A stretch of 41,156 bases of DNA, taken from positions 1-41,156 of the forward strand of contig NZ_JASISP010000028.1 of assembly GCF_030063185.1 (NCBI RefSeq), read 5' to 3'. Positions within the stretch are counted from its first letter, which is position 1; every line of letters begins with the position of its first letter. Both the position numbers and the translations under genes were made by a program. This stretch comes from Arthrobacter sp. H35-D1. Lineage in GTDB: Bacteria > Actinomycetota > Actinomycetes > Actinomycetales > Micrococcaceae. Below, piece by piece: positions 1 through 41,156 of the stretch. The notes below the pieces were generated by a model. The model made no database searches. It saw only the letters and a program-made list of their open reading frames with translations, and was not told where the DNA came from.

Positions 1-65
1 ATACAAACGCTGGCATTTCCGGCAAACCGCGGCATTGTTCACAAAGTGCGGCATGTTCCGGCCCT

Positions 66-869
66 TCAGGCGGGCACGGTGCCGGTGGCAATCAGGGCGT
101 CCGAGTTCATGTCAATCTGAGGGCCCACCGAGTGGATGAAGTCGCGGCGGACCCGGGAGATGGCTTCGGGGTCGCGGGGGAGCAGGGTGCGCCAGCCACT
201 GCCCATGACAAGGTTCCAGGCCATGGCGTCGTCGACTGTCAGTGTCAGCGGATGCGATTCAACCGACACGTTTTCCAAGCCGCGCCCGGTCAGCCACACG
301 GCCAGCGCGTCCGCGGAAGCGATGCGGGCCATGTTCTTGTTGGGTTCCGGGACTACCCCGGCCAAGCGGGGACGTTCCTTGATGGCGGCTTCCAGAATGC
401 GCCCGCCAAAGGGTTCCAGCGCCCCTTCCACCCAGGTGCTCGTGACAAGGCGGCCGCCCGGACGGAGCATGGACACGAGATGTTCCACCCCCGCCTCCAT
501 GTCAGCGAAGAAGAACATGCTGTAGGAACACAAGACAGCGTCAAAGGTGCGGTGTCCGCGCCAGGCGGTCACGTCGGCTTCAGTCAGCGTGGTGTTGAGA
601 ATCCCTTGTTTGGCCAGGTTTGCCGCCGCCATGCGCAGGAGCCCGGTGGAGAGGTCGACGCCGTCGACCGTCCCGGTGGTGCCGACGGCGAAAGCTGCCG
701 GGATGGTGGCAGCTCCCGTTCCGCAACAGGCGTCAAGGACCTTTTCCCCTGCCTGGAGCGCGGCTGCGGCCACCACATCCCGTCCCATGGGGTCCCACAG
801 CTTGTCCGACCACGCCTCAAATTGCAGTGCCCCATCGGTGAACGCCAAGCCAGGATCGCGAGCGGACAT
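66..869 (-). CDS. SAM-dependent class I methyltransferase
   Basis: This 267-residue protein is a soluble Rossmann-fold methyltransferase of the UbiE/Methyltransf_11 type. Motif I (VLDACCGTGAA, about residues 44-54) forms the SAM-binding glycine loop. An acidic residue follows at the end of strand 2 (VDGVDLS), then a motif IV region (FDAVLCSYSMFFF) and a motif-VI-like LRPGGRLVTSTW stretch. The N-terminal part (LQFEAWSDKLWDPMG) is typical of small-molecule methyltransferases. The substrate cannot be read from sequence. The ATG start gives a complete fold. The next minus-strand gene, trmL, starts upstream and ends 51 nt before this start, so co-transcription is possible. The family call is firm and the specific function unknown. 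Confidence 0.85.
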   Translation of the reverse strand: MSARDPGLAFTDGALQFEAWSDKLWDPMGRDVVAAAALQAGEKVLDACCGTGAATIPAAFAVGTTGTVDGVDLSTGLLRMAAANLAKQGILNTTLTEADVTAWRGHRTFDAVLCSYSMFFFADMEAGVEHLVSMLRPGGRLVTSTWVEGALEPFGGRILEAAIKERPRLAGVVPEPNKNMARIASADALAVWLTGRGLENVSVESHPLTLTVDDAMAWNLVMGSGWRTLLPRDPEAISRVRRDFIHSVGPQIDMNSDALIATGTVPA

Positions 870-920
870 AGATACCTCCAGTTGGTGAAATGGACAAGGC
901 GGAGACCCGCCAAAGAATTC

Positions 921-1394
921 TTAGGCCTGGATTTGCGCTCCGGCAAAATCGTTTTGGCGCCATGCCTCATAGACGGCAATTGAGGCGGCGTTGGCAAGAT
1001 TCAGGGACCGCAGGGATGGCAGCATGGGCAGGCGCACCCGTGCAGTGATGTGCGGATCCAGCTTCACCTCGGCGGACAGTCCCGAGGATTCCTTGCCAAA
1101 CATCAGCACGTCACCGGGCTGGTAGGAGATCTCCGCATAGCCCTTTTCGCCGTCGGAGGTGAAGGCAAAGACGCGTTCGGGGGCAAGTGCCTCCCACGCA
1201 TCGGCCAATGTTTTGTGCACGCTCACCACGGCCAAGTCGTGGTAGTCAAGGCCTGCCCGCCGCAACTTGGCGTCGGAGAAGTCAAAACCCAGCGGTTCAA
1301 CAAGGTGCAGTTCGGCGCCGGTGATGGCGGCCAGGCGGATGGCGTTGCCGGTGTTGCCGGGGATCTCGGGGGTGAGGAAAAGGATGCGAAACAC
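921..1394 (-). CDS. trmL: tRNA (cytidine(34)-2'-O)-methyltransferase TrmL
   Basis: A 157-residue SPOUT-class methyltransferase of full family length. It methylates the 2'-OH of the wobble cytidine/uridine in tRNA-Leu isoacceptors using SAM. The three SPOUT motifs are visible: NTGNAIRL (residues 14-21), LMFGKESSGL (97-106, the SAM knot) and RSLNLANAASIAVYE (129-143). The ATG start places the first strand (FRILFL) at the N-terminus, as in other TrmL proteins. It lies between the J-domain gene upstream and the methyltransferase downstream on the same strand, with short gaps (47 and 51 nt), so the three may be one transcript. The family is known; the exact tRNA targets here are inferred. Confidence 0.93.
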   Translation of the reverse strand: MFRILFLTPEIPGNTGNAIRLAAITGAELHLVEPLGFDFSDAKLRRAGLDYHDLAVVSVHKTLADAWEALAPERVFAFTSDGEKGYAEISYQPGDVLMFGKESSGLSAEVKLDPHITARVRLPMLPSLRSLNLANAASIAVYEAWRQNDFAGAQIQA

Positions 1395-1441
1395 GTCTTT
1401 ATCCTACTGCCAGTGGAAGCGGTGGTTGGACAGCCGGGTCT

Positions 1442-2452
1442 TTAGTACATGCCGCCGAGCAGCCGGTCCAGCACGGACACGTCGACAACATTCGGGGCGG
1501 GCCCCGAGGCTAGGAAGTGCTTGGCCTCGCGCACAAAGCGGGCGGCGTTGGCCATGTTGATGGTGTTGGAACCGTCGGGTTCGGTGCCCCTGGCATAGTC
1601 GATGACAGGCTCAAAGAGATTTCCCGTGCTGCTGTGCACACAAACCCAGGCCGTGACATTGCATTCAGGGAAAAGTTCCTGGAAGGCCCTTGCCGCGGGA
1701 ATCAGTTGAGGGGGAGCCACCACCTTGTTGCCGTGGATGAGGGTGTTGCCGTCCCAGCGGAAAGCGCCGTTGGGCACCAGCATGGAACCAATGACAGCAA
1801 TCCTGTAACCCGAGACAAGCACGTGGTCCACGTAGCCCTTGCCGCCCGGTGCCGTGAGGCCGTTGATGAGCCTGGCCGCCGGAATGCCCGGCAGAATCTG
1901 GGCCATGATCAGCTGTGCGGTGCGGGCTTCCCTGGCCAGGCGTGATGAAGCCCCAAAGAGCCCGCGCTTCCGCGGCGAGCCGTGGACCGGCTGCGCAGCC
2001 CGGCTTTGCGGCATGAGCGGGGTCTCGCCGGCAGCCACGTCCGCATAGGCAGGAAGGTAGACGGCGGGAGAGCTTGCCGTGGACCGTTCCTTGCTGCCGC
2101 TGCCGCGGCGGGTGCTGAAGCCCCCGGAAGCCCCGCCGGAAGCGGCGCGGGCGGACGAGTGGGCCGAAGCCCCTCCAGCGGTGCCCGGGGCACGGGAACC
2201 CGGAGCTTGAGACCCCGAAGCGCGGGCAGTGCTGCTCCCGGTGACGCCGTAGGACCTGTCGTAGGCTTGCCGGCGCGCAGGGTCCGCTAAGACCTCGTAC
2301 GCCTGCGTGATTTGGCGAAACAACGCCGCGTCCCCGCCCCTGTCGGGATGGGTGATCCGGGCCGCCTTGCGATAGGCGATCTTAATCTCGCGTTCAGAAG
2401 CCGTGCGTGCAAGTCCGAGGACTTGATAATGCGTGAGGAACTTCTCGCCCAC
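1442..2452 (-). CDS. J-domain protein with C-terminal NERD-like domain
   Basis: The start is taken as GTG at 2452 (VGEKFLTHYQVLGL), which places the J domain at the N-terminus and gives 336 residues; the open frame extends upstream without homology-like sequence. Residues about 7-65 form a J domain with the HPD tripeptide (35-37), the site that stimulates DnaK/Hsp70 ATPase. Residues about 75-185 are a Ser/Ala/Gly-rich low-complexity linker. Residues about 190-336 contain a block (YVDHVLVSGYRIAVIGSML) that resembles the core of nuclease-related NERD domains, although the usual catalytic lysine context is not obvious. No zinc-finger or DnaJ C-terminal domain is present. It is therefore a specialised co-chaperone rather than DnaJ itself. 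The NERD-like assignment is inference from pattern only. Confidence 0.75.
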   Translation of the reverse strand: MGEKFLTHYQVLGLARTASEREIKIAYRKAARITHPDRGGDAALFRQITQAYEVLADPARRQAYDRSYGVTGSSTARASGSQAPGSRAPGTAGGASAHSSARAASGGASGGFSTRRGSGSKERSTASSPAVYLPAYADVAAGETPLMPQSRAAQPVHGSPRKRGLFGASSRLAREARTAQLIMAQILPGIPAARLINGLTAPGGKGYVDHVLVSGYRIAVIGSMLVPNGAFRWDGNTLIHGNKVVAPPQLIPAARAFQELFPECNVTAWVCVHSSTGNLFEPVIDYARGTEPDGSNTINMANAARFVREAKHFLASGPAPNVVDVSVLDRLLGGMY

Positions 2453-2607
2453 CGGGGACCTTTCGCTAGCCAGGCAGTGCCAAAAGATCAGTCTAGCTGC
2501 CCGGCCCGCGCCGCCAATCCCCGTCCGACGCGCCCACCCGCCGGCATAATTGCCAGTGCCATGACCACACTTCCCGCAACCGACCGCCAACGCGCGGCAG
2601 CCGCCCG

Positions 2608-3554
2608 GTGAGCACCTCCGCGCCGTTGCGGATCACCGTCGCCATTAACCCCCGGGCAGCGTTTGGCGGCAAAGGAAAAAAGTCGCCGGGACGCATCGGC
2701 GGGCTGGCAGTGGCGCACATGCGCGACGCCGGACACCACGTGAGCGTTCTGCGGCGCCGCAGTTGCGAGGCCCTGCGCGGCGCCGTCGAGGACGAGCTTG
2801 CCGCCGGCGCCCAAGCACTTGTGGTGGTGGGTGGGGACGGCATGGTCCACCTCGGTGTCAACACTCTGGCCCACACCCCCATCCCGCTGGGGATCATCCC
2901 GGCCGGGACGGGAAACGACGCCGCCCGCGGCCTGGGCCTGGACCCCAACGACCCGGGCCGCATTGAGCGCGAGGGCCGGGCGCCGCCGTCGAACGTTTCC
3001 TGAAAGCCTGCCAGCTGCCACCGCGCACCATCGACCTGGGCCGCATTGAGCGGGAGGGGCAAGCTTTGGTCTGGTTCATGTGTGCGCTCTCAGCCGGTTT
3101 TGACGCGCTGGTCAACGAGCGGGCCAATGGTTGGCGATGGCCGCGCGGGACCTTGCGCTACCAGCTGGCAACCCCGCGCGAGCTCGCCACCTTGACACCG
3201 CGGACCTATTCGCTCGTGGTGGACGGTGAAGCGCGCAGGCAGCGGGCCGTCTTGCTGTCGATCTCCAACCTGGTCTCCATCGGAGGGGGCATGAAGATCA
3301 CCCCCGAGGCGAAGTGCGACGACGGACGGTTGGATTTGTTTCTCGTCTCGCCGCTGTCTCGGCTGGCCTTCCTGCGCATCTACCCGCTGGTGTTCTCCGG
3401 ACGGCACACCAGCCACCCCGTGGTGGGCATTGAACGCGTGCGTGAGGTGGCGATCGACTCGCCGGGGATCGTCAGCTATGCGGACGGGGAGCGGATCGGC
3501 CCGCTGCCGGCAACGGTCACAGTGGACCCGGGTGCCCTGCAGCTGTGGGTTTAA
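2608..3554 (+). pseudogene. Diacylglycerol kinase-family lipid kinase, frameshifted
   Basis: Two reading frames together make one lipid kinase of the DAGK_cat/YegS family. The 5' part starts at GTG 2608 and carries the nucleotide-binding motif GGDGMVHLGVN (residues 75-85) and PAGTGND (98-104). It then leaves frame and stops at 3003. The 3' part, from about 2979 to 3554, reads on as GAAVERFLKACQLPPRTIDL and then the C-terminal β-sandwich with SIGGGMKITP and SYADGERIGPLP. The break is explained by 23 extra nucleotides at 2959-2981; removing them restores a 307-residue protein of normal length. A TTG or other internal start could make a C-terminal fragment, but it would lack the ATP-binding half. 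A sequencing or assembly error cannot be excluded. Confidence 0.8.
2959..2981 (+). other. 23-nt insertion that breaks the lipid kinase gene
   Basis: After GAC CCG GGC (DPG) the frame reads RIEREGRA and then nonsense. The expected continuation GAAVERF begins in another frame at 2979. The inserted 23 nt closely copy the stretch at about 3042-3064 (GRIEREG in the intact part of the protein), with about four differences. This looks like a locally templated insertion. Confidence 0.65.
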
Positions 3555-3638
3555 CCCGCCCGCTTTAACCCAGCCGCCGCGGGGCGAGCGAGAGCTCCGG
3601 TTGCAACGACGCCGATGCCTGTCGGTACAGTGGATGCT

Positions 3639-4361
3639 GTGAATCGAAAGAGCGGCTCCACCTATCGGGCGACTGCAGCTGTGGGGCTTGCCGTTGCGGC
3701 GCTCGCAGCTTTGGGCGGATGCAGCATTTCGGTTCCCTCGCCCGTGCCGCAAACCACCGCGCAGCCCACCGCGCCACCCACCTATGCGCCGCCCACGGTG
3801 GTGGCCGGACACGACGCCGCCGCAGTGGCAGCAGCACCGATGACGTTTGCAGCGGGCACCACGCTTTCGCCGCGGGTGCCGGTGGAATTCAACGACATCC
3901 TGGGCCAGCCGCCGCAGGACTACTCTGAAACGCCCGGTCCGCCGGAGTGGAAACTGCTTAAAAAGAACGTGGCCGGCCAGACGCAGTACAGCAATGCGGC
4001 CGGCTGCCTGCTGGCCCATTGGACCACCGCCAACCAGGGCCCGCTCATCACGCAAGGCGACGACAAGGCTTCCTCCACCGAACTGATGAAGTACTTGATT
4101 CCCTCAGTGATGGAATCAGGCCTGTCGGAAGCAGAACTGCCGTGGGTTGGCGAAGCAGGCAAGCCCGGACCAAGCATTTCCTTCCTGGCCTTCAACACCA
4201 AGGCGGCCAAGGGTGTCATGGCCAGCACAGTGTGGGCGCGGATGCTCGGCGCTGCCGACACGGGCCTGCTGGTCACCCTGGCCTGCCCCAGCGATGCGTT
4301 GCTGGGCGCCATGACGCCAAAGGTGATGGCGAAATTGTCGGTGGCTCCGCCGTCGAACTAG
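3639..4361 (+). CDS. Putative secreted lipoprotein, function unknown
   Basis: The start is taken as GTG 3639, giving 240 residues beginning MNRKSG; an in-frame start at 3615 would add eight residues before the basic region and is less likely. A lipoprotein signal follows: basic n-region, hydrophobic stretch (residues 11-26) and a lipobox ending LGGC with the lipid-bearing cysteine at 28. A Pro/Thr/Ala-rich spacer comes next (PSPVPQTTAQPTAPP). The mature domain has two further cysteines (AAGCLLAHW and VTLACPSDALLG) that could form a disulfide. No family was recognised. It ends before a strong hairpin at 4414-4456 and converges with the reductase gene on the other strand. Confidence 0.75.
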   Translation: MNRKSGSTYRATAAVGLAVAALAALGGCSISVPSPVPQTTAQPTAPPTYAPPTVVAGHDAAAVAAAPMTFAAGTTLSPRVPVEFNDILGQPPQDYSETPGPPEWKLLKKNVAGQTQYSNAAGCLLAHWTTANQGPLITQGDDKASSTELMKYLIPSVMESGLSEAELPWVGEAGKPGPSISFLAFNTKAAKGVMASTVWARMLGAADTGLLVTLACPSDALLGAMTPKVMAKLSVAPPSN

Positions 4362-4413
4362 CTGCACCGCAGAACTGACCCGCTCTTGCACCGACCGGGT
4401 CGCATTCGAAAGC

Positions 4414-4456
4414 GCAGCAGTCGGCAATGTTCTCGAGAAACATTGCCGACTGCTGC
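4414..4456. terminator. Perfect 18-bp hairpin between convergent genes
   Basis: The arms 4414-4431 and 4439-4456 are perfect reverse complements with a 7-nt loop (CTCGAGA). There is no T-run on either side. It lies between the stop codons of the lipoprotein gene (4361) and the reductase gene (4513), so it could act in both directions. Its loop-proximal core GTCGGCAATGTT resembles that of the hairpin at 27858-27918, so a repeat-element origin is also possible. Confidence 0.7.
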
Positions 4457-4512
4457 AGTCTCGGCGCAGGTGAAGGCCGCCGAAGGTGGGAAAAGGTGGG
4501 AAAGCAGGGCAA

Positions 4513-5307
4513 CTAGTGGTCGGTGGAGCGCACATAACGCAGGAACAGCATGGAATCGGCCTTCATGATGCGGGCCAGCGTCATGCCTGCGGCCGCCGAA
4601 GCGTGGTCTGCGGTGTGCCTGGCAGTGTGCGGGGCGGCAGGACCGCGAGAGATCCGACCTGCCGAGCCGCCCACCAGCAGCGGCGAGATGGTCAGGCACA
4701 GCTCGTCCACTTTCCCCGCCTCGGCGAAGGTGCCCAGCAACGTTGGTCCGCCCTCGGAATGAATTCGCACCAAGCCGCGTGCCGTGAGTTTGGAAATGAT
4801 CAGTTCCACGTCAAGGGAATCAGTCCCGACAGTGACGATCTCAGCGACTTTGGCCAAGGCGTCCTTGCGCCCCTGCGGGGCTGATTCAAGCGTCAAAATG
4901 AGCGGCCGCACCGGGGCCTGCGTGAACACTGCGAGCTCCGCGTCCAAATTCAGGGTGCCGGAGACAATGGCCAGCGGCGGGTGCGTGGACAACCAGTTCT
5001 CCTCCCGCCACGCCTGGGCAGTCTTGCTGAGCAGCTCTCCGCCATAGCCTTCGGCCCTGATGGTCTGGGCGCCCACCACAATGACGTCGGCGCTTTGGCG
5101 CAACAGTGAAAAAACGCGCTGGTCCCAGGCGTTGCCCAACTGGCCCGAGAGACCGTCCAGGGAAGCTGCGCCGTCAATGCTGGAGATGAAGTTGAAGCTC
5201 ACCCACGGTGTGCCGCTTCGGCCCCGCTCCGGGGCGGGGGCCAGAAGTTCGTGTTCCAAGGCCGCAGCCGAGAGGACGGAGGGGTCGGGGAAGATTCGCT
5301 CAATCAT
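4513..5307 (-). CDS. RibD C-terminal/DHFR-fold reductase, Rv2671-like
   Basis: A 264-residue NADPH-dependent reductase of the RibD_C (DHFR-fold) family without the deaminase domain of full RibD. The features seen are VSFNFISSIDGAASLDG (residues 36-52), DVIVVGAQTIRAEGYGG (74-90) and the nucleotide-binding SEGGPTLLGTF (184-194) followed by DELCLTISPLLVGG. These blocks closely resemble M. tuberculosis Rv2671, a RibD-like protein known to act as a dihydrofolate reductase analogue and to be linked to antifolate tolerance. It is the last gene of a minus-strand cluster with folE, an FAD oxidoreductase and a folP2-like gene, 34 nt after folP2. This context favours a pterin or folate substrate over riboflavin synthesis. 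The substrate remains inference. Confidence 0.85.
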   Translation of the reverse strand: MIERIFPDPSVLSAAALEHELLAPAPERGRSGTPWVSFNFISSIDGAASLDGLSGQLGNAWDQRVFSLLRQSADVIVVGAQTIRAEGYGGELLSKTAQAWREENWLSTHPPLAIVSGTLNLDAELAVFTQAPVRPLILTLESAPQGRKDALAKVAEIVTVGTDSLDVELIISKLTARGLVRIHSEGGPTLLGTFAEAGKVDELCLTISPLLVGGSAGRISRGPAAPHTARHTADHASAAAGMTLARIMKADSMLFLRYVRSTDH

Positions 5308-5341
5308 GGGGAGGTCCTTAACGTTTCCGGTGAACCAGCCC

Positions 5342-6310
5342 TCAAGAGCCGGTTGGAGTGGCTGGTGCCGCAGGATGGTTGGCTTCGCCCATGTTGTGCC
5401 TGAGGTACGCCGGCCTGCGCCATCCCAGCACCGCCTCCGTCATGCCGATGGCAGAGCTGGCCGAGGCAACATTGTGCATGCGCAAAATCCGGGCGCCGCC
5501 GAGCATGCACACCACTCCGGCTGCGAGCGAACCCTCCAGGCGGTCGTCCTTGGCCTGGTTGAGGGTTTCGCCAATGAAGTCCTTGTTGGAAACTGCTGCC
5601 AGGGCCGGAAAACCCAGCGCGGCTATTTCGTTGAAGCGACGCGTGATCTCCAAGGTGTGCAGGGTGTTCTTGTTGAGGTCGTGCCCGGGATCAACAATGA
5701 TCTTGTCGGCCGGGACGCCGAAGGAGAGGGCCAGTTCCACCTTTCGAGCCAGGAAAGCCGCCACCTCGGAAACAACGTCGTCGTACTGCGGTCGTGGGAA
5801 CACGGTGCGTGGCCTGGCCAGCGAATGCGTAATGACCACATGGGCTCCGGATTCCGCCACCACCGATGCCATGTCCGGATTGGACAGACCCGTGGTGTCG
5901 TTGATGACAGTGGCTCCGGCGGCAATGCTGCGGGCCGCCACCTCGGGCAGGAACGTGTCAACGGAGATGATCACGTCGCTGGCGGCCGCCACGGCAGCGA
6001 TGACCGGCACCACCCGATCGCCCTCTTCCTCGGCGCTCAGCGCCGGCCCCGGCGCGAACGGGACCCCGCCAATGTCAACCCAGTCGGCGCCGTCGTCCAC
6101 GGCCGCCAGCGACGCGGCAACCGCAGCATCGAGGGCGAAGGTGGCCCCGCCGTCGTAAAAGGAATCAGGGGTCCTGTTGATGATGGCCATCAGCGCCACC
6201 TGCCGGCTGAAATCGATGGTGCGCGAGCCGAACCGGTGGACCGGGTGGAGCAACGGCGGAGTGTAAAACGGGGCAGCCGTGGCAGGGGCCGAAGTGGTCA
6301 TACCCACCAT
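5342..6310 (-). CDS. folP2: Dihydropteroate synthase-like protein, FolP2 type
   Basis: A TIM-barrel protein of 322 residues from ATG 6310. That ATG overlaps the TGA of the oxidoreductase gene (TGATG) and is preceded by a good GGAGGA site, which argues for translational coupling; ATG 6301 is an alternative. The pterin_bind family signature is present as MAIINRTPDSFYDGG (residues 41-55). The usual DxGxxSTRPG loop is replaced by DIGGVPFAPGPA, and the SRKSFIG motif by SNKDFIGE. These substitutions match the FolP2 paralogue of mycobacteria, which is reported to lack ordinary dihydropteroate synthase activity. The rest of the barrel (ISVDTF, TVINDTTGL, IIVDPGHDLNKNT, RMHNV) is intact. It probably binds a pterin-like ligand, but its reaction is unknown. 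Confidence 0.85.
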   Translation of the reverse strand: MVGMTTSAPATAAPFYTPPLLHPVHRFGSRTIDFSRQVALMAIINRTPDSFYDGGATFALDAAVAASLAAVDDGADWVDIGGVPFAPGPALSAEEEGDRVVPVIAAVAAASDVIISVDTFLPEVAARSIAAGATVINDTTGLSNPDMASVVAESGAHVVITHSLARPRTVFPRPQYDDVVSEVAAFLARKVELALSFGVPADKIIVDPGHDLNKNTLHTLEITRRFNEIAALGFPALAAVSNKDFIGETLNQAKDDRLEGSLAAGVVCMLGGARILRMHNVASASSAIGMTEAVLGWRRPAYLRHNMGEANHPAAPATPTGS

Positions 6311-7587
6311 CAAATATCCTCCAGCGGGGTTTCCGGGTCAGCCAGCTTGGTCGTGTCGACGGTGCGGCCGGAGCTGATGAGCGCCTTGATGGCCTCCTGA
6401 ACGTCCCAAATGTTGACGTTCATGCCGGCCACCACGCGTCCTTCCAGCACCCAGAACGCAACAAACTCGCGCTTCTCCAGGCTGCCGCGGACCACGATTT
6501 CGGCATCCTTGGCCAGTGCGCCGAAGCCGGAGTATTCCATGCCGAGGTCGAATTGGTCGGTGTAGAAGTAGGGGATGTCATCGAGCACGGCAGTCTGGCC
6601 GAGCATCGACTTGGCGGCGACCTTTCCGCTGGCAATGGCGTTGGCCCAGTGTTCGGAGCGGGCGTACGCCCCGGTGGCGGGGTGCATGGCGTTGGCCACA
6701 TCGCCGGCGGCAAACACGTCCGTTGCGGAAGTCTGCAGGCTGGCGGTGACCTCAACGCCGTTGTTGATGGTGAGTCCGGCATCCTTGGCCAGCGCAATGT
6801 TGGGCACCACGCCCACGGCGACAATGACAATGTCCGCCGGCAGCGTGACCCCTGTGGTGGTCAGGACGGACGTGACGGTGCCATCGGTGCCCTGGATTTC
6901 GGCGGCGCTGGCAGGGAGCACGAACTGCACGCCGGCTTCCTTGTGGCGGTTGGCGAAAACCGTGCCGAGTTCATTGCCGATCGCCACCGACAGCGGCACG
7001 TCCTCCAGGCCCATCAGCGCCACCTTGTTGCCCAGCTCGGTGGCCGTGGCGGCGATTTCCATGCCAATCCAGCCGGAGCCGATCATGACAACATTCTTGC
7101 CGCCGCCGGTGAAGAGTTCCTTCATGGCAAGGCTGTCGGCCTTGGTCCGGAACGTGTGGACGCCCTTGAGGTCGACGCCGGGAAACGGGATGTGGCGCGG
7201 TGCTGCGCCTGTTGCCAGCAGGACCTTGGCATACGAAAGGCTGGTGTCGTTGCTCAGGCCCACGGTATGCGCTCGCGGATCAAGTGCGGTGGCGGCAATG
7301 CCGGTCAGGAGCGTGACGTTGTTCTCCTGGTACCACTTTGCCGACAGCGGCAGCAATGCATCCTCGTCCTCCTTGCCGGCCAGGAACCCCTTGGACAGTG
7401 GTGGGCGCTGGTAGGGGATTTCCGCTTCGTCGGCCACGATGGTGACAGGGCCCGTGAAGCCTTCCTTGCGCAGGGTTTCTGCGGCGGTGGCAGCCGTGAG
7501 GCCCCCGCCAATAATCACCATGCCGGCATCTGCAGGGGAGGGCGTGCTTGAAGCTCCTGTGCCTGGTGTGCTGCTTGACTCGTTCAT
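6310..7587 (-). CDS. NAD(P)/FAD-dependent oxidoreductase
   Basis: A 425-residue flavoprotein of the ferredoxin/rubredoxin reductase type. A Ser/Thr/Pro-rich tail of about 20 residues comes first. The FAD-binding GGGLTAATAAETL (27-39) follows, then YQRPPLSKGFL (59-69), typical of the class I oxygenase-coupled reductases. The NAD-binding VVMIGSGWIGMEIAA (166-180) and the second FAD motif VFAAGDVAN come next. The C-terminal domain (VRGSLEKREFVAFW) fits the reductase_C domain. It sits between folE and folP2, and its stop codon overlaps the folP2 start. It may pass electrons from NAD(P)H to a ferredoxin or to an enzyme of the same cluster. The partner is unknown. Confidence 0.88.
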   Translation of the reverse strand: MNESSSTPGTGASSTPSPADAGMVIIGGGLTAATAAETLRKEGFTGPVTIVADEAEIPYQRPPLSKGFLAGKEDEDALLPLSAKWYQENNVTLLTGIAATALDPRAHTVGLSNDTSLSYAKVLLATGAAPRHIPFPGVDLKGVHTFRTKADSLAMKELFTGGGKNVVMIGSGWIGMEIAATATELGNKVALMGLEDVPLSVAIGNELGTVFANRHKEAGVQFVLPASAAEIQGTDGTVTSVLTTTGVTLPADIVIVAVGVVPNIALAKDAGLTINNGVEVTASLQTSATDVFAAGDVANAMHPATGAYARSEHWANAIASGKVAAKSMLGQTAVLDDIPYFYTDQFDLGMEYSGFGALAKDAEIVVRGSLEKREFVAFWVLEGRVVAGMNVNIWDVQEAIKALISSGRTVDTTKLADPETPLEDI

Positions 7588-7716
7588 GATCGAAACTCTT
7601 TCCGTGGAAATTTTGTGTCTCTTGAATGAAAGTGGGCCTTCGGCTCCGCGGGCCCCAACGGGGCACGGCAGCCAGACGCATTGGGGAGGAGCCGGGGGCT
7701 GCTCCAGGGAACCGAC

Positions 7717-8322
7717 CTAGGGGAACTGCTCCCGCAAGGGACCGGCGTCGGACAGCAGGCCGGTGAAAACGGACGTGCGGGTCATTGTGCCGGAGGTTTG
7801 CACGCCTCGCAGGGACATGCAGGTGTGCTCGGCTTCCATCACGATCCCGACCCCGCGCGGGGTCAGCGTGGTTTCCAGCCAATCGGCGATTTGCTGGGTG
7901 AGGCGTTCCTGGACTTGAAGGTCGCGGGAGAAGAGCTCGACGCCGCGGGCCAACTTGGAGAGCCCAAAAAGCCGATCGCCGGGAAGATATCCAACATGGG
8001 CCACACCCCGGAACGGCAAGAGGTGGTGCTGGCACAGTGAATGGAAGGGGATGTCCTTTACCAGCACCAGGCCTTGGTATCCATCCTCGTTCGGGAACGT
8101 GGTCCATGACGTGTCACGTGGGGTGAGCATTTCCGCATAGGCGGCGGCCACCCGGCGGGGAGTGTCCAAAAGATGGGGGTCGGTTTCGTCGCGGCCCAGC
8201 GCCCGCAGGAACTCGGCAATGGCGGCCTGGGCCCTGGGCAGGTCGATCCCCGACGGAACCGCGAGCGATTCAGGGTCTTCAAAGGTGAGCAGGTCAGGCA
8301 GCGACGCGCTGGAGAGGGACAT
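7717..8322 (-). CDS. folE: GTP cyclohydrolase I
   Basis: FolE converts GTP to 7,8-dihydroneopterin triphosphate, the first step of pterin and folate synthesis. The start is ATG 8322, six nt after AAAGGG, giving 201 residues, the usual length. The zinc ligands are visible: Cys97 and His100 in FHSLCQHHLLPF, and Cys168 in EAEHTCMSLRGVQ. The C-terminal TMTRTSVFTG motif is also conserved. It is the first gene of the minus-strand pterin set, but 129 nt separate it from the oxidoreductase gene, so a second promoter there is possible. Its own promoter overlaps an inverted repeat (8333-8361) shared with the divergent SufR-like regulator. All catalytic features look intact. Confidence 0.96.
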   Translation of the reverse strand: MSLSSASLPDLLTFEDPESLAVPSGIDLPRAQAAIAEFLRALGRDETDPHLLDTPRRVAAAYAEMLTPRDTSWTTFPNEDGYQGLVLVKDIPFHSLCQHHLLPFRGVAHVGYLPGDRLFGLSKLARGVELFSRDLQVQERLTQQIADWLETTLTPRGVGIVMEAEHTCMSLRGVQTSGTMTRTSVFTGLLSDAGPLREQFP

Positions 8323-8332
8323 TTCCAACCCT

Positions 8333-8361
8333 TTCTAAAGATTGTATTATTGACTTTAGAA
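8333..8361. promoter_or_regulatory. Inverted-repeat operator over the folE promoter
   Basis: TTCTAAAG (8333-8340) and CTTTAGAA (8354-8361) are perfect inverted arms around a 13-nt AT-rich spacer in otherwise GC-rich DNA. On the minus strand a promoter TTGACG, 17 nt, TAAAGT can be read towards folE, with its -10 inside the repeat. The site is 11 nt from the folE start and about 108 nt from the regulator start. It is a good candidate operator for the divergent regulator. Confidence 0.6.
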
Positions 8362-8469
8362 GCGCAGACTCGAAGCGTCAAGCATGCAGGTAACAATCCA
8401 CCATCTGCCAAGCATGGGCCGCCAGCGTCGGCACTCCACATCGGCAGGAAAGGACACAGGCCAGCGGCC

Positions 8470-9171
8470 ATGAATCAACCCGTGAAGCAACCCTTCGCAC
8501 ACACTCCCGGGCTTGACGAGCATCAGCGCCTGAGCGCCGTCGCCTCGCTGGGGGATCCGCTGCGCAGGAAGCTGTTTGAGCTGGTGCGCGAATCCACGGG
8601 TGCGCTGAGCCGCGACGAGTGTGCGGCCGCGTTGGGCCTGCCCAAAAGCACCATCAGGGCCCAGCTTGACCGCCTGGTGGAGGAAAAGTTGCTGCTGGTG
8701 GAATTTCGCAAAATGGGCGCCAAGTCCGGCCCCGGCTCCGGCCGTCCCACCAAGCTGTACACGGCGGCACAGAGCGAAGTCAGCGCATCGGTGCCACCAC
8801 GCCACTACGACCTCGCCGCAAGCCTGCTGGCGGCAGCTGTCCAGCGCTCCATGGATTCCGGGGAAGGCATCGAGGAGTCCGTGTCCGCAGTGGCCTTTGC
8901 GGAGGGTCGGCGCAGGGGGGCGGAAGCCGGCAACATCCACCAGCTGCTGGCCGACACCGGTTACAGTCCCGAACCCGACGGCAACGGCGGCACCATCATG
9001 GCCAACTGCCCCTTCCACCAGCTGTCCCGCGAACACACCGCTGTGGTGTGCGCACTCAATGGCTCACTGCTCAGCGGGGCCCTCGAGGGTTGCTCCGACG
9101 AACGGCACAGCCTCGAACCCGACGCCGAGATATCGCACTGCTGCGCACGGCTGGTCCCCCAGGAATCTTAA
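8470..9171 (+). CDS. SufR-like HTH regulator with cysteine cluster
   Basis: A 233-residue transcription regulator. The start ATG 8470 (MNQPVKQ) precedes a winged helix (residues about 18-98: LGDPLRRKLFELV, then CAAALGLPKSTIRAQLDRLVEEKLL as the recognition helices, then SGPGSGRPTKLYTA as the wing). The C-terminal half carries Cys180 (NCPFHQLSREH), Cys194, Cys208 and the pair Cys224-Cys225. This pattern matches SufR-type and related regulators that hold an iron-sulfur cluster. It is divergent from folE, and an inverted repeat lies between them. A redox or Fe-S signal controlling the folE cluster is inferred. No clear Shine-Dalgarno site precedes the ATG. It ends 3 nt before a 12-bp hairpin. Confidence 0.82.
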   Translation: MNQPVKQPFAHTPGLDEHQRLSAVASLGDPLRRKLFELVRESTGALSRDECAAALGLPKSTIRAQLDRLVEEKLLLVEFRKMGAKSGPGSGRPTKLYTAAQSEVSASVPPRHYDLAASLLAAAVQRSMDSGEGIEESVSAVAFAEGRRRGAEAGNIHQLLADTGYSPEPDGNGGTIMANCPFHQLSREHTAVVCALNGSLLSGALEGCSDERHSLEPDAEISHCCARLVPQES

Positions 9172-9174
9172 GCA

Positions 9175-9210
9175 TTTCCGGCGGCCACCTGGAAAGGCGG
9201 CCGCCGGAAA
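9175..9210. terminator. Hairpin between convergent regulator and peptidase
   Basis: TTTCCGGCGGCC (9175-9186) and GGCCGCCGGAAA (9199-9210) pair perfectly over 12 bp with a 12-nt loop. It sits between the stop of the regulator (9171) and the stop of the peptidase (9244). The arms end in A and T on each side, so it can serve as a bidirectional terminator, although there is no long U-tract. Confidence 0.75.
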
Positions 9211-9243
9211 GGACACGGACGGATTTTCGGCAGGAACGGTGCC

Positions 9244-10743
9244 CTACAGCACGGCCTGCAAGGCATCCACAATGCCTTCACCGTAGTAGCTGTTGTTGGA
9301 CAGTTTGCCGATGCACTCGGCACCGGTCGGCGTTGCAGATGGCATGCAGATATGGTCCTCGGCCTGCTTGCCCAATTGTGAAATCAGCTGCTTCGGCTTC
9401 CAGCCCGGGTGCTGGGACTTCATCAGTGCCAGCACGCCGGCAACTTGCGGTGAAGCCATCGAGGTGCCGCTGAGCAAGCCGTAGCCATTGTTCGGCAACG
9501 TGGACAAGATCCTTGATCCGGGCGCTGCCACGTCGATGGCGTTTAGCCCGCGGTTGGAGAAGGATGACAGCTTGCCGGCCTGGTCGGTGGACGAGACCGT
9601 CACCACGCCCTCCAGCTCGGTGGGCATGTCGTTGCATCCATTGTTGATTTGGCGCTCAATCCCGGCGCTGTCGTTGGGGCTGACATCGTCGGTGGTCTTG
9701 TTGGCCAGGTCGTAAGAGGCGTTGCCCGCGGCCGCCGCGTGCACCACCCCCTGCTTCGTGGACCATTCGACTGCGCGCTCAACGGCGACGCGCACGGCCT
9801 TCTGGTCCGGCTGGTCGTCGCACCAAAACTGCATCGGGTCGACGTAGTAGCTGTTGTTGGTGACATCCATGCCCTTCAAGCCCGCCCACATGAAACCGCA
9901 GATGGCGTACTCGGGATAGATCGAGCCGGCATCGTTGACCACCTTGACGGAGGCCATGCGCACGTTGGGGGCCACGCCCACAATGCCCACACCGTTGCGG
10001 GCGGCACCGATGATGCCGGCCACGTGGGTGCCGTGGGACGAGGTGGTGGGGTTCCAGCCCGTCGGAGAGGTGTCCGGCCGCCCGGCATTGGTGCAGTTGA
10101 CGGAGTTGGCCACGTCGATGTTCGCCTGGAGGTCGGGGTGGTTGGGGTCGATGCCGCTGTCCAGAACGCCGACCAGGACGTTGCGGGAACCATCAGTGAC
10201 CTGGTGGGCCTGGTCCGCCTTGATCTGCACCTGGCTCCATTGCTCGGCTTCACGGGGATCCGCGGCGACGCCGTCGAAGGTGGCGTCGCCATAGAGCAGA
10301 TCAGACTCGGCCAGCTGCTTTTTGCGCTGCTGCGGAGCTTTCTGCCACGGAGTGTAAATGCCGTCCGGGGTGCCTTCCGCCACCGGGATGGTGCGTGTTG
10401 CACCCACCGATTCCACGGAGGCGTACCCGTACTTGAGGATGTCGGAACGGAAGCTGGCACTCTCGGATTGGACAATGACCACGCCGATCTCGGGCCACTG
10501 CTGGACGGCGACGCCGCCGGCTGCCGCGACAGCCCGCACCACATCCCGGGTCTTCTTGGGGTTGCTGGCTTTCGCGTTGACCACATAGCTCATGAGCTCG
10601 CCGTCGGCTGCGGGAAAGTCGACGGGCGTGGAGTGTTGATCGGGTGACGCCGCCATGGCGCTTCCGCCGAGCATGGTGGTTGCGGCCATTGCGACTGCGC
10701 ACAGGGCAGCCGCGGTGGTGCGTCTAAATCGTGCTGTTTTCAT
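9244..10743 (-). CDS. Secreted subtilisin-family (S8) serine peptidase
   Basis: From ATG 10743, preceded by GGGAGGGCG, the protein has 499 residues. A Sec signal peptide covers about residues 1-31 (KTARFRR, then AAALCAVAMAATTMLGGSAMA). A pro-region of about 130 residues follows. The S8 triad is complete: Asp195 (VLDSGID), His237 (SSHGTHVAG) and Ser428 (LSGTSMASP), with the oxyanion Asn341 (AAAGNAS). Six cysteines in the mature domain suggest disulfides. There is no LPxTG anchor or cell-wall repeat, so it is probably released. A CRP/GlxR-like palindrome lies 25-40 nt upstream of the start. It converges on the regulator gene and diverges from the cysteine desulfurase gene. Confidence 0.93.
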   Translation of the reverse strand: MKTARFRRTTAAALCAVAMAATTMLGGSAMAASPDQHSTPVDFPAADGELMSYVVNAKASNPKKTRDVVRAVAAAGGVAVQQWPEIGVVIVQSESASFRSDILKYGYASVESVGATRTIPVAEGTPDGIYTPWQKAPQQRKKQLAESDLLYGDATFDGVAADPREAEQWSQVQIKADQAHQVTDGSRNVLVGVLDSGIDPNHPDLQANIDVANSVNCTNAGRPDTSPTGWNPTTSSHGTHVAGIIGAARNGVGIVGVAPNVRMASVKVVNDAGSIYPEYAICGFMWAGLKGMDVTNNSYYVDPMQFWCDDQPDQKAVRVAVERAVEWSTKQGVVHAAAAGNASYDLANKTTDDVSPNDSAGIERQINNGCNDMPTELEGVVTVSSTDQAGKLSSFSNRGLNAIDVAAPGSRILSTLPNNGYGLLSGTSMASPQVAGVLALMKSQHPGWKPKQLISQLGKQAEDHICMPSATPTGAECIGKLSNNSYYGEGIVDALQAVL

Positions 10744-10767
10744 GTATTCGCCCTCCCGGGACTCTTG

Positions 10768-10783
10768 TGTGATGCAAATCACC
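10768..10783. promoter_or_regulatory. CRP/GlxR-like palindrome before the S8 peptidase
   Basis: TGTGA-TGCAAA-TCACC matches the CRP-family consensus TGTGA-N6-TCACA at nine of ten positions. It lies 25-40 nt upstream of the peptidase ATG (10743, minus strand), close to where transcription should start. Control of an extracellular peptidase by a GlxR-type cAMP regulator would make sense, but this is a pattern match only. Confidence 0.4.
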
Positions 10784-10909
10784 CACATACTGCCAGTGCA
10801 GACGGGCAGTGGCAAGGGATTTAGTGCGGTTGTGGACAAATCGGCAGGCGAATTGGCCGTTTGGACAACGTTTACCGGAACCCCGGAGGGGCAGGCTGCC
10901 TGAATGGCG

Positions 10910-10924
10910 TAGAATCGGTGGGTG
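10910..10924 (+). promoter_or_regulatory. -10 box and leaderless GTG of cysteine desulfurase
   Basis: TAGAAT at 10910-10915 is a good actinobacterial -10 box. Transcription would start about seven nt later, on the GTG at 10922. No Shine-Dalgarno sequence fits between them. A leaderless mRNA is therefore likely. No convincing -35 box was seen. Confidence 0.45.
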
Positions 10925-12139
10925 CCCGTGTACCTTGATCACGCGGCGACCACGCCAATTTCGGCCCCGGCCCTCGCCGCACTCACCTCCGTTATCACCC
11001 GTAGCGGCAATCCGTCCTCGCTCCACGGATCGGGCCGACGCGCCCGCGCCACGGTGGAAGCCGCCCGTGAAAGCATTGCTGCAGCCGCCGGCGCGCACCC
11101 CACGGAAGTCATCTTCACCTCCGGCGGGACCGAGGCAGACAACCTCGCTGTGAAGGGGCTTTACTGGTCCCGCAACGCAGCCGAGCCTCGCCGCACGCGC
11201 ATTCTTGTCTCCAGCATCGAACATGCCGCCGTCCAAGACACCGTTGAATGGCTACAAAAGCACGAGGGCGCAGAAGCCGTCTGGCTGCCGGTTGATGAAC
11301 ACGGCACCGTGAGCCTTGCAGCCTTGAAAAAGGAACTGGACGACGGCGCGGACTCTGTGGCACTCCTCAGCTGCATGTGGGCCAACAATGAAGTCGGCAC
11401 CATCCAGCCCGTCGCCCAAATCACGGCGCTCGCAGATCAGTACGGCATCCCGGTGCACTCCGATGCCGTCCAGGCCTTCGGGTCAATTCCGGTGAATTTC
11501 AAGGACTCCGGACTGGCTGCCATGTCCATTAGCGGCCACAAGATCGGCGGCCCCGTGGGTGTCGGCGCGCTGCTGCTGGGCCGAGAAGTGGTCCTGACAC
11601 CCGTGCAGCACGGCGGCGGACAGGAACGAAGCGTACGGTCCGGATCGCTGGACACCGCCGGCATTGCAGCCTTTGCCGCAGCGGCCCGGGACGTCACCGA
11701 GAACCTGGCGGAGGAAAGCAACCGCATTGCCGGGTTGCGCAACCAAATCATTCACGCCGTCCGCCAATCCGTCCCGGAGGCAGTGCTGCGAGGCTCCGAC
11801 CCGGCTGACCATCCCGACACACGGCTCCCCGGCAACGCCCACTTCACCTTCCCGGGTTGCGAAGGCGATTCGTTGCTGTTCCTGCTGGACATGGCTGGCA
11901 TTGAGTCCTCTACCGGCTCGGCCTGCACGGCAGGGGTCCCGCGACCCTCCCACGTGCTGCTGGCCATGGGCCTTGACGAAGACACCGCACGTGGCGCACA
12001 ACGCTTCAGCCTCGGGCATACATCGAACCAACAAGACGTTGACTCCTTTGTGGCAGCGCTGCCACAAGCCCACACCATGGCCAAGCAAGCCGGCATGGCA
12101 GGGCACCAATCCACCATCCAAACCGCGAGTACCTGGTAG
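10922..12139 (+). CDS. iscS: Cysteine desulfurase, IscS/NifS type
   Basis: A PLP-dependent, class V aminotransferase-fold enzyme of 405 residues that removes sulfur from cysteine as an enzyme persulfide. It begins MPVYLDHAATTP, as IscS/NifS proteins do, which supports the GTG start. PLP is bound at Lys207 in SISGHKIGGP. The nucleophilic cysteine is Cys335 in SSTGSACTAG. The HGGGQERSVRSGSLD block (230-244) is also typical. mnmA follows 207 nt downstream, so this protein most likely feeds sulfur to tRNA thiolation; the same pair occurs in M. tuberculosis (Rv3025c-Rv3024c). It may also serve Fe-S assembly. The start codon appears leaderless. Confidence 0.94.
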   Translation: MPVYLDHAATTPISAPALAALTSVITRSGNPSSLHGSGRRARATVEAARESIAAAAGAHPTEVIFTSGGTEADNLAVKGLYWSRNAAEPRRTRILVSSIEHAAVQDTVEWLQKHEGAEAVWLPVDEHGTVSLAALKKELDDGADSVALLSCMWANNEVGTIQPVAQITALADQYGIPVHSDAVQAFGSIPVNFKDSGLAAMSISGHKIGGPVGVGALLLGREVVLTPVQHGGGQERSVRSGSLDTAGIAAFAAAARDVTENLAEESNRIAGLRNQIIHAVRQSVPEAVLRGSDPADHPDTRLPGNAHFTFPGCEGDSLLFLLDMAGIESSTGSACTAGVPRPSHVLLAMGLDEDTARGAQRFSLGHTSNQQDVDSFVAALPQAHTMAKQAGMAGHQSTIQTASTW

Positions 12140-12346
12140 TTATGCGACGTACCTTCGCTTTACATGGCCCCCGCCCGCTGCGCGGACGCCCGAAAGGTTC
12201 CGGCCGAGGGTCCCGCTTCGAGCTTGCGAGGAGTGGGAAGGCCGGGAGCGTGCTCCCGGGGCCATGCAAAGCTCCGGTCCGTCGCAAGCTCTGAAGGCAA
12301 GCGGATGGTGGACGAGTAGTTTTTAGTTTCAATTGAGAGGTAAGCA
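12140..12346 (+). other. Structured intergenic region before mnmA
   Basis: These 207 nt hold no convincing gene. They contain nested inverted repeats: GAGCTTGCGA (12220-12229) pairs with TCGCAAGCTC (12282-12291), and inside it CCGGGAGC (12242-12249) pairs with GCTCCCGG (12252-12259). A T-run (12319-12324) follows shortly after. The mnmA ribosome site GAGAGG lies at about 12335-12340. It could be an attenuator, a small RNA or an intergenic repeat. Confidence 0.4.
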
Positions 12347-13486
12347 ATGCGAGTATTGGCCGCCATGAGTGGCGGGGTTGACTCCGCCGTAGCCGCCGCC
12401 AGGGCAGTGGATGCCGGGCACGACGTCGTCGGGGTTCACCTGGCGCTCTCCCGCATGCCCGGGACCCTGCGCACGGGAAGCCGGGGTTGTTGCACCGTGG
12501 AAGACTCCAACGACGCTTGGCGCGCCTGCGACTTGCTGGGCATTCCGTATTACGTCTGGGACTTCTCCGAGCGGTTCAAGGAAGACGTGGTCCAGGACTT
12601 CATCGACGAATACGCAGCCGGGCGCACACCCAACCCCTGCATGCGCTGCAATGAGCGGATCAAGTTCGCTGCCCTGCTGGAAAAGGCCATCGCGCTGGGC
12701 TTCGATGCCGTCTGCACGGGCCACTACGCGAAGGTCATCACCGACGCCGAGGGCAACCCGGAGCTGCATCGCGCCGCCGACTGGGCCAAGGACCAGAGCT
12801 ACGTCCTCGGGGTCCTGACCCACGAGCAGCTCAAGCATTCCATGTTCCCGCTGGCCGACACCCCCTCCAAGGCCGAAGTTCGCGCGGAGGCCGAGGCGCG
12901 TGGCTTGTCCGTGGCCAAAAAGCCCGACAGCCACGACATCTGCTTCATTCCAGACGGTGACACGGCCGGGTGGCTGGCCGAGAAGATCAAAATGACCGAC
13001 GGCGAGATCGTCGACGAGGCTGGCGCGAAGGTGGGGGACCATACCGGATCGAACCAGTTCACGGTGGGCCAGCGCCGCGGCCTGAAGTTGGGCACTCCGG
13101 CCTCCGACGGCAAGCCCCGCTTTGTGCTGGAAATTCGCCCCAAGGAGAACAAGGTGGTCGTGGGTCCGCACGCGCTGCTGGCCATCGACGACATCAAGGG
13201 CATCAAGGTCTCCTGGGCCGGGCTTCCCATCGCCGAGGTCGCCACGGGTGCCGAGTTTGACTGCCACGCCCAGGTCCGCGCCCACGGCGACCCCGTCCCG
13301 GCCCGCGCCTTCGTCGGCGAAGTGCTGGACGACGGCGTGTCCCGGCAAACCTTGACCGTCACCTTGGGTGAGCCGCTGCGCGGCGTGGCGCCGGGCCAGA
13401 CAGTGGTTTTGTACCAGGGCAGCAGGGTGCTGGGACAGGCCACGATTGATTCGGCGAGGTCGCTGGCACGGCCAGAGATGCCGTAG
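12347..13486 (+). CDS. mnmA: tRNA-specific 2-thiouridylase MnmA
   Basis: MnmA adds sulfur to U34 of tRNA-Lys, -Glu and -Gln using ATP and a persulfide donor. The protein has 379 residues, the normal length. The ATP-pyrophosphatase loop SGGVDS is at 8-13. The catalytic cysteines are Cys98 (NPCMRC) and Cys199 ([10 protein letters not shown]). The tRNA-contacting GHYAKV and KDQSYVLG segments are present, as is the C-terminal β-barrel starting about residue 280. GAGAGGTAAGCA before ATG 12347 is a usable ribosome site. The cysteine desulfurase upstream is the likely sulfur source. Confidence 0.97.
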
Positions 13487-13558
13487 CAATCCGGCGGGCT
13501 TGCACAGCTGGCGTAAACTTCCACTAATGGTGACTTGGCTCACGGAAGGACCACACTC

Positions 13559-14176
13559 ATGCACCCGCATACAGTTCCCAACCCGCTTCAGCTCTTGGAG
13601 AGTGCACTCAATCAGTGCGCCGAAGTCATTGGGGCCATCCCGGCGAACCAAGCGGAATGGGCCACGCCCTGCCCGGAGTGGAATGTCCAGGACCTGCTGC
13701 ATCACTTGGTGGTGCAGGATTTGCACAAGTACACCATCATGGCCCGCGGACACAACGTTGACCCGCTCGCTGCGGAAGCAACTGTAGGCGCCGACTGGTC
13801 CACCAGGTTCAGTGACGGTGCCATCATGCTGATGCGAGCCTGGTTGAGCGCAGACCTCAGTGCGCAAGTGGCCCTGCCCGGCGGTGGCGAGGCGCCCCTG
13901 CGCAGTCGCATCGGCCTGCAAATCACCGAATTCACCGTCCATGCCTGGGACTTGGTGCGGGCCACCGGGGTGCCCGTCGTGTTGGATCCTGCCCTGGCAG
14001 AGCAGTCGCTGGCCTGGGCGCAGCGGACGCTGAAGCCCGAGCATCGCAACGCAGAGCGGGGGATAGGCCCGGAAGTTCGTGTTCCACTGACCGCGGACCC
14101 CTACACCAGACTGGCTGGATGGTTCGGACGCAGCCCGTATTTCAGGACAGGGCCCTGGGCCGCGTCGCTTAGATAA
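13559..14176 (+). CDS. TIGR03086/DinB-like metal-binding protein
   Basis: The start ATG 13559 is preceded by GGAAGGA and gives 205 residues; the TTG at 13535 is less likely. It belongs to the mycothiol-dependent maleylpyruvate isomerase/DinB-like four-helix family (TIGR03086). The features seen are ATPCPEWNVQDLLHHLV with the first metal histidines, and ITEFTVHAWDLVRATG with the HxWD motif that completes the site. It ends with the usual DPYTRLAGWFGR tail. Such proteins often use mycothiol or metal-dependent thiol chemistry in actinobacteria. The reaction here is unknown. It stands alone between mnmA and the ABC importer. Confidence 0.82.
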   Translation: MHPHTVPNPLQLLESALNQCAEVIGAIPANQAEWATPCPEWNVQDLLHHLVVQDLHKYTIMARGHNVDPLAAEATVGADWSTRFSDGAIMLMRAWLSADLSAQVALPGGGEAPLRSRIGLQITEFTVHAWDLVRATGVPVVLDPALAEQSLAWAQRTLKPEHRNAERGIGPEVRVPLTADPYTRLAGWFGRSPYFRTGPWAASLR

Positions 14177-14255
14177 CCATCTGGTTGCAACTTCCTCTTT
14201 GCCGCCACGCGCTGCAGGGATCTCTGATAGAGATATAAGCATCAAAGGCGTGTTT

Positions 14256-14281
14256 CAGCTCACACGATGGCGTGTGGGCTG
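14256..14281. promoter_or_regulatory. Inverted repeat upstream of the ABC importer
   Basis: CAGCTCACACG (14256-14266) and CGTGTGGGCTG (14271-14281) pair at ten of eleven positions around a 4-nt spacer, ending 31 nt before the substrate-binding protein start. A second, smaller repeat, ATCTCT-GAT-AGAGAT, lies at 14220-14234. Either could be an operator or a leader hairpin. No regulator gene lies next to them. Confidence 0.35.
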
Positions 14282-14312
14282 TTCCATGCAAAGCTCAAGA
14301 GAAAGTTTGCTG

Positions 14313-15953
14313 ATGACTAAGAATAGATTTGGTCTGAAGTCGGTCATTTCCCTGGCGGGCGTCTCTGTCCTGGCGATGACGGCATGCACAGGCCCGGCAG
14401 GCGACGGAGAAGGCACCGGCGGCGGCGCAACAGGTGGCCCCGTAGTGGTGGGCACCACCGACAAGGTCACTTTTCTGGACCCCGCAGGGTCCTACGACAA
14501 CGGCTCGTTCATGGTCATGAATCAGATCTATCCGTTTGTCTTGAACTCGGCCCCCGGAAGCGCCGACCCGAAGCCCGACCTGGCCGAGTCGGCGTCGTTC
14601 ACATCTCCCACCGAGTACACGGTCAAACTCAAATCGGGATTGAAGTGGGCCAACGGCTCGGAGCTTGACTCCAAGGACGTGAAGTTTTCCTTCGACCGCC
14701 AGCTGAAGATCAATGACGCCAACGGTCCGGCAACGCTGCTGGGCAACTTGGAAAGCGTCGCTGCCCCGGATGCCACCACCGTGGTATTCACGCTCAAACT
14801 CGGCAATGACCAGACGTTCCCGCAGGTGCTGACAAGCCCCGCGGGCCCCATCGTCGACGACACCGTTTTTAGCGCCGACAAGATCACCAACGACGAAGAC
14901 ATCATTGCCGGAAAGGCCTTTGCCGGCCAATTCGACATCGACACGTACAAGAAGAACGAACTCATCTCGTTCAAGAAAAACGCCGACTACAAGGGTCTGC
15001 TGGGCCCGGCGAAATCCGACGCCGTGACAATGAAGTACTTCGCGGACTCCACCAACATGAAACTCGAAGTGCAAAAGGGCAGCATCGACGTTGCCTGGCG
15101 CAGCCTAACGGCCACTGACATTGAAAGCCTCAAGGGCGACAAGAACGTCAGGGTGGACATCGGACCGGGCGGGGAAATCCGCTACATTGTCTTCAACTTC
15201 GACACCATGCCGTTCGGTGCGAAGACCGCAACCCCGGATGGCGCCAAGGCACTCGCCGTGCGCCAGGCAATGGCCGACACGATTGATCGCAAGGCCATCG
15301 CCGAGCAGGTTTACAAGGGCACTTATCTGCCGCTGTACTCCTTCGTTCCGGCCGGCTTCACCGGCGCCATCGAGCCCTTGAAGAAGGACTACGGCGACGG
15401 CAATGGCGCCCCGGATGTGGACAAGGCCAAGAAGACACTCTCCGACGCCGGCGTCAGCGAAACCGTCACACTGGACCTGCAGTACAACCCGGACCACTAC
15501 GGTTCCTCCTCGGGTGATGAGTACGCTGCCATCAAGGCACAGCTGGAGAAGTCCGGGTTGTTCAAGGTGAACCTGCAGTCCACCGAGTGGGTGTCGTACT
15601 CCAAGCAGCGCACGGACAATGGAGGCGCCTACCCGCTGTACCAGTTGGGCTGGTTCCCGGACTATTCGGATGCCGACAACTACCTCACGCCCTTCTTCAG
15701 CACGGACAACTTCCTGAAGAACCATTACAGCAACCCGGCCATCCAGAAGATGATCACCGAGCAGCTGACCATGACCGATCAAGCAAAGCGCACCAAGCTG
15801 ATCGAGGACATCCAGATTGCCGAAGCGAAGGACCTCTCCACGCTGCCGCTGCTGCAGGGTGCCCAGGTGGCAGTCTCGAACGTTGACGTGAAGGGAACCG
15901 CCGACACCCTGGACGCTTCGTTCAAGTTCCGGTTGGGCGTCCTGTCCAAGTAG
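14313..15953 (+). CDS. ABC importer substrate-binding lipoprotein, family 5
   Basis: A 546-residue SBP_bac_5 lipoprotein that captures peptides or similar solutes outside the membrane. The start ATG 14313 (MTKNRFGLKS) gives a proper lipoprotein signal with Cys25 at LAMTAC. Earlier in-frame codons would place a long non-signal tail in front. The family-5 fold is shown by LKSGLKWANGSELDSKDVKFSFDR, AVRQAMADTIDRKAIAEQVYKG and the aromatic-rich YPLYQLGWFPDYSDADNYL, which lines the pocket. It is the first gene of a four-gene importer. A strong hairpin at 15991-16033 separates it from the permease genes. Dipeptide, oligopeptide or a metal chelate are all possible ligands. Confidence 0.92.
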   Translation: MTKNRFGLKSVISLAGVSVLAMTACTGPAGDGEGTGGGATGGPVVVGTTDKVTFLDPAGSYDNGSFMVMNQIYPFVLNSAPGSADPKPDLAESASFTSPTEYTVKLKSGLKWANGSELDSKDVKFSFDRQLKINDANGPATLLGNLESVAAPDATTVVFTLKLGNDQTFPQVLTSPAGPIVDDTVFSADKITNDEDIIAGKAFAGQFDIDTYKKNELISFKKNADYKGLLGPAKSDAVTMKYFADSTNMKLEVQKGSIDVAWRSLTATDIESLKGDKNVRVDIGPGGEIRYIVFNFDTMPFGAKTATPDGAKALAVRQAMADTIDRKAIAEQVYKGTYLPLYSFVPAGFTGAIEPLKKDYGDGNGAPDVDKAKKTLSDAGVSETVTLDLQYNPDHYGSSSGDEYAAIKAQLEKSGLFKVNLQSTEWVSYSKQRTDNGGAYPLYQLGWFPDYSDADNYLTPFFSTDNFLKNHYSNPAIQKMITEQLTMTDQAKRTKLIEDIQIAEAKDLSTLPLLQGAQVAVSNVDVKGTADTLDASFKFRLGVLSK

Positions 15954-15990
15954 GACCGTCCGGCGCTGCTTGGCAAGCATGGCCGCCCGT

Positions 15991-16033
15991 CAACAGGGCG
16001 GGGCTTTCTGACAAAGGACGCCCCGCCCTGTTG
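15991..16033 (+). terminator. Attenuator hairpin between binding protein and permeases
   Basis: CAACAGGGCGGGGC (15991-16004) pairs perfectly with GCCCCGCCCTGTTG (16020-16033) around a 15-nt loop. It lies inside the operon, 37 nt after the binding-protein stop and 47 nt before the permease start. Such partial terminators or 3' stabilisers commonly raise binding-protein levels above those of the membrane parts. There is no U-tract. Confidence 0.7.
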
Positions 16034-16080
16034 CGCGACATGAACCACCAGAACCCCCTGTAGCACAGAAACAGGCACAC

Positions 16081-17172
16081 ATGACCGCAATGATTGACCT
16101 GCCCGATGCGCAACCCGCAGGACAGGCACCCGCAAAGAGGAAAAAGGCCGGGGGCAGCCTGGGCAAATATCTGCTCATCCGCTTCGCCTTGATCTTCCCC
16201 ACCATTCTCATCCTCGTCACCATGGTGTTCTTCCTGATGAGGCTCACCGGCGACCCCATCACGGCGGCCCTGGGCGGACGGCTCGCACCGGACCAACTGG
16301 CCATCCGCATCCACGATGCCGGGTACGACCGACCCATCTTCGTCCAATATTTTGAATATCTGGGCCAGATGGCCACGGGCAACTTTGGCCGCACCATCTC
16401 CGACAACCTGCCCATCTCCGGCATGCTGGCCACCTACGGCACCGCCACCTTGGAACTGGCCATCAACTCGCTGATTGTGGCCCTGGCCATCGGCATCCCG
16501 TTCGGCATGCTGGCAGCCTACAAGCGCGACAAATGGCATGACGCCGTCCTGCGCGTACTGGCCATCTCCTTCTACGCCACGCCGGTCTTCTTCGCCGGGC
16601 TGTTGCTCAAGCTCCTATTTTCCATCTGGCTGGGCTGGTTCCCCGTGGCCGGACGGGCCAGCACGAGCACCGAAATTGACATGGCATCCCTGTCCGCACC
16701 CACCGGCATCTACTGGCTGGATGCGCTGCGCAGCGGCAACCTGGACGCGTTCTGGGACATCGCACAGCATTCTGTCCTGCCCGCGGTGGCACTGGGCCTG
16801 CTCACGGCGGGGATCTTCCTGCGCCTTGTGCGCACCAACGTGATTGGCACGCTGAGCAAGGACTACGTTGAGGCCGGCCGTTCCCGCGGCGTGAGCGAAT
16901 ACCGGCTGCTGACCAAGCACGCCTACAAGCCGGCGCTGATCCCCATCATCACCGTCATGGGCTTGCAGATTGCACTGCTGTTGGGCGGCGCCGTCCTGAC
17001 CGAAACCACTTTCGAGTGGAAGGGGCTGGGTTTCCAGCTGGCCCACTACCTGACGGCGCGCGACTTTGTTGCCGTCCAGGGGATCGTGGCACTGCTGGCC
17101 GTGATCGTGGCCATCACCAACTTCATTGTTGACGTCATTGCCGCGCTGATCGACCCGAGGGTGAGGTACTAG
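16081..17172 (+). CDS. ABC importer permease, OppB/DppB type
   Basis: A 363-residue BPD_transp_1 permease. A basic cytoplasmic tail of about 30 residues (AKRKKAGGSLG) precedes the first membrane helix (LLIRFALIFPTILILVTMVFFLM), followed by a family-typical external loop with LGGRLAPDQLAIRI and FDYLGQMATGNFGRTI-like residues. The later helices include LAINSLIVALAIGIPFGMLAA. The coupling loop that meets the ATPase is DYVEAGRSRGVSEYRLLTKHA. Its stop is 2 nt before the next permease gene, so the two are co-translated. Confidence 0.93.
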   Translation: MTAMIDLPDAQPAGQAPAKRKKAGGSLGKYLLIRFALIFPTILILVTMVFFLMRLTGDPITAALGGRLAPDQLAIRIHDAGYDRPIFVQYFEYLGQMATGNFGRTISDNLPISGMLATYGTATLELAINSLIVALAIGIPFGMLAAYKRDKWHDAVLRVLAISFYATPVFFAGLLLKLLFSIWLGWFPVAGRASTSTEIDMASLSAPTGIYWLDALRSGNLDAFWDIAQHSVLPAVALGLLTAGIFLRLVRTNVIGTLSKDYVEAGRSRGVSEYRLLTKHAYKPALIPIITVMGLQIALLLGGAVLTETTFEWKGLGFQLAHYLTARDFVAVQGIVALLAVIVAITNFIVDVIAALIDPRVRY

Positions 17173-17174
17173 CC

Positions 17175-18137
17175 ATGGAGAGAAAAAAGTCCCTCTTCAG
17201 CCGCCTTCCCGTCATCTCCCAGCTCAAACAAAGCATGGGCCTGCAGCGCGGCATGCTCATTGCAGGCATCCTCATGACCGCCATCTTCCTCTTGACGGCC
17301 GCATTGGCGCCGTTGATTACCCCCTACGGCCCAACCCAGCGCTTCAACGAAACCCAGGAGCCGCCGTCGTCCGCGCACATCTGGGGCACGACGGCGGGAG
17401 GCTACGATGTCTTTTCCCGCACCATTTGGGGTGCCCAGACCGCGTTCCTGGTGATTGTGGTGGCCGTGGTGCTGTCGATTTTCATTGGCGTGATCCTCGG
17501 ACTGCTTTCGGGCTACATAGGCGGCTGGCTGGACCGGATCCTGGTGGTGGTGGCCGATGCGATTTACGCCTTCCCCACACTGCTGCTGGCCATGGTCATG
17601 TCCATCGCCATCAGCCACGGCCGCTCCAACATGTGGTCGGGCATCTTCTCCGCTGCGATCTCCATCACGGTGGTGTTCATTCCGCAATACTTCCGCGTCA
17701 TCCGGGCCGAGACCATCAGGCTGAAGGCCGAGCCGTTCGTGGAATCGGCCATTGTGGTGGGTGCCTCAAGCGTGCGCATCATGGCCCGGCATATTTACAA
17801 AAACGCGACCCGGACGCTGCCGCTGATCTTCACGCTCAACGCTTCCGAGGCAATCCTGACGCTGGCAGGGCTGGGCTTCCTGGGCTTCGGCATTGAACCG
17901 TCCTCCGCAGCCGAATGGGGCTACGACCTCAACCACGCCCAGACCGACGCCGCCTCCGGAATCTGGTGGACGGGTGTGTTCCCCGGTGCCGCGATTGTGT
18001 TGACGGTGCTGGGCCTGACCCTGCTCGGCGAGTCCATGAACGACCTCAACGATCCGCGGCTGCGCGGACGCAAACGGTCCAAGAAGAAGGCCCGAACCAT
18101 GAATGGGAACAAGCAAGAGCAGGTGGTGGACGCATGA
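17175..18137 (+). CDS. ABC importer permease, OppC/DppC type
   Basis: A 320-residue partner permease. An N-terminal OppC_N segment (helix at about residues 31-51, LIAGILMTAIFLLTAALAPLI) is followed by the conserved HIWGTTAGGYDVFSRTIWGAQTAF region. The BPD_transp_1 core comes next, with VILGLLSGYIGGWLDRI. The ATPase-coupling loop is FVESAIVVGASSVRIMARHI. The C-terminus is very basic (RLRGRKRSKKKARTMNG). Its TGA overlaps the ATG of the ATPase gene (ATGA), which shows translational coupling. Confidence 0.93.
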   Translation: MERKKSLFSRLPVISQLKQSMGLQRGMLIAGILMTAIFLLTAALAPLITPYGPTQRFNETQEPPSSAHIWGTTAGGYDVFSRTIWGAQTAFLVIVVAVVLSIFIGVILGLLSGYIGGWLDRILVVVADAIYAFPTLLLAMVMSIAISHGRSNMWSGIFSAAISITVVFIPQYFRVIRAETIRLKAEPFVESAIVVGASSVRIMARHIYKNATRTLPLIFTLNASEAILTLAGLGFLGFGIEPSSAAEWGYDLNHAQTDAASGIWWTGVFPGAAIVLTVLGLTLLGESMNDLNDPRLRGRKRSKKKARTMNGNKQEQVVDA

Positions 18138-19843
18138 GCGGCGCCACGGGAAATACCTCTGCGAGGCAGGGTGCAGGGCAGCCGGTGCTGGACATTGAGA
18201 AGCTGAAAGTCACCTTCGCCACCGACCAGGGGGACGTGAAGGCCGTCAAGGATGTCAGCTTCACGGTGGCCCCGGGGGAGATTGTGGCCATTGTGGGCGA
18301 GTCGGGCTCCGGCAAGACCGTCACGGCCAAGGCCATCCTGGGCCTGCTCCCGGACACCGCGATCAGCAGCGGGGCAGTGGTGATCAGCGGCAACAACATT
18401 GTCAGCGTTGGCGAACGCCAGTTGCGCCAGATCCGCGGCCGCGACGTCGCCATGGTGTTCCAGGAGCCCTCCACGGCGCTGAACCCCGTGTATACGGTGG
18501 GCTGGCAGATTGCAGAAGGTTTGCGTGCCCACCGGCCCGAGGGCAAAAGGGTGGGGCGGAAAGCGGCGCGCAAGCTTGCCATTGAGGCGCTGGCCAAGGT
18601 GGGGATGCCCGAGCCGGAGAAGCGGGTTGATTACTATCCGCATCAATTCTCCGGCGGACAAAAGCAACGCGTGGTCATTGCCGCAGCGTTGGCGCTGAAT
18701 CCGGGGCTGATCGTGGCGGACGAGCCCACCACGGCCCTTGACGTGACAGTCCAGGCCGAGATCCTTGAACTGTTGCGCGACCTCCGCGACCAGTTCGGGA
18801 CCTCCATCGTGCTGATCACGCACAACATGGGCGTGGTGGCGGATCTGGCAGACCGCGTCGTTGTCATGTACGAAGGCGACGTGGTGGAGGAAGCCGGCTC
18901 CGCGGCCTTGTTCGCCGCCCCGAAGCAGGAATACACGCGGCAGCTGCTGGCCGCAGTGCCGCACCTGGGCCGCAATTCGGCATCTGCCGGTTTCACCACC
19001 AGGGCGTTCCAGGACAAGGAAGTGCTCGTTGAAGCCAAGGACCTGGAGGTGGAGTACCCGGGACGCTTGGGAAGTCCCGCCTTCAGGGCAGTGGACAAGG
19101 TCTCCTTCACCATCAGCGCGGGGGAGGTGTTTGGCCTGGTGGGGGAGTCCGGTTCCGGAAAGACCACCATCGGGCGGGCCATTGCCGGGCTCAACCGCAC
19201 CACGGGCGGCTCGTTGCAGGTGCTGGGCTACGAGATGCTGGACTACAAGGAGCGCTCTTTCCGGCCCTTGCGCAAGGACATCGGATTTGTGTTTCAGGAC
19301 CCTGCCGCGTCCTTCAACCCGCATCTGAGCATTGGCGAGTGCGTGGCCGAACCGCTTGTCATCCACACGGATCTGTCCGGGGCCGCCATTACGGCGAAGG
19401 TGGGGGAGCTGCTGGAGTCGGTGCAGCTGCCGCGGGCCTACGCCAAGCGATTCCCGCATGAGCTTTCCGGCGGGCAGCGCCAGCGCGCATCCCTGGCCCG
19501 CGGCCTGGCGCTCAAGCCCCGGCTGCTCGTTGCCGACGAGCCCACCTCGGCCCTGGACGTTTCGGTGCAGGCCAAGGTGCTTGAACTGTTCCGTGAGATC
19601 CAGACGGAGCTGGGCTTTGCTGCCTTGTTCATCAGCCACGACCTGGCCGTGGTGGACATCCTGGCTGAATGGGTCGGGGTGCTCTACAAGGGCAAGCTGG
19701 TGGAGCAGGGGATTGGCAGCCAGATCATGGGCAGTCCGAAGGACGACTACACCAAGCGGTTGATTGCTTCCCTTCCCGTGCCCAACCCGGCCGAGCAGGC
19801 TGAACGCCGCGCCGTCCACCAAGCACTGCTGGGAGGGAAATAG
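18134..19843 (+). CDS. ABC importer dual ATPase, OppDF fusion
   Basis: One 569-residue protein carries both ATP-binding domains of the importer. The first domain has Walker A GESGSGKT (55-62), signature FSGGQKQR and Walker B LIVADEPTTALD. The second has GESGSGKTT, LSGGQRQR and LLVADEPTSALD. Each is followed by the oligopeptide-type extension (YTRQLLAAVPHLG and YTKRLIASLPVPNP). It drives uptake through the two permeases just upstream. The ATG 18134 overlaps the stop of the OppC-like gene. Fused OppDF proteins are common in actinobacteria. All catalytic motifs look intact. Confidence 0.95.
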   Translation: MSGATGNTSARQGAGQPVLDIEKLKVTFATDQGDVKAVKDVSFTVAPGEIVAIVGESGSGKTVTAKAILGLLPDTAISSGAVVISGNNIVSVGERQLRQIRGRDVAMVFQEPSTALNPVYTVGWQIAEGLRAHRPEGKRVGRKAARKLAIEALAKVGMPEPEKRVDYYPHQFSGGQKQRVVIAAALALNPGLIVADEPTTALDVTVQAEILELLRDLRDQFGTSIVLITHNMGVVADLADRVVVMYEGDVVEEAGSAALFAAPKQEYTRQLLAAVPHLGRNSASAGFTTRAFQDKEVLVEAKDLEVEYPGRLGSPAFRAVDKVSFTISAGEVFGLVGESGSGKTTIGRAIAGLNRTTGGSLQVLGYEMLDYKERSFRPLRKDIGFVFQDPAASFNPHLSIGECVAEPLVIHTDLSGAAITAKVGELLESVQLPRAYAKRFPHELSGGQRQRASLARGLALKPRLLVADEPTSALDVSVQAKVLELFREIQTELGFAALFISHDLAVVDILAEWVGVLYKGKLVEQGIGSQIMGSPKDDYTKRLIASLPVPNPAEQAERRAVHQALLGGK

Positions 19844-19896
19844 GCCGGCGGTTGAACAGGCTGGTGGAACAGCGTTGGAACGGCGGCGGCGGTTGC

Positions 19897-19944
19897 GGCG
19901 GTGCACCGGGGCGGAGGAGAGTTTTTTCTGCCCGCTGCACCGCC
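19897..19944 (+). other. Inverted repeat with T-run before chorismate mutase
   Basis: GGCGGTGCA (19897-19905) pairs with TGCACCGCC (19936-19944), and a T6 run (19922-19927) sits within the loop. The right arm ends at the presumed -10 box of the chorismate mutase gene. It may end transcription of the importer operon or bind a regulator. The rest of the 113-nt gap is GGC-rich and shows no gene. Confidence 0.35.
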
Positions 19945-19959
19945 TAAACTGTGACTATG
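19945..19959 (+). promoter_or_regulatory. -10 box and leaderless ATG of chorismate mutase
   Basis: TAAACT at 19945-19950 fits the -10 consensus, and the predicted transcription start falls on the ATG at 19957. No Shine-Dalgarno sequence lies upstream. A GTG at 19951 would have to overlap the promoter, so ATG 19957 is preferred. No clear -35 box was found. Confidence 0.4.
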
Positions 19960-20451
19960 AGCGAACCGAGCCACGCAGAGCACTTGTCCGTTGAAGATTT
20001 CGATCCGGGCGCCAGTTCGCTCACGGGCGCCGTGGACCCGGCGATCATGGCCGAGCTGTTGACCATCCGTTCCAGCATCGACAACTTTGACGCCACGCTG
20101 GTGTACCTGCTGGCCGAGCGGTTCAAGGCCACCCAGCGCGTGGGCATTCTCAAAGCAAAGCACCGGCTGCCACCGGGGGACCCCAATCGCGAGCTCGCCC
20201 AGATCCAGCGCCTGCGCGCCCTCGCCGAGTCCGCCCACCTCGACCCCGCCTTTGCCGAAAAATTCCTGAACTTCATCATCAGCGAGGTCATCCACCACCA
20301 CCAAGCCATTTCCGAGAGCCATTCAGCCGTTGCGGCAACCGGCGTCGTGCCCGTGGAGAGCGCTGACGGCCAACGCTTTGTGGCCCATCCCGAGGCATCG
20401 CCTGCACACCCGGCCGCAGCCACCGACGACGGCGGTACGCAGCTTCAGTGA
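19957..20451 (+). CDS. Chorismate mutase, AroQ type
   Basis: A 164-residue cytoplasmic protein that rearranges chorismate to prephenate for phenylalanine and tyrosine synthesis. The AroQ helical domain covers about residues 30-120: LLTIRSSIDNFDATLVYLLAERFKATQRVG, then KHRLPPGDPNRE and AEKFLNFIISEVIHHHQ. The catalytic Arg, Lys and Arg positions of the fold are present in order. Flanking tails are Ala/Ser/Pro-rich and probably disordered. There is no signal peptide, unlike the secreted AroQ proteins of mycobacteria. Its stop overlaps the start of the MetE-like gene (GTGA). Confidence 0.9.
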   Translation: MSEPSHAEHLSVEDFDPGASSLTGAVDPAIMAELLTIRSSIDNFDATLVYLLAERFKATQRVGILKAKHRLPPGDPNRELAQIQRLRALAESAHLDPAFAEKFLNFIISEVIHHHQAISESHSAVAATGVVPVESADGQRFVAHPEASPAHPAAATDDGGTQLQ

Positions 20452-21677
20452 ACCCCTCACCTGCCCGTGGGGCCGGCCATGCCCCTGTCGCCGAGCCCGC
20501 CATGGCCGCCGAGCCCGCAGCGGCCCAGCCGGAGACCACAGCCACCTCTTTAGGCGGCTGGCCGGGGACCGACCCGGTGGAAGCCACCAAGATTTCCTTG
20601 GGCCTGTTCACGGATCCGCACCTTCCGTCCCTGCCCGACCTCCCGGCGCGGGGAGTGGGTTCCGACGCCATTGGCCGCACGGCAGCGCTGCTGGTGGAAC
20701 TGCCGGTGGATGTCCAGCCCTATGGCTGGCGCTTTGTTGACCGTCCGGGCCTGGACCACCGACGAGCCGTGTCGGCGTTGTCCACGGACATCAATGTGCT
20801 GGCCGACGTGGCCGGCGCGGCGGACATTGCCCCGGCAACGTTCAAGGTGCATGTTGCCGGCCCGGTGACGTTGGCTGCCGCCATCCATCTGCACTACGGC
20901 GAGCGGGCGCTGCGGGACCACGGCGCCCGGCGGGACGTTGCGCAGTCGCTGGCGGCAGGGCTGGCCAACCACGCACGCAGGCTGGCTGCGGCCGTGCCCG
21001 GGGCGGCATTGACACTGCAAATTGACGAACCCCATGTGGCGGCCGCCTTGGCCGGCACCATCCCGACGGCGTCGGGCTACAGGACGCTGCGCTCCATCCC
21101 GGCGGCGGAACTTCGTCACACATGGACTGAGCTTGTCACGGCAGCCCGGGCGGCGGGCTTTGCTTCGGTGGCGCTCAACCTGGCCGATACCGGGGAGGGT
21201 CTGGGCCTGGACACAGTTGCCGAAAGCACCACCACGGGACTTGGCAGTGCAGCGACCAGCAGCACAGAGAGCAGGGCTGCCGAGGCCGGCGCTTGGTGCA
21301 CGGCCCTGGAGACGGCCCTTGAATGCGGGATCGACGCGGTGGCCGTCCCGTTGCGCCGCCTTGACACGGGGCATTGGGAACAGCTGGCAGGTGCCATCGA
21401 ATCGGGCCTTGGCGTGTGGGCAGGCACTGTCCCGCCCAACACTGTGAAGGCCAACACTGTGGCGGCCCGCGCAGGCCTCGCGCTGCCGTCATACTCGGTT
21501 TTGGTGGAGCGGATCATGCGTCCGTGGAGGGGTTTGGGCCTGGCGGAAGCGTCCTTGAACCAGCTGCGCATCACACCGGAACGCGGCCTCGCCGGTGTCT
21601 CCCCGCAGGAGGCACGGGCCATGGTGCAGCGGACGCTGGAAGTCGCCGAAGAACTGACGACAATTCGCAACGCCTGA
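20448..21677 (+). CDS. MetE C-terminal domain-like protein (Rv3015c-like)
   Basis: A 409-residue protein related to the C-terminal barrel of cobalamin-independent methionine synthase. The GTG start overlaps the chorismate mutase stop by four nt. A disordered Ala/Pro-rich tail of about 35 residues precedes SLGGWPGTDPVEATKI, a typical entry motif. FKVHVAGPVTLAAAI and LTLQIDEPHVAAAL match strands of the MetE barrel. The zinc motif HxC and the later cysteine of true MetE were not found; only two cysteines exist (in AWCTALETALECG). The methyl-transfer site therefore seems absent. A related gene lies in the mnmA-ligA interval of M. tuberculosis (Rv3015c). The function is unknown. Confidence 0.8.
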   Translation: MNPSPARGAGHAPVAEPAMAAEPAAAQPETTATSLGGWPGTDPVEATKISLGLFTDPHLPSLPDLPARGVGSDAIGRTAALLVELPVDVQPYGWRFVDRPGLDHRRAVSALSTDINVLADVAGAADIAPATFKVHVAGPVTLAAAIHLHYGERALRDHGARRDVAQSLAAGLANHARRLAAAVPGAALTLQIDEPHVAAALAGTIPTASGYRTLRSIPAAELRHTWTELVTAARAAGFASVALNLADTGEGLGLDTVAESTTTGLGSAATSSTESRAAEAGAWCTALETALECGIDAVAVPLRRLDTGHWEQLAGAIESGLGVWAGTVPPNTVKANTVAARAGLALPSYSVLVERIMRPWRGLGLAEASLNQLRITPERGLAGVSPQEARAMVQRTLEVAEELTTIRNA

Positions 21678-21685
21678 CCCTCCCC

Positions 21686-21902
21686 GACGCTCCTGCAGAA
21701 CCGGGGCCTGTTTCCCTGACGCTCCTGCAGATCCGGGGTAAGTTTCCCCGACGGTCCTGCATCCTCGGGTCATTTTTTCCTGATGCTCCTCCGCCGTGTT
21801 CAGCGTCTGCGGCGCTTCATTGGCAGTGCAGGAGGGTTGGCCAGAATGGGCCCGAACGTGCAGGAGGGTTGGAGTGAATGGCCCCGAATGTGCAGGAGCG
21901 TC
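21686..21902. repeat. 32-bp-period repeats in two inverted blocks
   Basis: Four forward units begin at 21686, 21718, 21750 and 21782, exactly 32 nt apart, each starting with a form of GACGCTCCTGCA followed in the first three by a CGGG block. Three reverse units (TGCAGGAGNGT) begin at 21827, 21859 and 21891, again 32 nt apart. The first two forward cores are perfect reverse complements of the last reverse core (21891-21902). About 35 nt of unrelated sequence separates the blocks. The array fills the gap between two convergent genes. It can form one large cruciform or several smaller stems, and may act as a bidirectional terminator. Confidence 0.85.
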
Positions 21903-21906
21903 GGTA

Positions 21907-23199
21907 TTAGAGGCGGCCGGCGGCCTTGAGCCTGATGTACCTGTCCGCCAGTTGCGGCGGAAGGTCTTCCGGGGCCGCGTCCACCACTTCCACGCCTGCC
22001 TGCTTCAGGACTGCCGTGATGGCCGAGCGGCGGTTGAGTGCGTGCTCGGCAGCGGCGGCACGGTAGGCCGCCGTGGTGCTTGAACGCTCAAGGCGGGCCT
22101 CGTCAACGGCTGGATCGCGGACTGCGGCCACCACCACAATGTGCTTTTGCGCCAGTGTTGCCGCGAGCGGGATCAGGCCCTCCTCGGCAGCCCCGGCATC
22201 AAGGGAAGTCACCAGCACCACCAGGGCGCGGTGCGCCGTGACGTCGCGGACTTGGCCGGGAACGGCCGCCGTGTTCAGCTCGATGAGTTCAGGCTCAAGC
22301 GGGGCCAAGGCCTGCACCATGGCGTTGAGCATATTGCCCTTGCCGGTGGAAGAAACCTTGACCCGGACGCGGCGGTCGTACGCGACGAGGCTCACCCGGT
22401 CCCCGCCGCGCTCAGCCAAAACCGCCAGCAGCAGGGACGCTTCAATGCCCGTGTCAAGGGCGGTTTCGTCCGCAATCCTGGCTGCCGAGGTGCGCGAGGT
22501 GTCAAGGACAATGACCACGCGCCGGTCCCGTTCGGGCCGCCACGTGCGGACCACCACGTCCCGGCGCCGGGCCGTGGCGCGCCAGTCGATGGAACGGACA
22601 TCGTCGCCGCGCACATAATCGCGCAGTGAATCGAATTCCGTGCCGGCACCGCGGATTTGCACGGCTGCCCTGCCGTCGAGCTCGCGCAGCTTGCGCAATT
22701 TGGAGGGCAGGTGGCGTTTGGAGTTGAACGGCGGCAGGACACGCAAAGTTCCGGGCGCGGCAATGGTGCCTTGCCGCGCGGCCATGCCCAGTGGGCCAAA
22801 GGAACGGATGGCGACCTGCTCGGTGTGCAGGTCACCGCGCCGGGCAGGGCGCAAGGCAACTGTGAGCGCAGCCCGTTCGCCGGGGCGAATGTGCACGCTT
22901 TGCAGTGAATTGGTGGCCCCGGCCGAGGGCTGCCAGCCGTCCTTGACCTGGGCGCGGAGCACGCGGGCAGACTCATTGGCCAGCCGCAGCATGGCGGTGG
23001 CAGGTTCGCCCAGGCGCACTCCGGAAGGGAGGGTGCGTTGCAGTGCCACTTTGCGCGGCGATGCGGCGAGGGACGTGTCAACCACCAGCACCAGGATCAG
23101 CACGGCAAGGGCCAGCAGCCAGGTCATGGGTCCGGGCAGGGCGATGATGGGCACCAGTGCCGCGAGTGCCAAGAAGAAAAACCTGCCCGAAATTGCCAT
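21907..23199 (-). CDS. DUF58 domain protein (VWA-like), MoxR partner
   Basis: A 430-residue membrane-anchored protein. Two N-terminal helices (about residues 5-45) precede a β-rich region and the DUF58 signature TEFDSLRDYVRGDDVRSIDW. A von Willebrand A-like fold follows with a MIDAS-type VLDTSRTSAA (DxSxS). It is the last gene of a minus-strand operon and follows the MoxR ATPase by 18 nt. DUF58 proteins are the usual partners of MoxR ATPases and are thought to help assemble or mature envelope proteins. The target here is unknown. Confidence 0.9.
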   Translation of the reverse strand: MAISGRFFFLALAALVPIIALPGPMTWLLALAVLILVLVVDTSLAASPRKVALQRTLPSGVRLGEPATAMLRLANESARVLRAQVKDGWQPSAGATNSLQSVHIRPGERAALTVALRPARRGDLHTEQVAIRSFGPLGMAARQGTIAAPGTLRVLPPFNSKRHLPSKLRKLRELDGRAAVQIRGAGTEFDSLRDYVRGDDVRSIDWRATARRRDVVVRTWRPERDRRVVIVLDTSRTSAARIADETALDTGIEASLLLAVLAERGGDRVSLVAYDRRVRVKVSSTGKGNMLNAMVQALAPLEPELIELNTAAVPGQVRDVTAHRALVVLVTSLDAGAAEEGLIPLAATLAQKHIVVVAAVRDPAVDEARLERSSTTAAYRAAAAEHALNRRSAITAVLKQAGVEVVDAAPEDLPPQLADRYIRLKAAGRL

Positions 23200-23217
23200 G
23201 GTGGTATGTGCCTGCCG

Positions 23218-24348
23218 TCAGCGGGGAACCGGCACGGTGGCCAGGATGGAAAGCAGGATGTCGTCCACGGCGACGCCGTCCATTTCAGCTTCGGGACGCA
23301 GCGCGACCCTGTGCCGCAAGGTGGGCAGCGCCAGCGCCTTGATGTCGTCCGGGGTGATGAATCCACGCCCCGACAGCCACGCATAGGCGCGGGCGGACTT
23401 CAAGATGGCCGTGGCCCCGCGCGGGGACACACCCAACGCGAACGACGGCGCCGTGCGGGTGGCCCGAACAAGGTCCACAACGTAGGCGAGTATCTCAGCG
23501 GCAACACCCACTTCCGCCACTTCCTTGCGAGCCTGTTCCAACTCGGCGGCACCGGCCACCGCGCGCACACCGGCACCGTGCAGGTCCTGCGGATCAAAGC
23601 CCAGGCTGTGCCGACGGATCACTTCGATTTCCTCATCACGGCCCGGCAGATCCATGGTGAGCTTGAGCAGAAAACGGTCCAATTGGGCTTCCGGCAGCGG
23701 ATAAGTTCCCTCGTACTCCACCGGGTTTTGGGTGGCGGCGACCATGAAGGGCGAGGGCAGCTGGCGTGAAACACCGTCGACGGACACCTGGTGTTCCTCC
23801 ATGGCCTCCAGCAGCGAAGCCTGGGTCTTCGGCGGTGTCCTGTTGATCTCATCGGCCAGCAGGATATTGGTGAAGACCGGGCCTTCACGGAAGGCGAAGG
23901 CGGAGGTGCCGGCGTCGTAAATCAACGAACCCGTCACATCGCCGGGCATGAGGTCCGGGGTGAACTGCACGCGCTTCGTGTCCAAGCTCAGGGCAGTGGA
24001 GAGGGCCCTGACAAGCAGGGTTTTGGCCACGCCGGGCACGCCCTCAAGCAGCACATGCCCGCCGGCGAGCAAGGCAATGAGCAGGCCGGTGACAGTGGAA
24101 TCCTGTCCGACGACGGCTTTCGCCACTTCGCTGCGCACTGCCATCAGCGCCTGTGCCGAGGGGCTCGGGATGAAGCCCGCCTGCTGCTGGTGTTCCGGCT
24201 GCCGGGGTTGCTGCTCCTGATGCTGCGGTTGGGGCTGGTGCCGGGGTGCAGCTGCCGGGTAACTTGGCTCGGGCTGGTTCGGATTGGGCTGGTTCGCTGC
24301 TGTGTGGTTCTGGGCCGGGTAGCCGGGATTCTGGTGGGGCAGGCTCAT
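23218..24348 (-). CDS. moxR: MoxR-family AAA+ ATPase
   Basis: A 376-residue AAA+ protein. The first 65 residues or so are rich in Gln, Pro, His and Asn and probably disordered. The AAA_3 core then has Walker A LLEGVPGVAKT, Walker B ILLADEINR, sensor 1 FMVAATQNPVEYEGTYPLPEAQLDRF and the lid domain with GVSPRGATAILKSARAYAWLSGR. MoxR ATPases act as chaperones for metal insertion or complex assembly with DUF58 or VWA partners. The start overlaps the DUF4350 gene by four nt, so translation is coupled. Its Q/P-rich tail resembles, in composition only, that of the first gene of the operon. Confidence 0.93.
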   Translation of the reverse strand: MSLPHQNPGYPAQNHTAANQPNPNQPEPSYPAAAPRHQPQPQHQEQQPRQPEHQQQAGFIPSPSAQALMAVRSEVAKAVVGQDSTVTGLLIALLAGGHVLLEGVPGVAKTLLVRALSTALSLDTKRVQFTPDLMPGDVTGSLIYDAGTSAFAFREGPVFTNILLADEINRTPPKTQASLLEAMEEHQVSVDGVSRQLPSPFMVAATQNPVEYEGTYPLPEAQLDRFLLKLTMDLPGRDEEIEVIRRHSLGFDPQDLHGAGVRAVAGAAELEQARKEVAEVGVAAEILAYVVDLVRATRTAPSFALGVSPRGATAILKSARAYAWLSGRGFITPDDIKALALPTLRHRVALRPEAEMDGVAVDDILLSILATVPVPR

Positions 24349-25595
24349 CGCTGTGCCACTTCTTCCTCTAGTGCCGTGAGTTCCACGGCCATGGACAACA
24401 TGTCTTTTTCGGTGGTGGGGGCAGGACCGAGCAGCAGGTCGTGCACGTATGCCTGGTTCCGGCCGCTCTGGCTGGACACCGCGTCAACCACGGCCGCCGG
24501 ATCCGCGGTATGGCCCAACCGCATCGTGTGCGCCAGCCGTGACAGGGTGCCATGGCGCAGCGTCGCGGCAGCCGTGTCGAGCGCTCGCGCATTTTGATAC
24601 AGCCGGGCACGACCGGCCAGCGTCTCCGAGGCCTTCACCACGACCGGCAGTGGCTCTGTCACCAGTGGTCCGTGCCGTCGCCCGCGCCAGACCATGCCCA
24701 ATATTCCGACCAGCAGCAGCCACGCCGACGCCGGGAAGATCCACTGGGGGGTGAAGTCGGACAACGCCGGAGTCTGTTCCGCCACCGGGACGTCCTTCAG
24801 GCTGGCCGTGTACCAGAGCAGCTTGGGATTGCTGCCCAGCATCCGGAAGGTGAGTGCGGCGTTGCCCCTGCTCGCCAAGTTTTGGTTGATGAGGATGCCG
24901 GGATTCCCCAACGCGGCAACGTCGCCGGTGCCGTTGTAGGCAAGGTAGCTGCCTGCGGCGGGAGTCTTCCCGGAGGGGGAGAAGCAGTTCTGGGCACCCT
25001 TGAAGAGCATCAGCGAAGTGCTGACGGAGGTGGCGGAGGCACCCAAGGCGGGAGCTCCGCCGTCGATGGTTCCGGCCGCGACCGCATCGGGATCGGTGCA
25101 CTGTGCTTCGGCCGTGGGAGTTCCTGCAGGAGTGCCGGCGCTGGAGAGCTCGGAGCTGAGCCCTTTCACGGCCAACGGGCCCGGGGCCACGGCCACCAAC
25201 TTGCCTCCGGAGTCCTGGACGGCCGCCGCCAGTTCGGCTGACTGCTCGCGGGAGAGGAGATTTCGGGGGTCGTAAAACAACACGGTGCTATTGCCTTGGC
25301 CGTTGCCGCGCAGGGCTGCGGACGTCTCGGCCAAGGACTCCGTGGCGGTGACTTCAACTCCTTGGTTGCGCAGCACCGAAGCGGCCGCCTGGGAACCTGC
25401 TGGGGCGGGATTGGTGATGGAAAGGGTTCCGCCCGTGCTGGCGCCGCCGCTGCCCAGAATGATGCCCAGCAGCGACAGCACCAGGAAGGCCGCTGCGCAC
25501 AACAGCCAGAACTTGTGCCTCTTCCACCAGCGTGCCGACCGCACTGCAGTGCTGGCATCTTCAGCCCGGAATACGACGGTGGCTTGTGTACTCAT
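24345..25595 (-). CDS. DUF4350 domain membrane protein
   Basis: A 416-residue protein with one membrane helix at about residues 30-50 (FWLLCAAAFLVLSLLGIILG). A long external DUF4350 domain follows (NPAPAGSQAAASVLRNQGVEVTAT style opening), and a second helix lies near residue 290 (WIFPASAWLLLVGILGMVW). A cytoplasmic helical tail ends the protein. DUF4350 is often found between DUF4129 and MoxR genes in actinobacteria and is thought to act in the same envelope process. The two flanking genes overlap it by four nt each. Confidence 0.87.
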   Translation of the reverse strand: MSTQATVVFRAEDASTAVRSARWWKRHKFWLLCAAAFLVLSLLGIILGSGGASTGGTLSITNPAPAGSQAAASVLRNQGVEVTATESLAETSAALRGNGQGNSTVLFYDPRNLLSREQSAELAAAVQDSGGKLVAVAPGPLAVKGLSSELSSAGTPAGTPTAEAQCTDPDAVAAGTIDGGAPALGASATSVSTSLMLFKGAQNCFSPSGKTPAAGSYLAYNGTGDVAALGNPGILINQNLASRGNAALTFRMLGSNPKLLWYTASLKDVPVAEQTPALSDFTPQWIFPASAWLLLVGILGMVWRGRRHGPLVTEPLPVVVKASETLAGRARLYQNARALDTAAATLRHGTLSRLAHTMRLGHTADPAAVVDAVSSQSGRNQAYVHDLLLGPAPTTEKDMLSMAVELTALEEEVAQR

Positions 25596-26284
25596 GGCCG
25601 CACCGCCGGGAAATTCTCGGCAGAGTGGGGATCGAAATAGCGGGGGGAGGTTGCGGCAACCGCCTGATCCGTTTCCGCCAGTTCCGCAAACATGGCCGAG
25701 GTGGGCTGCACCCGACCGTAGCGCACAGCATTGAACAGCTCGGCGCCGTGGTGCAGCCCCGAGCGGTGGGAGGGGAAGGCCTGTTCCAGTTCGGAGGCAA
25801 TTTCGAAGGCTGTGCGCCCCAACGCCGGAACAATCACATCGCGTTCTTCTGCGGCCCGGACGATGGCCCGGAACTGCTCGCTAAGTGCCGTGCTGAAGTT
25901 TTCCTCCAAGGCAGCTGCCCGTGCCCGGGAGCGGTGCTGTGCCGCAGTCATCACCTGCTCGTTTTCAAACAAGACCGCGGCGGCGGACTTCCTGCGGTTC
26001 AGTTGCGGCCTGACAATGAAAATGATGGCGACGATGGCCAGCAATACCACGCCAGCCGCGATGGCCAGTCCTGTCCTTCCGTCCGCCACGCCGATTGAGT
26101 TCAGGAGTTCGTCCAACGCCTGCTTGAGGAGGGCCAGGACCTGGTCGGCGAAGCCCGGTTTGGCATCCTGGTACACCTTTTGTGCGAGCTCGTCTTGCGC
26201 CCATTGCCGGGCCTCGTCCGCACCGGGGACCACCGGAACCTCGGCAGGGTGCAGTGCTGCGCCCAAGAGTCTCAATGCCGTCAA
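25592..26284 (-). CDS. DUF4129 domain membrane protein
   Basis: A protein of up to 230 residues with one strong helix at about 75-97 (LAIAAGVVLLAIVAIIFIV) and a C-terminal DUF4129 domain (LSEQFRAIVRAAEERDVI, then AFEIASELEQAFPSHRSGLHHGAELFNAVRYG). The start is uncertain: TTG 26284 has no clear ribosome site, and other in-frame TTG codons follow at 26275 and near 26266. DUF4129 is found in transglutaminase-like and MoxR operons. It lies 9 nt after the first gene of the operon. Confidence 0.85.
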   Translation of the reverse strand: MTALRLLGAALHPAEVPVVPGADEARQWAQDELAQKVYQDAKPGFADQVLALLKQALDELLNSIGVADGRTGLAIAAGVVLLAIVAIIFIVRPQLNRRKSAAAVLFENEQVMTAAQHRSRARAAALEENFSTALSEQFRAIVRAAEERDVIVPALGRTAFEIASELEQAFPSHRSGLHHGAELFNAVRYGRVQPTSAMFAELAETDQAVAATSPRYFDPHSAENFPAVRP

Positions 26285-26293
26285 GGAGGCGGC

Positions 26294-27634
26294 CTACTGT
26301 CCGTAGTTTCCGGGTTGCGGGTGGGAAGGGGCACCCGTCGCCTGGCCGCCCGTTGGGTAGGCTCCCGGGACCACGTCGCCGGGAACGGGGGAGCCGGGGA
26401 TCCCGCCGTCGTCCTTCCCTGTTTCGGACTGCTTGAGCAGGGCAATGTCGAACCCGTCGCGGCGCATGCGCAGGTCAACATAAATCAGTGCCGTGACGCC
26501 GGCTTGGAAGGCCAACGTCACAGCTCCCACGATCGCACCAACGACCGCTGAGATGGCTTGCACAATCAGCATCTGCGTGATGGCTTGTTCGGCCGTGGGG
26601 TCGGCCCCGAGCATCATGGGCGTGAGCAGGCCCGCCAGAAAGCTCACTGGGGTGGTGATGATGCTGGCAATGACGCCAGCGATGATGGCCGCCAGGATGG
26701 AGGTGCCAAAGGTACGCCAAAAGTTGTTCTTGGTCAGCTGCCATGAACGCTTGATGCCCGCGATGGCGCCAATATTCTCCACCACGATCGCGGCGGGGGC
26801 CAGCAGAACTTTCGTGCCGATCCAGACGGCGAGCGCCACAAACGGCAGGCTCAGCAGGACGGCCAGACCGATGGCACCGAGCACCCCGGCAGTGTTTTCC
26901 AACAGGCCCATGGCCAGGAGCAGGCCCACCAGAATGCCCGTGAACAGGACCATGGCCAGCAAAGTTGCCGCCGCGTAGAGGATCGCGAGCAGGAGCAGGC
27001 TGCCGATCCGCGGCTTGGCCAGGCGCCACATTTGCCCGAAGCTTGTCTTGCGGTTGAGCACGGCACGAAGCACGGGGACCACGAGTGCGCCCTGCAAGAC
27101 CATTTGGATGAGTACCGCCAGGAACGACGCCAACAGGATGGACACCGAGAACGTGACGAGTGCGCTGCCCAGCGCATCCATGGCGGCGGGATCCGACTCG
27201 TTGAACGTGTTGGGATCCATGGTGAAGATGTCGGTGATGAATGTTCCAAATGCCAAAAACATGACAAGGAGCATTATCGCCGAGGTGGCCAGTTGGAAGA
27301 TCAGCGCCGAGCCAAACATGGCTTTGCCGTTGCGCCGTGCCGCCTGGAACGCACCATCGAGGATTTCGCCAAGGCCCAGGGGACGCAACGGAATGACGCC
27401 GGGCTTGGGCGGGGCCATGTAATTGGTGAAGCCGGGCTGGCCATATTGCGGTTGGCCGTACTGGCCCCATTGCGGTTGCTGGCCGGGTTGCGGGTATTGG
27501 GGTTGCTGCGGCGGAGGCGCCTGGCCGTACTGGGGCTGGCCATATTGGCTCCACTGCGGTTGCTGCGGCTGTTGGCCGGGTTGGCCGTTCTTTCCCTCTG
27601 GCTCCACCGGTGGTTGCTGCGGTTCCTGCGTCAT
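26294..27634 (-). CDS. Multipass membrane protein with Q/P/Y-rich N-terminus
   Basis: The start ATG 27634 follows AGGGGAGC and gives 446 residues. About 95 residues at the N-terminus are repeats of the type QPQYGQP and PQQPQ, with almost no charge. A membrane part with about six helices follows, of the glycerophosphoryl diester phosphodiesterase membrane-domain type (LRPLGLGEILDGAFQAARRNGKAM). Another low-complexity tail is rich in Gly, Pro and Ser. It heads the operon with DUF4129, DUF4350, MoxR and DUF58. The function is not known. The N-terminus resembles intrinsically disordered segments that can condense. Confidence 0.8.
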   Translation of the reverse strand: MTQEPQQPPVEPEGKNGQPGQQPQQPQWSQYGQPQYGQAPPPQQPQYPQPGQQPQWGQYGQPQYGQPGFTNYMAPPKPGVIPLRPLGLGEILDGAFQAARRNGKAMFGSALIFQLATSAIMLLVMFLAFGTFITDIFTMDPNTFNESDPAAMDALGSALVTFSVSILLASFLAVLIQMVLQGALVVPVLRAVLNRKTSFGQMWRLAKPRIGSLLLLAILYAAATLLAMVLFTGILVGLLLAMGLLENTAGVLGAIGLAVLLSLPFVALAVWIGTKVLLAPAAIVVENIGAIAGIKRSWQLTKNNFWRTFGTSILAAIIAGVIASIITTPVSFLAGLLTPMMLGADPTAEQAITQMLIVQAISAVVGAIVGAVTLAFQAGVTALIYVDLRMRRDGFDIALLKQSETGKDDGGIPGSPVPGDVVPGAYPTGGQATGAPSHPQPGNYGQ

Positions 27635-28043
27635 CGTGCTCCCCTGAAAGATTCCCCATAAACGTCTGCGGCGCGAAAAGTGTCGGCTGGCAGTGGCAAT
27701 TCGTGCGCACCTTGATGGTTGTGGCCGTCGGCCAAGGACCAGGCGTGCTGTTGCGCCACCCTCAAACCCTATCGGGAAGATCCACAATTCTGCTGTGAAT
27801 GCCCGGGCATTGCGAAAAGTATTGGCCCGGGAACGGGCAGAGGCCCCCGGTTGCCGCATCGAACGGGTAGTTGTTGGCCATGTTTCACGGCGACATTGCC
27901 AACAACTACCCGTTCGATTTCAGCGCAAATTGCGGGCAGCACCATCGAAAAGATGCCCCTCGGCGGGCAAGGAACTGCACGCACAAGTCCACTGGTGGAG
28001 CGTCGATGGGGACAATGTGCCGGTAATAGGCAAATATAGAAGC
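27635..28043. other. Divergent intergenic region before mtrA
   Basis: These 409 nt separate the membrane-protein gene (minus) from mtrA (plus). They contain the long hairpin at 27858-27918. The AT-rich stretch at about 28024-28040 (TAATAGG, TATAGA) next to the mtrA start is the likely promoter area, but a -35 box could not be set. No other gene was found. Confidence 0.5.
27858..27918. repeat. 26-bp hairpin in the mtrA upstream region
   Basis: Arms 27858-27883 and 27893-27918 pair at 25 of 26 positions around a 9-nt loop (TTCACGGCG). It lies between divergent genes, so it is not a terminator of either. The loop-proximal core GTTGGCCATGTT resembles GTCGGCAATGTT of the hairpin at 4414-4456, which suggests that both belong to a dispersed palindromic element. 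An operator role is also possible. Confidence 0.7.
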
Positions 28044-28718
28044 ATGAAGGCACGTATTTTAGTAGTAGACGATGATGAGGCACTGGCCGAGATGATTGGT
28101 ATTGTGCTGCGCAATGACGGGTTTGATCCAGTTTTTTGTGCTGATGGAACCAAGGCTCTTGAGGTTTTTCAGGCCAACAAGCCGGATCTTGTTCTCTTGG
28201 ATTTGATGTTGCCGGGCATCGACGGCATTGAAATTTGCCGCCTGATCCGTGTTGAGTCGGATGTGCCCATTGTGATGCTGACGGCGAAGTCGGACACTTC
28301 CGATGTGGTCCGCGGCCTTGAATCCGGCGCCGACGACTACATGGCCAAGCCCTTCAAGCCCGCCGAGTTGGTGGCGCGGGTTCGTGCACGGCTCCGTCCC
28401 GGCGACGTCAAGCCTCCGGAAACGCTTGTCATTGGCGAGATCAGCATCGACGTGGCCGGGCATGCAGTTCGCCGTGCAGGCGAGCGGATTTCCCTGACCC
28501 CCCTTGAATTCGATCTCTTGGTTGCCCTGGCCCGCAAGCCCTGGCAGGTTTTCTCCCGTGAGCTCCTCCTCGAGCAGGTGTGGGGATACCGTCATGCCGC
28601 GGACACCCGCCTCGTCAACGTGCACGTGCAGCGCCTGCGCTCCAAGATAGAACGCGACCCGGAGGCTCCCGAAGTGGTGCTGACAGTGCGCGGTGTTGGT
28701 TACAAGGCCGGGCAGTAG
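28044..28718 (+). CDS. mtrA: Response regulator MtrA
   Basis: A 224-residue OmpR/PhoB-type regulator of the essential actinobacterial MtrAB system that controls cell wall and division genes. The receiver domain (1-115) has the acidic pocket VVDDDE (8-13), the phosphorylated Asp53 (LLDLMLPG), LTAK (79-82) and Lys102 (AKPFKP). The winged-helix domain (about 130-224) ends with VVLTVRGVGYKAGQ. The start ATG 28044 gives a clean N-terminus MKARILVVDDD. mtrB follows 43 nt downstream. Confidence 0.97.
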   Translation: MKARILVVDDDEALAEMIGIVLRNDGFDPVFCADGTKALEVFQANKPDLVLLDLMLPGIDGIEICRLIRVESDVPIVMLTAKSDTSDVVRGLESGADDYMAKPFKPAELVARVRARLRPGDVKPPETLVIGEISIDVAGHAVRRAGERISLTPLEFDLLVALARKPWQVFSRELLLEQVWGYRHAADTRLVNVHVQRLRSKIERDPEAPEVVLTVRGVGYKAGQ

Positions 28719-28761
28719 GCGCCGGCTTTGCCGTGGATCAAGCGGCTCCGGTGAAGGGGCA

Positions 28762-30684
28762 ATGAGCCAGGACCAGTCCAAGCACGACGACGTCACGCAC
28801 CACGCCGGCGCCTCGGGCGATACTGACGGCGCCTCGGGCGATACTGACGGCGCCTCGGGCGATACTGACGGCGCCTCGGGCGATACTGACGGCGCCTCGC
28901 CTGCTGTTCGGGTGAAGAAGGCGCTGGGCACGGCCGGCACGGCGGTCCTTCGCGCGGTCAGACGGTTCCGCAACTCCTGGTCCAGGCACTGGCGCACCTC
29001 GCTGCAGTTCCGCACGGTGGTCACCACGCTGTTGATTGCCTCGGTGGCCGTGGTGGGGGTTGGTGGCTATTTGGCTGGACAGATTTCCAGCGGGCTGTTC
29101 AAGGAACGCCTCGTCCAGGCGCAGCAGGAAACGACCCGCGGGGTCACCCGGGTGCAGGACGAATTTTCCAGCGCCAGCGTCAGCGACCAGCCGCGCGTGG
29201 CGACGTACGTGAGCGACACGCTGGCACTGCTTGACGTGGGCGGTTCCGATGACAACCGCAAGTACTTGATGCTCAAGATTCCGGGCCAAAACAGCAAGCT
29301 GGCTGTGAGCAATTCCGATTCCGGCGGTGTTACGTCCGCGATCATTCCCGATGATCTGCGCAAGGCTGTCCAAGGTGACACCGCCAGCCAGTTCTGGCAG
29401 TCCATTGCCCTGCCCACGGGCGTTAAGGACGTGCATCCTGCCGTGGTGGTGGGCAGTCAGGTCAACCTGCTGAACACCAGCTACGAGCTGTACATGATCT
29501 ATGACCTCAACAGCGCCCAGGTGACACTGAACTACATCCAATCCGTTTTGTGGCTTGCCGGCGGCATCCTGCTTGTGCTCATTGGTGTCATTGTTTGGTA
29601 TGTAACGCGCACTGTTGTCAGCCCTGTCAGCCAAGCGGCGGCCGTTTCGGAGAAGCTGGCCGCCGGCGAGCTGGAGGAGCGGATGGAAGTCACCGGGGAG
29701 GATGAGATGGCAAGGCTTGCCACCTCGTTCAACAAAATGGCAACGTCCCTGCAGGACCAGATCATGACCCTGGCAACGCTTTCGGAGATGCAGCAGCGTT
29801 TTGTCTCGGACGTCTCCCATGAACTGCGCACCCCCCTGACCACTGTGCGCATGGCCGCGGAAGTCCTCTATGACGCCCGCGAGGACTTTGATCCCATCAA
29901 CAAGCGTTCCTCCGAGCTGCTCTTCCACCAGGTGGAGCGCTTTGAACTGCTACTGGCGGATCTGCTTGAAATCTCCAGGTTCGACGCCGGTGTGGCCGAC
30001 TTGGATGTGGAGTCGCTGGACATCTTCTCGGTGATTCATTCGGTCATCGACGGTGCAGCCCCGGTTGCCGACGCCAATTCCACGGACGTGTCCGTCGTCA
30101 CCAGGCTGCGCAACCACAAATGCGTGGTCGAGATGGACTCGCGCCGGATCGACAGGATCCTGCGCAACCTTGTGCTGAACGCCGTCGAACACAGCGAAGG
30201 CAAACCTGTGAAAGTCTTTGTTTCCGCCGATGAAAATGCTGTCGCCGTGGCCGTGCGCGACTACGGCATCGGCATGTCGCCCGATTCCCTCGAGCATGTC
30301 TTTGACAGGTTCTGGCGCGCCGACTCGGCACGTGCACGCACCACCGGTGGCAGCGGGTTGGGCTTGTCGATCGCCATGGAGGACGCCAGGCTGCACGACG
30401 GGTGGCTTGAGGCATGGGGGGTCCCGGGTGAGGGATCGTGTTTCCGGTTGACCCTTCCGCGGCTGCAGGGCGGGGGGCTGGTTCATTCGCCGGTCCCGCT
30501 CCCACCCGACGGCGGGCACGCCGGCGATTCCGGCTCGCTGGGCACCGGACCCGTGCTGACAAACACCGGCGCCATGGGCGTGGTGGGGGCCTTGGGCACG
30601 CGGAAGGGGCCTCCGTCCCATGAGACCGGCAGCTCAAATGGGAACACACCAAGTACCGGAAGCAACAATAAGGTGGAGCAGTGA
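28762..30684 (+). CDS. mtrB: Sensor histidine kinase MtrB
   Basis: A 640-residue membrane kinase that phosphorylates MtrA. A cytoplasmic tail with four ASGDTDG repeats (residues 17-44) precedes the first helix (about 87-107). The external sensor (108-260) and second helix (261-283) follow. HAMP covers about 284-337. HisKA has His353 in FVSDVSHELRTPLTTVR. The ATPase domain has NLVLNAVEHSEGKPV, VRDYGIGMSPDSLEHVFDRFW and GGSGLGLSIA. A disordered tail of about 75 residues ends the protein. Its stop overlaps the lpqB start. The repeats are perfect at the DNA level and may vary in number between strains. Confidence 0.96.
   Translation: MSQDQSKHDDVTHHAGASGDTDGASGDTDGASGDTDGASGDTDGASPAVRVKKALGTAGTAVLRAVRRFRNSWSRHWRTSLQFRTVVTTLLIASVAVVGVGGYLAGQISSGLFKERLVQAQQETTRGVTRVQDEFSSASVSDQPRVATYVSDTLALLDVGGSDDNRKYLMLKIPGQNSKLAVSNSDSGGVTSAIIPDDLRKAVQGDTASQFWQSIALPTGVKDVHPAVVVGSQVNLLNTSYELYMIYDLNSAQVTLNYIQSVLWLAGGILLVLIGVIVWYVTRTVVSPVSQAAAVSEKLAAGELEERMEVTGEDEMARLATSFNKMATSLQDQIMTLATLSEMQQRFVSDVSHELRTPLTTVRMAAEVLYDAREDFDPINKRSSELLFHQVERFELLLADLLEISRFDAGVADLDVESLDIFSVIHSVIDGAAPVADANSTDVSVVTRLRNHKCVVEMDSRRIDRILRNLVLNAVEHSEGKPVKVFVSADENAVAVAVRDYGIGMSPDSLEHVFDRFWRADSARARTTGGSGLGLSIAMEDARLHDGWLEAWGVPGEGSCFRLTLPRLQGGGLVHSPVPLPPDGGHAGDSGSLGTGPVLTNTGAMGVVGALGTRKGPPSHETGSSNGNTPSTGSNNKVEQ
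28807..28899 (+). repeat. 21-bp perfect tandem repeat in mtrB
   Basis: Four identical 21-nt units (starts 28807, 28828, 28849, 28870) and a 9-nt partial unit follow each other, each coding for GASGDTD. The repeats keep the frame, so copy-number change would shorten or lengthen the cytoplasmic tail by seven residues per unit. The identity at silent positions points to recent expansion. Confidence 0.95.
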
Positions 30685-32441
30685 TGGGTTTCGTGGATAA
30701 ATCACAGGCCCGCCGTCCCCCAGCCAAGGCGCGGCGGAACTGGGCGCTTGTCGCCTGGGCAATGGCCGTCGTCGTACTTCTGGCCGTGGCGGGATGCGCG
30801 GCGATTCCGACGGGAGGACCGGTGGGCAAAAGCGACGCCGTCGGCCCCCGCGACAACTCCGTCAACATCGGCTTTGAGCAGTTCTCCCCGGTAGATGGCG
30901 CGTCGGCGGAGAGCATTGTTGGTGGCTTTGTCGATTCAGGCACCGGCATCAAGGACGACTTTCAGGTGGCACGGCAGTACTTGACTCAGGGCCTGGCCCA
31001 GTCCTGGGCACCCGACCAGCGCACGCTGGTGTACAAGAACACTGTTACCGTGTCTCCGGGCAGGGCGAAGAACACGTTTGAATTGACGTTTGACGTGGTG
31101 GCGACAGTGGATGCCTCGGGCGTGCTGACTCCGGCCAAGGAGGGGGCGAGTGAAATCCTTTCCATGAAGGTGGTGCAGGTGGACGGCCAGTGGCGCATTT
31201 CGGAGGCGCCCGACGGCGTGATGCTCACCGAGGCGAACTTCCAGAACCTGTACAGTGCGGTGTCGATCTATTTCTACGACCCGACGTACACCTATGGGGT
31301 TCCGGACGTCAGGTGGCTGGCCGGCCGTTCCTCGCGCACCACCACGGCCATAGTGAAGGCCATGCTTGGCGGTCCCGCCCCGTATTTGAAGGGTGCAGTG
31401 GTCAGCGCCTTCCCCAACGGAATTGCGCTTGAGCGCGATTCCGTGCCGGTGAACAACAACGGCTTGGCCAAGGTGGGACTCACCGCGCAGCCTTTGCTGG
31501 AAACAAGCGTCAAGCAACGCCAGCAAATGCATGCCCAACTGCTCGTGACACTGCAAAAAAGCCTCAATACCGTCACCGGCGTGCAGTTCCTTGCCGATGA
31601 CCGCGAAGTGGACATGGGCGGGGCGGCGGACTCCGTCGCACCCATGATTATTGACAACGCGGTGCCGTCCACCCAGGTTGCACTGGCCAAAAATGAGCTT
31701 GTCACCTTCGACGGGACCAAAATTTCGCCCGTTCCCAAGATGGCTTCGGTGGCGGCGTTGATTCCTTCCGTGCCTGCCATGTCATATTCCGGACAGAATT
31801 TTGCGTTCCGTTCCGGGGTGGGGGACCAGATTTATTCGGTGGTTCCCGGAGCGAAGCCGGTGCTTGCCATCTCCGGTGTCCAACTGACCCCTCCGTCCTT
31901 TGCCCCGGATGGTTGGTTGTGGTCGGCGGCCGGGGACGGTTCCGGCATGGTGGTCGCCATCAACCCGAACGACGACGGGAAGCTGGGGGACCCGGTCGTC
32001 CTGACTGTTCCGTGGCTGGTGGGGCAGGAAGTGACCACTTTGCGCATTTCACGCGATGGCACCCGCGCGCTTGTGCTTTCCCGTGCCAACGGGACCAGCC
32101 GCGCGAGTCTGACAGGCATCTTCAAAACCGGTGAAGTCCCCAAGGGCCTGACGGAACCGCTGAGCCTGACCCATACAGGTGCGCCCACGTTGGGGGTTTG
32201 GGAAGGGGAGACGGGGGTTGCGGTGATGGCGCCTTCGGGAACTGAACCTGTCAGCATTCAGCTGCTGGATCTGATGCGGGAGCCCGCTTTCATGGATGAG
32301 CTGCCAAGCCTGCAATGGCTGAGCGCCGGCTCGGGATCACGAAACATCAAGGCCCAAACAAAAACCGAGCTCTATTCCAACGTGGGCAACAACTGGGAAC
32401 TGGTGGCCAAGGACCTCAAACAGGCCTCGTTCGCCGGGTAG
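30684..32441 (+). CDS. lpqB: Lipoprotein LpqB
   Basis: LpqB binds the external part of MtrB and tunes MtrAB signalling. The ATG 30684 overlaps the mtrB stop (TGATG) and lies six nt after GGAG, giving 585 residues; GTG 30681 is an alternative. A basic region and one helix lead to the lipobox AVAGC with Cys38. A GerMN-type domain with TYGVPDVRWLAGRSSRTTTAIVKAMLGGP is followed by the LpqB β-propeller from about residue 300 to the end. The mtrA-mtrB-lpqB order is the standard actinobacterial arrangement. Confidence 0.95.
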   Translation: MGFVDKSQARRPPAKARRNWALVAWAMAVVVLLAVAGCAAIPTGGPVGKSDAVGPRDNSVNIGFEQFSPVDGASAESIVGGFVDSGTGIKDDFQVARQYLTQGLAQSWAPDQRTLVYKNTVTVSPGRAKNTFELTFDVVATVDASGVLTPAKEGASEILSMKVVQVDGQWRISEAPDGVMLTEANFQNLYSAVSIYFYDPTYTYGVPDVRWLAGRSSRTTTAIVKAMLGGPAPYLKGAVVSAFPNGIALERDSVPVNNNGLAKVGLTAQPLLETSVKQRQQMHAQLLVTLQKSLNTVTGVQFLADDREVDMGGAADSVAPMIIDNAVPSTQVALAKNELVTFDGTKISPVPKMASVAALIPSVPAMSYSGQNFAFRSGVGDQIYSVVPGAKPVLAISGVQLTPPSFAPDGWLWSAAGDGSGMVVAINPNDDGKLGDPVVLTVPWLVGQEVTTLRISRDGTRALVLSRANGTSRASLTGIFKTGEVPKGLTEPLSLTHTGAPTLGVWEGETGVAVMAPSGTEPVSIQLLDLMREPAFMDELPSLQWLSAGSGSRNIKAQTKTELYSNVGNNWELVAKDLKQASFAG

Positions 32442-32445
32442 GGCG

Positions 32446-32491
32446 CAGGCGCGCTGGTTCCTGCACAGGCGCGCTGGTTCCTGCACAGGCG
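32446..32491 (+). repeat. 20-bp tandem repeat between lpqB and comF
   Basis: Two identical 20-nt units (32446-32465 and 32466-32485) and six nt of a third lie just after the lpqB stop. Each reads CAGGCGCGCTGG and then TTCCTGCA. The repeat is non-coding. The remaining gap up to comF (32492-32566) shows no other feature. Confidence 0.9.
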
Positions 32492-32566
32492 GTGGCGGCA
32501 GCGTCCACAACCACAATTGACTGCCAGGGGCCTGCCGCAGTGGCGGAGCGGGGCCATGCTGGAGAC

Positions 32567-33514
32567 ATGAACACCGACGGGGACGCTGGGAGGAAAGACG
32601 GCGTGCCGGACCCTGTGCCGGAGGAGGGCATGCCACCGCCGCGGGCCAGGCACAGGGGAAGGCCCAATTCGCCCTGGCTGCGGTTCTGGCTGTGGTGCGA
32701 ACAGGCATGGCGGGACTTCCTGGACCTTCTCATGCCTGCCGAATGTGTGGTGTGTGGATGCGAGGACCAGGCCCTGTGTCCAGCATGCGCGGCCATGCTG
32801 CGCCGGCAAACCTCCGGCCCGTTCCGGGCTGAACACTCCGCGGATGCGTTGGTGGGTGTCTTTGGGGAGTCCCATGTGCCGGTGATTGCCGCAGGTGAAT
32901 ACCGGGACGCCTTGGCGGCGGCCATCTTGGCGTTCAAGAACCACGGCAGGACGGAGCTTTGCGCCCCGCTGTGCCGGGGCCTGGCCATGGCGATCGCCCC
33001 GGCGCTGGCCCAGCTGCCGCTCCGGTCCCCGCAGGCAGGGAACCCATTGTGGCTTGTGCCGGTACCCAGCTCGGGCAACGGTTGGCGCCGGCGCGGCTAC
33101 GACCCCGTGGCCCTGATCCTGCGGACGCTTGTGCGGGAGGGGAGGCTGCCGGCGGAGGCGAAAATTGTGCCGGCCCTGGCCATTCGTGTCCGGCTGCCGT
33201 GGCACCGACAGCACCAAAAGGGGCTGGGCCGGGCCGGGCGGCGGCGCAACGTGCACAACACCATGAAATATAGGCGGTGGAGGCGGGGCACCATTCGGCT
33301 GAAAGCGAAGCCAAGCGGCCAAGAAGTGCTGCTGGTGGACGACGTGCTCACCACCGGATCAACTCTGCGCGAAGGTGCCAAAACACTGCATGAATCAGGC
33401 TTTCGGGTGTGCGGGGCGGTGGTTCTGGCGGCCGCCCGAGCGCCGGAACACGGTCGGGAAAAGGAGGTCTTGGAAGGACTCGCGGAAAATTGGTTTCACG
33501 CAAATGATGAATAA
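32567..33514 (+). CDS. comF: ComF-family phosphoribosyltransferase-like protein
   Basis: The start ATG 32567 (after GGAGAC) gives 315 residues, somewhat longer than most ComF proteins because of a Pro/Asp/Arg-rich N-terminal tail of about 35 residues. A four-cysteine zinc knuckle follows (Cys60, Cys63, Cys71, Cys74: AECVVCGCEDQALCPAC). The PRTase domain ends with the PRPP loop VLLVDDVLTTGSTLREG. RRRGYDPVALI and HQKGLGRAGRRRN are typical ComF blocks. In competent bacteria ComF helps DNA uptake; the role in actinobacteria is not clear. Rv3242c holds the same place in M. tuberculosis. Confidence 0.9.
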   Translation: MNTDGDAGRKDGVPDPVPEEGMPPPRARHRGRPNSPWLRFWLWCEQAWRDFLDLLMPAECVVCGCEDQALCPACAAMLRRQTSGPFRAEHSADALVGVFGESHVPVIAAGEYRDALAAAILAFKNHGRTELCAPLCRGLAMAIAPALAQLPLRSPQAGNPLWLVPVPSSGNGWRRRGYDPVALILRTLVREGRLPAEAKIVPALAIRVRLPWHRQHQKGLGRAGRRRNVHNTMKYRRWRRGTIRLKAKPSGQEVLLVDDVLTTGSTLREGAKTLHESGFRVCGAVVLAAARAPEHGREKEVLEGLAENWFHANDE

Positions 33515-33541
33515 AGCGATGTAGTGAACTAACGTAAGTAA

Positions 33542-33573
33542 ACGGGTACCTCTTCCAAGAGGAAACCACCCGT
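33542..33573 (+). terminator. Composite hairpin before hpf
   Basis: An outer pair ACGGGT/ACCCGT (33542-33547, 33568-33573) encloses an inner hairpin CCTCTT-CC-AAGAGG (33549-33562). It lies 28 nt after the comF stop and 68 nt before the hpf start. It may end comF transcription or be part of the hpf leader. No U-tract follows. Confidence 0.4.
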
Positions 33574-33640
33574 CGGCGGTCGCGATTCGCGCACCATTGC
33601 CAGCCGGCCGCCGTGTCACCGAAGTTATTTGGAGGGCACC

Positions 33641-34336
33641 ATGGAGTTCATGATCACCGGTCGCAACTTGACTGTTTCGGACCGATTCCACGAGTACGCA
33701 GCCGAGAAGCTCACAAAGATCGAGCAGTTGGCCAACAAGGTCCAGCGCGTCGACGTGAAGGTTTCCAAGGAAAGCAAGGCCCGCACCGCGGATGCTCCGC
33801 TCACTGTTGAATTGACGGTTGTTGGACGGGGTCCAGTGATCCGCGCCGAAGCGGCAGCATCAGACAAGTTCGCCGCCTTTGATCTGGCCTACGGGAAGCT
33901 GCTTGAGCGGCTCCGCCGGGCCAAGGACAAGAAGAAAGTCCACCACGGCAGGCACGCCCCGGTGGCTGTCAACGAGGCCACGGGGTCACTCACCCCGGTC
34001 AGCAGCTCGGAGCCCATCTACGCCCAGAAGGCGGAGGAAGCAGCCCCTGAAGCTTCGCCCTACGACATCGAGAACGACATCCCCGCCGGGGATTCGCCAG
34101 TGCTGATCCGGCGCAAGGTCTTCCCGGCCACGCCGCTGTCCCTGGACGACGCCGTGGACAACATGGAAATGGTGGGACACGACTTCTACCTTTTCATCGA
34201 CTCCTCAACCGGGATCCCGTCAGTGGTGTACCGCCGCAAGGGCTGGACCTACGGTGTGATCGCGTTGGACAAGGATGCACCGGCCGGCGAGGAAATCTCC
34301 GCCTACCGCTCAGTGGATGAGCCGGCTCGCGTGTAG
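33641..34336 (+). CDS. hpf: Ribosome hibernation-promoting factor, long form
   Basis: A 231-residue long HPF. Residues about 1-105 form the S30AE domain that binds the 30S decoding centre (MEFMITGRNLTVSDRFHEYA, then HHGRHAPV). A linker follows. The C-terminal domain (about 165-231: VLIRRKVFPATPLSLDDAV, MEMVGHDFYLFID, YRRKGWTYGVI) dimerises to make 100S ribosomes. GGAGGG four nt before ATG 33641 sets the start. It usually lies just before secA in actinobacteria, but here the MFS and MarR genes come between. Confidence 0.96.
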   Translation: MEFMITGRNLTVSDRFHEYAAEKLTKIEQLANKVQRVDVKVSKESKARTADAPLTVELTVVGRGPVIRAEAAASDKFAAFDLAYGKLLERLRRAKDKKKVHHGRHAPVAVNEATGSLTPVSSSEPIYAQKAEEAAPEASPYDIENDIPAGDSPVLIRRKVFPATPLSLDDAVDNMEMVGHDFYLFIDSSTGIPSVVYRRKGWTYGVIALDKDAPAGEEISAYRSVDEPARV

Positions 34337-34358
34337 TTGCCACGTGTAATTGAACAAA

Positions 34359-34415
34359 GAACGACGCCGGCACCCGGGCGGGGATTGAACCCTCGCCCAG
34401 GTGCCGGCGTCGTTC
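34359..34415. terminator. Strong bidirectional terminator, hpf and MFS
   Basis: GAACGACGCCGGCACC (34359-34374) is matched by the reverse complement GGTGCCGGCGTCGTTC (34400-34415), and the stem continues through a GGGCG/CGCCC block with one or two mismatches to a short loop near 34384-34389. T-rich sequence (TCTCGTT) follows on the plus strand. It serves hpf on one strand and the MFS gene on the other. Confidence 0.88.
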
Positions 34416-34428
34416 TCGTTAAGCCTTC

Positions 34429-35658
34429 TTACACGCCGGCCGGCTCATGGGCGACGAGGAACTTGCGTCCGCCAACAATCACCCCGGCGCTGACAACCAC
34501 CATGGCCGCGGCGACATAGAAAGTGACTGAAGCGTTGCTGTGTTCGGCAATTTGTGCGGCCAGGAACGGTGCCAGGGCCCCGCCCATCCAGCGCACAAAG
34601 TTGTAGCCGGCGCTGGCGACGGGGCGCGGGGAGTCCGAGACGGCCATGGCCATTTCCGTGAAGAGCGTGTTGTTGATGCCCAGCAGGGCTCCGGAAACGA
34701 CGGTCAGCACCACCACGGTGGTTACAGATTGCCCGGCTGCCATGGCCATGCCGACCAAGATGACGGCCAAACCCACCAGCGATGCGGTCAGCGCCCCAAC
34801 GGCCCCAAACCGGCGCTGGACGATCGGGGCCACAAAGACGGAGAACACGGCAACGGCCACGCCCCAGCCAAAGAACACCGCACCAATGCCGTAGGCGTCG
34901 AAGCCGAGGATGAAGGGCACAAACGCCAAAATGGTGAAGAAGCCGTAGTTGTAGAACAGGGCGCTGCCGGCGGTGGTGCGCAGTCCTTTGTGGCCCAGTG
35001 CGAGCAGCGGGTCGCGCAACCTTGTCCTGACGGCCGGGCTCTGGGTTTTGGGCAGCAGGACCATGATCAAGATGAAGGCAATGGCCATGGCGGCGGCGGT
35101 TCCGAAGAATGGTGCCTGCCACTTCCAGCCGCCCAGCAGGGCGCCCATCAACGGGCCCAGGGAAAGGCCCAGCCCCAGAGCGGCTTCATACAAGATGACC
35201 GCTGTTGCCGCGCCGCCGGAAGCGACGCCCACCATGACGGCCAGTGCCGTTGCCACGAACAGGGCATTGCCGAGTCCCCAACCTGCCCTGAAACCGACCA
35301 AGGCGTCAACAGTCCCGGAGAGTCCGGAAAGGGTGGCGAACACCACGATGACGGCCAGCCCCAGCAGGAGCGTGCGCTTTCCGCCAATGCGTGAGGATAC
35401 GAAACCCGTGACCAGCATGGCGATGGCGGTGATCAGGAAGTAGCTGGTGAACAGCAGTGAAACTTGGCTGGGGGTGGCCTGCAGGTTTTCGGCAATGGCT
35501 GGCAGGATCGGGTCGACAAGGCCGATTCCCATAAAGGCGAAGACCGATGCACCGGCAACGGCCCAGACCGCCTTGGGCTGCTTCAAGATCGATTGCTTCT
35601 CCCGGGTCAGGGTTGCGGCCCCATTGTTGGCGTTTAATGCTGTGCTGTTCACTTGCAC
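34429..35658 (-). CDS. MFS transporter (DHA-type drug exporter)
   Basis: A 409-residue, 12-helix major facilitator. GTG 35658 follows AGGAG by five nt. Motif A between helices 2 and 3 reads GFVSSRIGGKRTLLLG; the first helix segment contains FAFMGIGLVDPILPAIAENL. The motif C-like antiporter segment is LYEAALGLGLSLGPLMGALLGG. It follows a MarR regulator by 87 nt on the same strand, a common exporter-repressor pair. The substrates are unknown. Both genes interrupt the usual hpf-secA order. Confidence 0.92.
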   Translation of the reverse strand: MQVNSTALNANNGAATLTREKQSILKQPKAVWAVAGASVFAFMGIGLVDPILPAIAENLQATPSQVSLLFTSYFLITAIAMLVTGFVSSRIGGKRTLLLGLAVIVVFATLSGLSGTVDALVGFRAGWGLGNALFVATALAVMVGVASGGAATAVILYEAALGLGLSLGPLMGALLGGWKWQAPFFGTAAAMAIAFILIMVLLPKTQSPAVRTRLRDPLLALGHKGLRTTAGSALFYNYGFFTILAFVPFILGFDAYGIGAVFFGWGVAVAVFSVFVAPIVQRRFGAVGALTASLVGLAVILVGMAMAAGQSVTTVVVLTVVSGALLGINNTLFTEMAMAVSDSPRPVASAGYNFVRWMGGALAPFLAAQIAEHSNASVTFYVAAAMVVVSAGVIVGGRKFLVAHEPAGV

Positions 35659-35745
35659 GTGCTCTCCTGCGATTTCGTTTCGTTCGTGCCGGCCCGTTGT
35701 CCGGGGCCGGGTGATGCTTGGTGTCCGCTTGCTCCAGGGGACAAG

Positions 35746-36180
35746 CTAGGGAGACAAGGCGACATTGAGCTTTTCGATGGCTGGGATGGCCAGGTTGATG
35801 GCCTGCCGTTCACGCGGGGACAGGGAATCAAAGGCCCGGGCCATTTCTCGGTTGCGGCGAAGATTTGCAGCCTTGAGTGTCCGCCTGCCTTCCTCGGTGA
35901 GTCGCACTTCAACCACGCGGGCGTCGGTGTGGCTGGGAACCCGTTCGACCAGGCCGGCGGCGGCAAGCTTTGTCACTTGCTCGGTGGCGCTGGGGACACG
36001 GATGCCTGCATTGCGGGCAATCAGACCAATGCGCATGGGTGCGGCGGCCAGCATGTTCAGGGTGCTCGTTTGGGCCGTGCTGAGCTCGCCGTCGGCATCG
36101 ATGGAGCGCACCACATAAAGTGCTTGGCGCAGAATTTCGCGATAGCGTGCCGCCAGTTCCAGATTCTCAACAATGTCCAT
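35746..36180 (-). CDS. MarR-family transcription regulator
   Basis: A 144-residue winged-helix protein. The DNA-binding part is IGLIARNAGIRVPSATEQVTKLAAAGLVER, with the wing SHTDARVVEVRLTEEGRRTL; helices at both ends form the dimer interface. It lies upstream of the MFS exporter on the same strand and probably represses both. Two palindromes TTAGG-N3-CCTAA begin 3 nt before its ATG (36180), leaving no room for a Shine-Dalgarno site, so the mRNA may be leaderless or translation may be blocked by the bound protein. Confidence 0.92.
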   Translation of the reverse strand: MDIVENLELAARYREILRQALYVVRSIDADGELSTAQTSTLNMLAAAPMRIGLIARNAGIRVPSATEQVTKLAAAGLVERVPSHTDARVVEVRLTEEGRRTLKAANLRRNREMARAFDSLSPRERQAINLAIPAIEKLNVALSP

Positions 36181-36182
36181 AT

Positions 36183-36211
36183 TTAGGTAGCCTAATAGTT
36201 AGGGTGCCTAA
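36183..36211. promoter_or_regulatory. Tandem MarR operator boxes
   Basis: TTAGG-TAG-CCTAA (36183-36195) and TTAGG-GTG-CCTAA (36199-36211) are two imperfect palindromes 16 nt apart. They end 3 nt from the MarR start codon and must overlap its promoter. Two identical half-site pairs so close to a MarR gene are a strong sign of autoregulation. Confidence 0.8.
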
Positions 36212-36442
36212 CAGTCAAGTACGGACCTGTCGGTCGGAGGCAATGAAAGCCGCGGGTATTACACTGGCTTCATTTCCGCTGGGCGAGAACACTGTGGCCC
36301 CGACGGGCGCCAAACGGGCGGCATGGCCCGCTTCCGCGACTTTTACCAGGTGCTTGGCAGCGGGAAATGGCAGTCTGTTGTGCCTCTTCTCACGTAGACT
36401 GAACAAGCTACTTTTAGGCAGCAATAGATTGGGAGCAATTTC

Positions 36443-39241
36443 GTGTCATCACTTCTTGAGCGGGTTCTTCGCACAGGCGATCGCAAAACGCTTAAACGGC
36501 TCAACGTCCTTGCCGACGCCATTGATTCGCTGGAAGATACCTTCCAGACCTTCACCGACGCCGAGCTGCGCGAGGAAACGGACAAGCTCAAGCGCCGTCA
36601 CGAAGACGGCGAGACCCTTGACGACCTGCTGCCCGAAGCCTTCGCCAACGTGCGCGAGGCATCCTCGCGCACCCTTGGCCTGCGCCACTTCCGTGTCCAA
36701 CTCATGGGCGGCGCGGCCCTTCACTTGGGCAACATTGCCGAGATGAAGACCGGTGAGGGAAAGACCCTTGTGGCAACTGCCCCGGCATACTTAAACGCGC
36801 TCACCGGCAAGGGCGTCCACGTGATCACTGTCAACGACTACCTGTCCCAATACCAGTCGGAGCTGATGGGGCGCGTATTCCGTTTCCTCGGGCAGAGCAG
36901 CGGTTGCATCGTCTCCAACCAGGACCCGGCCGTCCGCCGCGCGCAGTACGCCGCAGACATCACGTACGGGACAAACAATGAGTTTGGTTTCGACTACCTG
37001 CGCGACAACATGGCATGGAGCAAGGACGAGCTTGTTCAACGCGGCCACAACTTTGCCATCGTGGATGAGGTTGACTCCATTCTCATCGATGAGGCCCGCA
37101 CGCCGCTGATCATTTCCGGGCCGGCCTCGGGGGACACCAATCGCTGGTACAGCGAGTTCGCCAAGGTCGTCCTGCGCCTGGACGTCGAGGACGACTACGA
37201 GGTCGATGAGAAAAAGCGCACTGTCGGCGTTCTTGAAGGCGGCATTGAAAAGGTTGAGGACTACCTCGGCATCACGAACCTGTATGAATCCGCCAACACA
37301 CCCCTGATTGGTTTCCTGAACAACGCCATCAAGGCCAAGGAACTGTTCAAGCGCGACAAGGACTACGTCATCATGGATGGCGAGATTCTCATTGTCGATG
37401 AACACACCGGCCGCATTCTGGCCGGACGGCGCTACAACGAAGGCATGCACCAGGCCATCGAAGCCAAGGAAGGTGTGGAAATCAAGGCTGAGAACCAGAC
37501 CTTGGCCACGGTCACCTTGCAGAACTACTTCCGCCTGTACGAGAAGCTCTCGGGCATGACCGGCACCGCCGAGACCGAGGCTTCGGAGTTCATGGGCACC
37601 TACTCGCTGGGCGTAGTTCCCATTCCCACGAACAAGCCGATGAGGCGTGCGGACCAGTCGGACCTGGTGTACAAGAACGAGGTGGTCAAGTTCGACGCCG
37701 TCGTGGCAGACATCGCTGAGCGCCACGAGACGGGGCAGCCTGTGCTGGTGGGCACCACGAGCGTGGAGAAGAGCGAATACCTCTCCAAGAAACTGGCGCA
37801 GGCAGGCGTCAAGCACGAGGTCTTGAACGCCAAGAACCATGCCGGCGAAGCAGCGATTGTCGCCCAGGCCGGCCGCCACGGCGCCGTCACCGTGGCCACC
37901 AACATGGCCGGACGCGGTACCGACATCATGCTCGGCGGCAACGCCGAGTTCAACGCCGTGACCGAATTGGCTGCCCGCGGCCTCGACCCGGAAGAGACTC
38001 CGGAGGAGTACGAAGCGGCGTGGCATGATGCTTTTGAGGAAGCCAAGCTGGCCGTCAAGGATGAGCATGAGGCTGTGCTGGCAGCCGGCGGGCTCTATGT
38101 CCTGGGCACTGAACGCCATGAGTCCCGCCGCATCGACAACCAACTCCGTGGACGTTCAGGCCGCCAGGGCGATCCGGGCGAGTCTCGTTTCTATCTGTCG
38201 CTGACCGATGATTTGATGCGTTTGTTCAACTCCGGTGCTGCCGAACGTCTCATGTCTCGTTCCTCGATGCCCGACGATGTTGCGCTGGAATCCAAGTTGG
38301 TATCCAAGGCCATCGCCTCTGCTCAAGGCCAGGTTGAGGGACGCAACGCTGAACAGCGCAAGAACGTCCTGAAGTACGACGACGTGTTGAACCGCCAGCG
38401 TGAAGCCATCTACAGCGACCGTCGTCGGATCCTGGAAGGTGGAGACCTGCATGAGAAGGTCCAGCACTTCCTGGAGGACACCGTCAACGAAGTCATTGAA
38501 GCCTCTCTGGGCACCGACCACGCCGGCACTTGGGACTTCAACACCCTGTGGAACAACCTGCGCACCATCTACCCGGTGGCGGTGACCGTGGAAGAAATTG
38601 CCGAGGAAGTCGGAGGAGAGGGCCGTATCACGTCCGACCACCTCAAGACCGAACTGCTCTCCGACGCCCGCGTTGCCTACCAGGAACGCGAAACAGCATT
38701 GGGCTCGGCCACCATGCGCGAGCTGGAACGACGCGTCGTGCTGTCCGTAGTGGGACGCAAATGGCAAGAACACCTCTACGAGATGGACTACCTGAAGGAA
38801 GGCATCGGCTTGCGGGCCATGGCCCAGCGTGATCCCCTGGTCGAATACCAGCGCGAAGGTTATGAGATGTTCCAGTCCATGATGGCCGGCATTCGCGAGG
38901 AGAGCGTCGGCTTCCTGTTCAACCTCGAAGTCCAGGTGGAGAATGCCCCGGCAGCCGCAGTGGGCGTGGTTGCCGATGCCCCCGCCAACCTGATGCAGCG
39001 CGTGGGTGGACCGGCCTCCGAGGATGCAGTTCCAGACGTTGCGGCACCCGAGCAGGAGCAGGCACCCCGCATAACGGCTCGCGGACTGGAAGCACCGGCT
39101 GAGCCGGCCCAGCTGCAGTTCACCGCCCCGGATGCCCAAGGCGATGCGGAAACCCGGGTGGAGCGCCGCAGCGATGGCGGTTTGCCGCCGTCTGCCAAGC
39201 GCCCAGCCGGGAAGAGCAACAAGAAGAAGAAAAAGCGGTAA
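36443..39241 (+). CDS. secA: Preprotein translocase ATPase SecA
   Basis: SecA drives secreted proteins through SecYEG. The protein has 932 residues from GTG 36443, preceded by GGGAGC. Walker A MKTGEGKT is at 101-108. [15 protein letters not shown] is the DEAD-type Walker B region. The second helicase half shows [28 protein letters not shown] and [18 protein letters not shown]. The helical scaffold and wing follow. The C-terminal 100 residues are acidic, then very basic (KSNKKKKKR), and lack the cysteine zinc motif of E. coli SecA. This is the essential housekeeping SecA1 type, judged by its place in the mtrA-secA block. Confidence 0.97.
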
Positions 39242-39266
39242 AGAACGCTTGCAGCTGCAGCCTGCC

Positions 39267-39334
39267 ATGCCGCCGTTTGGGCGGAAGCGCCACAGTTTGT
39301 TCCGTGGCATTTCCGTTCGAGCGGCGGCATTTTT
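39267..39334 (+). terminator. secA terminator
   Basis: ATGCCGCCG (39267-39275) pairs with CGGCGGCAT (39322-39330) and T's follow directly (39330-39334). Inside lie smaller pairs (CCGCC/GGCGG and GCCAC/GTGGC), so the whole may fold as a branched stem. It stands between the secA stop and the stop of the convergent DUF6459 gene. Confidence 0.55.
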
Positions 39335-39348
39335 CGTAGCTGGGCAGA

Positions 39349-39927
39349 TCATCCAATTTGCAGGGCGGTGACTTTCCACAAGCCACGGTTGAGTTCAAAG
39401 CGCATGGCGATGGCACGGAAGCGGGTCTTGTCGGCAATGACCACGCAGGTTTCGAAAATCCCGGGGGAGACGGCACTGCAGTGCACCGAATGAACGAGGG
39501 GCTGGTGGCGCAGGGTGTGCACATTCGCTGCCCCCGGCACCTGGCTTTGGCGCCGGGTTTGGGCTTTGTACGCTTCGGCATGAAGCCTGGCCCGTGTGGT
39601 CAGCGCGCTCAAGCACCTGGCATCCAGCCACCGCGCAAGCTGTTGGACCGATCTGACGCCGCTGAGCACCTCGACGGCTGCCTGGGCCACCTTGCAGGAC
39701 ATCGCCCCGACCACGGCCCGCTCGGCGGCTTCCGGGTTGAGTGGCTCCACGCTGCTTCCAGCATCCGGGGTGTTGGGCCGGGGCTGGCGTTTAGTGCGCT
39801 CGCCACGCTCTGGCAGCGGGACCACTGTCCCTTCGCTGGATTCCGAATTGCGGGGGTCCGCGGGCCGAACGCGGGTGACCACCAAACGGGTCGGGGCGGT
39901 GGTTTGGGGGATGGCCGCTGTACTCAC
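39349..39927 (-). CDS. DUF6459/Rv3235-like protein
   Basis: A 192-residue protein of unknown function. GTG 39927 follows AAAGGAGC. The first 70 residues are Pro/Ser/Glu/Arg-rich and probably disordered. The conserved domain starts near residue 70 (AERAVVGAMSCKVAQAAVEVLSGVRSVQQLARWLD) and ends with VVIADKTRFRAIAMRFELNRGLWKVTALQIG, an SH3/cystatin-like β-segment typical of the family. It lies next to secA as in other actinobacteria. A role with secretion is only suggested by position. Confidence 0.82.
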   Translation of the reverse strand: MSTAAIPQTTAPTRLVVTRVRPADPRNSESSEGTVVPLPERGERTKRQPRPNTPDAGSSVEPLNPEAAERAVVGAMSCKVAQAAVEVLSGVRSVQQLARWLDARCLSALTTRARLHAEAYKAQTRRQSQVPGAANVHTLRHQPLVHSVHCSAVSPGIFETCVVIADKTRFRAIAMRFELNRGLWKVTALQIG

Positions 39928-40005
39928 GGGGTGCTCCTTTGCACTGAGTTGGATGTGGCTGATGGAAGTTTGCCCGGTCTGGTGAAAATGTGGGCAGGGT
40001 GAAAG

Positions 40006-40866
40006 CTAGTGGCCCGGCGGAGCGGCAAGCACTTGCCCGGGAAGGATGACGTTCGGATCCGCACCGATCACCGCGCGGTTGGTTTTGTACCAGGCAGGCC
40101 AGGCCATCGCCACGTCGATGTCGCTGGCGTAGGGCCCCAGGGATGCAGCAGCAATGCTCCACAGGCTGTCGCCGCTTCTGACCACCACCTGACTGGCACC
40201 GTGAACAGGTTCTGCCGGTGAGTGTGGGGCAGCTGCACCCGGCTTGTCAGCTTCATCTCCGGCTGGTGGGCGGTGGGGACGGAGCGACGGTCGGAGCATC
40301 GGCCCGGGGTCTGTTGCGGCAGCCCGTGGAATCCATTGCGGCTCCACGGGCGCAGCGCTTTCAGCGGGCAAAATGTTGGCGGCGGCACTCGTGGCAGCGG
40401 CACCAGTGGGTGCGCCGGCGGCAGGGTCCGCGTCTTCATCGGCAGTGGAGGCAGGCGCTGTTGCCACGGTGCCGGCATGCCACAGGGGATCCAGTCCGGG
40501 CGAGTCGGCGGTGCTGGCCAAGGGTGCGGCCAAGAGGTTGATTCCCAACACCGCAGCAACCACTCGCCGCATGAACGCCGGTGTCCATGACCCTGTCAAG
40601 GCTGCAAGTCGGGGCGCACCCAAGGTGTGCGCCACACCGCTAATGCAGGCACACACCAGGGCGAGCAGCCACCAGCACAGCAGTGCGATACCGGTTCCGG
40701 CTCCGGCAGCCGCCAGCAGTTCAGGCAAGGTGAGCGGCTGTGCCGCCACCGCACCGTTCCGGCTCAACCGAAGCTGCAGGAGTGAGACTCCGCTGTAGAC
40801 CAGCGAAGCGCCAAGAAGCAGGATGGCCGCGGTCATGGCGAGGTCTGCGCGCGTTTGCCGTTTCAT
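40006..40866 (-). CDS. LysM-domain membrane protein
   Basis: The start ATG 40866 (MKRQTRADL) is preceded by AAGGGAGGG and gives 286 residues; earlier in-frame codons lack a site. Three hydrophobic segments (about residues 11-33, 52-77 and 103-118) are followed by a long Pro/Ala-rich external stretch. A LysM domain at the C-terminus (about 228-286: VVVRSGDSLWSIAAASLG to PGQVLAAPP) should bind peptidoglycan. The gene follows a set of 10-bp phased repeats at 40881-40950. It lies 78 nt upstream of the DUF6459 gene on the same strand. The exact role in the wall is unknown. Confidence 0.85.
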   Translation of the reverse strand: MKRQTRADLAMTAAILLLGASLVYSGVSLLQLRLSRNGAVAAQPLTLPELLAAAGAGTGIALLCWWLLALVCACISGVAHTLGAPRLAALTGSWTPAFMRRVVAAVLGINLLAAPLASTADSPGLDPLWHAGTVATAPASTADEDADPAAGAPTGAAATSAAANILPAESAAPVEPQWIPRAAATDPGPMLRPSLRPHRPPAGDEADKPGAAAPHSPAEPVHGASQVVVRSGDSLWSIAAASLGPYASDIDVAMAWPAWYKTNRAVIGADPNVILPGQVLAAPPGH

Positions 40867-40880
40867 CAAAGCCCTCCCTT

Positions 40881-40950
40881 GAACCATTTCGAAACCGTTT
40901 GACACTGTTTGAAACGTTAGAACCTATTTTGAACCCGTTGGAGTCTCTTG
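40881..40950. promoter_or_regulatory. 10-bp phased direct repeats before the LysM gene
   Basis: Seven successive decamers start at 40881, 40891, 40901, 40911, 40921, 40931 and 40941. Most fit GAAMCNNTTT (e.g. GAAACCGTTT, GACACTGTTT), and the fifth is shifted by one base. The 10-bp spacing puts the same bases on one face of the helix. They lie 15-84 nt upstream of the LysM start codon, across the expected promoter. This is the type of site used by regulators that bind head to tail on direct repeats, such as BldC. Confidence 0.65.
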
Positions 40951-41042
40951 TCCATAGTGCTGGCAAAGTTTGTGGACAGTGCACGGCTGCTGCAGCCGAA
41001 CACCTGCCGAAGCCGGCACGAGCACCCGGCTTGTTGCCTCAT
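40917..41042 (-). CDS. Possible 41-residue small protein
   Basis: ATG 41042 follows CGGAGG by seven nt, a strong ribosome site. The 41-residue product starts MRQQAGCSCR and ends DKRLQRVQNRF. It holds three cysteines and many arginines. No family is known. Its last part overlaps the phased repeats. The start is part of a duplicated sequence (see the ORF at 41039-41077), and its ATG overlaps the stop of that ORF. It may be a real small protein or only the result of the duplicated start region. Confidence 0.35.
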   Translation of the reverse strand: MRQQAGCSCRLRQVFGCSSRALSTNFASTMDKRLQRVQNRF

Positions 41043-41077
41043 AGCAATACCTCCGGGAAGCTGAGTCGTTGCCTCAT
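41039..41077 (-). CDS. Possible 12-residue leader peptide
   Basis: ATG 41077 follows GCGGAGG by seven nt and reads MRQRLSFPEVLL before TGA. The TGA overlaps the ATG of the 41-residue ORF (ATGA). Both starts share GGAGGT, a short spacer and ATGAGGCAAC, which points to a local duplication. It could be an upstream leader that couples translation. It is too short for any homology-based support. Confidence 0.3.
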   Translation of the reverse strand: MRQRLSFPEVLL

Positions 41078-41090
41078 TTAGAAACCTCCG

Positions 41091-41156
41091 CTAAGGATTC
41101 TGCTTCCATTTGTTATTGACACGTGGTTTCACCGGTGCCGGCTTCTTAGTCAGGGA
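41091..41156 (-). CDS. Partial gene, C-terminal end only
   Basis: The last 66 nt of the window, read on the minus strand, give 21 residues in an open frame, SLTKKPAPVKPRVNNKWKQN and a final P, then TAG (41091-41093). The Lys/Pro-rich tail is plausible for a protein end. The gene continues outside the window. No family can be named. It may be read upstream of the two tiny ORFs and the LysM gene. Confidence 0.35.
   Translation of the reverse strand, partial: SLTKKPAPVKPRVNNKWKQNP

What the first reader, a model, noticed from the sequence alone, without database searches (positions are those of the whole stretch)
4513..9171. Regulated pterin module: folE, flavoprotein, folP2 and DHFR-like reductase with a SufR-like regulator
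Seen: intact GTP cyclohydrolase I, an FAD oxidoreductase, a FolP2-type protein and an Rv2671-like RibD_C/DHFR-fold reductase lie in one minus-strand cluster, with overlapping or close genes. No folB or folK is present. A divergent cysteine-rich winged-helix regulator flanks it. Known: FolE makes dihydroneopterin triphosphate, Rv2671 can act as a DHFR analogue, and mycobacterial FolP2 lacks normal dihydropteroate synthase activity. Inference: the cluster makes or recycles a reduced pterin other than bulk folate, or supports folate under Fe-S or redox stress, and could affect antifolate tolerance.
Basis: partly seen in the sequence, partly recalled or inferred. Interest (0 to 1): 0.7.

Follow-up and report, generated by a model that had tools for sequence, protein, structure and literature searches.

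The report
Redox-controlled FolP2-reductase pterin operon
A soil actinobacterium carries, besides its normal folate genes, a conserved gene cluster that probably makes or reduces a pterin compound other than folate under an iron-sulphur sensor, and it ties together two enzymes whose job in tuberculosis bacteria has never been explained.

Summary
The cluster is real: folE, a ferredoxin-reductase-like flavoprotein (FAD), a FolP2-type protein and an Rv2671-like reductase (RED) on the minus strand, with a divergent cysteine-rich regulator (REG). The genome has separate folE, folP, folB, folK and DHFR genes, so this is not the housekeeping folate pathway. The conserved core is FolP2-RED: adjacent in 46 of 62 fetched loci of this FolP2 subtype and 62 of 80 named loci. 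FolE joined the pair twice independently. In 189 FolP2 proteins six pterin contacts are invariant and a seventh holds in 186, but T62 is always replaced and S/R222 became D in 188: the p-aminobenzoate site is gone. REG has ArnR-type rather than SufR-type cysteine spacing. Its predicted operator (TTCTAAA-N15-TTTAGAA, window 8333-8361) is exact in 23 of 23 genus genomes; a second copy precedes a small membrane protein in all 8 genus genomes looked at. Best reading: FolE feeds a FolP2 step that loads dihydropterin onto something other than pABA, RED reduces the product, and an Fe-S redox/NO sensor controls it. Acceptor and product are unknown; no chemistry was tested.

The parts
4513..5307 (-). 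RED: RibD_C / Rv2671-like reductase, 264 aa
   Evidence: RibD_C 8.4e-30; 4xrb Rv2671 2.1e-48; follows FolP2 in 46 of 62 and 62 of 80 loci
5342..6313 (-). FolP2-type pterin-binding protein, 323 aa (TTG start)
   Evidence: Pterin_bind 1.3e-63; 2vp8 7e-56; in FolP2 clade; pABA-site residues replaced
6310..7587 (-). FAD ferredoxin-reductase-like flavoprotein, 425 aa
   Evidence: Pyr_redox_2 7.2e-59 and Reductase_C 1.7e-13; best solved match 3lxd 9.5e-67
7717..8328 (-). FolE, GTP cyclohydrolase I, dedicated module paralogue (TTG start; ATG two codons later at 8322)
   Evidence: GTP_cyclohydroI 5.9e-58; module FolE clade, support 0.94
8333..8361 (.). Predicted operator TTCTAAA-N15-TTTAGAA between the divergent folE and REG starts
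   Evidence: Exact in 23 of 23 genus genomes; shuffles mean 0.01; promoter-like hexamers overlap it on both strands
8473..9171 (+). REG: winged-helix regulator, 232 aa, C-x13-C-x13-C-x15-CC (C-x13-C-x29-C), predicted [4Fe-4S] sensor
   Evidence: HTH_20 3.8e-5; cysteine spacing against ArnR and SufR papers

Best explanation
An accessory pterin pathway under redox control. FolE makes dihydroneopterin triphosphate; the housekeeping FolB and FolK, coded elsewhere, would turn it into 6-hydroxymethyl-dihydropterin pyrophosphate. FolP2 binds that pterin as a normal DHPS does but transfers it to an acceptor other than p-aminobenzoate. RED, the Rv2671-like reductase, then reduces the dihydropterin conjugate to the tetrahydro form. 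The FAD protein supplies or recovers electrons. REG, a predicted [4Fe-4S] repressor of ArnR type, binds the palindrome between the divergent promoters and lets go when its cluster is damaged (NO or oxidants). Shown by sequence: gene order and its recurrence, FolP2 residue changes, a dedicated FolE clade, a conserved palindrome. Inferred: every reaction, repression and its signal, and that housekeeping FolB and FolK feed it.
For: FolP2-RED adjacency in 46 of 62 loci and 62 of 80 named loci. FolP2 and RED co-occur: 40 genera both, 7 and 7 one only, 40 neither. FolE beside the pair in two unrelated forms. Six pterin contacts invariant and pABA site lost in 189 FolP2s. Separate folE and folP, folB and folK and folA in the genome. 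Operator exact in 23 of 23 genus genomes, a second site before one membrane-protein gene in 8 of 8 genus genomes looked at, and that gene inside the module in L211 and L220. ArnR-type cysteine spacing.
Against: No substrate, product or cluster was measured. 15 of 80 named loci show no reductase near FolP2 and 0 of 18 mycobacterial-type loci have it adjacent, so the pair is not obligatory. In 8 of 24 genomes the FolE beside FolP2 was the only one found, so there it must serve folate too. G031 has REG, a FAD homologue and the membrane protein with two operators but no FolP2 or RED hit: FAD and REG may have another primary job. FolP2 still passes the DHPS equivalog cut-off. Part of the adjacency may be inherited synteny, and the co-occurrence test is not corrected for a tree.
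Confidence: 0.5

Rival explanations
1. Folate salvage and repair: FolP2 joins dihydropterin pyrophosphate to p-aminobenzoyl-glutamate released by oxidative folate cleavage, giving dihydrofolate directly, RED reduces it, and the redox regulator switches it on when folates are damaged.
For: Pterin contacts kept and the pABA end of the site changed; RED resembles Rv2671, described as a DHFR analogue (passage in PMC12855090); redox-type regulator; FolE joined twice.
Against: The residue that meets the pABA part (222) became Asp and position 189 gained Asp, a poor fit for a benzoyl-glutamate with more carboxylates. No folate-cleavage or glutamyl gene was noticed beside the cluster, though no systematic search for one was made.
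Confidence: 0.2
2. Backup folate operon: FolP2 and RED are a second, stress-induced DHPS and DHFR.
For: FolP2 passes the NCBIfam DHPS equivalog cut-off, 249.9 bits against 162.6; RED resembles Rv2671.
Against: T62 replaced in 189 of 189 and the residue at 222 changed to Asp in 188; FolP2s form a clade apart from canonical FolP, support 0.97; M. leprae folP2 does not complement an E. coli folP mutant (passage in PMC1971073); housekeeping folE, folP and folA present.
Confidence: 0.12
3. No pterin transferase at all: FolP2 is a pterin-binding sensor or carrier and RED a RibD-type reductase; they are neighbours through old synteny, and REG mainly controls the flavoprotein and the membrane protein.
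For: G031 keeps REG, FAD homologue and membrane protein without FolP2 or RED hits; FolP2 also occurs without adjacent RED; catalytic T62 and R63 are lost.
Against: The pair recurs beside different neighbours in several families; FolE was recruited twice; pyrophosphate-side residues N22, R255 and H257 are invariant.
Confidence: 0.15

Closest known systems
FolP2 of mycobacteria (Rv1207; PDB 2vp8)
   Same: Best solved match; same clade and the same lost pABA-site residues
   Different: Position 62 is F here and A there; 190 is L here and F there. In 18 of 18 fetched A62 loci of the order the reductase is not adjacent
Rv2671 of M. tuberculosis (PDB 4xrb)
   Same: Best solved match, 2.1e-48; RibD_C alone without a deaminase domain
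   Different: Here it lies in an operon with FolP2; in A62 genomes the nearest relative lies elsewhere
Canonical folE-folP-folB-folK operon
   Same: FolE and FolP folds
   Different: It is elsewhere in the same genome; FolE here is in a separate clade and FolP2 lacks the pABA site
ArnR of Corynebacterium glutamicum
   Same: Winged helix plus C-x13-C-x29-C (against PMC12343034, passages)
   Different: ArnR controls narKGHJI and hmp; sequence similarity to REG was not measured
SufR (Rv1460)
   Same: Winged helix with C-terminal cysteines
   Different: C-x12-C-x27-C (PMC6034842, passages) against C-x13-C-x29-C; no suf genes noticed beside REG, though iscS is near

Membership tests
Dihydropteroate synthase (FolP) | Pterin-binding TIM-barrel residues (E. 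coli-type numbering N22, D96, N115, D185, K221, R255, H257) | tested here: met
   Six invariant in 189 of 189; D96 in 186, E in 3
Dihydropteroate synthase (FolP) | Loop 2 Ser-Thr-Arg and the pABA-site residue at 222 (S or R) | tested here: not met
   T62 replaced in 189 of 189, 222 is D in 188; the 7 of 9 canonical rows that could be read keep S-T-R. Equating residue 234 of PMC3098144 with 222 is my inference
FolP2 of actinobacteria | Clade with M. tuberculosis FolP2 and shared residue changes | tested here: met
   Clade support 0.97, with subclades F62 0.94 and A62 plus Mtb 0.995
Rv2671-type reductase | RibD_C domain closest to Rv2671, no deaminase domain | tested here: met
Rv2671-type reductase | Reduces dihydrofolate | not testable with these tools
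   Needs enzyme assay
GTP cyclohydrolase I (FolE) | Full-length family match | tested here: met
   PF01227 5.9e-58 over positions 2-174 of 179; below the TIGR00063 equivalog cut-off, 171.8 against 181.6. Zn-ligand Cys/His motifs look intact by eye, motif recalled
ArnR-type regulator | Winged helix and C-x13-C-x29-C | tested here: met
   Window spacing 13 and 29; HTH_20 below cut-off in the window protein and above it in the G031 orthologue; spacing differs slightly in the f13 orthologues
ArnR-type regulator | Binds [4Fe-4S], NO-sensitive | not testable with these tools
   Needs spectroscopy and gel shift
SufR | C-x12-C-x27-C as in Rv1460 | tested here: not met
   13 and 29 in the window (PMC6034842 passages)

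The most novel reading that the evidence does not exclude
Actinobacteria make a non-folate tetrahydropterin conjugate, built by FolP2 on an unknown acceptor and reduced by the Rv2671-type reductase. FolP2 and Rv2671 of mycobacteria would then be consecutive enzymes of the same pathway, which in some Micrococcales has become a redox- or NO-controlled operon with its own FolE.
Probability: 0.35. Interest if true: 0.85.

Novelty: new variant of a known kind. Interest (0 to 1): 0.62.

Why it matters
What FolP2 does has been open since it was found not to replace DHPS (PMC1971073, passages). Rv2671 can act as a DHFR (passage in PMC12855090), but its own substrate is, to my knowledge, unsettled. Of 5 held papers with at least two of Rv2671, folP2 and Rv1207, none contains Rv2671. 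The recurrent pair suggests that both act on one pathway and offers a non-pathogenic organism in which to find the product. If a new pterin cofactor exists it would be common: 184 of 296 class-wide genomes had a FolP2 hit at E<=1e-60 (subtype not checked one by one).

Tried and rejected
Housekeeping folate pathway: rejected, separate genes elsewhere. RED as the only DHFR: rejected, a DHFR_1 gene in G000 and in 54 of 58 genomes of the relatives search. Riboswitch before folE: Rfam gave one sub-threshold match, at 9180-9205, not at folE. SufR identity: spacing not met. Other conserved partner genes: all-against-all ORF clustering (a first try timed out) was noisy with shadow ORFs; it showed RED and REG across families and also some syntenic genes that I did not follow. 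Operator at 2 mismatches in the own genome equals its reversed control (3 against 3), so only exact and 1-mismatch sites are used; no claim is made for the third G031 site (C12) or the extra G002 site. In one search a best score of 4 mismatches is near chance (9 of 120 shuffles reached 4, none less). Structure of FolP2: job taken, still unfinished when last asked. Two papers (PMC6201685, PMC89908) are not held.

Rows dropped or part used: 2 of 9 canonical FolP rows were gapped at most tested sites (7 read); the tree used 90 of 159 F62 sequences, drawn at random; L250's split FolE was left out of the FolE tree; L049 and L148 were left out of alignments because the stretch held a stop codon. Labels DapE, LOG, DivIVA, TagA, GpgS, Paa, ZapE, MtrAB, folB and folK are by eye from translations, from no family search.
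Full report
What is there. The window (G000:C20 of a 4.46 Mb genome) holds on the minus strand folE (7717-8328), a ferredoxin-reductase-like flavoprotein (6310-7587), a FolP2-type protein (5342-6313) and a RibD_C reductase (4513-5307), with a divergent regulator at 8473-9171(+). FolP2's best solved match is M. tuberculosis FolP2, the reductase's is Rv2671. By equal contig lengths the genus includes Specibacter cremeus and Arthrobacter wenxiniae (L195 and L194; an inference).

It is not the folate operon. The same genome has a second folE and folP, followed by genes read by eye as folB and folK, and a DHFR_1 gene. The window has no folB or folK hit better than E 0.41.

The core is FolP2 plus reductase. 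I fetched wide flanks for 54 of the 56 genomes with FolP2 hits at E<=1e-80 in the order-wide search (297 genomes; the other two are the window's own genome and G002), for 8 further relatives, and for 18 genomes with weaker hits: 80 loci. Sixty-two are of the window's subtype (F62) and 18 of the mycobacterial one (A62). The reductase follows FolP2 on the same strand in 46 of 62 and in 0 of 18. The 16 misses are f11 (13), f5 (2) and f10 (1); each of these genomes has a reductase hit elsewhere, strong in 4 of the f11 genomes and weaker in the rest. In 3 it lies downstream on the other strand (22, 36 and 2583 bases away). In 15 it was not found: Nonomuraea (5), Paractinoplanes (4), and Actinoplanes, Winogradskya, Actinomadura, Acrocarpospora, Spongiactinospora and L266 (1 each); L266 has only 163 bases of room. 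The 80 were picked by similarity and are not a random sample; at least one genome (Specibacter) is in both sets. Neighbours differ between families, but part of the linkage could be old synteny.

Co-occurrence. In 297 order genomes FolP2 of any type (E<=1e-45) occurs in 123 and the reductase (E<=1e-12) in 135; both in 107, FolP2 only in 16, reductase only in 28, neither in 146. By genus: 40 both, 7 and 7 one only, 40 neither (Fisher p 5e-12, without tree correction, and the cut-offs shape the counts). At least one FolP2-only genome, G046, is an artefact: its reductase is cut by a contig end.

FolE joined twice. Of the 80 named loci, 11 carry REG, FolE, FAD, FolP2 and RED together (L194, L195, L210, L211, L225, L230, L242, L248, L250, L252, L255), as do 8 of 62 loci. 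In the FolE tree 22 module rows (L062 and L195 are the same gene) form one clade, support 0.94, apart from the 12 housekeeping rows. In Curtobacterium (4), Frigoribacterium and a Glaciihabitans MAG, the FolE beside FolP2-RED falls among housekeeping FolE (node 0.997), so it was linked separately. Of 24 genomes with FolE beside FolP2, 16 have a further FolE match and 8 do not, counting the two overlapping pieces in L250's genome as one gene; some of these are incomplete MAGs. Where FolE is single it must serve folate too.

FolP2's site. In 189 non-identical FolP2s, N22, N115, D185, K221, R255 and H257 are invariant and D96 is in 186 (E in 3). T62 became F (159) or A (30); R63 remains in 2; G189 became D in 189; 222 is D in 188; 226 is E in 189 (also E in 2 of the canonical rows); 23 is R in 188 (numbering from the 5umg alignment). 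In DHPS, T62 meets the substrate phosphates, the sulfonamide sits between K221 and R63, and a Ser/Arg position that I equate with 222 meets the pABA part (PMC3098144, passages). Both subtypes share these changes and form one clade with M. tuberculosis FolP2 (0.97; F62 0.94; A62 0.995). At the cut-offs used, no genome showed both subtypes: three had a second hit, of which two (G081, G137) read as canonical by residue 62 and one (G065) only by its 43% match to canonical FolP. Listed genomes had one hit each, but its cut-off would hide weaker second copies. One subtype may thus have replaced the other. The added acids argue against a benzoate acceptor; a metal site is possible and untested. Automatic annotation will still call this protein DHPS.

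Regulator and operator. REG has C-x13-C-x29-C, as in ArnR (Cys179, 193, 223; PMC12343034, passages); M. tuberculosis SufR has C203, C216, C244, that is C-x12-C-x27-C (PMC6034842, passages). Between REG and folE lies TTCTAAA-N15-TTTAGAA (8333-8361); 100 shuffles of the window gave a mean of 0.01 at up to two mismatches. It is exact about 2 kb upstream of FolP2 in 23 of 23 genus genomes. Over 58 genomes at up to one mismatch the pattern gave 45 sites and the reversed pattern 6 (my sums). Sixteen of the 23 have a further site; in all 8 that I looked at (G000, G001, G002, G006, G007, G011, G018, G022) it lies before a gene for a membrane protein of about 150 aa with no Pfam family above cut-off, as it does in G029. 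That gene sits inside the module in two named loci of another family (L220, L211), which supports the link independently. In G031, without FolP2 or RED hits, two exact sites flank REG with this membrane protein and a FAD homologue, so those two may be the older targets and the pterin genes a later addition. Elsewhere the palindrome decays: 1 mismatch in L211, 2 in L220, 3 in L210 and L250, and 4-5, which is near chance, in the others. Promoter-like hexamers overlap the site on both strands, as expected for a repressor. In M. tuberculosis the ArnR-like Rv2621c (so named) is listed with the transmembrane-protein gene Rv2620c (PMC10470581, table passage); homology of that protein to ours was not tested.

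Reading. The simplest account is an accessory pterin pathway: FolE gives the pterin, FolP2 moves it to a non-pABA acceptor, RED reduces it, FAD handles electrons, and REG senses redox state or NO. Sequence supports the linkage, the changed site and the control; the chemistry is inference.

Novelty. PMC1971073 (passages) already notes that folP2 of high-GC Gram-positives lies outside folate operons and that M. leprae folP2 does not complement. No held paper was found that names Rv2671 with folP2 or Rv1207. Searches for the gene set with Arthrobacter, for tetrahydropterin and non-folate terms (8 of 149 listed) and for ArnR with pterin terms (8 of 344 listed) showed nothing on such an operon in what was listed. 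The library lacks most subscription papers.

Noticed in passing
L051 5308-10218 and L052 (genus g18, family f5): FolP2 of the window's subtype lies directly behind a phenylacetate (paaABCDE-like, by eye) gene cluster instead of beside the reductase.
   Followed up: no
L185 (G031:C1:35000-53000): A genome of the same family without FolP2 or RED hits keeps REG, a FAD homologue and the small membrane protein, with two exact copies of the predicted operator.
   Followed up: partly
L188 7726-8187, L184 about 8038-8484 and orthologues: A membrane protein of about 150 aa (GLDKF motif, several TM-like segments, no Pfam family above cut-off) appears to be a co-target of REG.
   Followed up: partly
window 9244-10839 (-): A mycosin/subtilisin-like serine protease ORF lies between REG and the iscS-like gene in the window; tblastn found no counterpart there in the four wide-flank genus loci L060-L063.
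   Followed up: no
L128 (G145:C1:436000-452500): Same locus with the reductase beside iscS, mnmA and the DnaJ-like gene but no FolP2 hit, as if FolP2 had been lost.
   Followed up: no
L250 (Pseudolysinimonas kribbensis): The only FolE match of the genome is in two overlapping pieces in different frames beside FolP2; left as it is.
   Followed up: no
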